A DNA stretch of 64,000 nt from Trichlorobacter ammonificans (lineage in GTDB: Bacteria; Desulfobacterota; Desulfuromonadia; Geobacterales; Pseudopelobacteraceae). The translations under genes and the position numbers were made by a program. The stretch lies in NCBI RefSeq assembly GCF_933509905.1, contig NZ_OW150024.1, positions 1,848,001 to 1,912,000 of the forward strand. The letters are read 5' to 3'. The notes beneath the pieces were generated by a model, which saw nothing but the letters and a program-made list of their open reading frames with translations, ran no database searches and was not told the DNA's origin. Shown here in pieces: positions 1 to 64,000 of this stretch; positions within the stretch are counted from its first letter, which is position 1; each line of letters opens with the position of its first letter.

Positions 1-1076
1 CCAACGGCATCACCCAGCGCCGCTGGCTGCGCCACTGCAACCCCTGGCTCTCGGACCTGATCAGCGAAGCCATCGGCGACCGCTGGACCGTGGACCTGGA
101 CGAGCTGCAGAAACTGCGCCCCCTGGCGGAGGACAGCGAATTCCGCAAGCGCTGGATGGCGATCAAGCGGATGAACAAGGAACGGCTGGCCCGCTACATC
201 TACCAGCGCAACTGCGTGGACGTGTCGCCGGACATGCTGTTCGACTGCCAGACCAAGCGGATTCACGAGTACAAGCGGCAACTACTGAACATCCTGCAGG
301 TCATTGCCCGCTACAACCGCCTCAAGGAGTACCCCGGCCTGGAGCTGCCCCCCCGCACCGTCATCTTCGCCGGCAAGGCGGCCCCCTCCTACACCATGGC
401 CAAGCTGATCATCAAGCTGATCAACCACGTGGGGATGGTGGTCAACAACGATCCGGCGGTGCACCAGCAGCTCAAGGTGCTGTTCCTGGCCAACTACAGC
501 GTCTCCCTGGCGGAACGGATCTTCCCGGCCGCCGATCTCTCCGAGCAGATATCCACCGCCGGCACCGAAGCCTCCGGCACCGGCAATATGAAATACGCCC
601 TGAACGGGGCCCTGACCATCGGCACCCTGGACGGCGCCAACATTGAAATCATGGAGGAAGTGGGCGAGGAGAATATCTTCATTTTCGGCCTCACCACTCC
701 CCAGGCCGTCACCCTGCGTGCCGCCGGGTACCGCCCCCACGACTACTACTATCGTCTGCCGGAGCTGAAGCAGGTGCTGGACCAGATATCCTCCGGCTAC
801 TTCTCTCCCGGCAATCCCGGCCTCTTCAGACCGTTGGTGGACAACCTGCTCTCAACCGACTACTACCTGCTGCTGGCCGACTTCGACGCCTACCTGGACG
901 CCCAGGCCGACGTGGACCGGCTCTACATGATACCGGACGAATGGGCACGAAAGTCGATCCTGAACACCGCCGGCATGGGCAAGTTCTCCAGCGACCGCAC
1001 CATCGGCGAGTACGCCCGCGACATCTGGCAGATCAAACCGCAGCCGGTGGTCCGCGGCGAAGCCCGCCACTGGTAA
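1..1076 (+). CDS. glgP: Glycogen/alpha-glucan phosphorylase, C-terminal part (5' truncated by window edge)
   Basis: Phosphorolysis of glycogen or maltodextrin to glucose-1-phosphate, a PLP enzyme of the cytoplasm. The reading frame is open from base 3, so the gene began upstream of the window. The first visible residues, NGITQRRWL, match the NGITxRRWL signature in the interior of the family. The PLP-binding motif GTGNMKYALNGALTIGTLDG is intact, with the Schiff-base lysine codon at 591-593. The stop codon (1074-1076) overlaps the next start as TAATG, so rarA is likely translationally coupled. Roughly the last 40% of a normal 800-850 residue phosphorylase is present. The GTG at 90 is an internal codon, not the start. 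Confidence 0.95.
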   Translation, partial: NGITQRRWLRHCNPWLSDLISEAIGDRWTVDLDELQKLRPLAEDSEFRKRWMAIKRMNKERLARYIYQRNCVDVSPDMLFDCQTKRIHEYKRQLLNILQVIARYNRLKEYPGLELPPRTVIFAGKAAPSYTMAKLIIKLINHVGMVVNNDPAVHQQLKVLFLANYSVSLAERIFPAADLSEQISTAGTEASGTGNMKYALNGALTIGTLDGANIEIMEEVGEENIFIFGLTTPQAVTLRAAGYRPHDYYYRLPELKQVLDQISSGYFSPGNPGLFRPLVDNLLSTDYYLLLADFDAYLDAQADVDRLYMIPDEWARKSILNTAGMGKFSSDRTIGEYARDIWQIKPQPVVRGEARHW

Positions 1077-2371
1077 TGGAAGCGACCGTGCCGACCGCCC
1101 CTCTTGCCGAGCGGATGCGCCCCCGCACCCTGGACGAGTTCTGCGGCCAGCAGCACCTGCTGGGACCGGGTAAGGCGCTGCGTATCATGATCGAGACCGA
1201 CCGGCTCGCCTCCCTGATCTTCTGGGGGCCGCCCGGCTGCGGCAAGACCACCCTGGCCCACATCGTGGCCCACGCCACCGGCTCCCGTTTCGTCTTCTTC
1301 TCCGCCATCATGGCCGGAGTCAAGGAGATCCGCGAAATCTTCAAAGAGGCGGCGGAGCAGGCAGCGGACGGCATCCGCACCATCCTCTTCGTGGACGAGA
1401 TTCACCGTTTCAACAAGGCCCAGCAGGACGCCTTCCTGCCGGCGGTGGAAAAGGGGCTGGTCACCATCATCGGCGCCACCACCGAAAATCCTTCCTTCGA
1501 AGTCATCGCTCCGCTCCTCTCCCGCTGCCGGGTCCTGCGCCTGAAACACCTGGAACCGGAGGAGCTGGCCGGCCTGGTGCGGCATGCCCTGCTCGACGCG
1601 GAACGGGGTTTGGGCAGCCTTCATCTCGCCATCGACGACGAGGCCCTGAACTTTCTCACCGAGGCGGCCCAGGGGGACGGCCGTAAAGTGCTGAACACCC
1701 TGGAGGTGGCGGCCCAACTGCTGCCGCCGGACACACCCGTCATCTCCCTGGAACTGATGCAGGAGGCGCTGCAGCAGAAGGCCCTGCTCTACGACAAGGG
1801 GGGGGAAGAGCACTACAACGTCATCTCCGCCTTCATCAAGTCGATGCGGGGCAGCGACCCGGACGGGGCGCTCTACTGGCTGGCCCGGATGCTGGAGGCA
1901 GGGGAGGACCCGCTCTTTATCCTGCGCCGGATGATCATCCTGGCGTCGGAGGATATCGGCAACGCCGACCCCCGGGCCCTGCAGATGGCGGTTGCCGCGC
2001 TGCAGGCGTTCCAGATGGTGGGGATGCCGGAGGGACGGATCATCCTGGGGCAGGCGGTCACCTACTTGGCCACGGCCCCCAAATCCAACGCCTCCTACGT
2101 CGGCATCGACGCGGCGTTAGCCGAAGTGCGCAAGTCCGGCGCCCTGGAGGTGCCGCTCCATATCCGCAACGCCCCCACCAAACTGATGAAGGAGCTGGGC
2201 TACCACAAGGGGTACCGTTACGCCCACGACTACGAGGGAGGCTATGTCCGACAGGAGTACCTGCCGGACAGGCTGCGAGGGAAGACGTTCTATGCCCCCA
2301 GGGGACACGGCTACGAGAAAAACATCCTTGAGCGGATGGAATGGGTGAAAAAGCAGGGAAAAAAGGAGTAA
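1076..2371 (+). CDS. rarA: Replication-associated recombination protein A (RarA/MgsA AAA+ ATPase)
   Basis: 431-residue AAA+ ATPase of the clamp-loader type that acts at stalled replication forks and interacts with SSB in the characterised family members. Walker A GPPGCGKT is at residues 51-58 and Walker B with LFVDEIH at about 104-110. It is followed by the family-specific stretch [12 protein letters not shown] and the sensor GATTENPSF. The C-terminal MgsA-type domain is complete ([12 protein letters not shown] near the end). The start is the ATG at 1076, which overlaps the glgP stop by one base. A longer in-frame extension to 941 lies inside glgP and is rejected. Glycogen metabolism and fork repair share no obvious function, so the coupling is probably only transcriptional. 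Confidence 0.95.
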
Positions 2372-2424
2372 CCGCCTGCGGATACACCGTCTTACGTGAT
2401 GCTGACTTCCATGGAGATACTGTG

Positions 2425-3492
2425 ATGACCTGTAAACGCTGCGGCACGGTGCCGCACATCAGTACCCGGCACGGAGAGGCCCTGTTCAACTGTGCCGTTG
2501 AGCCGCTGCAGGACAAACTGCTTGCCATTCTGCACGAGGAAGGATATCTGCCCCGCGCCGAAGGGGATGTGGTTCGGGTAACGGCCGACAGTTTCCAGCA
2601 GCTGGTTGCGAGCCTGGCCCGGCGTAACGATCTGGCCGAGGTGGAGGCCGAAGGGATCAGCCTGCTGTTTCTTGAACAGGGACAACAGCTTGACTTTGCC
2701 GCCTTCTCCCGGACCAAGAACCTTAAGAAATGGCTGTTTCTGCTGAACAACCGCGAGTTTCTGGATATCTTCGAAAACAACTCCCTTACCACCTGGTTTC
2801 AACCGATCCTCTCGCTGCCGAATCATGAGATCGTGGCCTATGAGTGTCTCTCCCGCGGGGTCAAGGCCGACGGTTCGCTGATGCCTCCCCACCTGCTGTT
2901 CAAACTGGCCGAAGAGAACGACCTGCTCTTTTACCTGGACCGTCTCTGCCGGGAAAATGCCCTTAAAACCGCAGCCGTCAAGAAGATCAGCGCCGACATC
3001 TTCATCAACTTCGTCCCCACATCCATTTACGTGCCGGAGACCTGCCTGCAGAGTACCCTGCACTGGGCGCAGCAACTTGAATACGATCCCACCCGCGTGG
3101 TATTCGAAGTGGTGGAGACCCATCAGGTCTCTGATCTGCAACATCTGCGCGGCATTCTGGATTACTACCGCCGTCAGGGGTTCCGCACCGCCCTGGACGA
3201 TATCGGCTCCGGCCATGCCAATCTGGCAACTCTGGCCGCACTCGGGGCCGACGTGATCAAGGTGGATATGGAAATTATCCGGGGGATCGACGCCGATCCG
3301 GTCAAACAGTCCATCTTTGGTGCCTTAGTTGGCATTGCGCGGGAAAACGGCATCAAGGTGCTGGCGGAAGGCGTGGAGACCGGCGACGAGCTGGCCTACG
3401 TCGCACAACACGGCGCAGACCTGGCCCAGGGCTATCTGTTCGCCCGACCGGCGCCGGAACCGGTGCGGCGGGTGGTGGAGATCAGCGGATAA
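2425..3492 (+). CDS. EAL-domain protein, probable c-di-GMP phosphodiesterase
   Basis: 355 residues. The C-terminal two thirds is an EAL domain. The signature reads ECL at 140-142, followed by FIN, the EVVE glutamate, DDIGSG, IKVD and AEGVET, so the metal-binding and catalytic residues of active phosphodiesterases all appear present. The first ~120 residues are not a sensor I recognise. They begin CKRCG and carry a further cysteine at about residue 23, so a small metal site is possible. No membrane segment is seen, so it is likely cytoplasmic. The start at 2425 has GGAG eight bases upstream; the longer frame from 2341 overlaps rarA and lacks a ribosome site. Confidence 0.88.
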   Translation: MTCKRCGTVPHISTRHGEALFNCAVEPLQDKLLAILHEEGYLPRAEGDVVRVTADSFQQLVASLARRNDLAEVEAEGISLLFLEQGQQLDFAAFSRTKNLKKWLFLLNNREFLDIFENNSLTTWFQPILSLPNHEIVAYECLSRGVKADGSLMPPHLLFKLAEENDLLFYLDRLCRENALKTAAVKKISADIFINFVPTSIYVPETCLQSTLHWAQQLEYDPTRVVFEVVETHQVSDLQHLRGILDYYRRQGFRTALDDIGSGHANLATLAALGADVIKVDMEIIRGIDADPVKQSIFGALVGIARENGIKVLAEGVETGDELAYVAQHGADLAQGYLFARPAPEPVRRVVEISG

Positions 3493-3612
3493 CCGACCGG
3501 CATGCTGCGGGGCATCAGAGCTGCCCCCTGGCCATCGCCCCTCTCCCGGCGGCCCGCTGCACGTCCCGCCGGATCGTGGAAACATTCCATCAACACAGTA
3601 CCGGAGGACACC

Positions 3613-3852
3613 ATGAGCGTTCGAGACATGCAGGGCAATCCCCGCATCTGGGAAAGATTGACATGGGCCGACCTGAGCAGCGAGGAGCAACAACTCTGGA
3701 GCGCCCTCGGCTGGCAGCAGGCCGCATGGGACCGCAACAGCCCACCGCCAAGCGCCGACAAGGAATGGAGCGGGCTGACCCCGCAGGAGCAGGCGGCAGC
3801 AGCTGGCCTCGGCTTCAGCGAGGGTCTCTGGAATGCCACCGAGGATGCATAA
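3613..3852 (+). CDS. Small acidic tryptophan-repeat protein, function unknown
   Basis: 79 residues, preceded by GGAGG six bases before the ATG. The sequence is made of two related units. One is around residues 17-39 (TWADLSSEEQQLWSALGWQ then W) and the other around 55-76 (EWSGLTPQEQAAAAGLGF then W), giving the pattern W-x2-L-x3-E/Q-x3-A-x2-LG-aromatic-x4-W. I do not recognise a catalytic family. Short repeats of this type occur in small proteins of other organisms, but I cannot assign a role. It stands alone between the EAL gene and pfkA, about 120 bases after one and 80 before the other. Likely cytoplasmic, with no signal peptide or membrane segment. Confidence 0.72.
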   Translation: MSVRDMQGNPRIWERLTWADLSSEEQQLWSALGWQQAAWDRNSPPPSADKEWSGLTPQEQAAAAGLGFSEGLWNATEDA

Positions 3853-3932
3853 ACCGGCCATGCCGCGCGCAGACACAGGCGCAAGCGCCGTGCGACGCAC
3901 CGGCTCCGTAACGCTCTGACAGGAGGAAGTTC

Positions 3933-5027
3933 ATGTCCAAACGGATGAAGATTTGCATCAACACCGGCGGCGGCGACGCGCCGGGGCTGAACGCCGTCAT
4001 CGAGGCGGTCACCATGGCCGCCTACAACCGACAGTGGGAGGTGTACGGCATCAAAAGCGGCTACGCCGGTCTGCTGAACCCCGACGAGATTATCCGCCTT
4101 ACCCCGGAGATGGTGGACGGCATCGCCAGCATCGGCGGCACGATCCTGGGTACCACCAACAAGGGGAACCCGTTCATGATGCCGGTCTGCAACGCCGCCG
4201 GCGAGTGCGAACAGCGGGACCTCTCCGAGCGGGTGATGGAGAACTTCCGCCGGCTGCGCTTCGACGCCCTGGTGGCGGTGGGCGGCGACGGCAGCCTGGA
4301 GATCGCCCACCGTTTTGCCGAAAAAGGGATGCCGGTGGTGGGGGTGCCCAAGACCATCGACAACGACATGGGCGGCACGGTGATCACCTTCGGCTTCGAT
4401 ACCGCCGTCAGCATCGCCACCGAAGCCATCGACCGCCTGCACTCCACGGCCAAATCCCACGACCGGGTGATGGTGGTGGAGGTCATGGGACGCAACGCCG
4501 GCTTCATCGCCCTGAACAGCGGCATCTCCGGCAACGCCGACGTGATCCTGATCCCGGAAATCCCCTTTGACATCGAAAAGGTCTGCGACAAGCTGATGGA
4601 AAACGAGCTGAACGGCCGTAAGTACGCCATCGTGGTGGTTGCCGAAGGGGCGGTGCCTGCGGGGGGTGACGTGATCATCAAGGGGGGTGCGGAGGGTGGC
4701 CGCCAGCATGTGGTGCTGGGGGGGATCGCCGAGCATGTTGCCAAGGAAATCTCCCGGCGCACCGGCAAGGACTCCCGCTCCCTGGTGCTGGGGCACCTGC
4801 AGCGGGGCGGCTCCCCCACCACCTTTGACCGCCTGCTGTCGCTGCGCTTCGGCGCCGCGGCGGTGCGGGCCATCGAAACGGGCACCTTTGACCACATGGT
4901 GGCACTCAAGTCACCGGATATCGCCCTGGTACCCCTGGGCGAGGCCCTGGGCATTCAGAAACGGGTCGCTGTCGAAAGCGACGCCGTGCTGACCGGCCGC
5001 GACCTGGGCATCTGCTTCGGGGACTGA
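3933..5027 (+). CDS. pfkA: 6-phosphofructokinase, Lys-type (first of two paralogs)
   Basis: Phosphorylates fructose-6-phosphate to fructose-1,6-bisphosphate. 364 residues, longer than the classical 320. The phosphate-donor loop is GGGDAPG (12-18), the donor-specificity motif is GGDGS (117-121) and the catalytic region is PKTIDND, with K140 and catalytic D143. Classical ATP enzymes have glycine at both specificity positions (G104 and G124 in E. coli), and PPi enzymes have aspartate and lysine. This protein has glycine at the first and lysine at the second, the pattern of the mixed group of PFKs, so ATP is the likelier donor but this is not settled. AGGAGG lies ahead of the ATG. Confidence 0.92.
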   Translation: MSKRMKICINTGGGDAPGLNAVIEAVTMAAYNRQWEVYGIKSGYAGLLNPDEIIRLTPEMVDGIASIGGTILGTTNKGNPFMMPVCNAAGECEQRDLSERVMENFRRLRFDALVAVGGDGSLEIAHRFAEKGMPVVGVPKTIDNDMGGTVITFGFDTAVSIATEAIDRLHSTAKSHDRVMVVEVMGRNAGFIALNSGISGNADVILIPEIPFDIEKVCDKLMENELNGRKYAIVVVAEGAVPAGGDVIIKGGAEGGRQHVVLGGIAEHVAKEISRRTGKDSRSLVLGHLQRGGSPTTFDRLLSLRFGAAAVRAIETGTFDHMVALKSPDIALVPLGEALGIQKRVAVESDAVLTGRDLGICFGD

Positions 5028-5033
5028 GGCAAG

Positions 5034-5567
5034 GTGAGCCCGTGCGACATGCCCCACGCCCCCCACTTCGCCTACCGCCCCATCGGCATCCTGCGCTCCC
5101 CCTACGCCCGCCGTATTGACGCCCCCCATCAGGGCACGGTGGTTGAAGGGACGGAAACCGGGGAGTTGGCGACTGCCACACTGGAACTCGCGGAGTGGCT
5201 GGAGGAGAGGGCTCTTCAGGATCTGAGCGGCTTTGACCGGCTCTGGCTCATCTTCGCCTTTCACCTGAACGAGGGGTGGAAAAGTACGGTGAAGCCGCCC
5301 CGGGGCGGGCCGAAACGGGGGGTGCTGGCCACCCGCTCCCCCCATCGGCCCAATGCCATCGGTCTGTCGGCCGTTGAACTGCTGAAGGTTGAAGGCAGGA
5401 TCCTGCACCTGCGCGGGGTTGACCTGCTGGACGGCACCCCGGTGCTGGATATCAAGCCGTACGTGCCCTACGCGGACGCGTTCCCGGACGCCGAAGCCGG
5501 CTGGATCGACGAGCTGGATGCGCAACAGGGGCGCTGGTCCGCACCGGGTCCCCGCAAACCCCGCTGA
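5034..5567 (+). CDS. trmO: tRNA (N6-threonylcarbamoyladenosine37-N6)-methyltransferase TrmO family
   Basis: 177-residue protein of the TsaA/YaeB/TrmO family, which methylates t6A37 in tRNA-Thr using S-adenosylmethionine. The family core is clear: PIGILRSPY at the N-terminus, GFDRLWLIFAFH, the TRSPHRPNAIGLS signature and LDIKPYVPYAD. It lacks the C-terminal extension of the longer E. coli protein. The start is uncertain: GTG at 5034 (GAGG four bases upstream) or ATG at 5049. It lies seven bases after pfkA, so the two are probably cotranscribed. It converges on the transglutaminase gene. Confidence 0.88.
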   Translation: MSPCDMPHAPHFAYRPIGILRSPYARRIDAPHQGTVVEGTETGELATATLELAEWLEERALQDLSGFDRLWLIFAFHLNEGWKSTVKPPRGGPKRGVLATRSPHRPNAIGLSAVELLKVEGRILHLRGVDLLDGTPVLDIKPYVPYADAFPDAEAGWIDELDAQQGRWSAPGPRKPR

Positions 5568-5600
5568 ACCCGGAAGGTCGTCCGGCACCCTGACGGCGAG

Positions 5601-6845
5601 TCAGCGCACCGCCGTGGTGGTCAGTTCGTGGCGGTAGGTCAGATTGCCGGAGACCGCTCCCCCCCAATAGGCGTACCAGTAGGAGTAGTGCTGCACCGGA
5701 CCGATTTCCCGCATCCGGCTGCCCGTATCGACGCTGAGGGTCCCACCGTCGGTTCCCATGATCAGGTAACCGTCCCCCCGCTTGCCGAACGCGCCGCCGT
5801 TGGGCATGAACATCGACGGGTCTGCCGGTATCCAGCCGGCCCCTTCAAGGTAGAAGTCGGGCCAGGCGTGGGGGCCCCACTCGCCGCTTTCCCGCAGGAT
5901 GCCCCCCAGGTTGTAGCGGGCCGGAATGCCGCGGCTGCGCAGCAGGGAGATATAGAGCGAACTGAGTTCGCCGCAGGCCCCGCCCCCGGCCCGGAGCGTA
6001 TCGTCCAGCGTGGGACCGTGGGAGCGGCCGAGGTGCTTGAAGCGCTGCTGCTGGTAGAGGTAGGCCCGGCGGGCGAACTCCAGCGGTTCCAGGGCTGTGC
6101 CCCCGATTTCCTCCACCATCGCCTTGATGGCCGGATGATCGGGCTGGATCAGGGGGCCGCCGGCGACGGTGAAGGTGCGATACAGGGGAGAGGCCGTGTC
6201 GTACGGCTTGACGCCATCGATCCGGTCGGCGGCCAGGGGAGAGATGGCGACGTCGAATTCAAGCGTGATTTCGGCGGGGGGCTCCGGCGCCTCCACCCGC
6301 AGGAAACGGTTCGGAGAAGAGGGACCGCCGACCAGGGTACCGGCGCTGTAGCGGACGTTTTCCACCCGCTGAAATTCTCCGAATGAAGGGACCGGCATGA
6401 GAATCACCACCTTCAGGCGGCCGCCGCCGCTGTGACTGAAGGTGGTATCCGTCCGCACCACCCGCGAGACGACATGGTAGGTGCGCTCGGTCCCGCGCTG
6501 AAGCGCACGGGAAGGAGGCTGCTGGGAGGAAACGGCCGTACTTGTCCCTTTGGCCTGCCCATCCCCGCTTGTTTGTTCTTCCGGCGGAGCCGGCTTTCGC
6601 GGCGGCGGCTGGGGCAGCTGCTGTTTCGGCTTTGCGGGAGAACGCCGGTAGGTCGGCTCATCATCCCCGCCGGGACTGTCGTCAGTGCCGCGCGGCGTGG
6701 CCAGGCCCTCGTAGAGAGGAATTGCCTCGGATTCCGACGCCGCCGACAGGTCGGCCACCGCCGGATGGGACAGCAGGGCCGCAAGGGCCAGGACGAACAG
6801 TACCCGAACGACACGGAGCGACCAACAGAGACTGTGACCAGACAT
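5601..6845 (-). CDS. Exported transglutaminase-like domain protein
   Basis: 414 residues. The N-terminus has a basic then hydrophobic stretch (residues 11-30) ending HPAVADLS, a typical Sec signal peptide. Residues 50-100 form a proline- and glutamine-rich linker. The C-terminal half is a transglutaminase-like cysteine-protease fold with all three catalytic positions visible: C291 in GGGACGELSS, H326 in GPHAWPDFY and D342 in IPADPSM. Such periplasmic proteins usually act as peptidases or amidases rather than true transglutaminases. The start was set at the ATG at 6845, which places the signal peptide at the N-terminus; the frame runs open further upstream without support. Divergent from the second pfkA. 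Confidence 0.85.
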   Translation of the reverse strand: MSGHSLCWSLRVVRVLFVLALAALLSHPAVADLSAASESEAIPLYEGLATPRGTDDSPGGDDEPTYRRSPAKPKQQLPQPPPRKPAPPEEQTSGDGQAKGTSTAVSSQQPPSRALQRGTERTYHVVSRVVRTDTTFSHSGGGRLKVVILMPVPSFGEFQRVENVRYSAGTLVGGPSSPNRFLRVEAPEPPAEITLEFDVAISPLAADRIDGVKPYDTASPLYRTFTVAGGPLIQPDHPAIKAMVEEIGGTALEPLEFARRAYLYQQQRFKHLGRSHGPTLDDTLRAGGGACGELSSLYISLLRSRGIPARYNLGGILRESGEWGPHAWPDFYLEGAGWIPADPSMFMPNGGAFGKRGDGYLIMGTDGGTLSVDTGSRMREIGPVQHYSYWYAYWGGAVSGNLTYRHELTTTAVR

Positions 6846-6994
6846 GGAGCGGCACCCCCGCAGTGAATGAGATCGTGCGCAGCTGCGCACGGGCACTCCT
6901 GCCGCGTGCCGGGCCGGCGGCGGAAGATGAGTCCATAGTACCCGGCTGCACCAAAATTTCAAGGTGCTCCCCGGTCGCCATGCCGCAAAAAACA

Positions 6995-7003
6995 TGCTAT
7001 ATA
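6995..7003 (+). promoter_or_regulatory. Possible extended -10 promoter for the second pfkA
   Basis: TGCTATATA has the TG-n-TATAxT form of an extended -10 element and lies about 42 bases before the ATG at 7045. No good -35 hexamer is present 16-18 bases upstream. The element is moderately convincing because the surrounding GC-rich DNA has few such stretches. Confidence 0.4.
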
Positions 7004-7044
7004 CCCCCCAACGTATCTTCAGCGCCTCATCCAGGGAGCCCCCC

Positions 7045-8007
7045 ATGAAACGACTCGCCATTCTGACCAGTGGCGGCGACTGCTCCGGCATGAACGCCGC
7101 CATTCGGGCCGCAGCCCGCACCGCCATCGCCAACGACGTGGAGATGATCGGCTACCGCAAGGGGTACGCCGGCCTGCTCAAAAACGACTTCATCAGGCTG
7201 GATTCCCTGGCCGTGTCCGGTGTGCTGCAACGGGGCGGCACCTTCCTGCAGTCGGCCCGCTGCCCGGAATTCCGCACCGAGGAAGGGCGCAGGAAAGCCT
7301 TGGACAATCTGCTGAAGGAGCAGGTGGAAGGGATGATCGTGATCGGCGGCGACGGCTCGCTCACCGGCGCCCTGGCCCTGGACAAGCTGGGCTTTCCGGT
7401 GATCGGCATTCCCGGCAGCATCGACAACGACATCCCCTACACCGACATGTCCCTGGGGGTGGATACGGCACTGAACAACATCCTCTACGCCGTGGACTGC
7501 ATCAAGGACACCGCCTCCTCCCACGACCGCGCCTTCATCGTGGAGGTGATGGGGCGTAATTCCGGCTACCTGGCCTCAACCGCCGCCATCGCCACCGGCG
7601 CCGAATTCGCCATCATCCCGGAGACGGAGCTGGACCTGACCGAAATGTGTCACCAGTTGCGTCGCCGTTACGAGGAGGGGCGCACCAATGCCCTGATCAT
7701 CATGGCGGAGGGAGCCGGCCACGCCCGGGACATAGCCGCCGGCATCAAGGATGCCATCGGCTTCGAGACCCGCGTGACCGTGCTGGGTCACTACCAGCGT
7801 GGCGGCGCCCCCACGGTGTTCGACCGCCTGTTGGGAAGCCGCTTCGGCATGAAGGCGGTGGAGCTGCTGCTCTCCGGCACCAAGGGCGTGATGGTGGGGC
7901 TGGCGGCCAACGCCCTGACCACCACCCTGCTGGAAATGGTGGTGAACGGCGGCCAGAAGAAGCTGAATGCCGATCTGTTGCAGATGGCCGACATCCTGGG
8001 GATTTAA
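7045..8007 (+). CDS. pfkA: ATP-dependent 6-phosphofructokinase, classical type (second paralog)
   Basis: 320 residues, collinear with the E. coli enzyme. The nucleotide loop TSGGDCSGMN is at 8-17, GGDGS at 101-105 and PGSIDND at 123-129, so both donor-specificity positions (104 and 124) are glycine, as in true ATP-dependent PFK. The catalytic aspartate of the SIDND motif and the MGRNSGYLA substrate motif are present. AGGGAG precedes the ATG; a longer frame from 6964 has no ribosome site. It differs clearly from the Lys-type paralog 2 kb upstream. Followed directly by corA with only three bases between the genes. Confidence 0.94.
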   Translation: MKRLAILTSGGDCSGMNAAIRAAARTAIANDVEMIGYRKGYAGLLKNDFIRLDSLAVSGVLQRGGTFLQSARCPEFRTEEGRRKALDNLLKEQVEGMIVIGGDGSLTGALALDKLGFPVIGIPGSIDNDIPYTDMSLGVDTALNNILYAVDCIKDTASSHDRAFIVEVMGRNSGYLASTAAIATGAEFAIIPETELDLTEMCHQLRRRYEEGRTNALIIMAEGAGHARDIAAGIKDAIGFETRVTVLGHYQRGGAPTVFDRLLGSRFGMKAVELLLSGTKGVMVGLAANALTTTLLEMVVNGGQKKLNADLLQMADILGI

Positions 8008-8010
8008 GCC

Positions 8011-9084
8011 GTGAAACGCGCCCGCCGCCTGTTCAGGGCCCGCTCCGCCAAGGAAGGGTTGCCGCCGGGAACCCTGGTGCATATCGGCGAGGCATCCCAG
8101 CACGCCGTGGCCATCACCCGTTTCAGCTTTTCGGAACAGGAGCTGCGGGAGGAGCGCGAGTGCGACCTGGCAGCGCTTACCCCGGAACAAGCTGGCAGCC
8201 GGGTCACCTGGATCGACGTGGAGGGGGTCCACGAGGTGGAGACCATCCGCAGCCTGGGGGAATCCTACAGCCTGCACCCCCTGGTGCTGGAGGATATCGT
8301 CAGCACGGTGCAGCGTCCCAAGGTGGAGGATTACGATGACTACCTGTTTCTGGTGGCGCGGATGCTGCTTCCCCAGGAAGGGAGAGATTTTTCAGTCGAG
8401 CAGGTAAGCATGGTGCTGGGCAGGGGGTGGCTCTTCACCTTTCAGGAGGGATTCCGGGGGGATGTCTTTGAATCGGTGCGGGAGCGCCTGCGCTCCGGCA
8501 AGGGACGGATCAGGGCCCAGGGGGCCGATTACCTGGCCTACGCCCTGCTGGACACCATGGTCGACCGCTACTTCACCGTACTGGAACAGTTCGGCGAGCG
8601 GCTGGTGCTGCTGGAGGAGGAGGTCTCCCTGCATCCCCACCCCCGGCTGCTGGTACAGTTGAACGAGTTGAAAAAAGAGGCCATTTTCCTGCGCAAGACC
8701 ATCTGGCCGCTGCGGGAGGTGCTCTCCTTCCTGCAACGGGACGACACCGAGCTGATCAATGAAACCACCCGCATCTACCTGCGGGACGTGCACGATCATG
8801 CCATTCAGGCCATTGAAACCGTGGAAACCTACCGCGACCTGCTCTCCGGCATGCAGGATCTCTACCTGTCCAGCATCGCCAACCGCACCAATGAGATCAT
8901 GCGCTTCCTCACCGTGATCGGCACCATCTTCATCCCGCTCACCTTCATCGTCGGTCTCTATGGCATGAATTTCAAGTACATGCCGGAGCTGGAGTGGCAC
9001 TGGGGCTACTTTGGCGTGCTGCTGCTGATGGCGGTGATCGCCCTGGGCATGGTCGAGTACTTCCGGCGGCGCAGATGGCTCTGA
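8011..9084 (+). CDS. corA: CorA-family magnesium/cobalt transporter
   Basis: 357 residues. The long N-terminal cytoplasmic alpha/beta and helical domain ends in two C-terminal membrane helices. The diagnostic YGMN motif is at residues 317-320, after the first helix, and the protein ends with the basic cytoplasmic tail EYFRRRRWL. CorA works as a pentameric inner-membrane channel for Mg2+, also Co2+ and Ni2+. The start is the GTG at 8011. The 3' end overlaps the tilS start by ten bases. Confidence 0.93.
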   Translation: MKRARRLFRARSAKEGLPPGTLVHIGEASQHAVAITRFSFSEQELREERECDLAALTPEQAGSRVTWIDVEGVHEVETIRSLGESYSLHPLVLEDIVSTVQRPKVEDYDDYLFLVARMLLPQEGRDFSVEQVSMVLGRGWLFTFQEGFRGDVFESVRERLRSGKGRIRAQGADYLAYALLDTMVDRYFTVLEQFGERLVLLEEEVSLHPHPRLLVQLNELKKEAIFLRKTIWPLREVLSFLQRDDTELINETTRIYLRDVHDHAIQAIETVETYRDLLSGMQDLYLSSIANRTNEIMRFLTVIGTIFIPLTFIVGLYGMNFKYMPELEWHWGYFGVLLLMAVIALGMVEYFRRRRWL

Positions 9085-10553
9085 TTGCCCGACAGGTGGC
9101 CGCGCTGCGACGCCAGGTGCTGGAGACCCTGCGGCACCACGCTCTCTGCGCCCCCGGCGACACCCTGATCGTGGCGGTTTCCGGCGGCGCCGATTCGGTG
9201 GCGCTGCTGGACCTGCTGGCCACGCTTCCCGATCTTCCCCTCTCCCTGGTGGTTGCGCACCTGAATCATTGCCTGCGCGGCGGAGAAAGTGATGGCGATG
9301 AGCGGTTTGTGGCAGAGCTGGCCGCTGCCCGTGGCTTCCCGTTTGAAACCTGCCGGGTGGATGTCCGCGCCCTGGCGGCGGAGCAGGGACGCTCCCTGGA
9401 GGAGGCGGGACGGGACGCCCGTTATGCCTTTTTCGACCGGCTGCGGCAGCAGTACGCCGCCGTAGCCGTCGCCACCGCCCACCACGCCGACGACCAGGCC
9501 GAAACCTTTTTGCTCCGCCTGTTGCGGGGGGCCGGCGGCAGCGGCCTGGGCTGCATGCCGTTCAGGAACGACCGCGCCGTCATCCGCCCCCTGCTGGAGG
9601 TGAGCCGCCGCGACCTGCTGCGCTACTTGCACGAACGGGGACTTGCCTGGCGGGAGGACAGCAGCAATCTTGACACCACCCTGTTGCGCAACCGGGTGCG
9701 CCATGAGCTTTTGCCGCTTTTGGAGACGTACAACCCGTCGGTGATGAAGCGACTGGCGTCAACCGCGTACTTGCTGCGTCAGGACGAGGAGTTGCTGGCC
9801 CGGCAGGTCGAGACGGTCTTCGCCGAATTGGTCCTCAGCGACGGCAGCGGTCTCGTGTTCGACGCCGCATCCTGCGGGTGTCAGCCGGAAGGGCTGCGCT
9901 TCCGGCTCTACCGGCGGGCGCTGGAACTGCTGACCCGCGACCTGCGTTGCTTCGACAGCACTCATATTCGGCAGCTTGACCGGCTGTTGCTGCACGGTGG
10001 CACCGGCGCACGGCTCCCCCTTCCCCGAGGTCTGGTCGCCATCAGAACCGCTGACGGCCTGGTACTCTCCCGCGCCGACGCCGCTTTGGCCTCCCCTCCC
10101 CGAGCGACCGAGATCACCGGCCCGGCCCGGTATGATCTCGGTAACGGCCTGAGTCTGCTGGTGGAACTGGCGGCCGTCGCACCGACATCGTCCGACGCCG
10201 ACGACAGTACAGCCCTGGTGGACCTCGATGCCGCTCCCTTTCCGTGGCAGGTACGCCCCCATGCACGCGACGATCGTCTCTCCCTGCCCGGCGGGGAGGG
10301 CAGCCGCAGCGTCGGGCGGCTCATGATCGACCGCAAGGTTCCCCGGCACCTGCGACCGCTGCTGCCACTGCTGCTGTCGGCTGACCAGCCGCTCTGGCTG
10401 GCGGGTGTCCGGCGCTCCGGCCACGCCCGCGTCACGGAGCGGACCGGTACCATCGCCAGAATCACCGTTGTCGGCCTGTGCCTCCGGCCGGCTGCCGGCA
10501 TACGCTCGCACCGGCGGGACGGTCCGGCCGAAGCGCCGTCAAAACTGTTGTGA
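9075..10553 (+). CDS. tilS: tRNA(Ile)-lysidine synthetase
   Basis: 492 residues. TilS converts C34 of the CAU-anticodon tRNA-Ile to lysidine, using ATP and lysine. The PP-loop SGGADS is at residues 36-41. It is followed by the family motifs AHLNHCLRG, ATAHHADDQAET and the tRNA-recognition stretch REDSSNLDTTLLRNRVRHELL. The C-terminal TilS domains are present but less conserved. The ATG at 9075 lies inside the last codons of corA. The frame extends upstream to 8994 within corA, but only the internal ATG gives a normal N-terminus. ftsH follows, a common arrangement in bacteria. Confidence 0.93.
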   Translation: MALIARQVAALRRQVLETLRHHALCAPGDTLIVAVSGGADSVALLDLLATLPDLPLSLVVAHLNHCLRGGESDGDERFVAELAAARGFPFETCRVDVRALAAEQGRSLEEAGRDARYAFFDRLRQQYAAVAVATAHHADDQAETFLLRLLRGAGGSGLGCMPFRNDRAVIRPLLEVSRRDLLRYLHERGLAWREDSSNLDTTLLRNRVRHELLPLLETYNPSVMKRLASTAYLLRQDEELLARQVETVFAELVLSDGSGLVFDAASCGCQPEGLRFRLYRRALELLTRDLRCFDSTHIRQLDRLLLHGGTGARLPLPRGLVAIRTADGLVLSRADAALASPPRATEITGPARYDLGNGLSLLVELAAVAPTSSDADDSTALVDLDAAPFPWQVRPHARDDRLSLPGGEGSRSVGRLMIDRKVPRHLRPLLPLLLSADQPLWLAGVRRSGHARVTERTGTIARITVVGLCLRPAAGIRSHRRDGPAEAPSKLL

Positions 10554-10574
10554 CACCGCCTTCTTTGTGATAAT
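10548..10574 (+). promoter_or_regulatory. Possible promoter upstream of ftsH
   Basis: TTGTGA (10548-10553, overlapping the tilS stop) is followed 15 bases later by GATAAT (10569-10574) in an unusually AT-rich patch. The spacing is short, so this is weak evidence for an internal promoter in the tilS-ftsH-folP transcript. Confidence 0.3.
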
Positions 10575-10612
10575 TATTCTTAATTTTCACCACTGGTGCA
10601 CCCACTCGTCAC

Positions 10613-10626
10613 GGAGGATGCTTTGA
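10613..10626 (+). promoter_or_regulatory. ftsH initiation region: Shine-Dalgarno, minimal ATG-CTT-TGA frame and TTG start
   Basis: GGAGG at 10613-10617 is immediately followed by ATG CTT TGA (10618-10626) in another frame. The ftsH start TTG is at 10623-10625, so the TGA of the two-codon frame overlaps it as TTGA. The Shine-Dalgarno sequence is five bases from TTG, the right distance for ftsH, and touches the ATG, which is too close. Hence TTG is taken as the start. Confidence 0.55.
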
Positions 10627-12515
10627 ATCAATTTTACAAAAATCTGGCCCTGTGGCTGGTCATCAGCCTGATGATGATCATGCTGTTCAACATGTTCCAG
10701 AAGCCGCGCGTGGTGGAAGACCGCCTGAGCTTCAGCGAACTGATGACTCTGGTTGACGAAGGCAAGGTGGCCAGTGTCGTGCTGCAGGGGAACGACGTTA
10801 CCGGCAAATATACGGCCAAGGACGGCAAGGAGAAGCAATTCCGCACCTACAAGCCGACCTTTGATGCCGACCTGACCGAAAAGCTGCTGGACAAGAAGGT
10901 TACCATCCAGGCCAAGCCGGAGGAGGAGCGCTTCTCCTGGTTCTCCATCTTCATTTCCTGGTTCCCGCTGCTCCTGCTGGTGGGGATCTGGATCTTCTTC
11001 ATGCGCCAGATGCAGATGGGGGGCGGCAAGGCCATGTCCTTCGGCAAGAGCCGCGCCAAGCTGCTGACCGAATCCCAGGGCAAGGTCACCTTCGAGGATG
11101 TGGCCGGCATCGAGGAGGCCAAGGAGGAACTGCAGGAGATCATCGCCTTTCTGAAGGAGCCGAAAAAGTTCACCGCCCTGGGGGGCAAAATCCCCAAGGG
11201 GGTGCTGCTGGTGGGACCGCCGGGCACCGGCAAGACCCTGCTGGCCCGTGCCGTGGCCGGTGAGGCCGGGGTGCCGTTCTTCTCCATCTCCGGTTCCGAC
11301 TTCGTGGAGATGTTCGTCGGCGTCGGCGCCAGCCGGGTGCGGGACCTGTTCATGCAGGGGAAGAAGAACGCCCCCTGCATCATCTTCATCGACGAGATTG
11401 ACGCTGTGGGACGACATCGCGGCGCCGGCATGGGGGGCGGTCACGACGAGCGGGAACAGACCCTGAACCAGCTCCTGGTGGAGATGGACGGGTTCGAGTC
11501 CAACGAAGGAGTGATCCTGATCGCCGCCACCAACCGTCCCGACGTGCTTGACCCGGCCCTGCTGCGTCCCGGCCGCTTCGACCGCCAGGTGGTGGTCCCC
11601 CGTCCCGACGTCAAGGGGCGGGAACAGATCCTCACGGTCCATGCCAAGAAAGTGCCGCTCACGCCGGAAGTGGACCTGGCCATCGTTGCCCGGGGCACCC
11701 CCGGTTTCTCCGGCGCCGACCTGGCTAACCTGGTGAACGAGGCGGCACTGCTGGCAGCCCGTCAGGACAAGACCTCCGTGGACATGAAGGATCTCGACGC
11801 TGCCAAGGACAAGGTGCTGATGGGTGCGGAGCGGCGCAGCATGGTCATCTCCGACGAGGAGAAGAACAGCACCGCCTACCACGAAGCGGGCCATACGCTG
11901 GTGGCCAAGATGGTACCGGGCAGCGATCCGGTGCACAAGGTCTCCATCATCCCCCGCGGCCGTGCCCTGGGGGTCACCATGCAGCTGCCGATTGAGGACA
12001 AGCACAGCTACAACCGCGAATCCCTGCTGGGCCGCATCGCCGTGCTGATGGGGGGCCGGGCCGCCGAGGAACTGATCTTCAAGACCTTCACCACCGGCGC
12101 CGGCAACGACATCGAGCGGGCAACGGAAATGGCCCGCAAGATGGTCTGCGAATGGGGTATGAGCGACCGGATGGGGCCGGTGTCCTTCGGCAAGAAGGAC
12201 GAGTCCATTTTCCTGGGCCGCGAGATGGCCATGCACAAGAACTTCAGCGAAGAGACCGCCCAGAAGATCGATGACGAAATCAAGCGGATCGTTGACGAGA
12301 GTTACGACCGGGCCCTCACCATCCTGAAGGATCACGAGGACGCACTGCACCGCCTGGCCACCTGCCTGGTGGAGAAGGAAAACCTGACCGGCACCGAAGT
12401 GGACGAGATCATCGCCGGCACCGCGCCGGCCTGTAGCGGCAGGAAGGCCATGGATGAAGCGAACGGCGAAACGACAGCCGGCGACGCACCGAAGCCGGTG
12501 GATATTCAGGCGTGA
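10623..12515 (+). CDS. ftsH: ATP-dependent zinc metalloprotease FtsH
   Basis: 630-residue membrane AAA+ protease that degrades membrane and short-lived regulatory proteins. Two membrane helices (about 8-24 and 108-126) flank a periplasmic domain. Walker A GPPGTGKT is at 198-205, Walker B IIFIDEID at 253-260, the second region of homology follows at [19 protein letters not shown], and the zinc site HEAGH is at 420-424. The C-terminus is short. The TTG start gives [11 protein letters not shown], a sensible cytoplasmic leader; the ATG-like extension to 10596 lacks a ribosome site. Its stop overlaps the folP GTG (GTGA), so the two are coupled. Confidence 0.95.
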
Positions 12516-13729
12516 CTGAGCAGGATCGGGAGCGCAGCATCCGGCTGCTGGAACTGCGCACCCCCGATGAAGCCCGCCGGGAGCTTGAGCGGATCGGCGT
12601 CGATCCGGCCGGCATCGCCCGGATGCTTCCCAAGCTGGCTTTCATGCCGGTCCTGCTCCCCGGCGTGCGGGCTGCCGCCGCCAACATCATCAAACAGGAG
12701 ATGCTCTCCCTGGGCGGGGATGCGGCGGTGGCACGGGGCACCGTGGCCTGCAGCATTGCCGTCACCGACGTCCTGCTGATCGGCAGCCGCCGCCAGCTCA
12801 CGGCGCTCTGCACCAAACTGAAGGCCCAGCCGTTCGGGCTGGCGGCCCTTGCCGACCGGCTGACACAGCTATTGGACACCACCAGAGCGCGGGAACGGTT
12901 CTGGCAGACCTCCCGCCGCCGCATTCCCCTGGAACGGCCGCTGATCATGGGCATTCTCAACGTCACGCCGGACTCCTTTTCCGACGGCGGACGTTTCAAC
13001 GATCCGGACCGGGCCGTGGAGCAGGCGTTGCAGCTTGAGGCCGAGGGGGCCGATCTGATCGACATCGGCGCCGAGAGCACCCGCCCCGGAGCGCCGCCCG
13101 TTCCTGCGGCGGAGGAAATCCGCCGCCTGGTACCGGTACTGGAGCGGCTGGCCGGACAGGTGACCGTACCGATTTCCGTGGATACCTGGAAGGCTTCCGT
13201 GGCTGCCGCCGCCTGCAGCGCCGGGGCGGAGATCATCAACGACATCAGCGGCCTCACCTTCGACCCGGCCATGGCCGCCACCGCTGCCGCCTGCAATGCC
13301 GGGGTGGTGTTGATGCACACCCGGGGTACGCCGCAAACCATGCAGCAGGATACGCACTACGAGGATCTGATGGGCGAGCTGGCCGAGGCCCTGGCTGCGG
13401 CGGTTCGACGTGCCTGCAGCGCAGGAATCGCCCCGGAGCGGATCGTGCTGGACCCCGGCATCGGCTTTGCCAAAAGCAGGCAGGGTAACCTTGAGATCCT
13501 GCGCCGGCTGGGTGAATTGACCGCCCTGGGCTACCCGCTCCTGGTGGGTAGTTCCCGCAAGTCGTTCATCGGTGCCGTGCTCGGGAAACCGGACCCACGG
13601 GACCGGCTCTTCGGCACCGCTGCCACCGTGGCACTGGCGGTGGCGGCCGGCGCGCAGATCCTGCGGGTCCATGACGTTGCCGCCATGGGGGATGTGGCCC
13701 GGATGAGCCGGGCGATCTGCGCCCCCTAG
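12512..13729 (+). CDS. folP: Dihydropteroate synthase with N-terminal extension
   Basis: Condenses 6-hydroxymethyl-dihydropterin pyrophosphate with p-aminobenzoate in folate synthesis. The synthase domain starts near residue 140. All its signatures are present: [17 protein letters not shown] (144-160), [46 protein letters not shown] and [10 protein letters not shown]. About 135 residues come before it, compared with a usual total length of 270-285. This N-terminal domain is rich in alanine, leucine and arginine and I do not recognise it. The start is a GTG overlapping the ftsH stop. Confidence 0.93.
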
Positions 13730-13751
13730 AGCGGCATCCCGCGACAGTGCT

Positions 13752-14534
13752 TTGAAAATCCAGACAATCCGGGCCGCCATGACTCCACCCCTCGACATAT
13801 CGGGGCTTGTCGACAGCCTGCTGCTGACCGTGCTGGTCTGCGGCTTTTCGCTGCTGATCAGACGGGACGTCACCCTGCGCCTGCTGGTGGTGCTGTCGGT
13901 GCTGCTGGTCTGTTCCATTGTGGCCCGGTTCGCCGCCCTCCCTCCCCTGATCCGGGTGATGGATGCCATTTTCTTCTCGGTGCCGGTGGTGCTGGCCGTC
14001 ATCTTTCAACAGGACCTGCGCCGCAGCCTGCTGGCCTTGGGAAGCAGACAAAAGCTCTCCGCCGTTTCCGTCGACGATATTACCGAAATGACTGACGAAA
14101 TTCTCAAGGCGCTCGCCTCGCTGGCAAGCCGGCATATCGGCGCCCTGATCGTGCTGGTACGACGGCATCCGGTTGAACACCTGCTGCAGGTGGGGACTGA
14201 CATCGACGCCAAGGTGACCAGCGAACTGCTGGATTCGATCTTTCTGCCCTACTCTCCCATCCATGACGGAGCGGTTATCATCAATCAGGGCAAGATCACC
14301 CGGGCCGGCTGCCTGCTCCCCCTGTCCCACAATCCGGATATCGCCAAGAGTTTCGGCACCCGCCACCGGGCAGCCTTGGGGCTGTCCGAAGCCACCGACG
14401 CCCTGGTGCTGGTGGTATCGGAGGAGACCGGCAAGATTTCCTGCGTCCATGACGCCCGGATCACCTACGACATCGACCTGGCCGACCTGAAGCGGCTGGT
14501 GCGGAAATCGCTGGAGCTGCAGCATGCTGCCTGA
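13752..14534 (+). CDS. cdaA: Diadenylate cyclase CdaA (c-di-AMP synthase)
   Basis: 260 residues. CdaA makes the second messenger c-di-AMP at the inner membrane. Hydrophobic segments lie at about 20-36, 43-60 and 72-85. The DAC domain carries both catalytic motifs: DGA at 172-174 in SPIHDGAVII and RHR at 204-206 in GTRHRAALG. The start could be TTG at 13752 or ATG at 13779; neither has a good Shine-Dalgarno sequence, and both leave the first helix intact. The gene lies between folP and glmM, the standard context. The usual partner ybbR (cdaR) is missing; only 33 bases separate this stop from glmM. Confidence 0.92.
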   Translation: MKIQTIRAAMTPPLDISGLVDSLLLTVLVCGFSLLIRRDVTLRLLVVLSVLLVCSIVARFAALPPLIRVMDAIFFSVPVVLAVIFQQDLRRSLLALGSRQKLSAVSVDDITEMTDEILKALASLASRHIGALIVLVRRHPVEHLLQVGTDIDAKVTSELLDSIFLPYSPIHDGAVIINQGKITRAGCLLPLSHNPDIAKSFGTRHRAALGLSEATDALVLVVSEETGKISCVHDARITYDIDLADLKRLVRKSLELQHAA

Positions 14535-14567
14535 CCCAATCCACACAAAGTACAAAGGAGTACGCGC

Positions 14568-15923
14568 GTGAAAAAACTGTTCGGCACCGACGGCGTACGG
14601 GGAGTGGCCAACATCCATCCCATGACCACCGAAACCGCCATGCACCTGGGCCGGGCCGCGGCCTACATTTTCAAGAGCAGCCACGGCCGGCGGCACCGCA
14701 TTGTCATCGGTAAGGACACCCGTTTGTCCGGCTACATGCTGGAGAGCGCCCTGGTGGCCGGCATCTGTTCCATGGGGGTGGATGTGCTGCTGGTGGGGCC
14801 ACTGCCCACCCCCGGCATCGCCAACATTACCCGCACCATGCGGGCCGATGCCGGGGTGGTCATCTCCGCCTCCCACAATCCCTTTCAGGATAACGGCATC
14901 AAGTTCTTCTCCGCCGACGGCTTCAAGCTGCCGGACGATATCGAGAAGGAGATCGAGAACCTGATCGGCTGCGACCACTTGGCTTCCCTGCGTCCGACGG
15001 CCCGTGAGGTGGGTAAGGCCTACCGGATTGACGACGCCGCCGGCCGCTACATCGTCTTCCTGAAGAACACCTTCCCGGCGGACCTGGACCTGTCCGGCAT
15101 GAAAATCGTGCTGGACTGCGCCAATGGCGCCGCCTACAAAGTGGCGCCGGCGGTCTTCGAAGAACTGGGGGCGGAAGTGATCCTGCTGGGGGCCACCCCC
15201 AACGGCACCAACATCAACGCCGGCTGCGGCTCCCTCCACCCGGAGGTGATCAGCAAGGCGGTCAAGGCCAATGCAGCCGATATCGGCATCGCGCTGGACG
15301 GCGACGCCGACCGGGTGATCGTCTGCGACGAGTACGGCAACGAGGTGAACGGCGATCAGATCATGGCGATCTGTGCCACGGACATGCTGGCCCGCAACCA
15401 GTTGAATCACAAGACCCTGGTGGCCACGGTGATGAGCAACATGGGCCTGGATATCGCCCTGCGCCGTGCCGGCGGCTCCATTGTCAAGACTGCGGTGGGG
15501 GACCGGTACGTGGTGGAAGAAATGCGCCGGGGGGGCTACAATCTGGGGGGTGAGCAGTCCGGCCACCTGATTTTCCTGGACTGCAGCACCACCGGCGACG
15601 GCGTGCTGGCCGCACTGCAACTGCTGGCCATTGTCCGACGCACGCAGAAGCCGCTTTCCGAGCTGGCCGGGGTGATGACCTCTCTGCCCCAGGTACTGGT
15701 CAACGTCCGCGTCAAGCAACGCACCGACATCATGAGCATCCCCAGCATAGCCACTGCCATCGGTGGGGTGGAAGAAAAACTGGGCAGCAACGGTCGGGTG
15801 CTGATCCGCTACTCCGGCACCGAACCGCTGCTGCGGATCATGCTGGAAGGCCCCGACAACGGCGAGATCACCGCCTGGGCAAACGAGATCGCCGAGCTGG
15901 TGAAGAACGAGATTGGAGAGTAG
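14568..15923 (+). CDS. glmM: Phosphoglucosamine mutase
   Basis: 451 residues. Interconverts glucosamine-6-phosphate and glucosamine-1-phosphate for UDP-GlcNAc synthesis. The phosphoserine is S102 in [13 protein letters not shown]. The metal loop DGDADR, the sugar-binding GGEQSGH and the phosphate-binding [10 protein letters not shown] motifs are present in order. The GTG start has AAAGGAG eight to nine bases upstream. GlmM and CdaA are known to interact in Gram-positive bacteria, and their adjacency here fits a link between c-di-AMP and wall-precursor synthesis. Confidence 0.96.
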
Positions 15924-15928
15924 AAGCA

Positions 15929-16648
15929 ATGGCAAAACTGGGATTGAACGTGGATCATGTAGCAACCGTACGTCAGGCCCGGGGCGGCACGGAGCCGGAC
16001 CCGGTCACCGCCGCAGCCATCGGTGAGCTGGCCGGAGCCGAGGGGATTACCGTCCATCTGCGTGAGGATCGCCGTCATATCCAGGATCGTGACCTGGAAA
16101 TCCTGCGCCGTACCGTGCAGACCAAGCTGAACCTGGAAATGGCCGCCACCGGCGAAATGGTGAGCATCGCCCGCCGCGTGCAGCCGGAACAGTGCACCCT
16201 GGTGCCGGAAAAGCGCCAGGAACTGACCACCGAGGGGGGGCTGGACGTTATCGGCAACCGGAGCATCATCGAGGCGGCAGTGCGCGAACTGCGCGAAGCC
16301 GGCATCATCGTCTCCCTGTTCGTCGATCCCGATCCCGACCAGATTCGTGCTTCCCGGGACTGCGGCGCCGACGCCATCGAGATTCACACCGGCAGCTACG
16401 CCGAAGCACGCGCTGCCGCGACGCAGCAGCGGGAACTGGCATCGATCCGCCAGGCTGTGACCCTCGGCAACGAACTGGGGCTGACGGTCCATGCCGGCCA
16501 TGGCCTGAATTACGTCAACATCATCCCCCTGGCCGGCATGCAGGGGATCGAAGAGTTCAATATCGGGCACAGCATCATCTCGCGAGCGATGCTGGTGGGA
16601 CTCGATCGCGCCGTACGGGAGATGGCGGCACTGCTTAAACACCCCTGA
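15929..16648 (+). CDS. pdxJ: Pyridoxine 5'-phosphate synthase
   Basis: 239 residues. PdxJ joins 1-deoxy-D-xylulose 5-phosphate with 3-amino-2-oxopropyl phosphate to form pyridoxine phosphate in the DXP-dependent vitamin B6 route. The family signatures [50 protein letters not shown] and HAGHGLNY are complete. GGAGAG overlaps the glmM stop region and serves as the ribosome site. The dxs gene lies about 43 kb away in this window. A terminator follows the gene. Confidence 0.96.
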
Positions 16649-16673
16649 TCCGGCTGAAGCTGGTGATGCGAAC

Positions 16674-16708
16674 GGGCAGCCGCGCCGCTAGGTGGTTGCC
16701 CTCTTTTT
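16674..16708 (+). terminator. Intrinsic terminator after pdxJ
   Basis: GGGCAGCC (16674-16681) pairs with GGTTGCCC (16694-16701) through eight base pairs including one G-U, with a 12-base loop, and is followed by TCTTTTT. It closes the ftsH-to-pdxJ transcript. Confidence 0.75.
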
Positions 16709-16721
16709 ATGGCTTCCCGCA

Positions 16722-16751
16722 TTGACATTCTGCGAGGCCGAAGCTTATAGT
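16722..16751 (+). promoter_or_regulatory. Sigma-70 promoter for apgM
   Basis: TTGACA (16722-16727) and TATAGT (16746-16751) are separated by 18 bases. The site lies just after the pdxJ terminator and 35 bases before the apgM ATG. Confidence 0.78.
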
Positions 16752-16785
16752 ATATGAATAATTCAATACATTCGGAAGGGCAGTC

Positions 16786-17988
16786 ATGAAGATTCTCATC
16801 CTTCTGGGCGACGGCATGTCCGATCTGCCCATTGCAGAACTCGGCAACAAAACCCCTCTACAGGCGGCACAGACCCCCCATATGGACCGTATGGCCGCCA
16901 ACGGCCTGATGGGCCTGGCCCACACCGTGCCAGCAGGGCTTCCCCCGGGCAGCGACGTGGCCAACCTGTCGGTCTTCGGCTACGATCCCCGCACCTGCTA
17001 CACCGGCCGCTCCCCCCTGGAAGCGCTGAGCATGGGAATTTCTCTGGGCCCCGACGATGTGGCGTTCCGCATGAATATGGTCACCCTTGATCCGCGGGGC
17101 GGTAAAGTCTACATGGAGGATTTCTCAGCCGGACATATCGGCAGCGACGAGTCGCACCAGCTGGTGGCGGCCCTGCAGCAGGAGCTGGGCAACGAGCGCT
17201 TTCAGTTCTTCCCCGGTGTCGGCTACCGTCATCTGATGGTCTGGCGGGGCGGTAAGGATACGATGAAGGCGGTCCCTCCCCACGATATCAGCGGCAAGCC
17301 GATCCTCGGCCACCTGCCGACCGGTGACGGTGCCGACGAGCTGATCTGGCTGATGAACGCCGCCCAGATGGTGCTGCACACCCACCCGGTGAACCGTGCA
17401 CGGAAAGAGCGCGGTGAGCTGCCGGCCAACGCGGTCTGGCTCTGGGGGCACGGCAAAACGCCGCAACTCACCTCCTACCGTGAAAAGTTCGGTCTGAGCG
17501 GGGCGGTGATCTCGGCCGTTGACCTGATCAAAGGGATCGGTGTCTGCGCCGGCCTGCAGGTGATCAACGTCCCCGGCGCCACCGGCTATATCGATACCAA
17601 CTACAAGGGGAAGGCGGAGGCGGCGCTCAGCGCCCTGGAGAAGCACGACTTCGTGTACGTGCATGTGGAAGCGCCGGACGAGGCTTCCCATAACGGCGAC
17701 CTGCAGCACAAAATTCAGGCCATCGAGGATTTCGACCGGCTGGTGGTGGGAACGGTGCTGGAGCAGGCGGGGCGGTTCGACGACCTTCGTATCCTCTGCT
17801 GCCCCGACCACCCCACCCCCATCGCTCTCAAGACCCACACCAGCGACCCGGTGCCGTTTGTCATCCACCGCCCCTCCGGTTCCACAGGGAACGGCGCGAC
17901 GGGTTATGATGAGATCCAGGCCAGGGGGACCGGGCTGGTGGTCGCGGAAGGGCACCACCTGATGGAGATGCTGCTGGCTGACACCTGA
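16786..17988 (+). CDS. apgM: Cofactor-independent phosphoglycerate mutase, archaeal type (ApgM)
   Basis: 400-residue member of the alkaline phosphatase superfamily. It interconverts 3- and 2-phosphoglycerate, with relatives once annotated as homoserine kinase. The N-terminal metal motif is ILLGDGMSD, the predicted serine nucleophile is S56 in PPGSDVANLSVFGYD, and the C-terminal metal motifs are HVEAPDEASHNGD and CCPDHPTP. GGAAGGG precedes the ATG. The gene is transcribed alone and converges on the signalling operon with only 13 bases between the two stops. Confidence 0.93.
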   Translation: MKILILLGDGMSDLPIAELGNKTPLQAAQTPHMDRMAANGLMGLAHTVPAGLPPGSDVANLSVFGYDPRTCYTGRSPLEALSMGISLGPDDVAFRMNMVTLDPRGGKVYMEDFSAGHIGSDESHQLVAALQQELGNERFQFFPGVGYRHLMVWRGGKDTMKAVPPHDISGKPILGHLPTGDGADELIWLMNAAQMVLHTHPVNRARKERGELPANAVWLWGHGKTPQLTSYREKFGLSGAVISAVDLIKGIGVCAGLQVINVPGATGYIDTNYKGKAEAALSALEKHDFVYVHVEAPDEASHNGDLQHKIQAIEDFDRLVVGTVLEQAGRFDDLRILCCPDHPTPIALKTHTSDPVPFVIHRPSGSTGNGATGYDEIQARGTGLVVAEGHHLMEMLLADT

Positions 17989-18001
17989 ACAGAGCCCCCG
18001 G

Positions 18002-19339
18002 TCAGGCTTTATCCTGCCGCACCGGCAGGGTAAAGCGGACCGTGGTCCCCTCCCCCGATGCGCTCTCAATCCAGATCCGTCCCCCCATCAACTCCACCAG
18101 CCGCTTGCACAGGGCAAGTCCCAGTCCCGTGCCGCCGTGGACCCGGGTGGTGGAACCGTCCGCCTGGGTAAACAGCTCGAAGATGCCGGCCTGCTGCTCC
18201 GCGCTGATACCGATCCCCTCGTCCCGCACGGTGAAGAGCAGGATTCCCCCTTCCGGCAGTTTATCGTAGGCCACCGTCACCACAACGGCTCCCTGTTCGC
18301 TGAACTTGCAGGCATTGGAGAGCAGACTGGCCAGTACCTGCGCCAGCCGGTTGCGGTCGGCCAGCACCGCTTCGGGCACTGCGCCGTCAATGGAAAAGGA
18401 AAGGGTCAATCCTTTCCGGTCAGCGCCGTAGCGGTACAACTGTTCAAGGGAGTCAAGCAGCTCCGGCAGGTGCAACGGCTGGTCAACCAGCACCAGGGCA
18501 TTGGATTCGATATCAGCCATGTCCAGGATATCGGCAATCAACGCCGTAAGATTTCTGGCGGACTGCCGCGCCATTTCAAGGTATTCCCTGCCATCGTGAC
18601 TGAGCGGTTCATCGGCAAGCAACTGGGTCGCGCCGATGATGCCGTTGAGTGGCGTACGCAGCTCATGACTCATGGTCTGCAGGAAGATGGTCTTGGCCTG
18701 CGCTGCCACCTCGGCGGCGATCCGCGCCCGCTGCAACTCCTCTTCCCGCCGCTTCAGCTCGGAAATATCGTTCACGAACGCATAGTAGTAATGCAGACTG
18801 CCGTCATCACGCATCTTGCGGTGCACGAACACCTGGACCGGCACCCGCCTGCCCGACTTATGCCGATATTCCTTTTTGTACTGCACCGGCTGACCGGTGC
18901 GGTTCAACTCATCCAAGGCCGCCTGCTCGATCAGCCACCACTCGGAAGGGGTCAACTCAGTGGCCCATTGAATGCGGGCAAGCTCTTCAGAGGTATAGCC
19001 GACCAACTCCTGAAACGCGCGGTTATGCAGGCCGATCAGACCGTCGGGATACCCCACGGCAAAGGGCTGGGAAGAATCCTCCAGCAAGCTGGAAAACTGG
19101 CGAATCCGGTCTTCCGCCGCCTCCAGCAGCTTCAGTTCATGCCGGACCAACAGAAACAGCAACAGGGCGGTGAAGGCAACATACAGCCATCCCTTGAACA
19201 GGGAAACCGTGTAGCGCAGATCGGGGTCCGTCACCAGAAGCCGTACCAGGGTATCGGAAAGGAGAATCCAGCCGATGCCGAAGAGGCAATAGATAAGTAC
19301 GACCCGCAGCGCTGCCTGCCGGTTGGTTATGCCGTTCAT
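18002..19339 (-). CDS. Membrane sensor histidine kinase with PAS domain
   Basis: 445 residues. Two membrane helices lie at about 11-29 and 47-65, with almost no periplasmic loop. A PAS domain follows (about 78-195, ending in the PAC-like YYYAFVNDISELKRREEE). Then comes HisKA with the phosphoacceptor H225 in MSHELRTPLNGII, and a HATPase with DEGIGI and GTGLGL. The H-box is of the common HPK1 kind, unlike the three kinases upstream in the operon. The ATG at 19339 overlaps the stop of the preceding response regulator (ATGA), so the pair is coupled and likely cognate. It is the last gene of the operon. Confidence 0.9.
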   Translation of the reverse strand: MNGITNRQAALRVVLIYCLFGIGWILLSDTLVRLLVTDPDLRYTVSLFKGWLYVAFTALLLFLLVRHELKLLEAAEDRIRQFSSLLEDSSQPFAVGYPDGLIGLHNRAFQELVGYTSEELARIQWATELTPSEWWLIEQAALDELNRTGQPVQYKKEYRHKSGRRVPVQVFVHRKMRDDGSLHYYYAFVNDISELKRREEELQRARIAAEVAAQAKTIFLQTMSHELRTPLNGIIGATQLLADEPLSHDGREYLEMARQSARNLTALIADILDMADIESNALVLVDQPLHLPELLDSLEQLYRYGADRKGLTLSFSIDGAVPEAVLADRNRLAQVLASLLSNACKFSEQGAVVVTVAYDKLPEGGILLFTVRDEGIGISAEQQAGIFELFTQADGSTTRVHGGTGLGLALCKRLVELMGGRIWIESASGEGTTVRFTLPVRQDKA

Positions 19340-19908
19340 GGTCGCACGCTCCCACCGACCTCCTGTTCGCATTCATCCATCAGTCGCTGCAGTTCCGCCT
19401 CGTCAAGGTCCGGCAGCAGAAAACTGCCCTGGGCATCCTTCTCAACCCGGCTGATACCGGGATACCGCCGCTCCAGCACCTTCAGTTCCATGGCCTGTTT
19501 CCTGACGGTGGCCAGAAGACGCCGGTTTTCCGCCTCAAGATCGTATTTCTCAAGGGCAGCGCGGATGGCAAACTTCAGCTCCAGGTCGTCCCAGGGTTTG
19601 GTGAAGAAGCGGTAGACTTCTCCCTGGTTGACCGCCTTCATGGCAGATTCAAGGGTGGCATGGCCGGTGAGCAGTATCCGCACCGTAGCGGGATAACGCT
19701 CCCGCACGGCAGCCAGGAGTTCACTCCCCTGCATGCCGGTCATCCGTTCATCGGAAATCACCAGTTTGAATGTCTGCCGTTTCAACAGTTCCAGGGCCGC
19801 TTCTCCGCTTTGCGCCGTAACCACCTCATACGGCTCGTCCATCAGGGCGCGGCAAAGTGCGGACAGGACATTCGCTTCATCATCGACCAGCAGGATTGCA
19901 GCAGCCAT
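19336..19908 (-). CDS. Response regulator with short C-terminal extension
   Basis: 190 residues. The receiver domain spans about 3-122, with acidic DD in LVDDE, the phosphoacceptor aspartate in LVISDERMTGMQG and the conserved lysine in FFTKPWDD. A predicted helical or coiled segment and a non-DNA-binding tail of about 70 residues follow, so the output is likely protein interaction. AAGGAG lies eight bases before the ATG at 19908; the GTG three codons upstream is less likely. The stop overlaps the start of the histidine kinase gene, and the ATPase gene ends 18 bases before this start. Confidence 0.88.
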   Translation of the reverse strand: MAAAILLVDDEANVLSALCRALMDEPYEVVTAQSGEAALELLKRQTFKLVISDERMTGMQGSELLAAVRERYPATVRILLTGHATLESAMKAVNQGEVYRFFTKPWDDLELKFAIRAALEKYDLEAENRRLLATVRKQAMELKVLERRYPGISRVEKDAQGSFLLPDLDEAELQRLMDECEQEVGGSVRP

Positions 19909-19926
19909 AGGGTACACTCCTTGTCG

Positions 19927-22329
19927 TCACTTCTCACGCCCTGTTCCGCAGTAGGGACAGGTGTGCCATCCCTTTTCCAGCGGTAGATGGCAGGAACGGC
20001 ACAGATCGCTGCGGAAGGTCCCGCACTGGGGGCAGAACAGAAAACGGGAGTCCATCATGAAACCACAGCTGGGACAGGACCGCTCAATCCGCACCGCCGG
20101 CCCCAGCACCCGGAGCAGTTCATCCAGGGTGGTCATGCCGCGTCGCACCTTTTCCAGGCCGTCCTCCAGCAGGGTACGCATACCGTTACCCCTGGCCAGG
20201 GTCAGCAGTTCGGACTCCCGGTAGTTGGTACCGATCATCTGGCGGTAGTCGTCGTTCATCACGAAGATCTCGTAGACCCCCAGCCGCCCCTTGTAGCCGG
20301 TGTTGTTACAGCGGCTGCAGCCGGCTCCCCGGGCCACGCCGTTGTCGAAGAACCCGGCCGGTACCCGCAGCAGTTCGCACTGCTGCGGGTCGGGAGCAGT
20401 GGTCTGCCGGCAGTCCGGACAGATACGCCGCACCAGACGCTGGGCCACGATCCCTTCCAGAGCCGAGGCCAGGATGAAGGGCTTGATCCCCATATCGATC
20501 AGCCGGGTGATGGAGGCGATGGCGCTGTTGGTGTGCAGGGTGGAGAGCACCATGTGGCCGGTGAGCGCCGCCTTGAAGGCGACGTCGGCGGTCTCGAAGT
20601 CCCGCATCTCTCCCACCAGGATCACATCCGGGTCCTGCCGCAGGGTTGAACGCAGCACCTGGGCAAAGGTGAGTCCGATTTTTTCGTGGATGGAGACCTG
20701 GTTGGCTTCCTCCAGAAAGTATTCCACCGGCTCCTCGATGGTCTCGAAGTTCTTGCTGGGGTTCATCATGGCGGAAAGCAGCGAGTAGAGCAGCGTGGTC
20801 TTGCCGCTGCCCGTCGGGCCGGTGGCGATGATCACCCCTTGCGGCTTGCGGGCCACCAGCTCAATCTGCTTCATATCCTCCGGCAGCACCCCCAGTTCTT
20901 CCAGACGCCTGATGGCGGCGCTCTTGTCCAGAATCCGCATGACGATCTTCTCGCCGTTCAGCGTAGGCAGGGAGGATACCCGCATATCCACGATACGGGT
21001 GCCGGACTTGACGGTGATCCGTCCGTCCTGGGGGCGGCGGCGTTCGGCGATGTCCATCTTGGCCAGGATCTTGATGCGGGAGATCACCGCGGCATGCAGG
21101 TCCGATGGAATCCTGATCTTGGCGTGCAGCATGCCGTCGATCCGGTAGCGGATTAGGGAGTATTTGGTCTTGGCCTCGATATGGATGTCGCTGGCGCCGT
21201 AGCGGATCGCCTCGGAAATGATGGCGTTCACGATGCGGATGACCGGCGGCACCTTCGAGGAGCCGATCAGCTCCTCGACCGACACCTCCTTCTCCTCCTC
21301 CTCGAGCACGATGTCGATCTCGTCCATCGGCTCCAGGCCGCTCATCTCCTCCAGGCCGTCCTGCTGTTCCCAAGCTTGCTGCAGACGCTGGCTGATCTGA
21401 CCGGCGGGAGCCAGCACGGCCGTAACCCGCAAACCGGTCACCCGCGCGATGTTGTCACACTTGAGGATGTCCGAGGGATCGGCCATGGCGATGGTCAACA
21501 GACTCCCCTCCAGCCGGACCGGCAGCAGGTGGCTCTTTTCGCAGATCTCGCGGGGCAGGCAGCGGGCCACGTTCTGGGGAATGGTCAGTTCGCGCAGATC
21601 CAGCAGATCGATTCCCAGCGCCTTCTGCAGCGCCGCCAGCAGGTGTGGTTCGGTCACCAGCCCTAGGCGGACCAGGGTGACTCCCAGGAACTCCCCCGCC
21701 TCCTGGCTGCCGACGGCCAGAGCCAGCTCCTCCCGCCCCACCAGACCGCTGTTCACCAGGATTTCCCCCAGCCTGCCGCGATTTTCGTCGAACAGGCCGG
21801 CATAGTTGCTGAGCTTGTTCTGCTGCTGTTTTGCCAGCTCCTTCAGACGCCGGTTTTCATGCATCAGCACGTACTGTTGCAGGGCCAGCGAGACGGTCAG
21901 TCGCAAATCCTCGTCATTCCAGGGTTTGGTGATGAACTTGTAAACCGCCCCGTCCTTCACCGCCCCCATGATGGAATTGACGTCGGCATAGCCGGTCAGC
22001 ATGATCCTGATGGTCTGCGGATACTGTTCCCTGATCAGCTTGAGCAGTTCCGCGCCGGTCATGCCGGGCATGCGGTGGTCGCAGATCACCAGATGCACCG
22101 GCTGCTGCGCCAGCAGCTGGAGGGCCTTTGCTCCGGAATCGGCGGTGAGGATGGAGTAGTTCTCCTCAAGGAATATCCGCTTGAGGGCACTCAGGACTCC
22201 CGGTTCGTCATCGACGAAGAGCAGACAGAACTGCTCGGGTGTCGGATTGTCCGCATCGGTATCGACCGATTCTGCGGCTGTCCCGACGTCGGTTCCCGCG
22301 GTCCTGAAGAGATGTGCGTACCGTGACAT
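19927..22329 (-). CDS. Receiver - MshEN - PilB/GspE-type ATPase - double zinc-ribbon fusion protein
   Basis: 800 residues. Residues 34-150 form a receiver domain with phosphoacceptor D84 and a KPWND motif. Residues 186-209 (start RLGEILVNSG, end Q209) match the 24-residue c-di-GMP-binding motif of MshEN domains, and a second, looser copy is at 214-237. The secretion/pilus ATPase core follows, with Walker A GPTGSGKT at 504-511, Walker B DVILVGEMRD at 568-577, and the usual tetracysteine zinc site (CPDC at 637-640, CSRC at 671-674). An unusual C-terminal extension has two further zinc ribbons (C752/C755/C766/C769 and C777/C780/C791/C794). It has the motor family's ATPase motifs, but its partner machine is not encoded nearby. 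Confidence 0.9.
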   Translation of the reverse strand: MSRYAHLFRTAGTDVGTAAESVDTDADNPTPEQFCLLFVDDEPGVLSALKRIFLEENYSILTADSGAKALQLLAQQPVHLVICDHRMPGMTGAELLKLIREQYPQTIRIMLTGYADVNSIMGAVKDGAVYKFITKPWNDEDLRLTVSLALQQYVLMHENRRLKELAKQQQNKLSNYAGLFDENRGRLGEILVNSGLVGREELALAVGSQEAGEFLGVTLVRLGLVTEPHLLAALQKALGIDLLDLRELTIPQNVARCLPREICEKSHLLPVRLEGSLLTIAMADPSDILKCDNIARVTGLRVTAVLAPAGQISQRLQQAWEQQDGLEEMSGLEPMDEIDIVLEEEEKEVSVEELIGSSKVPPVIRIVNAIISEAIRYGASDIHIEAKTKYSLIRYRIDGMLHAKIRIPSDLHAAVISRIKILAKMDIAERRRPQDGRITVKSGTRIVDMRVSSLPTLNGEKIVMRILDKSAAIRRLEELGVLPEDMKQIELVARKPQGVIIATGPTGSGKTTLLYSLLSAMMNPSKNFETIEEPVEYFLEEANQVSIHEKIGLTFAQVLRSTLRQDPDVILVGEMRDFETADVAFKAALTGHMVLSTLHTNSAIASITRLIDMGIKPFILASALEGIVAQRLVRRICPDCRQTTAPDPQQCELLRVPAGFFDNGVARGAGCSRCNNTGYKGRLGVYEIFVMNDDYRQMIGTNYRESELLTLARGNGMRTLLEDGLEKVRRGMTTLDELLRVLGPAVRIERSCPSCGFMMDSRFLFCPQCGTFRSDLCRSCHLPLEKGWHTCPYCGTGREK

Positions 22330-22332
22330 GAC

Positions 22333-23640
22333 TTATCCCTTTTCCGAAGAGGGCAGCCGGACCAGGACGGTGGTGCCGCTGTCGGTTCCGGTTCTGGACG
22401 TAACCTCGATACTGCCGCCTGCCCCGGCAATGATCTCGCGGGCCACGGCAAGTCCCATGCCGGTGCCGCTGCCGACCTGCCGGGTGGTGAAGAACGGGTC
22501 AAAGATGCGGGGGATATCCGCCTCAGGTATACCACAACCGTTGTCGGCGATGCTGATGACAATGGCGTCACCCTCAAGGCGGGAGTGCAGCGCCAGCTGC
22601 AGATCGCTGCTTCGGGATTTCAGCGCATTGTCGATGATGTTGCCGAAGGCCTGGGCCACAAGCGGTGCATGGCAGGTGAAAAGCGGCAGCGGTTGCAGGT
22701 CGGTGGTCAGCTTCGTGTCCGGCGGAAAATTGCCGGCCAGGGAGGCGAGCACCTGCTCAAGCTCCAGGTTCAGATCGATGCTGTTCTGTTCCATCCCGTC
22801 CAGGCAGGTGAAGCCTTTCAGCTCGGCGACGATCCGGGCGATGCGGTCAGCCCCGTCAACAGATTGCCCCAGCAGCACAGCGCTGTCCTCCAGCACAAAG
22901 TCCATTTTCAGTTCATTCCAGCGTTTTGAAGCCTGCGTGCGAATCGTCGCGGTTGAGCTTTCCTCCTCAAGCAGGCGACGGTATACGCCCAGCATCTCAA
23001 CGAGACGATTGAGGTACTTGCTGAAACTGCCCAGGTTGCTGCGGATGAATCCGATGGGGTTGTTGATTTCATGGGCCATGCCGGCGGCAAGCTGTCCCAC
23101 GGCGGCAAGCTTTTCCTGCTGCAGGAGACGGTTGTATGCCGTGCGCAACTCGGCGGTCCGCTCTTCCACTTTCTGTTCCAGTTCGCGGGCCAGGGTGCGG
23201 TAGCGGCGTTCCGACTCCAGCAGCTGGCGGTTGGTGAGCACCAACTGGTCGTAGGACTCCTGGACCACGCTGGTATGCACCTCGGTGGTCAGCATCCGCT
23301 TCAGATTGTTGGTCACCGTCAACTGCAGGGCGTTCTGCATGACCTTTGCCACCGCCTCGAACAGCGGCGTCACCGCCTCCATCTCAAGCAGCAGGGTGCC
23401 CTGCGGCTCCCCCTCCACCCTGATCGGCAGCCTGATGGCGGCCGGTTCAGGCCGGGACGGAGGATGGGGATCGCCGGCTTCGCAGAAGGGCAGGCCGTCT
23501 GCATCCAGAAGTGCTGCCCGGCTGATGCCGGTTGCCAGGGCGCCGTGCAGCAGCGGCTCAATCTCCGACCGGCCGATGATCTGGGAAAGGTGCTTTTCCT
23601 CGCCGACGACAAAGGATATGTGGGGTGTGGTCTCGTTCAT
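22333..23640 (-). CDS. Soluble sensor histidine kinase
   Basis: 435 residues with no membrane helix. The first ~115 residues look like a small-ligand or GAF-like input domain with a possible cysteine at C53. A coiled linker spans about 120-178. The H-box has H190 in GMAHEINNPIGFI, followed by N-box IIDNALKS and G-boxes DNGCGI and GTGMGLA. The start ATG overlaps the stop of the MglA-like GTPase gene (ATGA), and its own stop is three bases before the ATPase fusion. This suggests GTPase, kinase and ATPase are made together. The type of signal is unknown. Confidence 0.88.
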   Translation of the reverse strand: MNETTPHISFVVGEEKHLSQIIGRSEIEPLLHGALATGISRAALLDADGLPFCEAGDPHPPSRPEPAAIRLPIRVEGEPQGTLLLEMEAVTPLFEAVAKVMQNALQLTVTNNLKRMLTTEVHTSVVQESYDQLVLTNRQLLESERRYRTLARELEQKVEERTAELRTAYNRLLQQEKLAAVGQLAAGMAHEINNPIGFIRSNLGSFSKYLNRLVEMLGVYRRLLEEESSTATIRTQASKRWNELKMDFVLEDSAVLLGQSVDGADRIARIVAELKGFTCLDGMEQNSIDLNLELEQVLASLAGNFPPDTKLTTDLQPLPLFTCHAPLVAQAFGNIIDNALKSRSSDLQLALHSRLEGDAIVISIADNGCGIPEADIPRIFDPFFTTRQVGSGTGMGLAVAREIIAGAGGSIEVTSRTGTDSGTTVLVRLPSSEKG

Positions 23641-24284
23641 AGCCGCACCATCGCCCGCAGGAATGCCGCGCGGTCGACCCCGTACCGTTCCCGCAGGTGC
23701 AGTTTTGCATCAACGGCATCAAAGAGCAGTTCCACCGCCTTGCCGAAAGTCTCAATCACCCCCTGCCCCTGCAACGCCGACGCCATCATGACCGCCAGAC
23801 CGCTTTCCCTCCAGGTGGCTCTGAGCTCATCCTCGGCAACGATATCCGGCAGGTCGCGCTTGTTGAACTGCACCACCAGCGGCACCGTTTCTATGGCAAG
23901 TCCCACCAGCGCCAGATTCTGCTCCAGATTGGCGAAACTTTCCCCATTGATTCCCATCATGCCGGTCCTGGAATCAGCCACGAACACCACGCCGTCCGCA
24001 CGCTGCAGCACCGCCTTGCGGGTGGCGTCGTGCCGGACCTGTCCGGGCACGGTGAAGACCTTCAACTTGATCTTGAGGCCCGACGGTGCCTCGTAAAAAA
24101 ACGGCAGCAGATCAAAGTAGATAGTCCGGTCCTCGGTGGTGTCCAGCATCATCAGCTCACCCCGCCCCTCCTGCTCAAGCCGGTCGTGAAGGCACAGCAG
24201 GTTCGTGGTCTTGCCGGAAAGGGCGGGTCCGTAGTAGACCAGCTTCAGCACCAGTTTGTTGCGGCGTTCGTCGAATTCGATCAT
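23637..24284 (-). CDS. MglA-family Ras-like small GTPase
   Basis: 215 residues. The P-loop GPALSGKT is at 19-26, the switch I threonine in EDRT at about 54, switch II reads VPGQ (79-82) rather than DxxG, and NKRD is at 141-144. The start VYYGPALSGKTTNL and the stretch FTVPGQVRHDATRKAVL match MglA, the GTPase that sets cell polarity and directs type IV pili or gliding machinery in Myxococcus. No MglB (roadblock) gene is next to it. It is embedded between an HD-type regulator (16 bases upstream) and a kinase (overlapping stop), so it belongs to the operon. Confidence 0.88.
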   Translation of the reverse strand: MIEFDERRNKLVLKLVYYGPALSGKTTNLLCLHDRLEQEGRGELMMLDTTEDRTIYFDLLPFFYEAPSGLKIKLKVFTVPGQVRHDATRKAVLQRADGVVFVADSRTGMMGINGESFANLEQNLALVGLAIETVPLVVQFNKRDLPDIVAEDELRATWRESGLAVMMASALQGQGVIETFGKAVELLFDAVDAKLHLRERYGVDRAAFLRAMVRL

Positions 24285-24300
24285 GGCCGGACCTGACGTC

Positions 24301-25629
24301 TCACCCCTGGGAGGTACGGATCAGGGCAAAGACCCCCTGCTCCGGGGGATCGAGCTGATAGTAGCGGGTGATCGAAACGATCATGGAATCGTCCAGCACG
24401 GTGCCGCGGTCCAGGAGCAGCAGACCGGTGCCGCTGTAAAGATCGCGAGTCAGCAGCATGCCGGCCTTCAGTTCCGCCGGTTTCAACTCCAACTCGACGG
24501 TTGCCTGGTCGTCGAACGCCGGCATGGCGGGGTAGGCATAGTGAAACGCCTTGCGGAAAACCCGCTGCAGGGTCGGATCAAGTTTTGTCTCCAGGGTCAT
24601 TTCCACCCGGGCCAGGGCCTGTTCGGCGCTATCGCCTCCGGCAATGGCCCGGTCCAGCTGGTCGGCGTAGGCAAGGATGCGAGCCCCCAGGGGTATCTGG
24701 TCCCCGGCCAGCCGGTCCGGAAAGCCGTTGCCGTCGAACTGTTCATGGTGGTGGCGGATCAGGGCGCCGGCCGGCCGCAGGTCGGCGATATGATCGATGG
24801 CCATCTGGGACCGGACCGGATGCTGGGCGTACAGGCGGAATTCGTCCGGAGGGAGCACATCCGGCGCAATCTCCAGTATCCGCTCGGGTATGCCGATCTC
24901 GCCGATGTCGTGGAGCAGGGCAGCGATCCTGATGGTCTCCTGTTCCTCCGGCATCAGCCCATACTCGCGGGCGGCATGGGCGGCCAGCTCCGCCACGTTG
25001 CGGGAATGTTGCTTCATCCGCCCTCCCCGCAACTCCACCAGGCTGGAAAAGGCGCTGATCATGCCGGTGTAGTTCTCTTTCAGGTGCAGGAGCGCTTCGT
25101 TCAGATCGTCGGCCTTCTTGCGGATGGCGGTGGTCTGCTGCAGCACGCGGCTTTTCAGATTTTCGTTCCACTGCTTCAGTTCTTCGTTCTGGGCCTGGAC
25201 GACCGCCTGCAGTCGCCGGTTTTCCCTGGTCAGCTCCCAGGTCTCCACCGCTCCCCGCAGGGTCTGCAGCAGGTCGTCGTCGTTCCAGGGCTTGGAGAGG
25301 TAACGACTTGCCCCCCCCCTGTTGATGGCATCGACAGCAGCGGAGATGTCCGAATAGCCGGTCAACAGCATCCGGATGGCATCAGGGGCTAATTCCCGGG
25401 ACTTATGCAGAAACTCGGCACCGTTCATGCCGGGCATCCGCTGATCGGAGACGATCAGGGCGACCTCCGGCATCTGCTGCAGGCACTCCAGCCCCTGCTG
25501 GCCGGAGGTGGCCGTGACCACCGAGAACGCCTCGTCCATGGTAAGCCGGACCATGGCCTTGAGGATATTCTCCTCGTCGTCCACGAACAGGACGGAGGGG
25601 GAAACGGGTTGCTGGGGTTGTTGATCCAT
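24301..25629 (-). CDS. Response regulator with HD-GYP-like output domain
   Basis: 442 residues. The receiver domain (about 12-125) has D62 and KPWND. A coiled linker leads to an HD-GYP-type domain with HSRNVAEL (208-215), the HD pair H240-D241, a downstream H270, HHE at 294-296 and DGNGFP at 299-304. HD-GYP enzymes hydrolyse c-di-GMP. Two family positions differ here: HDIGK reads HDIGE, and GYP reads GFP, so activity is possible but not assured. About 110 residues follow the HD domain. GGAGAG precedes the ATG at 25629; the frame extends further but without a ribosome site. Confidence 0.87.
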   Translation of the reverse strand: MDQQPQQPVSPSVLFVDDEENILKAMVRLTMDEAFSVVTATSGQQGLECLQQMPEVALIVSDQRMPGMNGAEFLHKSRELAPDAIRMLLTGYSDISAAVDAINRGGASRYLSKPWNDDDLLQTLRGAVETWELTRENRRLQAVVQAQNEELKQWNENLKSRVLQQTTAIRKKADDLNEALLHLKENYTGMISAFSSLVELRGGRMKQHSRNVAELAAHAAREYGLMPEEQETIRIAALLHDIGEIGIPERILEIAPDVLPPDEFRLYAQHPVRSQMAIDHIADLRPAGALIRHHHEQFDGNGFPDRLAGDQIPLGARILAYADQLDRAIAGGDSAEQALARVEMTLETKLDPTLQRVFRKAFHYAYPAMPAFDDQATVELELKPAELKAGMLLTRDLYSGTGLLLLDRGTVLDDSMIVSITRYYQLDPPEQGVFALIRTSQG

Positions 25630-25683
25630 GTAACTCTCCGTGAGGCGGTCAGTCAGCGGCACTCTGTCTGCTATGCCGTATGC

Positions 25684-26487
25684 TCATACTTCCAGAAAAA
25701 CCAGTACCACTGCTTCACTGTTGCAGAACATGACGGTGCGTCCCAGAATATGCCAGGTACGGTCGCAAAACGTCTCGTGCGCAACCACTGACTTTTCCTG
25801 CCGTATCCTGGTGACAAGGCTGTTGATCCGATGATCACAGCAGCTCTGGATATCGGCGCCAAAGAAATCTCCGCAGGCTTGGGCCATGATGGCGGCAGCG
25901 ATCGTATTGCAGTGCACGATCAAACCATTTTCATCGATCCCCACCACCCCCACCGGCAGGTTGCCCAGCATGGTCTGGGAAAACTCCAGGGCCTTGTTGC
26001 GCAGCTCCAGATCCTCGGTCCGCTGCCTGACCTTTTCTTCCAGGACCTGGTTGGCTTCAGTCAGTTCATCCAGCAGTTCCTGGTTGCGTTTCAGCAAAAA
26101 GTACCGTTCCAGGCAATTCTGGATGGTGACCCGCAGTTCGTCGTCGTTCCAGGGCTTGGGAATGAACTTGTAAATATGTCCTTCATTGATGGCAGCCACG
26201 ATGGCCCCGGCATCGGCATAGCCGGACAGCACGATCCGGACCGTGTCCGGCCACAGGGCAAAGACCTGTTTGAGAAAATCCACACCGTTCATGACCGGCA
26301 TCCGGTAGTCAGATATGACCACCTGGAACGTATTTCCTGCCTCTTTCAGCACGTTCAGGCCTTCTTCGCCAGAACCGGCAAGGACGATCTCGTAGTCATC
26401 ATCCAGAAATATCCGCTCCAGGGAGCGGAGAACGTTGCGCTCGTCATCAACGCAGAGTATGCGTACTGGCATAGTGTAGGCGTCCAT
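25684..26487 (-). CDS. Response regulator with coiled linker and PAS-like domain
   Basis: 267 residues. The receiver (about 8-125) has acidic DD at 14-15, phosphoacceptor D60 in VVISDYRMPVMNG and IPKPWND at the end. A coiled coil of ~40 residues is followed by a PAS-like domain (about 165-260, beginning FSQTMLGNLPVGVVGIDENG). No catalytic or DNA-binding output is visible, so it likely works by protein contact or senses a ligand itself. AGGAG lies before the ATG. It follows the heme kinase gene by 12 bases and precedes the HD regulator by 54. Confidence 0.87.
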   Translation of the reverse strand: MDAYTMPVRILCVDDERNVLRSLERIFLDDDYEIVLAGSGEEGLNVLKEAGNTFQVVISDYRMPVMNGVDFLKQVFALWPDTVRIVLSGYADAGAIVAAINEGHIYKFIPKPWNDDELRVTIQNCLERYFLLKRNQELLDELTEANQVLEEKVRQRTEDLELRNKALEFSQTMLGNLPVGVVGIDENGLIVHCNTIAAAIMAQACGDFFGADIQSCCDHRINSLVTRIRQEKSVVAHETFCDRTWHILGRTVMFCNSEAVVLVFLEV

Positions 26488-26499
26488 TTTCTGCTCCTG

Positions 26500-28065
26500 T
26501 CAGTCTGAATCCGCAGGCGCTACCGGTAGTCGCACGGTAAAGGTAGTTCCCTTGCCAACAGTGCTTTCAACACTGATTTCTCCATTATGCTTCTTGATGA
26601 TGTCGTAGCAGATGGAAAGTCCCAGGCCTGTCCCCTTGCCCACCTCCTTGGTGGTGAAGAACGGCTCGAAGATCCGCTCGAGATGTTCCTGCGCGATCCC
26701 GGCACCGGTATCGCTGATGGCGACAAACAGGTTGCTGTCGTCGCACCAGGTCTTTACCGTTATGGTGCCGTTGCCCTTAATGGCGTGGGCCGCGTTGACC
26801 AGAAGATTCAGGAACGCCTGATTGAGCTGCTGCGGGAAACATCTGAGTCTGGGCAATTCGCCGAATTCACGGTTCAGCACGGCAACGTACTTGATTTCGT
26901 TCCAGGCGATATTGATGGTTGTCTCCAGGGTTTCGTTCAGATCAACCCACGCGGTTTCAGCCTCGCTTACATGGGAGAAGCTTTTCAGGTCCTGAACGAT
27001 CCGTCGTACCCGCATGGCCCCGTCCTGACTTTCGGCGATCAGCTGATGGATGTCGTCAAGAATATGATTGATTTTCAGCCGTTTGCGTGCCTCCATCAAC
27101 TGGTGCACCGCTTCATGGTTGCCGGACCTCGCAACGGCCTGATCCGCTGATGCAATAAACTCGGAAAGACGGTTCAGATATTTGTCAAGGGTGCCGAGGT
27201 TGCTGGAGATGAATCCCATCGGATTGTTGATTTCGTGGGCGACTCCGGCGGCCAGTTGTCCCACCGAAGCCATCTTTTCATTCTGAAACAGTTGCCGTTG
27301 CATCACTTCAACAGCCTTGCCGGCAGCCTCTTCGCGGAGCAATACATCGGTAAGCCGTTTGCGTTTCAACTGAATGAACCCGACCCCCAGCAGCCAGATA
27401 CCACCATGCGCCACTGCAATGCTCAGCGTCAACTGCTGTTCGTTTCTCAAGAATGAGGCCAGAGGAACTGAAACAGATATTCCGCCACGCACCTCATCTA
27501 CTTTATATCCCTGATGTCCATGGCATTTAAGGCAACTTTGCTCGGTGACCATGGCCCGCATGTAGCGCAGGTACGGTTGCCCGTCAATCGGTGCCAGAGC
27601 ATGCAGCTCCCGTACCTGCTGTCGCTGAAACATGAGCAGGGCTGAACGCTCCCATTCATCGGGGCCGTTTTCCGGCCGTATCGGGTTCAGGCTTGTGATA
27701 TGCCCTTTAGCGCCATATTGCTCTTTACCCAGCTCGAACACCTGGCGCGTCATGTAAGCAGGATTCATCAGGGTCAACCGTTTTCCGGTGGTGGTTGTCA
27801 CATCCCGCTCTGGCATCATCGCAAGGTACGGGTTGGGTGGCGTCTGCTCGGTGATCGGCACATACACCCCTCCGTGGTTTGCGGCCCAGCGGCGGTAGAC
27901 AAGATCCTTGTCAAGGGAAAGAATGGCATGGCTAAGCGCCATTTTCCTGGTGTTATCCCTGCTCTGATAGATGTTCCAAAAGGCGGACACGACAATAACC
28001 AGCGTCCAGAAAACAGTGGCTGCCCAGGAAAAACGGACAATATCCTGTACGGTCTTATTTTTCAT
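26500..28065 (-). CDS. Sensor histidine kinase with periplasmic c-type heme domain (DUF3365/Tll0287-like)
   Basis: 521 residues. Membrane helices at about 15-33 and 212-230 enclose a periplasmic domain of the DUF3365 type. The covalent heme site CLKCH is at 178-182, within the family-typical context [16 protein letters not shown]. The cytoplasmic part has a short linker, H277 in [18 protein letters not shown]-box NLLVNAAHA, and G-boxes DTGAGI and GTGLGL. A heme in the sensor domain suggests redox or gas sensing. The kinase core is a close paralog of the neighbouring kinase upstream, pointing to tandem duplication. Its start overlaps that gene's stop by 11 bases. Confidence 0.9.
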
Positions 28066-29998
28066 TCGTGTTTTCCGTCTGCACCGGTTCAAGTGGCAGT
28101 CGTACGGTAAAGGTGCTGCCTGCACCCAAGGTGCTTGCAACAGTTATTTCTCCGCTGTGTTTCTTGACGATGTCATAGCAGATGGAGAGGCCCAAGCCAG
28201 TCCCTTTGCCGACCTCCTTCGTGGTGAAGAACGGCTCGAATATCCGTTCGACATGCTGGGGAGGAATCCCTTTGCCAGTGTCGGTGATGGCTATGAACAC
28301 CGAGTTGTCAGCTTGCCAGGTTTTGACCGTGATAACGCCGCGTTCGGTCATTGCATGGGCCGCGTTCACCAGCAGATTCATAAACACCTGATTCAACTGC
28401 TGCGGATAGCACGGAACCATCGGCAGCTCGCCGTACTGCCGGTCTATTTCGGCCACATATTTCAGCTCATTCCAGACAATATTGATGGTGCTGTCCAGGC
28501 AATCGTTGATGCTGGCAGGGGTTAGCTTCGACTCATCCAGCCTGGAAAAGCTTTTCAGGTCGGCAACGATCTTCCTGACCCGCTCTGCCCCTTCAAGGGA
28601 TTCCTCAATCAGTTGGGTGATGTCGCTGATGATGTAGTCAACCTTGAGTTTCTGACGCAGGGTATCAATCCCGGACATGTCCGGATGGTTGGGACAGGAA
28701 TAGAGAGACCCCTGCAATACGGCAATATACTCATCCAGCCGCATACCATATTTTTTCAGGCTGGTCAGGTTGCTGCTGATGAATCCCATGGGATTGTTGA
28801 TCTCATGGGCAACCCCTGCTGCCAACTGGCCGATGGAAGCCAACTTTTCCTGTTGAAAAACCTTTAACTGGGTCTGCTCCAGGTTGTCATAGGCTGCCTG
28901 CAGTTGTTCCGTAGCGCGACGCAATTCCGTGGAGTCGTGCATGGTGACAACCATGGATGGTTGATCGTTGTGCTGAATCTGGTAAAAAAAGATATCAAAC
29001 AACCGCTCGCTTTCATGATGGATGAGTTCTCCGCTGTTGTTGCGGAAAACAGTGAAGCTGAATCCACACTCCTGAAACAGCTCCCGCCAGTCCTTGCCCA
29101 CCAAGTCCTCAACCGCGTAGCCGGTAAGCGTGGATATCCGTCTGTTGGTCCTCTGAATACGGTGTTCACTGTCAACCAACATAACGACATCATCGATGCA
29201 GTCCAGCGTCTCTTCCCATTCCCGTTTTGCATGGGTCATCAGTGCAAGCGCTCGGGCAGTTACTTCCTGGGACTCTTTCTGCCGGGTAATGTCAAGGAAG
29301 CTGCTCCGGAAGCCTATGGTCTGATTATTTTCATCCTGTATCTGACGACTGTAATGGCGGAACCAGCGTACAGACCCATCAACCGTACACATGCGCAGTT
29401 CAATGCTCTTCGCGTAAGAAATGGAGCGGGCAACATGCTGTTGCCAGCGGCCACGATCATCAGGATGGATCAGTTGTTCAAGCAGCGCAGGGTCGGCATA
29501 AAATTCGGCATCCAGGTGGCCGAAAATGGTCTGACAGTTAGAAGAGATGAACCTGACCGAGTTATCCGGAAGCCGCCAGACTGCCACTTCACAGGTATTT
29601 TCAGCAACTATCCGGTAAATCTGCGCTGCTTCGCGCTGTGCCGCAACATCATCATCAAGCTCCTGAAGCAGTTCATTGAAGGCAATCGTCAGCTTGCCGA
29701 TTTCACTGTTGGTACTCTGCGGCAGATAGCGTGCATCTCCTTCTTTTTGTCCAAGGGTTGCCATATGGGCGAGCAAGCTTTGCAACGGCTCCATGCGACG
29801 TTTCGTTACAAACCAGACGGAAAAACAGAGCAGGAGTCCCAGCGCTGTCAGTGTAAACAGAACATGGAAACGGCCAATTGAATCTGGCGTAAAGCAGGAA
29901 AGCACTATTATGGTTACAGATAGAAAAACGAGCGTGGTAAGGAAGACACAGAGGGTAATACTGGTTGCGATGCTTAGCTCTTTGAACCTTTGCATCAT
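28055..29998 (-). CDS. Membrane sensor histidine kinase with HAMP-like linker and two PAS domains
   Basis: 647 residues. Helices at about 12-34 and 47-65 are followed by a HAMP-like segment (66-115, ending EIGKLTIAFNELLQEL). One PAS lies at about 125-240 with a PAC motif ending SFLDITRQK, and a second PAS at about 260-360. The catalytic core has H399 in [18 protein letters not shown]-box NLLVNAAHA and G-boxes DTGKGI and GTGLGL. Because the two helices are close, the sensed signal is probably membrane-associated or cytoplasmic. First gene of the operon: GGAAGGA sits eight bases before the ATG at 29998, and a promoter candidate is ~170 bases upstream. Confidence 0.88.
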   Translation of the reverse strand: MMQRFKELSIATSITLCVFLTTLVFLSVTIIVLSCFTPDSIGRFHVLFTLTALGLLLCFSVWFVTKRRMEPLQSLLAHMATLGQKEGDARYLPQSTNSEIGKLTIAFNELLQELDDDVAAQREAAQIYRIVAENTCEVAVWRLPDNSVRFISSNCQTIFGHLDAEFYADPALLEQLIHPDDRGRWQQHVARSISYAKSIELRMCTVDGSVRWFRHYSRQIQDENNQTIGFRSSFLDITRQKESQEVTARALALMTHAKREWEETLDCIDDVVMLVDSEHRIQRTNRRISTLTGYAVEDLVGKDWRELFQECGFSFTVFRNNSGELIHHESERLFDIFFYQIQHNDQPSMVVTMHDSTELRRATEQLQAAYDNLEQTQLKVFQQEKLASIGQLAAGVAHEINNPMGFISSNLTSLKKYGMRLDEYIAVLQGSLYSCPNHPDMSGIDTLRQKLKVDYIISDITQLIEESLEGAERVRKIVADLKSFSRLDESKLTPASINDCLDSTINIVWNELKYVAEIDRQYGELPMVPCYPQQLNQVFMNLLVNAAHAMTERGVITVKTWQADNSVFIAITDTGKGIPPQHVERIFEPFFTTKEVGKGTGLGLSICYDIVKKHSGEITVASTLGAGSTFTVRLPLEPVQTENTNEK

Positions 29999-30169
29999 CG
30001 GGATGATCCTTCCGTCATGAGCAGGGATTTGAAAGTCGTCGCGAGAAAGGCCGGAACAGGCTGCACGGAGCGCAGTGCCTGAAACGCACCAAGCACTCAG
30101 GAACTTGAGCGGCACCCTAAATGACCTCCGGAACAGCGGTACAAAGCCTTGGTCATGCTAGTGAGTGCA

Positions 30170-30197
30170 AGTATAGCAGGTAACGTGCGCCAAGCAA
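30170..30197 (-). promoter_or_regulatory. Promoter candidate for the signalling operon
   Basis: Read on the minus strand: TTGCTT (30197-30192), 16 bases, then TGC-TATACT with TATACT at 30175-30170. The -10 is near consensus and extended (TGn), which compensates for the weak -35. Transcription would leave a leader of about 165 bases before the first kinase. Confidence 0.55.
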
Positions 30198-30211
30198 GGA
30201 TCGAAGCGGTT

Positions 30212-31066
30212 CTATGCCACACTGGAGTCAATCAGAAAGCGGGCAATGCTGCGACGGGAGGGAAGGTGCGGCAGGTCGTGTACGTCGAACCAGCGGGCAT
30301 CGGCGATCTCGCTGTCGTCAACCGCTATGTCGCCGTCGGCGTAATCGGCCGCAAACCCCACCATGAGTTGCGACGGGAACGGCCACGCCTGGCTGGCAAC
30401 GTAACGCAGGTTGCGGATGGTGACCCCGGTTTCCTCGCGCGCTTCACGGATGGCGCACTCTTCCAGCGATTCGCCGACATCCAGAAATCCGGCCACCAGA
30501 CTGTAGCGTCCTTCGGCCCACTCCGGCTTGCGGATCAACAGCAGCTGGTTGTCACGCCTGATGAGTACGATGGCACAGGGATGAATCGGCGGATAGCTCT
30601 CGTGACGGCAGACGGGGCAGCGCTTGCCCCAGCTCTCCGTTATGCCGCTGGTAGGACTGCCGCACCGCGGACACAGGCCGGTCAGACGGTCGACATGGAG
30701 CAGTTGCTTGCCCAACCCCGCAACAGACATCAAAGCGGTTGACAGCCGCTCCTGGAACGCATTGAACGGCTCCGCCACCAAACCGGCGGGAAGTGGCGCC
30801 GATGCGCTGATTTGCAGGCATTTCACCGGCCTCCCCTGCCAACGGGCAAAGGTGAGCGGCCGAGAGCCACTGGGCAGTTCAAGCGGAGCCTGACCAACGG
30901 GGAACTGAAGTCCGTCGGCCGTTTCACGCACCAGCACGCAGCCCCCCTGGAGCAGAATCCAGTGGGCGTCGCCACCATCATCGGAACCAGGGCCGGGCAA
31001 CAGCAGGAATCCGGGCGGTAACGCCTGTCGGTTGAACGGAAGGTTGACATGCTCGGGATAGGCCAT
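30212..31066 (-). CDS. nudC: NADH pyrophosphatase (NudC-type Nudix hydrolase)
   Basis: 284 residues. Hydrolyses NAD(H) to NMN(H) and AMP; NudC enzymes also remove NAD caps from RNA. The zinc motif CPRCG...CPVC lies mid-protein. The Nudix box GFLDVGESLEECAIREAREETGV is complete, and the NudC-specific SQPWPFP motif appears as SQAWPFPSQ, with alanine replacing the proline. The start was placed at the ATG at 31066 because the codons between 31120 and 31066 look non-coding for this genome. The gene diverges from mltG. Confidence 0.9.
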   Translation of the reverse strand: MAYPEHVNLPFNRQALPPGFLLLPGPGSDDGGDAHWILLQGGCVLVRETADGLQFPVGQAPLELPSGSRPLTFARWQGRPVKCLQISASAPLPAGLVAEPFNAFQERLSTALMSVAGLGKQLLHVDRLTGLCPRCGSPTSGITESWGKRCPVCRHESYPPIHPCAIVLIRRDNQLLLIRKPEWAEGRYSLVAGFLDVGESLEECAIREAREETGVTIRNLRYVASQAWPFPSQLMVGFAADYADGDIAVDDSEIADARWFDVHDLPHLPSRRSIARFLIDSSVA

Positions 31067-31126
31067 AGCCTGTTCGTAACAGCTTGCCCTCCCGATTGTC
31101 AAGGATACGTAGCGCTCCATTAGTGC

Positions 31127-31154
31127 TTGACGCCACCGTCAAAGCATTTACAAT
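31127..31154 (+). promoter_or_regulatory. mltG: Promoter for mltG with a perfect TTGACG-N4-CGTCAA palindrome
   Basis: TTGACG (31127-31132) and TACAAT (31149-31154) are separated by 16 bases. The -35 is also the left half of an exact 6-4-6 inverted repeat (right half CGTCAA, 31137-31142), which may be an operator between nudC and mltG. The expected transcription start is at about 31161, the A of the mltG ATG, so the mRNA may be leaderless. Confidence 0.55.
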
Positions 31155-31160
31155 CCGCCC

Positions 31161-32189
31161 ATGCTTGTTCGCACGTCCGGTCCGCTCACACTCCTGCGCC
31201 GTTTCTGGCACTGGCCCGTTCGTATAGCTGCCGCGGCTTTCCTGCTCTGGTATCTGTTCCTGCTGATCATGCCGGCCGGAAACGGCCAGCGCGTCTACGG
31301 TCTGACCGTTCCCAAAGGCGCCGGCCTGGGGTCGGTCGCCGAAGAGCTGGCCCAGCAGAAGATCGTCCGCAGTGCCCTGCACCTGCGCCTGGTGGCACGC
31401 CTGCGCGGCCTTGACCGCGCCATGCAGGTGGGTGACTATCGCCTGACCGATGCCATGACGCCGACGCAGATACTTGAAAAGATGGCACGGGGGGAGACCG
31501 ATGCCCGCCGCTTTACGCTACCCGAGGGGTACTCCATGTTCCAGGCTGCAGAGCTGCTGGAGCGTGCCGGCATCTTCAAAAAAGACTCCTTCCTGGTGGC
31601 CTGTCGTGACACGACACTACTCAGCTCGCTGGCCATTCCCGCACCGAGCGCCGAAGGCTATCTCTTTCCCGGCACCTATCTGGTGGGATTCCATACCGAC
31701 GAGCGTGCCCTGGTAACGGAAATGGTACGGGAGTTCAGATTCCGGACCGCATCGCTCCTACCGCTGGTGGACCAATCCGGTTTTGACCTGCACCAGGTGG
31801 TTACCCTGGCCTCCATGGTGGAACGGGAGGCGGTCTCCATCGAGGAAATGCCGCTGATTGCCTCGGTATTTCACAACCGGCTGCGGATCGGCATGCCCCT
31901 GCAGAGTGATCCCACCGCCATCTACGGCATACGGACCTTTGGCGGAACCGTTACCCGTTCCGATGTTCAGCGCACCTCTCCCTACAATACCTACCGGATC
32001 AAAGGACTCCCCCCGGGCCCCATCGGCAACCCCGGACTTGAGGCGATCCGCTCGGTGCTGCACCCGGCAGCCACGGACTATTATTACTTCGTGGCACGCA
32101 AGGACGGAACCCACCAGTTCTCCCGGACACTCCAGGAGCATAACCAGGGGGTCCAGCGATTCCTGCGCAAGGGGAAGAAGCGGAAGTAG
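31161..32189 (+). CDS. mltG: Endolytic murein transglycosylase MltG (YceG)
   Basis: 342 residues. Cleaves nascent glycan strands in the periplasm and sets their length. One N-terminal membrane anchor spans about 21-38, followed by a LysM-like region and the YceG domain. The catalytic glutamate is E221 in ASMVEREAVSIEEMPLIASV, and the substrate-site stretch QSDPTAIYGI and PYNTYRIKGLPPGPI follow. No Shine-Dalgarno sequence precedes the ATG, and the predicted transcription start falls on it. No alternative start preserves the membrane anchor. Confidence 0.94.
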   Translation: MLVRTSGPLTLLRRFWHWPVRIAAAAFLLWYLFLLIMPAGNGQRVYGLTVPKGAGLGSVAEELAQQKIVRSALHLRLVARLRGLDRAMQVGDYRLTDAMTPTQILEKMARGETDARRFTLPEGYSMFQAAELLERAGIFKKDSFLVACRDTTLLSSLAIPAPSAEGYLFPGTYLVGFHTDERALVTEMVREFRFRTASLLPLVDQSGFDLHQVVTLASMVEREAVSIEEMPLIASVFHNRLRIGMPLQSDPTAIYGIRTFGGTVTRSDVQRTSPYNTYRIKGLPPGPIGNPGLEAIRSVLHPAATDYYYFVARKDGTHQFSRTLQEHNQGVQRFLRKGKKRK

Positions 32190-32275
32190 ACTGAATACAC
32201 GGAAGGATCGGGTAGCAGCGGGAGGACGGCGGACGTGACAGGGCACCCGGCGTACCGGGCTGGCGAACAGAAGGT

Positions 32276-32306
32276 GGACGCCGCCCGGTGCCTGCCCACG
32301 GCGTCC
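32276..32306. terminator. Hairpin between convergent mltG and HDOD genes
   Basis: GGACGCCG (32276-32283) and CGGCGTCC (32299-32306) form a perfect eight-base stem with a 15-base loop. T tracts are poor on both sides, so a terminator role is only suggested. Confidence 0.38.
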
Positions 32307-32315
32307 GCTGCTGTT

Positions 32316-33164
32316 TCAGCCTACACAGATGCCGTCGGCATCCTCGATGACGATCTCCAGTTCCACCAGGGCGCTCTCGCTAAGCCCCAGAAAACGGGTT
32401 TCCGGCAATTCGGACAACAGGATGGACGGATCACGGGGATGGTGGGAGCGGCCGAGCCGACGACAGGTAAGGTTGGCGAGGCGTACGGCCACCAAGAGAA
32501 TGTTGTTCTGATCGAATTCACGCGCATGGTGCCTGCCGGCTATTTCACAGTAAAACTCGGGAAAGTTCCATCCTTTCATCAGGGCGTAGCCTACTTCTTC
32601 GTGCATCGCCTCCATGATCCCGCCGATCAGCGGTTCCGTCAGCTCAACCTCGGTCTGTCCGTCACGCAGGATATCATCCAGCACCTTCAGAAGCGCCAAC
32701 TTGCCGATGTCATGCATCAGCCCCCCCATGAACGCCTCGGCAGCCATGCCGGGATACCCCCCTCTGCGGGTCAGCCACTTGGCCCCAACAGCACAGGAAA
32801 GTGCATGCCCCCACAGCTCCTGCATCAACCGGTTCAGGACGTCGTTCGAGGAGTTGTAGTACTCGAACTGGGAGGCCAGCATCGCCATGTTGGCAATTTC
32901 CTGAGCCCCCAGGCGGACAATGGCGTCCTTGATGGTGGCGATCTTCGACAATCCGGCGTAGTAGGAAGAGTTGGCAACTCTGAGCACCCGCCCCGACAGC
33001 GACTGGTCCTCACTGATCAACTCAATGACGTCGTCGATTTCGAAGGTTCGGGAGGCCAGCAGTTGCTGCAATTTTACCGCAACCGTGTGAAAGACCGGCA
33101 GCTCCTGACTGCTCTCCCTGAGCGTGGTCTGAATCAGTTCAACCAACTGTCGTGCTTCGGTCAT
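32316..33164 (-). CDS. HDOD-domain signalling protein
   Basis: 282 residues, almost all HDOD domain: LPVFHTVAVKLQQLL near the N-terminus, ISEDQSLSGRVLRVANSSYY, then GGLMHDIGKLALL and HEEVGYALMKGWNFP. HDOD proteins are HD-superfamily relatives, often without phosphohydrolase activity, that appear in bacterial signalling and gliding or twitching control. No receiver or other domain is attached. GGGAGAGG lies upstream of the ATG. It stands alone between mltG (convergent) and rnhB, about 95 bases from the latter. Confidence 0.88.
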   Translation of the reverse strand: MTEARQLVELIQTTLRESSQELPVFHTVAVKLQQLLASRTFEIDDVIELISEDQSLSGRVLRVANSSYYAGLSKIATIKDAIVRLGAQEIANMAMLASQFEYYNSSNDVLNRLMQELWGHALSCAVGAKWLTRRGGYPGMAAEAFMGGLMHDIGKLALLKVLDDILRDGQTEVELTEPLIGGIMEAMHEEVGYALMKGWNFPEFYCEIAGRHHAREFDQNNILLVAVRLANLTCRRLGRSHHPRDPSILLSELPETRFLGLSESALVELEIVIEDADGICVG

Positions 33165-33259
33165 GGGGCACCTCTCCCGGCTGGCACTGCTCTGGCGGCG
33201 TAGTGTACCGGCTTTTTCCGAAAATGCAATCCGAGCTCTCCCGACCGGGCATGAAAAAA

Positions 33260-33943
33260 CTACTGCAAGGTGACGGGGTCATGCCACGAGGCCGCAGCAT
33301 CGGCAAGGCCGCAAAATTCCCGTACTCCCCGGAAACTGGTGCGGTGGATCGGACAGGGACCATGGCTGCGGATAGCGGCCAGGTGGGCAGCGCAACCGTA
33401 CCCCTTGTGGCGGGCAAAGCCGTACTGTGGCCACTGCTGGTCGTAGGCCAGCATCAGCCGGTCGCGGGTAACTTTGGCAATGATGGATGCCGCGGCAATG
33501 GAAGCACTGCGGCTGTCCCCCTGCTTGATCGTCTGTTGCGGCAGCGGTGACGGGATGGTGGTAATACCGTCGATCAGCAGATAGTCAGGAGCCGGCAAAA
33601 GTGCCGTCACCGCCTGCAGCATAGCCTGGCGGGTCGCCTGCAGGATATTGATCCGGTCGATCAGAGCTGGCGGAGCACTGCCAACCCCCACGGCCAGGGC
33701 TGCACCCGTGATTTCGTCGAACAGCCGTTCGCGCTGTCGTTCCGTCAGCTTTTTCGAATCATTCAGCCCGACAACGGAGCAGTCCGGCGGCAGGATAACT
33801 GCGGCGGCAACCACCGGGCCGGCCAGGGGCCCCCTGCCTGCCTCATCCACCCCGGCTATCCGGAGATACCCCAACGCCCCCGTCCGCTGCTCGAAGTGCC
33901 AGAGGTCCGCGGCCTGGGTATATGCAAAGAGGAGTTCCTGCAT
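33260..33943 (-). CDS. rnhB: Ribonuclease HII
   Basis: 227 residues. Removes ribonucleotides from RNA-DNA hybrids. The catalytic motif GVDEAGRGPLAGPVV has D33 and E34; NDSKKL, YLLIDG and the GDSRSASIAAASIIAKVTRD block follow. The C-terminus (RTSFRGVREF) is also typical. The start ATG directly touches the T tract of the rplS terminator, and no Shine-Dalgarno sequence is possible there. An internal TTG lies 27 codons downstream, still before the catalytic motif, but would remove a family-like N-terminus. Expression probably depends on read-through from the ribosomal operon. Confidence 0.92.
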   Translation of the reverse strand: MQELLFAYTQAADLWHFEQRTGALGYLRIAGVDEAGRGPLAGPVVAAAVILPPDCSVVGLNDSKKLTERQRERLFDEITGAALAVGVGSAPPALIDRINILQATRQAMLQAVTALLPAPDYLLIDGITTIPSPLPQQTIKQGDSRSASIAAASIIAKVTRDRLMLAYDQQWPQYGFARHKGYGCAAHLAAIRSHGPCPIHRTSFRGVREFCGLADAAASWHDPVTLQ

Positions 33944-33969
33944 AAAAAAAGCCCCGCCGGAGCGGGGCT
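33944..33969 (-). terminator. Intrinsic terminator after rplS
   Basis: On the minus strand AGCCCCGC, loop TCCG, GCGGGGCT, then seven T residues. The stem is eight perfect base pairs. The T tract ends directly at the rnhB ATG. Confidence 0.92.
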
Positions 33970-33981
33970 GGAAACACGAGG

Positions 33982-34344
33982 TCAGCGGGCCATGCCGGGC
34001 ACGTACTTGCGCTCGCGAATACGTGCGGCTTTACCGCGCAGGCTGCGCAGGTAGTACAGCTTAGCACGGCGCACATGGCCGCGGGTGACGACTTCAAGCT
34101 GCTCGATGATCGGTGAGTGAATCGGGAAGACCCGTTCAACACCGATGCCGTTGGAAATTTTGCGGACAGTGAAGGTCTCGTTGATACCGCCGTTCTGGCG
34201 AGCGATCACCACGCCCTGGTAGGCCTGGATCCGCTGTTTGTCGCCTTCCACGATCTTGACGTGGACCTTGACCGTGTCGCCGACCTTGAAGACCGGGATA
34301 TTCTTCTTCATCTGTTCGAATTCAATAAAATCGATGGTGTTCAT
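33982..34344 (-). CDS. rplS: 50S ribosomal protein L19
   Basis: 120 residues, full length. L19 lies at the subunit interface. The N-terminus with [16 protein letters not shown], the central [21 protein letters not shown] and the end [18 protein letters not shown] match the family. A strong AGGAGGAGCAGGAG sequence precedes the ATG. It follows the RNA methyltransferase by 29 bases, in the classical rpsP-rimM-trmD-rplS order. Confidence 0.98.
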
Positions 34345-34373
34345 GGCTCCTGCTCCTCCTCATGGTACCTGTA

Positions 34374-34952
34374 TCAGGTTGATATGGTTTCTCTCTGTCC
34401 CAGCAGCCGGTCCAGCATGATGGCCAGGGCCGAACGGACCGGCAGATGATTGTAGTCGCCGCAGCCGACAATCGGTTCAAGGGTTTCATCGGCCTCTGCG
34501 AACAGCTCGTCCGCCAGTCCCCAGCCGGTGCCCAGCACCAACAGGCAAGGCTGCCCGTCATGCCGCAGCCGGTCGCGCAAGGCGGCGAAGGAAACGGCGT
34601 CGGCTCTGCGCCGCGCACCGGTGGCAACCACCGTCACCGGCCTGTCGAAACGTTGTTGAAAGGCAGCCACTGCTTCGGCCAGCGTCGGCACCACCCTGAC
34701 CAGAGAAAGGGCTTCACGGCGGTCCGGGTTGTACCCTCCGCCCCACCCGGTGTCCCAGTGGGTGGTAATACGCTGGATCATCGCCTGCTGCTCTGCGGAC
34801 GGCGTTACCAGGTAGTAGCGGCTCAGGCCGTACGTCCGGGCTGTCCGGGCGATATCGTGGATATCTAGATTGGTGACTGCCGTGGTCACCACGTCACGAT
34901 GTTTGTTATATACCGGGTGGTGCACCAGAGCCACTGCCAGGTTCTCAACCAT
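34374..34952 (-). CDS. SPOUT-type RNA methyltransferase (COG4752/Methyltrn_RNA_4 family)
   Basis: 192 residues. Begins [24 protein letters not shown] and contains [10 protein letters not shown] and [13 protein letters not shown], the knot-forming S-adenosylmethionine site typical of this SPOUT subfamily. It is regularly found next to trmD in deltaproteobacteria and some Thermotogae. The exact RNA target is not known to me. The ATG at 34952 overlaps the trmD stop by eight bases. Confidence 0.85.
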
Positions 34953-35679
34953 GCTCCGCCTCAAGCTCGGCCAGCATGTGCCGGTCGGCAGCCGAAAGAT
35001 CGGCTTCCCGCAGCAGGTCGGGGCGGATGGCCAGGGTACGCCGCAGGGCCTCCCGGCGACGCCACTGCCCAATACGGGCATGATCACCGGAAAGCAGCAC
35101 GTCAGGCACCGCCAAGTCGCGAAACCGCGGAGGCCGGGTATACTGGGGGTACTCCAGCAGTCCGTCGGAAAACGAGTCACTCCGCGCCGACTCTTCCGAC
35201 CCCAGGGCCCCCGGCAGGAGCCGGGTCACGGCATCCACCATGACCATTGCGGCCAACTCGCCGCCCGAAAGCACGTAATCGCCGATGGAGATGGAGCGGT
35301 CCACCAGCAGCTTTCTGACCCGTTCGTCAATTCCCTCGTAACGGCCGCAGAGGATAATCAGCCCCGCGGCCTCCGAAAGCTCGGCTGCGACCCGCTGGCT
35401 GAAGCGTTCCCCCGTGGGGCAGGCTGCCACCACCAGAGCCTTGGGGTTGCATCGGCGGGCATGTTCAATACAGGCTGCCAGCGGTTCAGGCTTCATCACC
35501 ATGCCGGCACCGCCGCCGTAGGGAGCGTCATCGACGGTATGGTGCTTATCCAGAGCGTAGGCGCGAATCTGATGCAGGCCGATGCTGATCAGTCCCTTGT
35601 CCTGCGCCCTGCGAATGATACTCTCTTCAAACGGTCCCCGGAACATCTCGGGGAAGAGGGTCAGAATGTCGAACCTCAT
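34945..35679 (-). CDS. trmD: tRNA (guanine-37-N1)-methyltransferase
   Basis: 244 residues. Methylates G37 next to the anticodon and so prevents frameshifting. The N-terminal [13 protein letters not shown], the [14 protein letters not shown] motif, the knot [11 protein letters not shown] and [12 protein letters not shown], and the C-terminal [19 protein letters not shown] are all present. The start overlaps the rimM stop (ATGA). Confidence 0.97.
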
Positions 35680-36200
35680 AGATCAAGCAACCCTTCCAGC
35701 GGCGTGATGGTCATGATCCCCGCGGACAGGTCAACCGTCTGAATCACATCCGCAATGGCGGGGATGAGGTACTCCTTCTCCTCCCCCTCCACCACGTAGA
35801 CATCGTTGGCGCCGGTTTCCATAATCCGGCTCAACGTCCCCAGGCGCATCCCCTGATCGGTCACTACCGTCAGTCCGATCAGGTCCTTCCAATAGTATTC
35901 GTCATCTCCGGCTGCCGGCAACTGGTCCTGATCGACCAGCAGTTCGGCACCGGCCAATCGTCCGGCAGCGTCGGCACTGTCGATCCCCGCGATGGTCAGC
36001 AGCATCTTGCTGCCGTGCTGCACCGCACGCGTCAACCGGAACCGGCCCATCGTGCCGTCGGCCATCGCAAGCCGTATTTCGCGCGCCGCCTGCAGGGTTT
36101 CGATATTGCCCGAATAGGAATGCAGCCGAAGCTGCCCCCTGACACCGTGGGGGCCGCTGATCCGGCCGACGGCAATCAGGGTAGTGCGTTCGTGTTCCAT
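35676..36200 (-). CDS. rimM: Ribosome maturation factor RimM
   Basis: 174 residues. Assists maturation of the 30S head by binding S19. The N-terminal RimM barrel ([16 protein letters not shown]) and the C-terminal PRC-barrel ([36 protein letters not shown]) are both complete. The coding region abuts khpA with no gap and overlaps trmD. Confidence 0.96.
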
Positions 36201-36431
36201 TTATTCGACAATCTTCAGGATCGCCTTCTTGTTGTCCCGCGTCGCCACCGCATTCAGCAAGGTCCTGATCGCCTTGGCGGTACGGCCTTCCTTACCGATG
36301 ATCCTCCCCATATCCTCCTTGGCCACGGAAAGCTTGATGACCAGGGTATCCTCTTCCATTTCTTCGGAAGTGAGCACTTTCGACGGATCGTCAACGAGGG
36401 CCTGCGCGATGGTTTCGACGAGTGTTTTCAT
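36201..36431 (-). CDS. khpA: KH-domain RNA-binding protein KhpA
   Basis: 76 residues, a single KH domain with the RNA-binding loop IIGKEGRT. In other bacteria KhpA pairs with KhpB and influences cell shape and small-RNA regulation. The location between rpsP and rimM is the conserved one. The stop codon directly precedes the rimM ATG. Confidence 0.95.
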   Translation of the reverse strand: MKTLVETIAQALVDDPSKVLTSEEMEEDTLVIKLSVAKEDMGRIIGKEGRTAKAIRTLLNAVATRDNKKAILKIVE

Positions 36432-36491
36432 CTGGCGTACCTCTGCGCGGTGGAGTAGCCGGTGGAACCGGATGGGACGCTATGACGACGG

Positions 36492-36755
36492 TCAGGCTGC
36501 CTGGGTGTTGTTCTCCAGGATACCTTCCTTTTTCAGCAACTGGCGTACCGTATCGGTGGGCTGCGCACCCTTGCCGAGCCAGTCGATGATCTTGTCCTTG
36601 TTCAGCTTGCAGATCGCGGGCTTCTTGGTCGGATCGTAGTAGCCGAGGTTCTCGATGAAGCGACCGTCGCGACGGCAGCGCTCGTCAGCGATGACTACCT
36701 GATAAAAAGGACGCTTCTTGGCGCCGCCGCGTTGCAGTCTGATCTTTGTTGCCAT
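36492..36755 (-). CDS. rpsP: 30S ribosomal protein S16
   Basis: 87 residues, full length, with the family start [21 protein letters not shown] and the [13 protein letters not shown] motif. AGGAGG precedes the ATG. It lies 84 bases after ffh on the same strand. Confidence 0.97.
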
Positions 36756-36839
36756 GGTGTTTCCTCCTGCGTGGTATCGTGGGTGATGTCGGATTAGATG
36801 TACCGCGAATATCTAGCTGTCTGTGTAGTGCCGCCGGCG

Positions 36840-38234
36840 TCAACGACCGAAGGGGAACATGCCGCCCCCGAGCTTGCCGCCCAATCCCCCGAGTCCGGGC
36901 AGCCCGCCCATCCCCTTGAGCAGTCCCTTGGGCCCCATCTTCTGAAACTGTTTCATCATCTTCTGCGCTTCGGTAAAACGTTTGAGCAGCAGGTTGATTT
37001 CCTGGACGGTAGTACCGCTTCCCTTGGCGATCCGCAGGCGGCGACTGCCGTTGATGATGCCGTGGTCGGCCCGCTCCGCCGGTGTCATGGAACGAATGAT
37101 CGCCTCGATCCGCTTCATTTCCTTCTCGCTGGGCTGGGCCCCCTTCATCTCTTTCATCATCTTGCCCATGCCGGGGATCATGCCCATGATCGATTCCAGC
37201 GAACCGAGCTTCTTGATCTGCTGCATCTGCTCAAGAAAATCCTCGAGATCAAACTGATTTTTCTTGAGCTTCTGGTGCAGCCGCTCCGCTTGTTTTTCAT
37301 CGATGGCGGCGTGGGCCTTCTCCACCAGGGTGAGCACATCTCCCATGCCCAGGAGTCGAGAAACCAGACGATCGGGGTGGAACGGCTCGAGCGCATCCAG
37401 CTTCTCCCCCAGGCCGACAAACTTGACCGGAGTGCCGGTAACCGCCTTGATGGAAAGGGCTGCCCCCCCCTTGGCATCGCCGTCAAGCTTACTGAGAATA
37501 ACACCGGTCAACCCCAGACGTTCATGAAAACCGCCGGCCACCGTGACCGCTTCCTGACCGGTCATGGCGTCGGCAACGAACAGAATCTCCCGCGGGCTGG
37601 TGGCCGCCTTGATCCGCTCCAGCTCACCCATCAGAAAATCATCGATCTGATGGCGTCCGGCTGTATCCAGCAATACCGTGTCGTAGCCGTTCAACTCGGC
37701 AAAACGAAGCGCACCGGCCGCAATATCGACCGGATTCTGCCCCGGATTGGAGTCGAAGACCTCGATATTCAGCTGGCGCCCCACGGTTTTGAGCTGTTCG
37801 ATTGCCGCCGGCCGATAGACGTCGGCGGGCACCAGCAGGGGTCGCCGCTTCTGCTTGCGCAACCAGTTACCCAGCTTGCCGCAGGTTGTGGTCTTGCCGG
37901 CACCCTGCAGGCCGACCAGCATCAGCGCCACTGGCGGTTTTGCCGCCAGGTCCAGCTCATTGTTCCCGGCGCCACCCATCAGGGCCACCAGCTCGTCGTG
38001 AACGATCCGAATGACCTGCTGACCAGGAGAAAGACTGTGCAGCACCTCGGTACCGACCGCCTTTTCCCTGACCTTCTCGACGAACTCCTTGACAACCCTG
38101 AAATTGACGTCGGCCTCAAGCAGGGCCAGACGCACCTCGCGCAGGGCATCTTTAATGTTGTCCTCGGTCATGACTCCCTGACCGCGGAGCTTCTTGAAGA
38201 CCGATTCCAGCTTATCCGAAAGGGTATCAAACAT
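36840..38234 (-). CDS. ffh: Signal recognition particle protein Ffh
   Basis: 464 residues. The GTPase subunit of SRP, which targets membrane proteins with 4.5S RNA and FtsY. The N and G domains carry GLQGAGKTTT (108-117), DTAGRHQ, TKLDGDAKGG-like SKLDGDAKGG and the closing FVGLGEKLDALEPF. The C-terminal M domain is methionine- and glycine-rich, ending GGMFPFGR. It appears to be the first gene of the ribosome-maturation operon, read from the strong promoter at 38260-38288. Confidence 0.97.
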   Translation of the reverse strand: MFDTLSDKLESVFKKLRGQGVMTEDNIKDALREVRLALLEADVNFRVVKEFVEKVREKAVGTEVLHSLSPGQQVIRIVHDELVALMGGAGNNELDLAAKPPVALMLVGLQGAGKTTTCGKLGNWLRKQKRRPLLVPADVYRPAAIEQLKTVGRQLNIEVFDSNPGQNPVDIAAGALRFAELNGYDTVLLDTAGRHQIDDFLMGELERIKAATSPREILFVADAMTGQEAVTVAGGFHERLGLTGVILSKLDGDAKGGAALSIKAVTGTPVKFVGLGEKLDALEPFHPDRLVSRLLGMGDVLTLVEKAHAAIDEKQAERLHQKLKKNQFDLEDFLEQMQQIKKLGSLESIMGMIPGMGKMMKEMKGAQPSEKEMKRIEAIIRSMTPAERADHGIINGSRRLRIAKGSGTTVQEINLLLKRFTEAQKMMKQFQKMGPKGLLKGMGGLPGLGGLGGKLGGGMFPFGR

Positions 38235-38259
38235 CGGGTTCTGATCCTAAAAGCACTGA

Positions 38260-38288
38260 AGTATAAAGTGAATTCGCCATATTGTCAA
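38260..38288 (-). promoter_or_regulatory. Strong sigma-70 promoter for ffh and the rpsP-rplS operon
   Basis: Minus strand: TTGACA (38288-38283), 17 bases, TATACT (38265-38260). Both hexamers are near consensus and lie 26 bases before the ffh ATG. Confidence 0.87.
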
Positions 38289-38355
38289 GCAATACGTCAG
38301 CTTGCAATTTGGGGGCTCCGGGAAACACGCCTCGAGACGGAATGGGCACGGGCAA

Positions 38356-38934
38356 CTACAGTCGGATCACCGACGAGGCAGCCAGCAGCGTCTCGGCGGT
38401 ACTGAACATATTGGTAACGCTCCCGGCGGCGAGCTGCTCCTTCTTGCCGAAGTAATCAAGACAGAGGCCACAGGCAAAGATTTCCACCCCCTGCTCGCCG
38501 AGCTTGCGCAAAGCCTCCACGGTTTCCGCCCCCTCAACGGCCAGCAGCACGCCGGAATTGAGCAACAGGATACGATCCGGCTGCCTCGGCGTTTCCAGCA
38601 GGGCGTGGATGAAGCTTCGCATCAGCAGGCGCCCCAGCTCCTCCGGACCGGCTCCCATCTGGTCGGCGGTAATCAGCAACACCCGCTCACCGGACTGTAC
38701 GGCAGCAGCCGGAGCCGTCGCTGTCCCGGCAGGGGTAAGCACCAGCACCCAGCCGAAACCGTCGGCCGCTTCGGTCACCCCAAAACCCCGGTTACGGGCG
38801 AACCGTCCCACATTCTCCCGCGGCGCGCCGTCATCCAGCAGCACGCGCAGCCCCTCCGGCGACTGCTCCAGTTCCCGCTTCGTCCGGATCACGGGTTCAG
38901 GGCAGGATAATCCACGACAGTCAATGGTCTTCAG
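38356..38934 (-). CDS. yedF: YedF-like sulfurtransferase/selenium-metabolism protein
   Basis: 192 residues. An N-terminal TusA-like domain has the CPEP motif (KTIDCRGLSCPEPVIRTKREL), followed by a DsrE-like domain with a possible active-site cysteine in FACGLCLDYFG. Proteins of this architecture are linked to selenium metabolism in Geobacter relatives. The start is probably the CTG at 38934: it aligns with the usual start MKTIDCRG and lies six bases after AGGAGGAGG. The nearest in-frame ATG (38958) would add eight residues encoded by the Shine-Dalgarno itself. The start overlaps the stop of the DUF3343 gene. Confidence 0.85.
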   Translation of the reverse strand: MKTIDCRGLSCPEPVIRTKRELEQSPEGLRVLLDDGAPRENVGRFARNRGFGVTEAADGFGWVLVLTPAGTATAPAAAVQSGERVLLITADQMGAGPEELGRLLMRSFIHALLETPRQPDRILLLNSGVLLAVEGAETVEALRKLGEQGVEIFACGLCLDYFGKKEQLAAGSVTNMFSTAETLLAASSVIRL

Positions 38935-39208
38935 GGGGCACCTCCTCCTGCCGGACATACACGCCGTCAACCAGGCGGCTGACAAAGGCAGGCATCAGGT
39001 CATGGTCGGCCAGGGCGGCCAGCAACGCTTGCTTCTGGGTATCATCGAACCGGATGGCCAAGCCGCATTCGGTCTGCAACGCACGCGGGGCCGGGATCAG
39101 CAGAATCCGGAGCCCCAGGGATTTAAGCAGGTTTTCAGCCTTCATGACCCGGTGAGTCGAGTTGAAGACGGCAAGGTACTGACCTTCCTGAACCATGAAC
39201 TGTTCCAT
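38921..39208 (-). CDS. DUF3343 protein (putative Se/S carrier-like)
   Basis: 95 residues. The pattern YLAVFNSTHRVMKAENLLKSLGL followed by IPAPRALQTECGLAIRF with a conserved cysteine is that of DUF3343, small proteins found beside YedF and cysteine desulfurases. A role as sulfur or selenium carrier is inferred from context. The ATG at 39208 was chosen over the TTG at 39250; ATG at 39196 is also possible. It lies divergently from the small membrane protein gene. Confidence 0.78.
   Translation of the reverse strand: MEQFMVQEGQYLAVFNSTHRVMKAENLLKSLGLRILLIPAPRALQTECGLAIRFDDTQKQALLAALADHDLMPAFVSRLVDGVYVRQEEVPPEDH
38941..38949 (-). promoter_or_regulatory. Shine-Dalgarno AGGAGGAGG that supports the CTG start of yedF
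   Basis: The nine-base purine run is complementary to the 16S rRNA tail and sits six bases before CTG. A GTG also follows it directly but is out of frame. Confidence 0.55.
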
Positions 39209-39243
39209 CCGCTTTTTTTCGTTCTCCCTACCCGTTGCGCATG

Positions 39244-39272
39244 TTGACAATCAGCAATGAACTTCATACTAT
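39244..39272 (+). promoter_or_regulatory. Sigma-70 promoter for the small membrane protein and dciA
   Basis: TTGACA (39244-39249), 17 bases, TACTAT (39267-39272). It is 19 bases from the ATG at 39291. Confidence 0.8.
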
Positions 39273-39290
39273 GCCGAAAAAGGACACCCC

Positions 39291-39569
39291 ATGCAAGATG
39301 CATTTTCCCTTGCCGGCCTTGTAGTGCTGGCCTTCATCGTAAGCATGCCGTGCGGCTACCTGCGGGAGTCGTTCCGGAAATTTTCGTTTCCTTGGCTGCT
39401 GATGGCGCACCTGCCGATCCCGCTGGTCTATCACCTGCGTCACCTTGCCGGGTTTGACTGGCACGTCATTCCCCTGACCCTGACCAGCGCCATCGGCGGC
39501 CAGATGCTGGGTGGCTGGTACAAACGGAGGGTGCGGCGTGGCCGGAAAGCGTCGGAAAGGGTCCCCTGA
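39291..39569 (+). CDS. Small membrane protein of unknown function
   Basis: 92 residues. Hydrophobic segments lie at about 5-22, 33-48 and 57-74, followed by a strongly basic tail (YKRRVRRGRKASER), so the C-terminus is probably cytoplasmic. I recognise no family. AAGGA precedes the ATG and a good promoter lies directly upstream, which supports expression. The 3' end overlaps the dciA start by about 32 bases, so the two are likely cotranscribed and coupled. Confidence 0.75.
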   Translation: MQDAFSLAGLVVLAFIVSMPCGYLRESFRKFSFPWLLMAHLPIPLVYHLRHLAGFDWHVIPLTLTSAIGGQMLGGWYKRRVRRGRKASERVP

Positions 39570-40032
39570 AGCAATCGGCCGCCTGATTTCCGTCGGTCTG
39601 GAAGGCAGCGCACTCGGCACGCGGCTGAAGGAACTGGAGGTCTGGCGGGTCTGGAAGCAGGCCGTGGGGGCCGCCATTGCCGCGCGTACCCGCCCCTTGC
39701 GCCTGTCCGGCGGCCGGCTGACAGTGCTGGTTTCCGGCGCCCCCTGGATGCAGCAGTTGAATTTTCTCAAAGAAGAACTGCGCGACAAACTGAACCGGTC
39801 GCTGGGGAGTGACCGGGTAACGGAAATCATCTTCAAGGCCGGCAGAATTCACGAACCGCCAGAGGAAGAACAGGCCGTGGCGCCGCTCTTGCATCCCCTC
39901 TCTCCTGCCCGGCAGCGCCGGATCGAGCAGCAGGTAAACGAACTGGACGACCCTGAACTGGCCTCCCTGCTGAAACGCCTTATGGAACTGCACTATCAGC
40001 GGCGTCCGGACACCTTCACGCCGGACGCCTGA
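39538..40032 (+). CDS. dciA: DciA-like protein (DUF721), probable replicative helicase loader
   Basis: 164 residues. The DUF721/DciA core is visible as VWKQAVGAAIAARTRPLRLSGGRLTVLV followed by WMQQLNFLKEEL. DciA helps load the DnaB helicase in most bacteria that lack DnaC or DnaI. The GTG at 39538 follows GGAGG by seven bases. The longer frame from 39511 adds residues read from the preceding gene. The C-terminal ~65 residues are variable. Converges on trpE with a ten-base gap. Confidence 0.85.
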   Translation: MAGKRRKGSPEAIGRLISVGLEGSALGTRLKELEVWRVWKQAVGAAIAARTRPLRLSGGRLTVLVSGAPWMQQLNFLKEELRDKLNRSLGSDRVTEIIFKAGRIHEPPEEEQAVAPLLHPLSPARQRRIEQQVNELDDPELASLLKRLMELHYQRRPDTFTPDA

Positions 40033-40041
40033 CCCTCCCCC

Positions 40042-41520
40042 TTATTCCAGTCCCCGCTCCGCGATTTCGATAGCCCGCCGCACCGCCATGGCCTTGTTCA
40101 CGGTTTCCTGCCATTCCGCCGCCGGATCGGAGTCGGCGACGATGCCGGCGCCTGCCTGCAAATGCACCTGCCCATCCTTCACCACCAAGGTACGGATGGC
40201 AATGGCCAGATCCATGTTGCCGGAGAAGGAGACATAGCCCACGGCTCCGCCATAGATACCGCGTCGGACCGGCTCCAGTTCGTCAATGATCTCCATGGCC
40301 CTGATTTTAGGCGCTCCGGACAGGGTACCGGCCGGAAAGGTGGCCCGCACCAAGTCGAAGGCATCCCGCTCCCCTTCAAGCTCCCCCCGCACATTGGAGA
40401 CGATGTGCATCACGTGCGAATAGCGTTCGATCACCATCAACTCGCTCACCTCGACGCTACCGGAACGACAGACCCTCCCCAGGTCGTTACGCCCCAGATC
40501 CACCAGCATGACGTGCTCGGCTCGCTCCTTGGGGTCAGCCAGCAGCTCCTCCGCCAGACGGGCATCCTCCTCGGGGGTCGCCCCCCGGGGTCGGGTACCG
40601 GCGATGGGACGCAGTTCAACGTGCGTTCCTTCCTTGCGCACCATTACTTCCGGCGAAGCCCCGGTAACCACGGTATCGTCCATGCGCAGGAAGAACAGAT
40701 AGGGTGACGGGTTCAGAGTGCGCAGTACCCGGTAGACATCGAAGGGGTCCACCGTCAGGCTGCCGGAAAAACGCTGGGACAGCACCACCTGGATGATATC
40801 GCCGGCCCTGACGTACTCCTTGGCCCGCTCCACCGACTCCTCGAACTGCTCACGGGTCATATTGGAGGCAAAGGCCACCGCCGCCTCGGCCGGTGCGGTT
40901 TCCGAGCGGTGTTCCAGGGGGCGGCGCAGCTTCGCCACCAACGCCTCTATCCGCTCCACAGCCTGGCGGTAGGCATCCTCAGGGGTGGTCGCGGCGTCCA
41001 GGAACGCGTTGGCCACCACCTGAATCTTCTGCTTGACGCTGTCGAATACCAGCAGCGAGTCGGTCACCATGAACCAGGAATCCCAGGCGCCGATGGTGTC
41101 GGCATTTTCTGCGGGCAGGCACTCGAAGTGACGTACCATGTCATATCCGAGGCAGCCGACGGCACCGCCGCAGAAGCGGGGGAGTCCTGCCACTTCAACC
41201 GGCCGGTAGCGGCCGATGATCTCCCGTACCACCCTGGTGGGATCCTCGCAGGTGCTCGTCGTCAAGGTACCGTTCTCCAGGACCTCGACCCGGTCGCCCC
41301 GGGAACGAACCACCAGCGAGGGGTTCGACCCCAGGAACGAGTAGCGTCCCCATTTCTCCCCCCCTTCGATACTCTCCAGCAGAAAGGAACGGCAGCCGTC
41401 GTCGATCTTGCGGAACGCCGTTACCGGCGTGTCCATGTCAGCCATGATCTCGCGGTAGACCGGCACCAGGTTGCCGGTACCGGCAAGACGGGAAAACTCT
41501 GCAAAATCAGGAAATATCAT
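40042..41520 (-). CDS. trpE: Anthranilate synthase component I
   Basis: 492 residues. Converts chorismate to anthranilate, the first step of tryptophan synthesis. The N-terminal LLES element for tryptophan feedback is present in SFLLESIEGG. The C-terminal chorismate domain has GDIIQVVLSQRF, GASPEVMVR, PIAGTRPRG, NDLGRVC and the closing GAGIVADSDPAAEWQET. No trpG, trpD or trpC adjoins it. GGGAGA precedes the ATG. Its promoter is back to back with that of cheV. Confidence 0.95.
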   Translation of the reverse strand: MIFPDFAEFSRLAGTGNLVPVYREIMADMDTPVTAFRKIDDGCRSFLLESIEGGEKWGRYSFLGSNPSLVVRSRGDRVEVLENGTLTTSTCEDPTRVVREIIGRYRPVEVAGLPRFCGGAVGCLGYDMVRHFECLPAENADTIGAWDSWFMVTDSLLVFDSVKQKIQVVANAFLDAATTPEDAYRQAVERIEALVAKLRRPLEHRSETAPAEAAVAFASNMTREQFEESVERAKEYVRAGDIIQVVLSQRFSGSLTVDPFDVYRVLRTLNPSPYLFFLRMDDTVVTGASPEVMVRKEGTHVELRPIAGTRPRGATPEEDARLAEELLADPKERAEHVMLVDLGRNDLGRVCRSGSVEVSELMVIERYSHVMHIVSNVRGELEGERDAFDLVRATFPAGTLSGAPKIRAMEIIDELEPVRRGIYGGAVGYVSFSGNMDLAIAIRTLVVKDGQVHLQAGAGIVADSDPAAEWQETVNKAMAVRRAIEIAERGLE

Positions 41521-41553
41521 GATTTCTCCCGAATCGGTGAATAATGGGATGGC

Positions 41554-41582
41554 ACGCTAGCACAGGGGGGTATGGGTGTCAA
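41554..41582 (-). promoter_or_regulatory. Promoter for trpE
   Basis: Minus strand: TTGACA (41582-41577), 17 bases, TGC-TAGCGT with TAGCGT at 41559-41554. The -35 is consensus and the -10 weak but extended. Confidence 0.58.
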
Positions 41583-41616
41583 CGCCGCATCAATCGCTTT
41601 TCATTGGGAAAAGTTG

Positions 41617-41625
41617 TGCTATACT
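41617..41625 (+). promoter_or_regulatory. Extended -10 promoter element for cheV
   Basis: TG-C-TATACT (41617-41625) lies 28 bases before the cheV ATG. The -35 region is poor, as expected for an extended -10 promoter. Confidence 0.45.
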
Positions 41626-41652
41626 CCGCCAAAATTCAACCGGAGCGCCGTC

Positions 41653-42591
41653 ATGAAACAGACCAACATCCTGCTTGAGAGTGACACCAACGAGCTTGAA
41701 ATCGTGGAATTCCGCGTTGATGAGCTGGACCGCAACGGCGAAGTTGTTCCCTGTCATTACGGCGTCAACGTGGCCAAGGTGCGCGAGATCATCCGGCTGC
41801 CGCAGTTGACCAAGACCCTGAACACCTCGGCTGAAGTGGAGGGGATGATCAAGCTGCGTGAAAAGGTGATCCCGGTGCTGAACCTCTCCCGCATCCTCAA
41901 CAAGGACACCGGCGACATGAAGGCCGACCGGGTCATCGTTCTTGAGTTCAACAATCTGATGGTAGGGGTCCTGGTTCACTCCGTCTCCCGCATCTACCGC
42001 ATCTCCTGGACCCACGTGGAGGCTCCCTCCGCTTCCCTCTATTCCGACCAGATCACCGGCCTGGTCAAGATGGACGACCGGATCATCCTGGTGCTTGACT
42101 TCGAAAAGATCGTCGGCGAGTTCTGCTCTGCCAGTGCCTTGAAACCGCTGGCTCCGGAACAATTGCTGGAGTCCATCAGCCACGACCGCAGCAACCGGAC
42201 CATCCTGGTGGCGGACGACTCTCCCTTCATTCGCGGCACCATGTGCAGCGCCCTGCGGGGAGCCGGTTACAACGTTATTGAAGCGGTCAACGGCGCCGAG
42301 GCCTGGGACAAGATACGCGAGATCATGTACCAGACCTCTTCGGACGGTGTGCCTTTCAAAAGCAGGATGCAGCTCCTGATCACCGACGTGGAGATGCCCC
42401 AGATGGACGGACTGCACCTCACTTCCACGGTCCGCAAGGAGGAGGGCTTGAAAGATTTGCCGATCATCATCTTTTCCTCCCTGGCCTCTGAGGACAACAT
42501 CCGTAAATGGCATGACCTGGGGGCACAGCAGATTCTCACCAAGCCGGATCTGCCCAACCTGGTCAAGTACGCCGACGAGTTCACCGCCTAG
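41653..42591 (+). CDS. cheV: Chemotaxis coupling protein CheV
   Basis: 312 residues. An N-terminal CheW domain (about 15-165, with FRVDELDRNG, YGVNVAKVREIIRLP and LREKVIPVLNLSR) is followed by a receiver (about 185-310) with the phosphoacceptor in LLITDVEMPQMDG and the lysine in ILTKPDLPNL. CheV couples CheA to receptors and may adjust signalling when phosphorylated. The ATG at 41653 has GGAG eight bases upstream; the frame continues to 41572 without support. A strong terminator follows. Confidence 0.94.
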   Translation: MKQTNILLESDTNELEIVEFRVDELDRNGEVVPCHYGVNVAKVREIIRLPQLTKTLNTSAEVEGMIKLREKVIPVLNLSRILNKDTGDMKADRVIVLEFNNLMVGVLVHSVSRIYRISWTHVEAPSASLYSDQITGLVKMDDRIILVLDFEKIVGEFCSASALKPLAPEQLLESISHDRSNRTILVADDSPFIRGTMCSALRGAGYNVIEAVNGAEAWDKIREIMYQTSSDGVPFKSRMQLLITDVEMPQMDGLHLTSTVRKEEGLKDLPIIIFSSLASEDNIRKWHDLGAQQILTKPDLPNLVKYADEFTA

Positions 42592-42613
42592 TCCGTTCTA
42601 CCCCGCACCGCTT

Positions 42614-42645
42614 AAAGGGCCGCTTTCGCGGCCCTTTTCGTTTTT
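42614..42645 (+). terminator. Intrinsic terminator after cheV
   Basis: AAAGGGCCGC (42614-42623), loop TTTC, GCGGCCCTTT (42628-42637), then TCGTTTTT. The stem is ten perfect base pairs. Confidence 0.93.
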
Positions 42646-42659
42646 CCCCACTTTCCCTG

Positions 42660-42780
42660 TTGACATCCCCCCCTGTTTCTGATTAAGTGCCGCCACCGTA
42701 AACGATATAAGTATTTAAAATAACTAAATTTTTTAAGCATTACTAAAAATTTGTTCAACCAAACTTTCGATCTGATCAAA
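42660..42780 (+). promoter_or_regulatory. AT-rich leader upstream of pyruvate carboxylase
   Basis: TTGACA (42660-42665) starts the region, but a good -10 at the right distance is lacking. Bases 42700-42780 are strikingly AT-rich (ATATAAG, TTTAAAATAAC, AAATTTTTTAAG, CTAAAAATTTG) in an otherwise GC-rich window. It probably carries the pyc promoter and possibly binding sites for a regulator, but no single site can be fixed. Confidence 0.35.
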
Positions 42781-42804
42781 TCCGGACACAAGGAGAAACC
42801 GTCA

Positions 42805-45800
42805 ATGAAGCGAGTCAACAAGTTCCGCAAGGTTATGGCCGCAAACCGCGGTGAGATCGCCATCCGCATTTTCCGGGCCTGCACCGAGCTGGGAATCAGC
42901 ACCGTAGCGCTCTACTCCGAAGAGGACAAACTGTCCCTGCACCGCTACAAGGCCGACGAAGCCTACCAAGTCGGCAAAGGTAAGGCCCCCATCGACGCTT
43001 ACCTGGGGATCGACGAGATCATCGCCCTGGCACTGAAGGCAGACGTGGACGCCATTCACCCCGGCTACGGTTTTCTGGCGGAAAACGCCGAATTTGCCGA
43101 GAAGTGTGAAGCCGCCGGCATCACCTTCATCGGCCCCACCGCTGAAATGCAGCGAGCCCTGGGGGACAAGGTGGCAGGCCGCAAGGCAGCCATTGCCGCC
43201 GACGTGCCGGTGGTCCCCGGCACCGAAGACCCGATCGAGAAGGAAGAGGAAGCGCTGAAGTTCGCCAAGGAGCACGGGTATCCGATCATCATCAAGGCAG
43301 CCGCCGGCGGTGGCGGTCGGGGGATGCGGGTGGCCCGCAACAAGAAGGAACTGACCGAGGGGCTGGTGGCGGCCCGCAGCGAGGCCAAGGCGGCCTTCGG
43401 CAACCCCACCGTCTTCCTGGAACGCTACATCGAGAATCCCAAGCATATCGAAGTGCAGGTACTGGGGGACAACTACGGTAACCTGGTGCATTTCTTCGAG
43501 CGGGACTGTTCCATCCAACGCCGCCACCAGAAGGTGGTTGAGTTTGCCCCCTCCCTCTGCCTGACCCAACAGCAGCGGGAGGAGATCTGCACCGCAGCGC
43601 TGAAGATCTCCGGGCTGGTCAAGTACCGCAACGCCGGTACGGTCGAGTTCCTGGTTGATCAGGAAGGGAAGTTCTACTTCATCGAGATGAACCCCCGCAT
43701 CCAGGTGGAGCATACCGTCACCGAGATGATCACCGGCCGCAACCTGGTGCAGAACCAGATCCTGATCGCCCAGGGGTACAAGTTGTCCGACCCGGAGATC
43801 AACATCCCCTCCCAGAGCGCCATCGACATGCGCGGCTACGCCATCCAGTGCCGCATCACCACCGAGGACCCGGCCAACAACTTCGCCCCGGACTTCGGCA
43901 CCCTGACCACCTATCGTTCCGCCGCCGGCGCCGGTATCCGGCTGGACGCGGGCAACGCCTTCACCGGCGCCAAGATCACTCCCCACTACGATTCGCTGCT
44001 GGTGAAAGTCAGCTCCTGGGGCCTCACCTTCAAGGATGCGGCCTCCATCATGCACCGTGCCCTGCAGGAATTCCGGGTGCGGGGGGTCAAGACCAACATC
44101 GGCTTCCTGGAAAACGTCATCACCCACCCCGTCTTCCTGGGGGGCAAGTGCGACACCTCCTTCATCGACAAACATCCGGAACTGCTCAAATTCCGTGAGA
44201 AGAAAGACCGGGCCAGCAAAGTGCTCTCCTTCCTCGGCGACGTCATCGTCAACGGTTCTCCCGGTATCGTCAAGCCGCTCAAATCCGCCGACCTGATCGA
44301 GGCAAAGGTGCCGGAGATCGACTACACCCAGCCCCGTCCGGCCGGTTCCCGCGACCTGTTCATGAAGCTGGGGGCGGAAGGGCTCTCCAAGTGGATTCTT
44401 GACCAGAAGAAGCTGTTGATCACCGACACCACCATGCGGGACGCCCACCAGTCCAACCTGGCCACCCGGGTCCGCACCTACGACCTGCTGAAGATCGCCG
44501 AGCCCACCTCCTACCTGGGGGCAGACCTGTTTTCGCTTGAGTGCTGGGGGGGCGCCACCTTCGACGTTTCCATGCGTTTCCTGAAGGAATGCCCCTGGCA
44601 GCGGCTGCACAAACTGTCCGAGGCGATCCCCAACATCCTCTTCCAGATGCTGCTGCGGGGCAGCAATGCCGTCGGCTACACCAACTACCCGGACAACGTG
44701 GTGCAGAAGTTCGTGGAAGAAGCGGCCAACTCCGGGGTGGACATCTTCCGGGTCTTTGACTCCCTGAACTGGACCACCGGCATGCAGGTGGCCATGGAGG
44801 CGGTGCGCAAGTCCGGCAAAATCTGCGAGGCCGCCATCTGCTACACCGGCGACATCACCGATCCCAAGCGGGACAAGTACCCGCTGGAGTATTACGTGCA
44901 CATGGCCAAGGAGCTGGAAAAGATGGGCGCCCACATCCTGGCCATCAAGGACATGGCCGGGCTGCTGAAGCCCCTGGCCGCCTACAAGCTGGTCAAGGCC
45001 CTGAAGGAGAATATCGGCATTCCGGTGCACCTGCATACCCATGATACCTCCAGCAACGGCTCCGCCATGCTGCTGAAAGCTGCCGAGGCCGGGGTGGATA
45101 TCGTGGATGCCGCCCTCTCCTCACTGTCGGGCCTGACCGCCCAGCCCAACCTGAACGCCCTGGTGGCCACCCTGGAAGGGAGCGAGCGCGACCCGCAGGT
45201 GAATGCCGCCGGCCTGCAGAAGCTTGCCAACTACTGGGAAACGGTGCGGGACTACTACGCCCCCTTCGAGTCGGGTCTCAAATCCGGCACCGCCGAGGTC
45301 TACCACCACGAAATTCCCGGCGGCCAGTACTCCAACTACAAGCCGCAGGTTGCGGGCCTGGGGCTGCTGGATCGCTGGGAAGAGTGCAAGGAAATGTACC
45401 ATAAGGTGAACATGCTCTTCGGCGACATCGTCAAGGTCACCCCCTCCTCCAAGGTGGTGGGCGACATGGCCATGTTCCTGGTGAAAAACGACCTGCAGCC
45501 TGAAGATGTCTTCAGCAAGGGTGAGGAGCTGGCCTTCCCGGAATCGGTGGTGGGCATGTTCAAGGGGATGCTGGGCCAGCCCTACCAGGGATGGCCGGAG
45601 GAGCTGCAGAAGATCATCCTGAAGGGACAGCAGCCGATCACCTGCCGCCCCGGTGAACTGCTGGAACCGGTTGACTTCGAAGATGAGCGGCTCAAGCTGG
45701 AGGAGCGGCTGGGACACAAGATCGACGACAAGGCGCTGATTTCCGCCATCCTCTACCCCAACGTCTACCCGGAGTTTGACCGGCACCGCCAGGAGTTCTC

Positions 45801-46254
45801 CGACACCGCGGTCATCCCCACGCCGATCTTCTTCTACGGCCTGGAGCCGGGACAGGAGACCTCGCTGGATATCGAGCCGGGCAAGACCCTGATCATCAAG
45901 CTGAACGCCATCGGCAAGGTACAAGCGGACGGCACCCGGGCGGTCTACTTCGAACTGAACGGCAACACCCGCTCCGTGGTGGTGCGGGATCAATCGGTGC
46001 AAAGCGACGAGGCGGTGCGGGAAAAGGCGGACAAGGCCAACGGCAACCATATCGGCGCACCGATGCCGGGCAAGGTGTTGAAGGTCAACGTCAAGGCCGG
46101 GGACAGCGTGAAGGCCGGTGATGTGTTGATGGTTACCGAGGCCATGAAGATGGAGACCAACATCAAGGCCAAGGCCGACGGCACCATTGCCGAGGTGAAG
46201 TTCAAGGAAGGCGAAAAGGTGGAGAAAGAGGATCTGGTCATCGTCATGGGTTAA
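42805..46254 (+). CDS. pyc: Pyruvate carboxylase
   Basis: 1149 residues, full length. Makes oxaloacetate from pyruvate, bicarbonate and ATP. Domains in order: biotin carboxylase (KVMAANRGEIAIRIF, IKAAAGGGGRGMR, ERDCSIQRRHQKVVE, FYFIEMNPRIQVEHT), carboxyltransferase (TDTTMRDAHQSNLATRVRT, HTHDTSSNGSAMLL), and the biotin carrier domain at the end with EAMKMETN and biotinyl lysine K1115. AGGAG precedes the ATG at 42805; the upstream in-frame start at 42751 lies in the AT-rich leader. Single-gene unit with terminators on both sides. Confidence 0.98.
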   Translation: MKRVNKFRKVMAANRGEIAIRIFRACTELGISTVALYSEEDKLSLHRYKADEAYQVGKGKAPIDAYLGIDEIIALALKADVDAIHPGYGFLAENAEFAEKCEAAGITFIGPTAEMQRALGDKVAGRKAAIAADVPVVPGTEDPIEKEEEALKFAKEHGYPIIIKAAAGGGGRGMRVARNKKELTEGLVAARSEAKAAFGNPTVFLERYIENPKHIEVQVLGDNYGNLVHFFERDCSIQRRHQKVVEFAPSLCLTQQQREEICTAALKISGLVKYRNAGTVEFLVDQEGKFYFIEMNPRIQVEHTVTEMITGRNLVQNQILIAQGYKLSDPEINIPSQSAIDMRGYAIQCRITTEDPANNFAPDFGTLTTYRSAAGAGIRLDAGNAFTGAKITPHYDSLLVKVSSWGLTFKDAASIMHRALQEFRVRGVKTNIGFLENVITHPVFLGGKCDTSFIDKHPELLKFREKKDRASKVLSFLGDVIVNGSPGIVKPLKSADLIEAKVPEIDYTQPRPAGSRDLFMKLGAEGLSKWILDQKKLLITDTTMRDAHQSNLATRVRTYDLLKIAEPTSYLGADLFSLECWGGATFDVSMRFLKECPWQRLHKLSEAIPNILFQMLLRGSNAVGYTNYPDNVVQKFVEEAANSGVDIFRVFDSLNWTTGMQVAMEAVRKSGKICEAAICYTGDITDPKRDKYPLEYYVHMAKELEKMGAHILAIKDMAGLLKPLAAYKLVKALKENIGIPVHLHTHDTSSNGSAMLLKAAEAGVDIVDAALSSLSGLTAQPNLNALVATLEGSERDPQVNAAGLQKLANYWETVRDYYAPFESGLKSGTAEVYHHEIPGGQYSNYKPQVAGLGLLDRWEECKEMYHKVNMLFGDIVKVTPSSKVVGDMAMFLVKNDLQPEDVFSKGEELAFPESVVGMFKGMLGQPYQGWPEELQKIILKGQQPITCRPGELLEPVDFEDERLKLEERLGHKIDDKALISAILYPNVYPEFDRHRQEFSDTAVIPTPIFFYGLEPGQETSLDIEPGKTLIIKLNAIGKVQADGTRAVYFELNGNTRSVVVRDQSVQSDEAVREKADKANGNHIGAPMPGKVLKVNVKAGDSVKAGDVLMVTEAMKMETNIKAKADGTIAEVKFKEGEKVEKEDLVIVMG

Positions 46255-46295
46255 CAGCCCGGCTTGCCGTTGTCCTATATAAGAATGCACACCAT

Positions 46296-46325
46296 CGCCC
46301 CGCTCCGGTCCATCCGGGCGGGGCG
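46296..46325 (+). terminator. Hairpin after pyc, possible terminator
   Basis: CGCCCCGC-T-CCGG, loop TCCAT, CCGG-GCGGGGCG: a twelve-pair stem with one bulged T. The tail ACGTCGTTCT is poor in T, so termination efficiency is uncertain. Confidence 0.5.
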
Positions 46326-46424
46326 ACGTCGTTCTCCCCTCCCCTTGCCTGCCCGCGTCATTCCGGGTAGGATGGGCGTCTGCCGACGCGGCGCATCCAA
46401 TGTACCGGAGGTATCAAGATCACC

Positions 46425-47933
46425 ATGAGTTCACCGCTCCTGATCGCCAAAAGCAGTGCCACTGAGCTGGTTTTACTGCCCCGCATGGCCAACCGCCACG
46501 GCCTGATCACCGGCGCCACCGGCACCGGCAAGACCGTGACCCTGCAGTCCCTGGCCGAGCAGTTCTCCACCATCGGCGTGCCCTGCTTCATGTCGGACAT
46601 CAAAGGGGACCTTTCCGGCCTGTCAAAACCGGGAGGGGGCAACCCGAAAGTTGAGGAGCGGCTGAAGCTGCTCGGAGTCGCCGAGCACCCCTACCGCGCT
46701 TTTCCGGTGACCTTCTGGGACCCCTTTGGCGAGCAGGGACATCCGGTGCGGGCCACGGTTTCCGACATGGGGCCGCTCTTGCTCTCCCGCATGCTGGAGC
46801 TGAACGAGACCCAGACCGGCGTGCTCAACCTGGTCTTCAAGGTGGCGGATGACAACGGGTTGCTGCTGCTGGATCTGAAGGACCTGCGGGCCATGCTGCA
46901 GTTTGTGGGGGAGAATGCCAAAACACTGACCACCGACTACGGCAATGTCTCGGCTGCCAGCGTAGGGGCGATCCAGCGCGGACTGCTGGCACTGGAGAGC
47001 CAGGGGGGCGACCGGATTCTGGGTGAGCCGATGCTGGACATCAACGATCTGATGCAAACGGATCGGGGGCTGGGCGTGGTCAACATCCTGTCGGCCGAAA
47101 AGCTGATGGGGAGTCCCAAGCTGTACGCTACCCTGCTGCTCTGGCTGCTGTCCGAACTGTTCGAGAACCTGCCCGAGGCCGGCGATCTTGACAAGCCCAA
47201 GCTGGTCTTTTTCTTTGACGAGGCCCACCTGCTGTTCAACGACGCCCCGCCGGCCCTGGTGGACAAGATCGAACAGGTCGTACGGCTGATCCGTTCCAAA
47301 GGGGTCGGGATTTACTTCGTCACCCAGAACCCGGCCGACATCCCGGACAAGGTGCTCTCCCAGCTGGGCAACCGGGTGCAGCATGCCTTGCGGGCCTTCA
47401 GTCCCCGTGATCAGAAGGCGGTCAAGGCGGCGGCAGAGACCATGCGGGACAACCCGGAGCTTGACGAGGCAGCCGCCATCACCGAGCTGGGAGTCGGCGA
47501 GGCACTGATCTCCTGCCTGGATGAGCAGGGAAGCCCCGGCGTGACGGAACGGGCCTTTATCATCCCGCCCCGGGGACAGATCGGCCCGATTGAGTCCCAG
47601 GAGCGCCAGCGACTGCTGCAGGGATCACTGGTGGCCGGGGTCTACGACCGGTCCGTGGATCGGGAGTCGGCCTACGAGCTGCTCAAGGCCCGCGCCGAGC
47701 AGGCGACACAGACACAAGCCGCAGCCCAGCCGGCGGCGCAGGGCAGCAGCAGCGCTGGCGGAGGTTTGGGCGGCATACTGGGAGACCTGTTGGGTGGCAG
47801 CGGCAGCGGTAGCCGCCAGCGCGAAGGGGTAGTGGAGGCCCTGGCCAAAAGCGCGGCCCGTTCGGTGGGTAATCAGTTGGGAAGGGCCATCATCCGGGGG
47901 GTGTTGGGGTCGCTGCTCGGCAACAGACGCTGA
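46425..47933 (+). CDS. HerA-like ATPase of the DUF853 (YjgR) family
   Basis: 502 residues. Begins [38 protein letters not shown], with Walker A at 30-37; Walker B is in [13 protein letters not shown]. The sequence [13 protein letters not shown] and the region [29 protein letters not shown] are typical of DUF853 proteins, which resemble HerA/FtsK translocases but whose role is unknown. A low-complexity Gln/Ala/Gly/Ser linker (about 430-470) comes before a short glycine-rich tail. GGAGG is 13 bases before the ATG, longer than usual. Confidence 0.88.
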
Positions 47934-47953
47934 CGGACAACAGGAGTGGGAAC

Positions 47954-47991
47954 CAAGCGCCCCGCCCCGGATATCGGGAGCGGGGCGCTTG
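47954..47991. terminator. Bidirectional hairpin between DUF853 gene and ABC transporter operon
   Basis: CAAGCGCCCCGC (47954-47965) and GCGGGGCGCTTG (47980-47991) form a perfect twelve-base stem, with a further CCCG/CGGG pairing in the loop. It lies between two convergent stop codons. T tracts are weak on both sides. Confidence 0.62.
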
Positions 47992-48017
47992 TGCATCCGG
48001 CATCAAAGGCGCGGCAA

Positions 48018-48692
48018 TCAGGACACGAGCCGACCGTCCTTCACCTGGATGACCTGTTCTGCTGCTCTGGCGATCTGATCGTTGTGGGTCACGATGACGA
48101 TGGTGGTGCCCCGGCGATGCAGATCACGCAGGATGGCCAGCACCTCCGCCTCCGCGGCGGAATCAAGATTACCGGTGGGCTCATCCATCAGCAGAATATC
48201 CGGATCGTTGGCCAGGGCGCGGGCGATGGCCACCCGCTGCTGCTGACCTCCGGAAAGCTGGGACGGCTTATTGTTCGCCTTGTCGGCCAGCCCCACCAGG
48301 GCAAGCAGTTCCATGGCGCGCTCCGTTTGGCGTCTCTCCGGCACGCCGGCCAGCATCATGGCGGTTTCGATATTCTCCCGGGCGGTCAGGTTCTGCAGCA
48401 GGTTGAAGAACTGGAAGACAAAACCGATTTTCTCCCGACGCACCGCCGCCAACCGGTTGTTATCCAGGCCGCTCAACTCCGTACCCCCCAGCCAGACGCT
48501 GCCGCTGCTGGGACGGTCCAGCCCGCCCAGCAGGTGCATCAGGGTACTCTTGCCATGCCCCGAGGGACCGACGATACAGGCAAAAACCCCTTTCCCGATC
48601 TCCAGCGACACCTCTCGCAGCGCCGTGGTGGCCGCCTCGCCGGTGCCGTACACCTTGCCGACGTTTTCAGTTCTGATGAAGATATCATTCAT
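48018..48692 (-). CDS. ABC transporter ATP-binding protein (LolD/MacB-like)
   Basis: 224 residues. Walker A GPSGHGKST (42-50), Q-loop FVFQFFNLL, signature LSGGQQQRVAIARAL, Walker B ILLMDEPTGNLD and the H-loop histidine in IVTHN are all intact. The type is that of ATPases paired with FtsX-like permeases for lipoprotein or peptide export. Its ATG overlaps the permease stop by eight bases. Last gene of the four-gene cluster. Confidence 0.94.
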   Translation of the reverse strand: MNDIFIRTENVGKVYGTGEAATTALREVSLEIGKGVFACIVGPSGHGKSTLMHLLGGLDRPSSGSVWLGGTELSGLDNNRLAAVRREKIGFVFQFFNLLQNLTARENIETAMMLAGVPERRQTERAMELLALVGLADKANNKPSQLSGGQQQRVAIARALANDPDILLMDEPTGNLDSAAEAEVLAILRDLHRRGTTIVIVTHNDQIARAAEQVIQVKDGRLVS

Positions 48693-49851
48693 AGCTGATC
48701 GCCTCCACCGGCGACAGTCGCGCCGCCCGCCAGGCAGGGTAGAGACCGGCCACCACCGCCACGATTGTTGAAAAAACAATGGAGCCGACAACCAGCTTCA
48801 GGTCAATGACCGAGGCGGTACCGGACCCCTTGACCAGCGTGGTGAAGGCATTGTTGCCGATGTAGGGTGCCACTGCCATGGAGGTGACCAGACCGGCCGC
48901 GACACCGCAGACGCCCCCCAGCAGGCCATAGAAACCGGACTCCAGGATGAAGGCTCCGAAGATGGTGGACTGCCGCGCCCCCAAGGCCAGGAGGATGCCG
49001 ATCTCCCGTTTGCGCTCGTAGGTCGCGGTCATCATGGTGTTGATGATGCCGAAGGCCGCTGCCAGCACCGATACCGCCGCGATGAGCTGCAGGGTGATGT
49101 TCACCGAACCGACGATGGCCAGTACCGACCTGAGCATCTGTTTGTCTGAAATCACACCCAGCCCGCCGCTTTCCACCGTAATCTGCTCGATGTACTGATC
49201 AATCAGTGCCAGGTTGTCCACGGTGACCGCAGCGTAGGAAACCCGGTCCACCGCCTTGAACAGCCGCTGGGCCGTAGACAGGGGGATGAACAGGGTATAG
49301 TCGTCCCTGCCGCCGGTACGGGCAAGCACGCCGGCCACGGCGAGCTGCGTGCCGCGGACGGTAAGGGAGGAGCCGGGCCGCAGGCCGAACTGGTCGGCCA
49401 GGGCCGTGCCGACCACCACGCCATCGGCGCTGCCGGGGCCGAAATAACTTCCCTGGCTAACCTTCCACCCCTTGAGCCGCTTGGTTTCTTCCGGCAGGAT
49501 ACCGCTGACGGAGACCGGCTTATTGTTGATGGCGGTCTTCTGGGCCAGAAACGGCACCACGGTCAGCCCCTTGATGGCAGAGATTTTACCGATCTCTGCC
49601 ATGGTGATGGTGGTGGGCATCTGGTCGCCGGTCAGCACCGATAACTGTTCATAGCCGCAGGAGCCCTTGGGGACCACCACCAGGTTGGCCCCCAGGGCGT
49701 TGGTTTCCCGATAGATTTCTTTCTTCAGACTCCCTCCCATGGACTGGAAGGTTACAAACGAAGCGATACCGATGGTGATCCCCAACAGGGTGAAGGCGAA
49801 CCTGCCCCGCCGGCGGGAGATGTTGCTGACCACAAGCTTTGACAGTGTCAT
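48685..49851 (-). CDS. ABC transporter permease, FtsX/MacB type
   Basis: 388 residues. One membrane helix at about 18-38, a large periplasmic MacB-like domain (about 40-255), then three helices near the C-terminus, with the family coupling helix in TYERKREIGILLALGARQ. It ends AWRAARLSPVEAISYE, as in MacB/LolC relatives. A MacB- or Lol-type mechanism, pulling substrate from the outer leaflet or periplasm, is likely. Coding region abuts the OB-fold-like gene. Confidence 0.93.
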   Translation of the reverse strand: MTLSKLVVSNISRRRGRFAFTLLGITIGIASFVTFQSMGGSLKKEIYRETNALGANLVVVPKGSCGYEQLSVLTGDQMPTTITMAEIGKISAIKGLTVVPFLAQKTAINNKPVSVSGILPEETKRLKGWKVSQGSYFGPGSADGVVVGTALADQFGLRPGSSLTVRGTQLAVAGVLARTGGRDDYTLFIPLSTAQRLFKAVDRVSYAAVTVDNLALIDQYIEQITVESGGLGVISDKQMLRSVLAIVGSVNITLQLIAAVSVLAAAFGIINTMMTATYERKREIGILLALGARQSTIFGAFILESGFYGLLGGVCGVAAGLVTSMAVAPYIGNNAFTTLVKGSGTASVIDLKLVVGSIVFSTIVAVVAGLYPAWRAARLSPVEAISYE

Positions 49852-50238
49852 CTACCCTCCGATCTTATGGTTGCGCACCACCTTCAGCTTGTGCGCGGAA
49901 AACAGGTAGCCGTCGGCCAGCTTGACGAAGGAGCCGGTCAGCCGCACCTCGTCCCCGAACTTCGGCATCTGCCCCTGGTATTTGATCGGAATGAACAGCT
50001 TGTTGCAGTTCTGGGTCGTGCACTGCAGCTCCTTGATATCCATGATGCCGAAAATAGACGGATCCTGGTTGGATATTCCCCCCATGATACCGGTAATGGT
50101 GATGGTGCCGGTGAAGGAAGCGGGATCATTGCCCACGTCGTTCACGTTCAGGGCCTTGGCGCTGCCGGTGGTGACGACAACAATGCCGATGAGTGCTACA
50201 ACTGCCAGGGCCAGGGCGACGATGACGGATTTTTTCAT
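49852..50238 (-). CDS. Exported or anchored OB-fold-like protein
   Basis: 128 residues. An N-terminal hydrophobic segment (about 4-24, ATT then GSAKA) is a signal peptide or anchor. The rest is predicted beta-rich: FTGTITITGIMGGIS, FGIMDIKELQC with a nearby second cysteine, and FGDEVRLTGSFVKLADGYLF, which resembles the OB-fold of CcmE- and NrfJ-like exported proteins. I do not assign a precise family. AGGAG precedes the ATG. It is between the Cys-rich gene and the permease, with its stop next to the permease start. Confidence 0.8.
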   Translation of the reverse strand: MKKSVIVALALAVVALIGIVVVTTGSAKALNVNDVGNDPASFTGTITITGIMGGISNQDPSIFGIMDIKELQCTTQNCNKLFIPIKYQGQMPKFGDEVRLTGSFVKLADGYLFSAHKLKVVRNHKIGG

Positions 50239-50280
50239 GGTACGACTCCTTACGCAGAAAAAGTTGAGCAGGTAGCCGCA

Positions 50281-50323
50281 GAAGCGTAGGCGAACGCTTC
50301 GCGGACGTACTGCACTGGTACGT
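50281..50323. repeat. Two adjacent small inverted repeats in the gap of the export cluster
   Basis: GAAGCG (50281-50286) pairs with CGCTTC (50295-50300), and ACGTAC (50305-50310) with GTACGT (50318-50323). GCGGAC occurs on both sides of the second hairpin. This may be a REP-like element or mRNA structure between genes; there is no T tract. Confidence 0.42.
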
Positions 50324-50360
50324 AGCGGACAGCACGGTGGTGAGACTTCTGTCAGGGGAG

Positions 50361-50705
50361 TTAAACGGCGGCTTCCGGGGGGTATTCGATCAGCGTGGGG
50401 TATTCCTTGGGGTGGTAGCTGCAGGACAGGACCGGATGGACGAAAGCCGGCGCCTGACGCATCTCCACCACCGGCAGCTCGGCAAGTACTGCGGTCGACA
50501 GGCAGTGTGAGCAGGCGCAGTCCGGTGTGGTGCAGGGCACCTGTTTTTCCGGACTTTGCCGTGCTCCGCCCTCGCAGCAGCGATCGGGCGTCGGGGCAGC
50601 GAGCAGTGCCGAAGCAGTGGTGAACGCTCCGCTCGTCACCACGACGGCGGCAACCAGGGTTATCAGGGCGACTATGCGGAGCCAGGAGCCGAGCATGGCA
50701 GCCAT
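50361..50705 (-). CDS. Small exported cysteine-rich protein
   Basis: 114 residues. A signal peptide-like N-terminus (hydrophobic about 9-30, ending TASALLAA) is followed by a cysteine-rich middle with a CC pair, then C, C-x-C-x2-C, and a later single C, and a C-terminal segment without strong features. The cysteine spacing suggests metal binding or disulfides in the periplasm. ATG at 50705 or at 50696 are both possible. It is the first gene of the transporter cluster, 122 bases before the OB-fold-like gene. Confidence 0.68.
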   Translation of the reverse strand: MAAMLGSWLRIVALITLVAAVVVTSGAFTTASALLAAPTPDRCCEGGARQSPEKQVPCTTPDCACSHCLSTAVLAELPVVEMRQAPAFVHPVLSCSYHPKEYPTLIEYPPEAAV

Positions 50706-50837
50706 AGTAGGAAATCCGGAGCTGCGGTGTCAAGCACGTTGCTCCTGCCGCACGCCGCCGGCACGCAAGATTCCGCTGGACAACGCCGCCGGGCCACGGT
50801 ACCACATCCGGACACCACACGCATACCGGGGGGCATC

Positions 50838-51899
50838 ATGGAAACCGCCGACAACGCCGAAAAACGCTACAACCAGTTTGCCAGCGACAATTACGCCGGT
50901 ATCTGCCCCGAAGCCTGGCAGGCAATGGCAACGGCCAACCACGGGTTTGCTCCCTCCTACGGCGACGACTGCTGGACGAAGCGGGCGTGCGAGCTGCTGC
51001 GGGAACAGTTCGAAACCGACTGCCAGATCTTCTTCGTTTTCAATGGTACCGCCGCCAACTCCCTGGCCCTGGCCTCCCTCTGCCATTCCTTCCACAGCGT
51101 GATCTGCCATGACCTTGCCCATATCGAAACCGACGAGTGCGGCGCTCCCGAGTTCTTCAGCAACGGCACCAAGCTGCTGCACGTGGGGGGACGTGCAGGC
51201 AAGCTGGACCTGGACGAGGTGGAACGGACCATAACCCGGCGCAGCGACATCCACTACCCCAAGCCGCGCGTGCTGAGCCTGACCCAGGCCACCGAGGTGG
51301 GGACGGTCTACACGGTGGAAGAGGTCCGTGCCGCCTGCGACCTGGCGGCGCGTTATGGACTGCGGGTGCAGATGGACGGCGCCCGCTTCGCCAATGCCGT
51401 TGTTTCGCTCGGGGCAACACCGGCCGAACAGACCTGGAAGGCCGGAGTAGATGTGCTGTGCCTGGGGGGAGCCAAAAACGGCATGGCCGTGGGAGAAGCG
51501 GTGATCTTCTTCAGGCGCGATTTGGCCGATGAGTTCGAGTACCGTTGCAAGCAGGCCGGTCAATTGGCCTCGAAAATGCGCTTTCTGGCCGCCCCCTGGG
51601 TCGGAATGCTGGAAAACGACGCCTGGCTGGATAACGCCCGGCACGCCAACCGTTGCGCCAGCCTGCTGGCGCAGGAATTGTCCGCCATCGACGGCCTGGA
51701 GCTCATGGTTCCTGTTCAGGCCAACTCGGTGTTCGTCCGGCTTCCGGAGCCGGCAGCCGCCGCGCTGCGTGACGCGGGCTGGCGATTTTACACCTTCATC
51801 GGCTCCGGCGGCGCGCGTTTCATGTGTTCCTGGCAGACCACGGCGGAGGATGTACACCTGCTGGCGGCGGCGGTACGGCGGGCAATGGCTGCCGCCTGA
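50838..51899 (+). CDS. ltaE: Low-specificity threonine aldolase / beta-eliminating lyase family
   Basis: 353 residues, PLP fold type I. Cleaves L-threonine or allo-threonine to glycine and acetaldehyde. The motif FASDNYAGICPEAWQAM starts the core, and HIETDECGAPEFFSNG is present. The PLP lysine is K213 in CLGGAKNGMAVGEA. The start at 50838 was chosen because GGGGGG lies four bases upstream; the frame continues upstream through non-coding sequence. Possible functions in glycine formation or threonine catabolism. Divergent from the export cluster. Confidence 0.92.
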   Translation: METADNAEKRYNQFASDNYAGICPEAWQAMATANHGFAPSYGDDCWTKRACELLREQFETDCQIFFVFNGTAANSLALASLCHSFHSVICHDLAHIETDECGAPEFFSNGTKLLHVGGRAGKLDLDEVERTITRRSDIHYPKPRVLSLTQATEVGTVYTVEEVRAACDLAARYGLRVQMDGARFANAVVSLGATPAEQTWKAGVDVLCLGGAKNGMAVGEAVIFFRRDLADEFEYRCKQAGQLASKMRFLAAPWVGMLENDAWLDNARHANRCASLLAQELSAIDGLELMVPVQANSVFVRLPEPAAAALRDAGWRFYTFIGSGGARFMCSWQTTAEDVHLLAAAVRRAMAAA

Positions 51900-51980
51900 T
51901 CAACGGTTGTACGGCGCCGGCACCAACCGACGCAGTGTTTCGGATACCGCCGCCGGACAGGCGAGAATCACAGAATTTCA

Positions 51981-52008
51981 TTGACGTATGACCTTCATCG
52001 CGTAGTAT
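51981..52008 (+). promoter_or_regulatory. Sigma-70 promoter for the TSUP permease
   Basis: TTGACG (51981-51986), 16 bases, TAGTAT (52003-52008). It is about 56 bases before the proposed start. Confidence 0.6.
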
Positions 52009-52052
52009 CTTTCGCAGGTGGTGCCGCTACTGCACCCCCACCACCGTCCTAC

Positions 52053-52063
52053 GGAGGCGTTCC
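52053..52063 (+). promoter_or_regulatory. Shine-Dalgarno site for a CTG start of the TSUP permease
   Basis: GGAGG (52053-52057) is followed after six bases by CTG (52064). The first in-frame ATG is 30 bases further on and has no ribosome site of its own. Confidence 0.5.
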
Positions 52064-52894
52064 CTGCTTCTCACCACCCTGGAAATTTTCGCCATGGCCA
52101 TCGGAGCCGGCATGGTCGGCTCCATTCTGGGGCTGGGGGGCGGCATCATCATCGTGCCGGCCCTGACCCTGCTGTTCGACGTACCGTTGCGCACCGCCGT
52201 GGCCGCCTCCACCGTCTCCATCATCGCCACCTCCACCGGCGCCGCCGTGGCCTACCTGAATGAACGGCTGACCAACACCCGCGTAGCCATGTGGCTGGAA
52301 ATGGGCACCGCCGTCGGCGCGGTCTGCGGCGCCCTGATCGCCGGCTGGATGAATCAACGATTCCTCTTTATCCTCTTCGGCCTGCTGCTGGCCTACTCCG
52401 GCTACAACATGTTCAAAAGCCGCTCACTGGAACTGCCAACCGGCGTGGAGCCCGACCGTCTTTCCCTGAAGCTGAAACTGGCCGGTTCCTACTATGATCG
52501 CCTGCTGGCCCGCCAGGTGGACTACCAGGTAACCCGGACCCTGCCGGGTCTTGCCATCATGTACTTCTCCGGCGCCGCCGCCGGCCTGCTGGGAATCGGC
52601 GCCGGCATCTTCAAGGTACCGGCCATGGACCAGGTGATGCGCATGCCGTTCAAGGCCTCCACCGCCACCTCCAACTTCATGATCGGGGTCACGGCGGTCT
52701 CCGGCGCCGTGGTTTATTTTGCCCGGGGCGACGTCGAGCCGCTGGTGGCGGGACCGGTGGTGCTGGGAGTGCTGCTGGGGGCGATGCTGGGGGCCAAGCT
52801 GATGGTCAGACTGAAAAGTTCCACCATTCGCAAACTCTTTATTCCCCTGATCGTTTACACGGCTGTACAGATGATATACCGGGGAGTACGCTGA
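52064..52894 (+). CDS. TSUP-family (TauE/SafE) membrane permease
   Basis: 276 residues if it starts at CTG. Six to eight hydrophobic segments, including GAGMVGSILGLGGGIIIVPAL near the start and AGLLGIGAGIFKVPAM in the second half, which are the two family repeats. TSUP proteins move sulfite, sulfonates or other organic anions. The CTG at 52064 completes the first membrane helix; ATG at 52094 gives a shortened helix. The stop overlaps the following DUF1634 gene (ATGA). The pairing of TSUP with DUF1634 is widespread. Confidence 0.87.
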   Translation: MLLTTLEIFAMAIGAGMVGSILGLGGGIIIVPALTLLFDVPLRTAVAASTVSIIATSTGAAVAYLNERLTNTRVAMWLEMGTAVGAVCGALIAGWMNQRFLFILFGLLLAYSGYNMFKSRSLELPTGVEPDRLSLKLKLAGSYYDRLLARQVDYQVTRTLPGLAIMYFSGAAAGLLGIGAGIFKVPAMDQVMRMPFKASTATSNFMIGVTAVSGAVVYFARGDVEPLVAGPVVLGVLLGAMLGAKLMVRLKSSTIRKLFIPLIVYTAVQMIYRGVR

Positions 52895-53199
52895 TGTCCG
52901 GCCACGTTCCCGCCAGACATGCCGCGATTGAGACGGTTCTTGCCCGCCTGCTGCGGCTCGGCTCCCTGGCGGCCGCGGTATTGCTGGCAGGGGGAGTCGC
53001 CATCATGCTCTCCGGCAATGTTCCGCTGGCAACGGGACTGATTTCAGCCGGCCTCATTGCCCTGATGGCAACACCGGTGCTGCGGGTGCTGACGGCGGGG
53101 CTGATCTTCATCCGGGAGCGGGACTGGCTCTTCGCCCTGTTTTGCCTGGTGGTGCTGTGTACACTGGTTGTCGGTATCATACTGGGGAGCATCTCCTGA
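52894..53199 (+). CDS. DUF1634 membrane protein
   Basis: 101 residues with three hydrophobic segments (about 22-42, 45-68 and 79-98) and the linker IFIRERDWLFALF, features of DUF1634. It is regularly found directly after TSUP permeases, so it probably forms a complex with the transporter; this role is inferred. The start codon overlaps the permease stop. Confidence 0.87.
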   Translation: MSGHVPARHAAIETVLARLLRLGSLAAAVLLAGGVAIMLSGNVPLATGLISAGLIALMATPVLRVLTAGLIFIRERDWLFALFCLVVLCTLVVGIILGSIS

Positions 53200-53229
53200 G
53201 TCTAACCTCTGCCGAGAAGGAGGGACGCG

Positions 53230-54039
53230 ATGTACGAGCAGGTGGTCGCCGAGATCAGCCGTTTTGTTGCCGAAGATGAGGGTAACCGTTTTGCGGATGG
53301 CAGCGCCCCCTATTTCGACGCGCCGCTGGTAGGGTTTGCTGCCGCCGATAGTCCGCTGTTCCGGCAATACCAGCAGATCATCGGCCCGTTCCACCGCACG
53401 CCGGACCAGATTCTGCCCGGTGCCGCCACGGTGATCGTCTGGTCCCTGCCGATCACGCGCAGTACCCGCGAGGCCAACCGTCGTGAGAACGAGTATCCCT
53501 CCCACGCCTGGGCATTGACCCGTTGTTTCGGCGAGGACTTCAATATCAGCCTGCGCCGGCACCTGGTGGCCTGGCTGGAGCGGCACGGGTACCGGGCCAT
53601 CGCGCCGCAACTTGATCCCGCCTGGCAGGAGTATGCGGATACCCCGGTGGGGGTGGCCTCCACCTGGTCGGAACGCCATGCCGCTTACGCCGCGGGCCTA
53701 GGCACCTTCAGCCTGAACGACGCCCTGATCACGCCGCGGGGGATTGCCCACCGTCTGGGCAGCGTGATCACCGACCTGGCCCTGCCCCCCTCCTGCAGCG
53801 AACTTCCCGAATATCGCTCCAACTGCCTGTTCTATCGTAACGGCACGTGCGGCGCCTGCATCACCCGCTGTCCCGTGGGGGCGCTTTCCCGCGACGGTCA
53901 CGACAAGAGCCGCTGCAAGGCCTACGTCTACGGCACCCTGGCCGACCTGCTGGCAGAGCGCTACGGCACCCCTAAGCCGGGGTGTGGCCTCTGTCAGACC
54001 AAGGTCCCGTGCGAGGAGCGCATCCCCACCGCTGTTTAG
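53230..54039 (+). CDS. QueG-like iron-sulfur protein
   Basis: 269 residues. The middle part with YPSHAWALTRCFGEDFN and RHAAYAAGLGTFSLNDALITPRGIAHRLGSVITD is typical of COG1600, the family of epoxyqueuosine reductase and of reductive dehalogenases. The C-terminus has a ferredoxin-type CGACITRCPVGAL motif plus further cysteines (RCKAY, GCGLCQTKVPCEERIP), consistent with two [4Fe-4S] clusters. It is shorter than true QueG (about 350-380) and lacks its C-terminal repeats, so the substrate is open. AAGGAGG precedes the ATG. Confidence 0.82.
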   Translation: MYEQVVAEISRFVAEDEGNRFADGSAPYFDAPLVGFAAADSPLFRQYQQIIGPFHRTPDQILPGAATVIVWSLPITRSTREANRRENEYPSHAWALTRCFGEDFNISLRRHLVAWLERHGYRAIAPQLDPAWQEYADTPVGVASTWSERHAAYAAGLGTFSLNDALITPRGIAHRLGSVITDLALPPSCSELPEYRSNCLFYRNGTCGACITRCPVGALSRDGHDKSRCKAYVYGTLADLLAERYGTPKPGCGLCQTKVPCEERIPTAV

Positions 54040-54071
54040 TCAAACCAAAGGCGATTTCACTGGATTTCTCC

Positions 54072-54101
54072 TTGACAACGCCGCCGGCACCACATAACAA
54101 T
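54072..54101 (+). promoter_or_regulatory. Promoter candidate for sulP
   Basis: TTGACA (54072-54077), 18 bases, AACAAT (54096-54101). The -35 is consensus and the -10 weaker. It would give a leader of about 150 bases with no recognised structure. Confidence 0.45.
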
Positions 54102-54261
54102 AGAACCATGTTTGCTCTCAAAAACGAAGCCTTCACCATCCAAGTCTGCCATCCCCATCCCCCCTGATTTCCGCCTTTGCCGGATGTCTCACCCTCTCTT
54201 CGTACACCCGCGTCCTGCGCCGGGTCGGCCGTGACGCATTCAGATCAGCAAAGGTTTTGCC

Positions 54262-55989
54262 ATGACATCCGCATTCAGTACGCTGCTCGACAATTGGCTG
54301 CCCAAGTCGGTGACGAGCCTTCGCTCCTACTCAAAGCAGGATTTTTCGTCCGATTGCGTGGCCGGCATCACCGTGGGGCTGGTAGCCCTGCCCCTGGCCA
54401 TGGCCTTTGGCATCTCCTCCGGGGTAACGCCCCAAGCCGGCATCTATACCGCCGTGGTGGCCGGATTCCTGATCTCGGCCCTGGGGGGCTCCCGCACCCA
54501 GATCGGCGGCCCCACCGGCGCGTTTGTGGTGGTGATCGCCGCCATCATCGCCAAGCACGGCCTGTCCGGCCTGCTGATGGTCACCATGATGGCCGGGGCG
54601 ATTCTCCTGTTCCTGGGAATTACCGGCCTGGGCAACGCGGTGAAGTTCATTCCCCGGCCGGTGGTGATCGGCTTCACCAACGGCATTGCCCTGCTGATCG
54701 CCTCCACCCAGATCAAGGATTTTTTGGGAATCACCGGCGCCACGCCGGTCCCCAGCGAGTTCCTGGAGCGGATGGCTTGGCTCGGCGAGCATAGCGCCAC
54801 CATCAGCATTCCCACGGTACTGCTGGGACTGACCTCGCTGCTGGTCATCATTCTGTTCGGCCGGATTACGAAGAAGGTACCGGGCACCATCGTGGCCCTG
54901 CTGCTGGCCACCGCCGCCACTGCCGCCTTCAACCTGCCGGTGGCCACCATCGGCAGCGCCTTCGGCGGCATCCCCACCGGCCTGCCGGACATCCGCATGC
55001 CGGAATTCCGCACCGACCTGATTATTCCGCTGCTGCCTTCCGCCCTCACCGTGGCGCTGCTGGCCGCCATCGAGAGCCTGCTTTCCGCCGTGGTGGCCGA
55101 CTCCATGAGCGGCGACCGCCACAACTCCAATGTGGAACTGGTGGCCCAGGGGGTGGCCAACCTGGCGGTGCCGCTGTTCGGCGGCATCCCGGTGACCGGC
55201 GCCATCGCCCGCACCGCCACCAACATCCGTTCCGGTGCCAGAAGCCCGGTCTCCGGTATGGTCCATGCGCTCACCCTGCTCTGCATCCTGCTTTTTGCCG
55301 CCCCCCTGGCCCGTTTCATCCCCCTGGCCACCCTGGCGGCAGTGCTGTTCGTGGTTGCCTACAACATGGGGGAATGGCACGAAATTCCGCACATCGTCCG
55401 GCTGGACGTCAAGGATATCGCAGTTTGGGTGCTGACCTTCCTGCTGACGGTGGTGGCTGATCTGACCATTGCGGTGGAGGTGGGGATGGTGCTGGCGGCC
55501 CTGTTGTACATCTATCAGGTGACCAAGACCACCAGGGTGGCGGTGGTGACGCCGGAGGCGGTGGAGGAGGCGCGGCCGCACATCGTGCAGAACTACGCCA
55601 TCCCCCATTATGTAAGCATGATCCATATCCAGGGACCGCTGCTGTTCGGCGCTGCGGAGAAGGTGAACGAAATTCTGCGGGACATTGACGACCTCAACCA
55701 GATCGTGATCCTGCGACTGCGCCACATGACCGCCATCGACGCCACCGGCCTGCACGCCATCGAGCGGCTGCACGACCAGATCACCGCCACCGGCCGTATC
55801 CTGCTGATCTGCGGCGCCCGCCGGCAACCGAAGCGGCTGATCTACACGTCTACCCTGCCCAGGGTGGTGGGAGCCCGCAATATTCTGCCCAACATCGGTT
55901 CGGCGCTGCACCGTGCCCGGGAACTGTATGCCCGGTTCAACGGGCTTGAGGAGGAGATGGCGGGACAGCTTTCAGAGATGACTATTTAA
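54262..55989 (+). CDS. SulP-family anion transporter with STAS domain
   Basis: 575 residues. The membrane domain has about 10-14 helices, with AGITVGLVALPLAMAFGISSG, GGSRTQIGGPTGAFVV and IGGIPTGLP-like GGIPTGLPDI. The C-terminal STAS domain (about 445-560) has ILRLRHMTAIDATGLHAI. SulP proteins carry sulfate, bicarbonate or other anions; the exact substrate cannot be read. AAAGG precedes the ATG. It converges on the membrane-fusion lipoprotein gene. Confidence 0.93.
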   Translation: MTSAFSTLLDNWLPKSVTSLRSYSKQDFSSDCVAGITVGLVALPLAMAFGISSGVTPQAGIYTAVVAGFLISALGGSRTQIGGPTGAFVVVIAAIIAKHGLSGLLMVTMMAGAILLFLGITGLGNAVKFIPRPVVIGFTNGIALLIASTQIKDFLGITGATPVPSEFLERMAWLGEHSATISIPTVLLGLTSLLVIILFGRITKKVPGTIVALLLATAATAAFNLPVATIGSAFGGIPTGLPDIRMPEFRTDLIIPLLPSALTVALLAAIESLLSAVVADSMSGDRHNSNVELVAQGVANLAVPLFGGIPVTGAIARTATNIRSGARSPVSGMVHALTLLCILLFAAPLARFIPLATLAAVLFVVAYNMGEWHEIPHIVRLDVKDIAVWVLTFLLTVVADLTIAVEVGMVLAALLYIYQVTKTTRVAVVTPEAVEEARPHIVQNYAIPHYVSMIHIQGPLLFGAAEKVNEILRDIDDLNQIVILRLRHMTAIDATGLHAIERLHDQITATGRILLICGARRQPKRLIYTSTLPRVVGARNILPNIGSALHRARELYARFNGLEEEMAGQLSEMTI

Positions 55990-56009
55990 GACGATGTAAG
56001 AGGCGGGGT

Positions 56010-56207
56010 TCACGCGGAGCCGCGGAGAGCGCGGAGAAAAGCGGACTTCAAAGGCAATGGCACGCGGATTAGCGCGGATGCGACGGATTTACACGGATTT
56101 ATAAATTTGTCCTGTTTTTTTGGTCTTATCCGCGCAGATCAGTTCAAATCCGGACTTTTCCGCGTGCTATGAAGGATTTTCCTCGCGCCCTCCGCTCCTC
56201 CGCGTGA
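56010..56207. repeat. Long imperfect palindrome of CGCGGA-type repeats
   Basis: TCACGCGGAG at 56010-56019 is the exact complement of CTCCGCGTGA at 56198-56207. Between them are further matched pieces, such as GCACGCGGAT and GCGCGGAT against TCCGCGTGC and ATCCGCGC, around an AT-rich centre with TTTATAAATTT (56098-56108). Short CGCGGA/ACGGAT units recur in the left arm. It lies between the convergent sulP and membrane-fusion genes. Confidence 0.68.
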
Positions 56208-56215
56208 GGCTGCTG

Positions 56216-57343
56216 TCACGGTTTTCCGGCCGGTTCCGATTTCTTGCCGTCCGGCGCGACGATCTCCACTCTGGCGCCGGGCATTACCCGCAGCTGACCA
56301 TCCACCACCACCCGTTCGCCCACGGCCACTCCCTTTTCAATAACCGTGAGTCCCCGGTGGGCGGGGCCGACCACCACCGGCCGCACCTCGGCGGTCATAT
56401 CCTGGGCAACCGTGAAGACGAAGCTCCCCTGCTGGCCGGTTTGGACCGCCGGAGACGGAACGGTTACCGCCCCCGTGCGCTCATCCAGGGTGAGAACCAC
56501 CTGTACGAACTGCCCCGGCCAGAGGGTACGGCGGGGGTTGGCAAAGCGCCCCTTGAGACGGATGGCGCCGGTGGCCTGATCAACGGTGTTGTCCAGAAAC
56601 GAGACCACCCCCTGTTCTTTCACGCCACCCTGAGCCTCGGTTTCCACCGCCACCCTGCCCCGACCGATCCGTGCCTGCAGTTCGGCCAGATCCCGCTCCG
56701 GCAGACTGAAGACCACATTGACCGGAGTAATCGTGTTGATGGTCACCAGAGCGGTTTCGTTCTCCTTGACCACGTTACCGCGGTGCACCGCCAGGTTCCC
56801 CAACCGCCCGCTGATGGGGGCGGTGATGGTGCAGTAGGCCACCTGCAGCCGCGCATGCTCCACCACGGCACGGTCGGCCTCCATGTCGGCGGCGGCTGAT
56901 TCGGCCCTGGTGCGATAACTGTCGGCCTGTTCCTGGGTGACGATGCCGTCCTTGACCAGTCTGGCGTAGCGCTCGTAATCCCGCCGCGCATTCTCCATGA
57001 TCACCCGATTGCGGGTAAAGGAGGCTTCCGCCTTTTTCAGGGCAGCCTGCCAGGGACGGGGGTCCACCTGAAAGAGTCGCTGCCCCCTGGAGACCTCCTG
57101 CCCCTCGGCAACGTAGACCGCCGCAAGCTCGCCGGAGAGTTGCGGGCGGATCGTGACGGTCTCGCTGGCCTCCACCGTGCCCACCGCCTGCACGGTGCGG
57201 GGGATGTTCGCCGTCGCCGCGATGGCCACCGCCACCGGCGCGGGAGGACGAGCGGCCTGCTTACGTTTCTTTTCCGCACAGCCGGCGCCCAGACACAGCA
57301 CTGCCACCATGAAAAGGCACCGGAGCAGCGACCTCATTGCCAC
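56216..57343 (-). CDS. RND-type membrane-fusion (HlyD/AcrA) lipoprotein
   Basis: 375 residues. An N-terminal signal with a lipobox-like LGAGC (about residue 22) anchors it to the inner membrane. The order of domains is typical: SGELAAVYVAEGQEVSRGQRLFQVD (lipoyl half), a helical hairpin (about 105-155), TITAPISGRLGNLAVHRGNVV (second lipoyl half), and beta-barrel to C-terminal domains. Such proteins form tripartite efflux pumps with an RND pump, but no pump gene follows. GTG at 57343 or ATG at 57337 are both possible starts. Confidence 0.92.
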   Translation of the reverse strand: MAMRSLLRCLFMVAVLCLGAGCAEKKRKQAARPPAPVAVAIAATANIPRTVQAVGTVEASETVTIRPQLSGELAAVYVAEGQEVSRGQRLFQVDPRPWQAALKKAEASFTRNRVIMENARRDYERYARLVKDGIVTQEQADSYRTRAESAAADMEADRAVVEHARLQVAYCTITAPISGRLGNLAVHRGNVVKENETALVTINTITPVNVVFSLPERDLAELQARIGRGRVAVETEAQGGVKEQGVVSFLDNTVDQATGAIRLKGRFANPRRTLWPGQFVQVVLTLDERTGAVTVPSPAVQTGQQGSFVFTVAQDMTAEVRPVVVGPAHRGLTVIEKGVAVGERVVVDGQLRVMPGARVEIVAPDGKKSEPAGKP

Positions 57344-57376
57344 CGTCCCCCCCTACTCTGCACGATACGGTTGCGC

Positions 57377-57868
57377 CTACTCCCGCACATAGGTATCCAG
57401 GTCGGTTTCATGAACCATTCCCATCAGACGGGCGTATTCCGATTCGATCATCAGGTAGTGGTTGCGGGTTTCGTCGGCATTGCGCTCGAACACGGCCCGA
57501 ACCTCCGGTATCGCGATGCTGGCGGCAATGGTGCGCAGTACCGACTCCAGCTGCTGTTCCTTCTCCATGGCCAGCTCCAGCGCCTGCTGCGCGGTGAAGC
57601 CGCTGTCCAGCAGGGTACCCAACGCCGCGGACCAACCGCTGCCCTGTTCCGGTATCGCCGCCATGAAAATATCGAAGTCGGGAAGATCGTTCCCCGTGTA
57701 CATGTCGTAGAAACTGCCGGCGTGTTGCCGTTCCTCCCGGGCCAGCAGCTCGAAAATCCGCCGGGCTTCGGGGTCGGCGATCCGCTGTGCAGCCAGCAGG
57801 TAGAAATCCATTGCGCTTTTTTCGGTGTACAGCGAGTTTTTGATCGCTTCCTGAAGATTGATACTCAT
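57377..57868 (-). CDS. Ferritin-like (rubrerythrin-type) diiron protein
   Basis: 163 residues, mostly helical. EKSAMDFYLLAAQRI and LAREERQHAGSFYDMY hold one glutamate and one E-x2-H pair; the second half has EKEQQLESVL and ADETRNHYLMIESEYARLM with matching positions. This is the diiron site of the ferritin-like fold. No rubredoxin domain is present. Possibly in oxidative-stress or iron handling. GGGAGGGG precedes the ATG, and the gene lies 33 bases from the membrane-fusion gene. Confidence 0.87.
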   Translation of the reverse strand: MSINLQEAIKNSLYTEKSAMDFYLLAAQRIADPEARRIFELLAREERQHAGSFYDMYTGNDLPDFDIFMAAIPEQGSGWSAALGTLLDSGFTAQQALELAMEKEQQLESVLRTIAASIAIPEVRAVFERNADETRNHYLMIESEYARLMGMVHETDLDTYVRE

Positions 57869-58049
57869 GGCGCCCCTCCCGGTTATGCGGTTGTGAGACT
57901 CATTGATATGTATTCATTAACAAACCGGAGGAAACAAGGTCAAGCTGATTCCGGGGTGCTGCCTCCCCGACTTTTCCGCTCATCATCCGCTATCATGATC
58001 GCTACGGCCGGACCATGGACCGGAGCCCCCAGCGGAACGAGCGGCGCGA

Positions 58050-58077
58050 TTGACGTCTCCTCCCGAATCGGTATATT
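58050..58077 (+). promoter_or_regulatory. Sigma-70 promoter for the xseB-ispA-dxs operon
   Basis: TTGACG (58050-58055), 16 bases, TATATT (58072-58077). It ends 27 bases before the xseB ATG. Confidence 0.68.
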
Positions 58078-58104
58078 GTCATATTTTAAACACACGGGGG
58101 AACG

Positions 58105-58353
58105 ATGGCTGCGGAGAAATTTGAAGCATCCCTGAAAAAACTCGAAGAGATCGTCAGAAGGCTGGAGAACGGCACGCTGCCGCTGGATGATGCCATCAAG
58201 GCCTTTGAGGAGGGGGTGCGACATGCGTCCCTCTGCGCGCGCAAACTTGACGAGGCGGAGCGGAAGGTGGAACTGCTGATCAAGCAGCGCAACGGCTCCT
58301 TCCGTCGGGCCCCCTTTACCGCCGAAAATGGCGACGATGACACGGAAAGGTAA
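58105..58353 (+). CDS. xseB: Exodeoxyribonuclease VII small subunit
   Basis: 82 residues, full length. FEASLKKLEEIVRRLENGTLPLDDAIKAFEEG is the family core, predicted as a helical hairpin that binds the large subunit XseA. xseA is not in the window. xseB followed by ispA and dxs is a common operon order. A GGGGGAA sequence precedes the ATG. Confidence 0.95.
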   Translation: MAAEKFEASLKKLEEIVRRLENGTLPLDDAIKAFEEGVRHASLCARKLDEAERKVELLIKQRNGSFRRAPFTAENGDDDTER

Positions 58354-58362
58354 GTAATACTC

Positions 58363-59256
58363 ATGGATTTCACGGCATACCTGAAAGAACGTATCGCCCT
58401 GGTTGACCAGGCACTGGATCAGTATCTTCCCGCTGAGGAGAAACGTCCGCAGAGCATTCACACAGCAATGCGCTACTCCATCTTTGCCGGCGGCAAGCGG
58501 GTGCGCCCCGTCCTGATGCTGGCCGCCTGCGAAACCGTGGGAGGGAAGCTCGAGGCGGCCCTGCCCGCGGCCTGTGCCATGGAAATGATCCACACCTACT
58601 CCCTGATCCACGACGACCTGCCGGCCATGGACGACGACGACTTCCGCCGCGGCCGTCCCACCAACCACAAGGTGTTCGGCGAGGCGATCGCCATCCTGGC
58701 CGGTGACGGCCTGCTGACCGAGGCGTTCAAGCTGCTCAGCGATCCCCGGATAAACGGGGATATCCCGGCAGCAACCCGCTTGGCGGTGATCAGCGAGATC
58801 GCCACCTGCGCCGGCACCTTCGGCATGGTGGGGGGCCAGGTGGTTGATATGGAAAGTGAGGGAAAGCCGGAGATGGATCTGCCCACGGTGCAGTACATCC
58901 ACACCCACAAGACCGGCGCGCTGATCAAGGCTGCCGTCGTGGCCGGCGCACTGCTGGGCGGTGCCGACGAGCAGGGACTGGCGGCGATCCGTCGCTACGG
59001 CGAGGCAGCCGGCCTGGCCTTCCAGATCGCCGACGACATCCTGGATATCGAGGGAACCACCGAAGAAATCGGCAAGGATGCCGGCTCGGACGAGGCCCGG
59101 GGCAAGGCCACCTACCCGGCGGTGATGGGGCTGGCTGCGGCCAAGCAGGAGGCCCAGGCCATGATGGACGACGCCTTTGCCGCCCTGGTCCCCTTCGGCG
59201 GTGCCGCCGACCCGCTGCGGAACATCGCACGCTACATTGTGGAACGAAAGAACTGA
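58363..59256 (+). CDS. ispA: Farnesyl/geranyl diphosphate synthase (IspA type)
   Basis: 297 residues. Makes farnesyl diphosphate from IPP and DMAPP. The first aspartate-rich motif is HDDLPAMDDDD (83-93) and the second FQIADDILD in the second half; GGKRVRPVLML and the DGLLTEAFKLL helix also match. Near the C-terminus YIVERKN is typical. The gene lies nine bases after xseB and three bases before dxs. Confidence 0.96.
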   Translation: MDFTAYLKERIALVDQALDQYLPAEEKRPQSIHTAMRYSIFAGGKRVRPVLMLAACETVGGKLEAALPAACAMEMIHTYSLIHDDLPAMDDDDFRRGRPTNHKVFGEAIAILAGDGLLTEAFKLLSDPRINGDIPAATRLAVISEIATCAGTFGMVGGQVVDMESEGKPEMDLPTVQYIHTHKTGALIKAAVVAGALLGGADEQGLAAIRRYGEAAGLAFQIADDILDIEGTTEEIGKDAGSDEARGKATYPAVMGLAAAKQEAQAMMDDAFAALVPFGGAADPLRNIARYIVERKN

Positions 59257-59259
59257 CCC

Positions 59260-61137
59260 ATGTCGCTGCTTGCACAGATCAACGATCCCAAGGATCTCAA
59301 ACGCCTGCCCGACTCCTCGCTTGCCGAACTGGCCCAGGAGATCCGCACTCTGATCATCGACACCTGCGCCAGCAACGGTGGCCACCTGGCCCCTTCGCTG
59401 GGGGTGGTGGAGTTGACCCTGGCCCTGCACCGAGTCTTCGACTCCCCCCAGGACAAGCTGGTCTGGGACGTGGGACACCAGGCCTACGCCCACAAGATCA
59501 TCTGCGGTCGCCGCGACCGTTTCTCCACCCTGCGCACCCTGGACGGCATCAGCGGCTTCCCCAAGCGCTGCGAATCGGTGCACGACGTCTGGGAGGTGGG
59601 GCACTCCTCCACCTCGCTCTCCGCAGCCACCGGTTTTGCCGTCTCCCGTGACCTGAGCCGGCGCAAAACCAAGGTGGTGGCGGTGATCGGCGACGGTTCC
59701 ATGACCGGCGGCATCGCCTTCGAAGCCCTGAACCACGCCGGCCACCTGAACCGGGACATGGTCGTTGTCCTGAACGACAACGAGATGTCCATCGCCGAAA
59801 ACGTGGGGGCGCTCTCCGGCTTCCTTTCCCGCACTTCTTCCAGCGAATTCATCCATCGGATCAAGCGGGAAACCGAGGAGTTCATCAGGGGGATCGGCAG
59901 CGACGTGGGGAAAAGCGCCCTCAAGGTGGCCCGCAAGGTGGAGGAGTCGTTCAAGGGGCTGTTCACGCCGGCCATGCTGTTCCAGGCCTTTGGTTTCGAG
60001 TACGTCGGCCCCATCGATGGTCACGACCTGCCGCTCCTGATGGAAACCCTGGAGCGGGTGAAAAGTTTCGACAACGCCGTGCTGGTCCATGTGCTGACCA
60101 CCAAGGGGAAAGGGTACCAGCCTGCGGAGCAGAATCCGGCCCTGTTCCACGGGGTGGGTCCCTTCGAGCGGGAAACCGGCAAGGTGCTGAAAGGAAAAGG
60201 GGGCGCCTCCTCCTACACCGCCATCTTCGGCTCCGTGGTCAGCCGGCTGGCCGAGGATGACGAGCGGGTGGTGGCCATTACCGCCGCCATGCCGGACGGC
60301 ACCGGCCTCACCCCTTTTTCAAAACAGTTTCCGGACCGCTTTTTCGATGTCGGTATCGCCGAGCAGCACGGGGTCACCTTTGCCGCCGGTCTGGCAGCGG
60401 AAGGGAAGCGGCCGGTCTTCGCCGTCTACTCCAGCTTCCTGCAGCGGGCCTACGACGAGGTGCTGCACGATGTCTGCCTGCAGAACCTGCCCGTGATCTT
60501 TGCCCTGGACCGGGGCGGGGTAGTGGGCAGCGACGGCCCCACGCACCACGGCGTCTTCGACCTCTCCTACCTGCGCCATATCCCCAACATGACCCTGATG
60601 GCGCCCAAGGATGAGAACGAACTGCAGCACATGCTGAAAACCGCCCTCTGTCACGACGGGCCGGTGGCGGTGCGCTACCCCCGGGGCAACGGCTACGGCG
60701 TGCCGCTGGACCAGGAGCTGCGCTGCCTGCCGATGGGGAAAGCCGAGCTGCTCCGTTCCGGCGTCAACGGTGTCATCGTCGCCCTGGGCACCATGGTGGT
60801 GCCGGCTCTGGAGGCAGCGGAACTGCTGGCGGCGGAGGGGATCGACCTGACGGTGGTGAACGCCCGCTTCGTCAAGCCGCTGGATGAGGAACTGCTGCTG
60901 GAGCTGGCCGGGCGCTACCCGAAGATTGTAACCATTGAGGAAAACGTGCTGCAGGGGGGCTTCGGCACGGCCGTCATGGAACTGTACGCCGACCGGGGAC
61001 TGCATGACCGGGCCGTGCTGCGGCTGGGCTACCCCGACGCCTACATCGTCCAGGGGGAACAGCACGAGTTGCGGGCCATGCACGGACTGGACCCCGCGGG
61101 GATTGCCGCAAAGGCCGCGCGGTTCTTCAGGGGTTGA
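59260..61137 (+). CDS. dxs: 1-deoxy-D-xylulose-5-phosphate synthase
   Basis: 625 residues. Thiamine enzyme that condenses pyruvate and glyceraldehyde-3-phosphate, feeding the MEP isoprenoid route and vitamin B6 (pdxJ is also in this window). The thiamine-binding [17 protein letters not shown] starts at 144. [49 protein letters not shown] and [23 protein letters not shown] follow in order. Full length, from the ATG at 59260. Confidence 0.97.
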
Positions 61138-61150
61138 TGGCACCGTCATC

Positions 61151-61468
61151 ATGACCTACGACGAACTGCTGCAGGCACTCCATCTGTTCGGCTTTCACGA
61201 GAGCGACCTGCTCACCATCCGCCGGATCAAGGATCGCCAGCGGGTGCTCCTGAAGCAGTCCCACCCCGATCTGCAGGGAGCCGACTCCACGGAGCGGACC
61301 CGGCAGATCAACGAGGCGGCCCGACTGATCATGGCCTATGTCAACGAGTACCGTTTTTCCTTCGGCCGGGAGGAGTTCTACCGCCAATGTCCCGAGGAAC
61401 ACCTGCGCCGCCAGTTTGCCGCCGACCCGATCTGGAGCGGCGGCAGCCTGGAGGCGAAACAGCAGTAA
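61151..61468 (+). CDS. J-domain protein (DnaJ-like)
   Basis: 105 residues. The J domain carries the essential HPD at residues 38-40 in LLKQSHPDLQG, preceded by a basic helix IRRIKDRQRVL and followed by helix IV with RTRQINEAARLIMAYV. No zinc or substrate-binding domain follows, so it is a minimal J protein that could recruit DnaK to a particular client. It lies 13 bases after dxs. It converges on the anti-sigma kinase gene with three bases between. Confidence 0.83.
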   Translation: MTYDELLQALHLFGFHESDLLTIRRIKDRQRVLLKQSHPDLQGADSTERTRQINEAARLIMAYVNEYRFSFGREEFYRQCPEEHLRRQFAADPIWSGGSLEAKQQ

Positions 61469-61471
61469 GCT

Positions 61472-61915
61472 TCAGCAGCCGGTATCGCTCCGGCGTGCTC
61501 GAAAGGTCAGCACCAGAACATTGCGCTCCCCGTCCCGGCGATACCTGATCCCGTCGCTCATGGTCCGGATCAGATGCACTCCCAGACCACCCACCGGCCG
61601 CTGATCAAGGGGTTGCGACAGCTGCGGGGTCGGAACGACACGGGGATCAAAGCTCCCCGCCTGATCGCTCAACAGCAATTCCAGTTCCCCTCCCTCCCTG
61701 GTGGCCAGTTCGACCAGGATCGGCCCGCCTGCTCCCGCGTACCCGTGCAGTGCCGTATTCATCACTGCTTCTTCCAGCACCAGCTCCAGCCGCTGCTGCA
61801 GCTCGTCTCCCGCACCCGCCGCGCCAGCGGCCGCCATGACACGCGCCCTCAACTCCGGCAAAGCCGAAACCAGGGCGGTGGTCTCAAGCCTGAGCAGCAC
61901 CACCCGCTCCGCCAC
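61472..61915 (-). CDS. Anti-sigma factor-type serine kinase (RsbW-like HATPase)
   Basis: 147 residues with a GHKL ATPase fold. The N-box EEAVMNTALHGY, G1-like SDQAGSFDPR and G2-like GGLGVHLIRTMSD mark the RsbW/SpoIIAB group, which phosphorylates STAS proteins or binds sigma factors. The start was placed at the GTG at 61915, directly after the STAS stop, with GGAGG five bases upstream. A longer frame to 61948 overlaps the STAS gene. Its likely partner is the STAS protein encoded just upstream. Confidence 0.88.
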   Translation of the reverse strand: MAERVVLLRLETTALVSALPELRARVMAAAGAAGAGDELQQRLELVLEEAVMNTALHGYAGAGGPILVELATREGGELELLLSDQAGSFDPRVVPTPQLSQPLDQRPVGGLGVHLIRTMSDGIRYRRDGERNVLVLTFRARRSDTGC

Positions 61916-61916
61916 C

Positions 61917-62267
61917 TCAGCCTCCGAGTGCGGCAAGCGCATCATCAACGGTATGCTGGACCTCCAGGCTCTCCAGGAAGCCGGAGACCATGAACACTTC
62001 CCGTACCATACCGAACAAGCCGCAGATGAGGAACCGGCGCTGCCGCTGTTTCAGCTCCTTTGCCATGGCGAGCAACTGGCGCAGGCCGGAGCTGCTGATG
62101 TAGCTGAGTCCCGCAAAGTCCAGTACCACCGGCAGATCGCAGCCGTCCAGCTGCTCGTCGAACCACCGCTCCAGAACCGGCACCTGATCGGCGTCAAGGC
62201 GGCCGGCCAGCAGGGCAACCGTTGCTCCGCCCCGATGCTGCGTTGTTATCTGCAGATATGCATCCAT
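61917..62267 (-). CDS. STAS-domain anti-anti-sigma factor-like protein
   Basis: 116 residues, one STAS domain. The phosphorylation loop is LDFAGLSYISSSGLRQL, where S59 corresponds to the phosphoserine of SpoIIAA. Usually DSSG is found; here the aspartate before it is replaced by serine. GGAGGG precedes the ATG at 62267. With the kinase it can form a partner-switching pair, whose target (sigma factor or enzyme) is not in the window. Confidence 0.9.
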   Translation of the reverse strand: MDAYLQITTQHRGGATVALLAGRLDADQVPVLERWFDEQLDGCDLPVVLDFAGLSYISSSGLRQLLAMAKELKQRQRRFLICGLFGMVREVFMVSGFLESLEVQHTVDDALAALGG

Positions 62268-62342
62268 CGTGCCCTCCAAAACGGAATCAGCCGCCGGCTA
62301 CGACCTTGCCACGGCTGCGTCACGGGGAACCGGCCGGTTGCC

Positions 62343-63125
62343 TCACGGTGCCGGATTGATCCGTACCTGGGTCGGCACCCACCTGACCAGGATGGCACGC
62401 AGGCTGCCGTCCTGACGCATCCGGGCCAGCACGTCATTCAACTGCGTCAGCAAGGGGGTGTCTCCTCTGCGCACCGCCCAGGCCAACGGCTCGTCGGTCA
62501 ATGGTTCGTAGGAGGCGGTCAGCCCCTGGTGCTGGGTTGTGATATTGGCGCTGAAGCGCCAGATGGTGGGGGCGTCATGGATGAAGCAGTCGATCTTGCG
62601 TTCTTCCAACGCTGCAACCGCCTCCTCCGTTGAGGCGAAGTGGGTAACGGTACTCCAGGCAAATGTCCTGAGCGCATAGGCCTCACCGGTACTGCCCCGC
62701 TCGACGCCGATCCGCACCCCGGCCGTCCGGTCGAAGAGAGCCCTGGGAAAACGTCTGATGTCCTGCTCCCGGATCAGCAGCATCTGCCCCACCCGCAGGT
62801 AAGGGGTGGTAAAGCCGACCTCCTGTTCCCGCTCCGGGGTGACCGACATGCCGGCCATGACCGTGTCGATCCGCCCCTCCTGCAATGCCGGGATCAGACG
62901 ATTGAACGGCAGGATTTCAAAGACCACCTCCCGGCCGGTCCGCTCGGCCACCTGCCGGGCGAGGTCCGGTTCCACCCCCTTCAGAACTCCCTCCTCCAAA
63001 AACGCCATCGGCGGATAGCCGGGCGCTATCCCAACCCGGAGCGGAGGACCGGCGGCACAGCCGGAAAACAGCACCTGGAAGCAGAGGACAAGAAGGAGTG
63101 CGGGAAAGGCTGGTATCCGTTTCAT
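62343..63125 (-). CDS. Solute-binding lipoprotein, SBP_bac_3 family
   Basis: 260 residues. A signal peptide with lipobox LFSGC (cysteine at about residue 23) is followed by an amino-acid-type binding domain: LRVGIAPGYPPMAFLEEGVLKGVEPDLARQVAERTG, MAGMSVTPEREQEVGFTTPYL, and the hinge region IGVERGSTGEAYA. No permease or ATPase is adjacent; the next genes on the strand are the STAS and kinase genes. It may be a sensor or a binding protein that serves distant transport genes. AGGAG precedes the ATG. Confidence 0.88.
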   Translation of the reverse strand: MKRIPAFPALLLVLCFQVLFSGCAAGPPLRVGIAPGYPPMAFLEEGVLKGVEPDLARQVAERTGREVVFEILPFNRLIPALQEGRIDTVMAGMSVTPEREQEVGFTTPYLRVGQMLLIREQDIRRFPRALFDRTAGVRIGVERGSTGEAYALRTFAWSTVTHFASTEEAVAALEERKIDCFIHDAPTIWRFSANITTQHQGLTASYEPLTDEPLAWAVRRGDTPLLTQLNDVLARMRQDGSLRAILVRWVPTQVRINPAP

Positions 63126-63177
63126 GGAGAACTCCTCGGAACGCGATGATGGCTTCAGCTTATCAAAGGGACCGGCC

Positions 63178-64000
63178 TCAGTCCCGGTTCAGCAGACCGG
63201 CGATCACTTCCGGCGCCAGGGCAGCACGCTCCTCCTGACCGTCAGCCATTCGCTTGAGCAGGGCTGTGCCGGCAACGACCTCGTCGTCTCCCAGCACCAT
63301 ACTGAAGCGGCAGCCCAGCTTGTCGGCACGGCGCATCTGCCCTTTCAGACTCTTCCCCTCGCAGTCCACCTCCACCCACCGCCCCTGGTCCTGCAGGGCC
63401 GCCATCAGCGCAAAGGCTTTTCTGCGGGCCGCTTCTCCCACGACGGCAATGAACAGGTCCGGCCGCCGTTCGAAAGCGCGATCCCCCAGGAGCAGCGCCA
63501 CCCGCTCCACCCCCAGGGCGAAACCGATGCCCGGTGCCGAAGGACCGCCAAGCTGTGCCACCAGACCGTCGTAACGGCCGCCGGCGGCAACGGCGGACTG
63601 GGCTCCCAAGAGGCCGGTGACCAGCTCAAACGTGGTGCGGGTGTAGTAATCCAGGCCGCGCACCATGCGGGGATTGAGGCTGAACGTTACCTGCGCCTCG
63701 CTCAGGTAGCCCTGCACCGCCCGGAAGTGGTCGTCGCAGGCGCTGCAGAGATGCTCCACCATGGCCGGCGCCCCCTGGGTGGCCTCCACGCAGCCCGGCA
63801 CCTTGCAGTCCAGGGCACGCAACGGGTTGGTGCTCTTCCTGCGGCGGCAGTCGTCGCACAGTGCCCCCTCCCGCTCATCAAGAAACGCCACCAGGGCCTG
63901 CCGGTAGGCGGGACGGCAGTCGGGACAGCCCAGGGAATTGATCTGCAGACGGGGCTCATCCAGTCCCAACTCCCCGAACAGGCGGCTCACCATCAGCAGC
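63178..64000 (-). CDS. hisS: Histidyl-tRNA synthetase, C-terminal part (5' truncated by window edge)
   Basis: The frame is open to the last base, so the N-terminus lies beyond the window. About 274 residues are visible of a normal ~420. Typical blocks are INSLGCPDCRPAYR, ALDCKVPGC, MVRGLDYYTRTTFE (histidine-specific motif), AAGGRYDGLV and the class II motif 3 GIGFALGVERVALLL, followed by the anticodon-binding domain. The GTG or ATG codons in the visible part are internal. Confidence 0.95.
   Translation of the reverse strand, partial: LLMVSRLFGELGLDEPRLQINSLGCPDCRPAYRQALVAFLDEREGALCDDCRRRKSTNPLRALDCKVPGCVEATQGAPAMVEHLCSACDDHFRAVQGYLSEAQVTFSLNPRMVRGLDYYTRTTFELVTGLLGAQSAVAAGGRYDGLVAQLGGPSAPGIGFALGVERVALLLGDRAFERRPDLFIAVVGEAARRKAFALMAALQDQGRWVEVDCEGKSLKGQMRRADKLGCRFSMVLGDDEVVAGTALLKRMADGQEERAALAPEVIAGLLNRD

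Follow-up and report, generated by a model that had tools for sequence, protein, structure and literature searches.

Organization of the Locus

The locus lies on the minus strand of the window (the whole 64,000-nucleotide stretch of Trichlorobacter ammonificans DNA that was analysed), in a genome consisting of a single 3.06 Mb contig. According to the ORF coordinates in the window, four genes are transcribed in the order of a small Cys-rich protein, an OB-fold-like protein, an FtsX/MacB-type permease, and an ABC ATPase. We will use the terms CYS, OB, permease, and ATPase for these genes and their products, and the term quartet for the four together. An earlier note on this DNA placed the four genes on one strand and described the last three as abutting or overlapping. 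Both statements are exact: the minus strand carries all four ORFs, no bases lie between the OB stop and the permease ATG, the permease and ATPase genes share an 8 nt overlap, and CYS is set off from OB by a gap of 122 nt. The ATPase start has been taken as 48692 and not as the mechanical ORF start at 48791. The quartet is bounded by a convergent HerA-type gene downstream (identified by scanning) and a divergent gene upstream (identified by eye). The positions of the features are collected in Table 1. The promoter-like element overlaps the first CYS ATG, and as a result the translation of CYS may start at the second ATG (residue 4).

Table 1. Features of the quartet, with coordinates in the window
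Feature	Coordinates	Strand	Details
CYS, small Cys-rich protein, putative CutF/CruR-like leader	50361..50705	-	114 aa; hydrophobic N-terminus, C-terminal Pro-Pro
CYS Cys cluster	50502..50579	-	C43-C44, C58, C63, C65, C68
CYS Pro-Pro codons, P109-P110	50376..50381	-	40 residues past C68, 4 residues after
CYS-OB intergenic region, possible control site	50239..50360	-	122 nt; AAGGAG at its end is a good ribosome-binding site
OB, exported or membrane-anchored OB-fold protein, putative periplasmic metal carrier	49852..50238	-	128 aa; C73 and C78 invariant (CxxxxC)
FtsX/MacB-type permease, large periplasmic domain	48685..49851	-	388 aa; C65 in PKGSCGYEQ
ABC ATPase	48018..48692	-	224 aa; Walker A, signature, and Walker B intact by eye
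Promoter-like TTGACA-18-TACTAT	50704..50733	-	1 found against 0.6 expected by chance, hence weak

Conservation of the Quartet

Matches to OB have been found in 10 of 76 genomes of the family, in 61 of 244 genomes of the class (profile search), and in 22 of 395 genomes of a phylum sample. Nine OB relatives lie in named contigs, Geobacter and Geotalea among them, and the search for relatives on plasmids gave one weak match (35% identity across 60% of the query). The loci with an OB match that were read number 68 and form part of all OB matches from the class and phylum searches. The order CYS-OB-permease-ATPase is present in 32 of them when read by eye and in 27 of the 68 by a stricter script rule, which missed five loci (L091, L094, L103, L110, and L111) because of overlong ORF starts. 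One further locus, L085, holds CYS, OB, and the permease and then reaches the contig end. The recurrence of the same four-gene order in other genomes shows that the quartet is more than a chance arrangement. The earlier note had named a lack of conservation as the outcome that would refute it, and the neighborhood check found the four genes together instead.

The association between CYS and OB is tight. Among the 244 class genomes, CYS is found in 51, OB in 61, and both in 45 (Fisher p 7e-29, with kinship ignored). In 43 of the 45 genomes with both, the CYS match shares the strand of the OB match and lies upstream of it by less than 400 nt (range 61–300 nt); of the two exceptions, G131 is barely over this distance (404 nt) and in G090 the genes are not adjacent. 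The relatives include close pairs, which these counts treat as independent. In the aligned relatives, identity to the window proteins is 66–87% for the permease and 55–81% for OB, but only 27–42% for CYS. Some genomes hold OB without the ABC pair, and L106 holds CYS and OB without it. Since several loci have OB and lack the ABC pair, OB may function on its own or with some other partner.

The CYS Protein

CYS has no match in Pfam or NCBIfam at E ≤ 1. In the alignment of 10 sequences, C43, C44, C63, and C65 are invariant, and C58 and C68 are at least 90% conserved. The CC pair is present in 34 of 35 CYS ORFs. The C-terminal ends of these 35 ORFs are also well conserved: 32 end in (D/E)(Y/H/W)PPE followed by at most five residues, and two in FHPPS followed by at most five. 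The remaining ORF (L099) runs into N and was dropped from both the spacing set of 34 homologues and the complementarity test described below. Three residues follow the Pro-Pro in 30 of the 34, two in two homologues, four in one (the window CYS), and five in one.

The distance between the last cluster Cys and the Pro-Pro is nearly fixed. It is 39 residues in 22 homologues, 40 in nine, 41 in two, and 36 in one (n = 34), when measured from the last Cys located 34–50 residues before the Pro-Pro and with relatives gathered by a profile that favors equal spacing. When the 34–50 limit is removed, CxCxxC is found in 29 of the 35 ORFs, all 29 with a spacing of 39 or 40, and L099 has a spacing of 39. 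The linker between the cluster and the Pro-Pro has a median pairwise identity of only 12.5%. The neighboring Cys-to-Cys stretch is shorter but more variable in length than the linker (variance 1.70 vs 0.68, Levene p 0.017). The window CYS carries an additional Cys within the linker, 13 residues before the Pro-Pro, and extra linker Cys residues are present in some relatives as well.

Twelve further CYS relatives or look-alikes have been identified near other genes, two of which were missed by the CYS profile (L179, and L171 at 135). Nine of the twelve show a spacing of 39 (six), 38 (two), or 44 (one). In the remaining three, it is 38 for L174 and 39 for L176 once the correct Pro-Pro and Cys are chosen, and L177 has only a CC, 64 residues away.

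Comparison of CYS with CutF and CruR

In CutF and CruR, the nascent protein senses copper and its Pro-Pro end affects the ribosome (PMC9973294, PMC9426467). The rules reported for CutF of Rhodobacter capsulatus and CutF-like proteins include a length below 150 aa and a Pro-Pro at most 15 residues from the end, which CYS fits with 114 aa and P109-P110, and a next same-strand gene within 1000 nt, which is OB at 122 nt downstream (PMC9973294). A cleavable Sec signal by SignalP also belongs to these rules (PMC9973294), and the hydrophobic N-terminus of CYS may serve as an export signal. On the other hand, the CxxxC copper motif of CutF is absent from CYS, which has CC, CxxxxC, CxC, and CxxC instead. 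CutF is reported to have a stem-loop over the next Shine-Dalgarno sequence (PMC9973294), whereas for the CYS-OB gap a hairpin shielding the ribosome site is unsupported. CutF-like genes have been reported upstream of RND efflux genes (PMC9973294); the genes downstream of CYS are OB, FtsX, and ABC genes, unlike those of CutF. In the main text of PMC9973294, the terms ABC transporter, FtsX, MacB, Desulfo, and Geobacter are absent.

CruR of Bordetella pertussis, as described in PMC9426467, keeps the spacing between its CXXC and RAPP motifs within one or two residues, with RAPP three residues from the end. CruR and CYS thus have in common a CXXC, a Pro-Pro with about three residues after it, and a conserved Cys-to-Pro spacing. 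The intergenic regions are also of similar size (162 bp for CruR in PMC9426467 and 122 for CYS-OB). The end motif differs (YPPE in CYS, RAPP in CruR), as does the spacing, which is 39–41 residues from the last cluster Cys to the Pro-Pro in CYS and 45 between CXXC and RAPP in CruR. Unlike CYS, CruR stands upstream of a copper uptake system, and copper turns its operon off (PMC9426467). Membership of CYS in the CruR family was rejected: DUF2946 (PF11162) has no match in the window CYS, in four CYS relatives, or in the whole genome, and it exceeds the Pfam cut-off in one of the 244 class genomes.

RNA-Level Analysis of the CYS-OB Gap

The CYS-OB gaps fold slightly better than shuffled sequences, with a mean z of -1.5 and 10 of 34 gaps below -2. 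Pairing at the ribosome site of OB does not exceed that of control genes (0.55, n = 23, vs 0.60, n = 83; p 0.95), a comparison that kept 23 of the 34 OB starts and dropped those with fewer than five of six matches to the consensus ribosome site. Nor does the CYS stop region match the ribosome site of its own OB preferentially: across 33 loci, their complementarity is not pair-specific (best p 0.068 of nine windows). With pairing no higher than in controls and no pair-specific complementarity, a CutF-type hairpin hiding the OB ribosome site is not supported. A C-rich, G-poor gap of the Rho type was not distinguished from controls either, the median C/G ratios of 34 gaps and 28 control gaps being 1.41 and 1.24 (p 0.17).

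The OB Protein

OB has no Pfam family at E ≤ 1. C73 and C78 are invariant in the alignment, and C-x(3-5)-C occurs at some position in 65 of 69 OB ORFs. The model, built from 10 sequences, predicts, with moderate confidence (pLDDT 69), a helix that leads into a small barrel. In Foldseek, replication protein A ranks first and CusF chains are found at ranks 3, 7, 13, and 17 (E 1.1e-3 to 2.5e-3), with many other OB folds matching as well. In VIA-align, the OB domains of tRNA ligases are at the top, with Z up to 10, and no periplasmic protein outranks tRNA ligases or replication proteins. This structural ranking was read as a shared fold only. The predicted model thus supports an OB fold, and the earlier description of the protein as OB-fold-like agrees with both the moderate-confidence model and Foldseek.

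CusF ligates metal through His, Met, and Trp residues. The copper/silver chaperone of the Cus system is a small periplasmic OB fold, as OB appears to be by structural match, and OB relatives adjoin CusA-type genes in a few loci. In contrast, CusF and OB show no sequence match in Pfam or PDB, and OB carries a Cys pair in place of the CusF ligands. A PDB profile search with OB gave one match, at E 0.86, which is not credible, and no CusF chain at E ≤ 1. The link between OB and CusF therefore comes from the fold and the genomic context. The earlier note's proposal that OB might be an adaptor replacing a membrane-fusion protein was set aside as the main reading, since OB is also found alone and also heads an RND-type operon with an adaptor-like gene of its own (by eye); a metal carrier suits the genomic contexts better.

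The Permease and the ATPase

The permease exceeds the Pfam cut-offs for MacB_PCD and FtsX (87 and 67 bits), and the ATPase exceeds that for ABC_tran. The permease model has a low overall confidence (pLDDT 60), with most of the periplasmic domain near 80, and matches LolE and MacB structures with Foldseek E values down to 3.7e-18. The best named models for the pair are all below their cut-offs: lolCE at 108 vs 362 bits, LolD at 232 vs 308 bits, and MacB, with a cut-off of 966, at 71 bits for the permease and 245 bits for the ATPase. These results support the assignment of both proteins to the MacB/FtsX superfamily (type VII ABC) at the family level, and at this level the claim of an export cluster with an FtsX permease and an ATPase holds. 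C65 is invariant in 10 aligned permease sequences, located in a low-confidence part of the model, and 46 of 50 permease ORFs carry the signature G-x-C-x-(Y/F)-EQ.

The resemblance to MacB, LolCDE, and other type VII ABC systems lies in the MacB_PCD and FtsX domains, the fold, and the separate ATPase, as in LolD. MacB is a fused ATPase-permease that works with MacA, whereas the quartet has a separate ATPase gene and holds no MacA, TolC, or adaptor gene in the unit. LolCDE has two permeases and the quartet has one. The signature Cys in the periplasmic domain further sets the quartet permease apart from both. FetBCD, from the fetMP-fetABCDEF cluster, is similar in being a metal-linked ABC unit with periplasmic Cys proteins, but as described in PMC10783030 it has two permeases, an association with iron uptake, and DUF2318, thioredoxin, and FetMP partners, all absent from the quartet. 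No described homologous cluster was found in the open-access literature, and the open-access literature searched for a metal-linked FtsX-ABC system in Geobacter held nothing relevant.

Metal-Related Genomic Contexts

Many neighboring genes (outer-membrane factors, adaptors, ArsR types, and some CusA types) were named by eye. At a second locus of the same genome (L168), a CYS relative of 113 aa (E 5e-6) is located upstream of outer-membrane-factor-like and adaptor-like genes and an RND pump. The pump is of the CusA/CzcA type (TIGR00914, 815 bits over 701), and its neighbors include an ArsR-type gene, named by eye, and a P-type ATPase for heavy metals (562 bits, cut-off 346). In G011 (L179/L021), one strand carries, in this order, a leader look-alike, two genes that by eye resemble CusC and CusB, CusA (1164 bits), a P-II-like gene with a score of 100 bits (cut-off 202, thus not reached), and OB, permease, and ATPase. 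OB, permease, and ATPase come directly after a CusA-like gene in G101 (by eye), an RND-type operon starts with OB alone in L114, and in G219 OB stands ahead of an RND-type set (both by eye). CusA-type RND genes are also in the neighborhood of L083 (by eye). L118 has a fragment resembling the SO_0444-like Cu/Zn efflux protein (214 bits, below the cut-off of 300) with ArsR-type genes, and in L173 a heavy-metal P-type ATPase adjoins the CYS relative. Beside the quartet itself, no Cus genes were recognized by eye within the window.

HgcA or HgcB beside the relatives is rare. A linkage of OB to HgcAB as a rule was rejected, given that HgcA is over the cut-off in 114 of the 395 phylum genomes and, among the OB matches of that phylum sample, adjoins OB only in G549 (L132).

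Proposed Function and Alternatives

We propose that the quartet encodes a cotranslational sensor of a soft metal, most likely copper- or silver-like, which controls a metal carrier and a type VII ABC machine, a reading to which we give about even chances. Its starting points are direct observations: the gene order, its conservation, the motifs, the nearly fixed spacing, the predicted fold, and the genomic contexts. From these we infer the pausing, the identity of the metal, the direction of control, the substrate, and export. The reading draws on the nearly fixed Cys-to-Pro-Pro spacing, the position of CYS as the first gene of the unit, the co-occurrence of CYS with OB, the Cus/RND contexts of relatives, and an OB fold that CusF shares. 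Several points speak against it: CYS matches neither DUF2946 nor the CxxxC of CutF, the RNA-level tests gave no support, the spacing comes from relatives that are not independent and were gathered by a profile favoring equal spacing, some loci keep OB or CYS-OB and lack the ABC pair, replication protein A and tRNA ligases outscore CusF in the structural comparisons of a moderate-confidence OB model, and no Cus gene was seen next to the quartet in the window.

In the proposed mechanism, CYS would be translated first and would start export. Once the ribosome has come to the Pro-Pro close to the stop codon, the Cys cluster, 39–40 residues behind, would be just leaving the exit tunnel and would be free to bind metal; the length of the tunnel is the basis for placing the cluster at its mouth as the Pro-Pro is decoded. 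Metal bound to CYS would alter the pause at the Pro-Pro and thereby change downstream expression, as in CutF or CruR. On the periplasmic side, OB would bind the metal through its CxxxxC pair, and the permease and ATPase would spend ATP on moving or unloading the metal, or the metal carrier, at the periplasmic face. Of the two roles that the earlier note offered for CYS, that of a metal sensor is retained, most likely as a nascent chain in a leader architecture analogous to CutF and CruR, and that of a substrate is not favored. CYS is probably neither a substrate nor an adaptor.

Alternatively, CYS could be a mature periplasmic buffer or donor of metal, a partner of OB and the ABC pair, in which the Pro-Pro makes a protein contact. 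The six conserved Cys, the hydrophobic N-terminus, and the negative tests of RNA-level control fit such a protein. However, the linker of about 12% identity has a nearly fixed length and the Pro-Pro is tied to the C-terminus, for which a ribosome ruler is a better fit than a folded protein, and CYS relatives and look-alikes come first in RND-type efflux operons. We regard a mature CYS as unlikely, though still a serious alternative. The ABC pair might instead serve in metal delivery or in thiol/redox supply for the maturation of a periplasmic metalloprotein, an import or assembly function of the sort suggested for FetBCD/FetMP, with a leader reporting metal shortage in the polarity of CruR. 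The FetBCD ABC unit is reported to be needed along with iron uptake and Cys proteins (PMC10783030), the CruR operon is switched off by copper (PMC9426467), and the alignments of both OB and the permease contain invariant Cys. Against this, the contexts that can be named are efflux systems (CusA-type RND in L021 and L168 by scanning and in L083 and L114 by eye, together with L118 and L173), and among the loci listed no recurring metalloenzyme gene was recognized by eye beside the quartet, making delivery rather improbable.

The scores and structures leave the ABC pair closest to LolCE, MacB, and LolD models and, for the permease, to MacB and LolE structures, as would be seen in an ordinary exporter of lipoproteins or lipophilic substrates of the LolCDE/MacB kind with the Cys proteins as unrelated passengers. 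Yet even the best named models fall below their cut-offs, the unit has a single permease with no MacA and no TolC, and CYS is tightly linked to OB. This explanation is very unlikely.

Returning to the cotranslational sensor, CYS may be the first member of a distinct and rapidly evolving family of metal sensors that act during translation in Desulfuromonadia-type bacteria. With a ribosome ruler of about 39 residues from a Cys cluster to a C-terminal Pro-Pro, these sensors would control both RND efflux operons and a so far undescribed metal unit, in which a CusF-like OB carrier and a mechanotransmission-type ABC machine would do without a membrane-fusion protein. We put this forward tentatively, as somewhat short of probable.

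Significance

Geobacter-type bacteria are known to respire metals and to methylate mercury. Nascent leaders that sense copper were reported from Bordetella and Rhodobacter in 2022–2023 (PMC9426467, PMC9973294). If the proposal is true, control by a nascent leader, with the same architecture but an unrelated sequence, would widen to an ABC operon in Geobacter-type bacteria, and a type VII ABC machine would be tied to metal handling. The near-invariant length ruler provides a sharp prediction on the Cys-to-Pro-Pro spacing.

Start of CYS, a two-frame permease and a variant quartet

A promoter-like sequence at the start of CYS, the small Cys-rich protein encoded by the first gene of the quartet, overlaps the first ATG, so translation would start at the second ATG. 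By chance, 0.6 such sites would be expected. If the sequence is a promoter, the second ATG lies near the 5' end of the transcript.

The Geotalea toluenoxydans permease is recovered by tblastn as two pieces (1-311 and 313-388) in different frames, possibly reflecting a frameshift in the assembly or strain. In L175, a CYS relative is accompanied by an ATPase, a more distantly related permease (E 1e-46) and a protein containing CQSNGCW, judged by eye to be an OB-like lipoprotein and not caught by the OB profile search.

Features located in the window and related loci
Feature	Location	Strand	Content or basis
TTGACA-18-TACTAT	window 50704-50733	minus	motif search
Permease, L027 (Geotalea toluenoxydans)	8023-9187		read in two frames
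Variant quartet, L175 (G107:C7)	4321-7199		CYS relative, OB-like lipoprotein, permease, ATPase
Locus L132 (G549:C445)	3908-6870		distant OB relative at 6015-6443
Locus L126 (G538:C7)	3741-6829		OB relative, HgcAB-like fusion
HgcA, window's genome	G000:C1:595798-596751		model match over curated cut-off

OB relatives outside the quartet and mercury methylation

Solo relatives of OB, the OB-fold protein, are often followed by a membrane protein of 154-185 aa with text like YWLGYSYAL (L115, L117, L119, L125, L128, L129, L132). A Pfam scan of two of these membrane proteins gave no family at E<=1. The pair may form a separate unit.

In L132, the mercury-methylation pair HgcA and HgcB (434 bits over 275 and 142 over 99 in a model scan of the locus proteins) has three neighbours: an ArsR-type gene, the distant relative of OB, and a membrane protein of small size that contains VGCCGSPM. 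In L126, an ArsR-type gene, an OB relative and a small membrane protein resembling that of L132 precede, in this order, a protein that the model scan scores as an HgcAB-like fusion, at 358 bits over 285. Comparison of OB and HgcA places suggests that adjacency as in L132 is rare. Since an HgcA above the curated cut-off (453 bits) is encoded in the window's own genome, Trichlorobacter ammonificans may methylate mercury.
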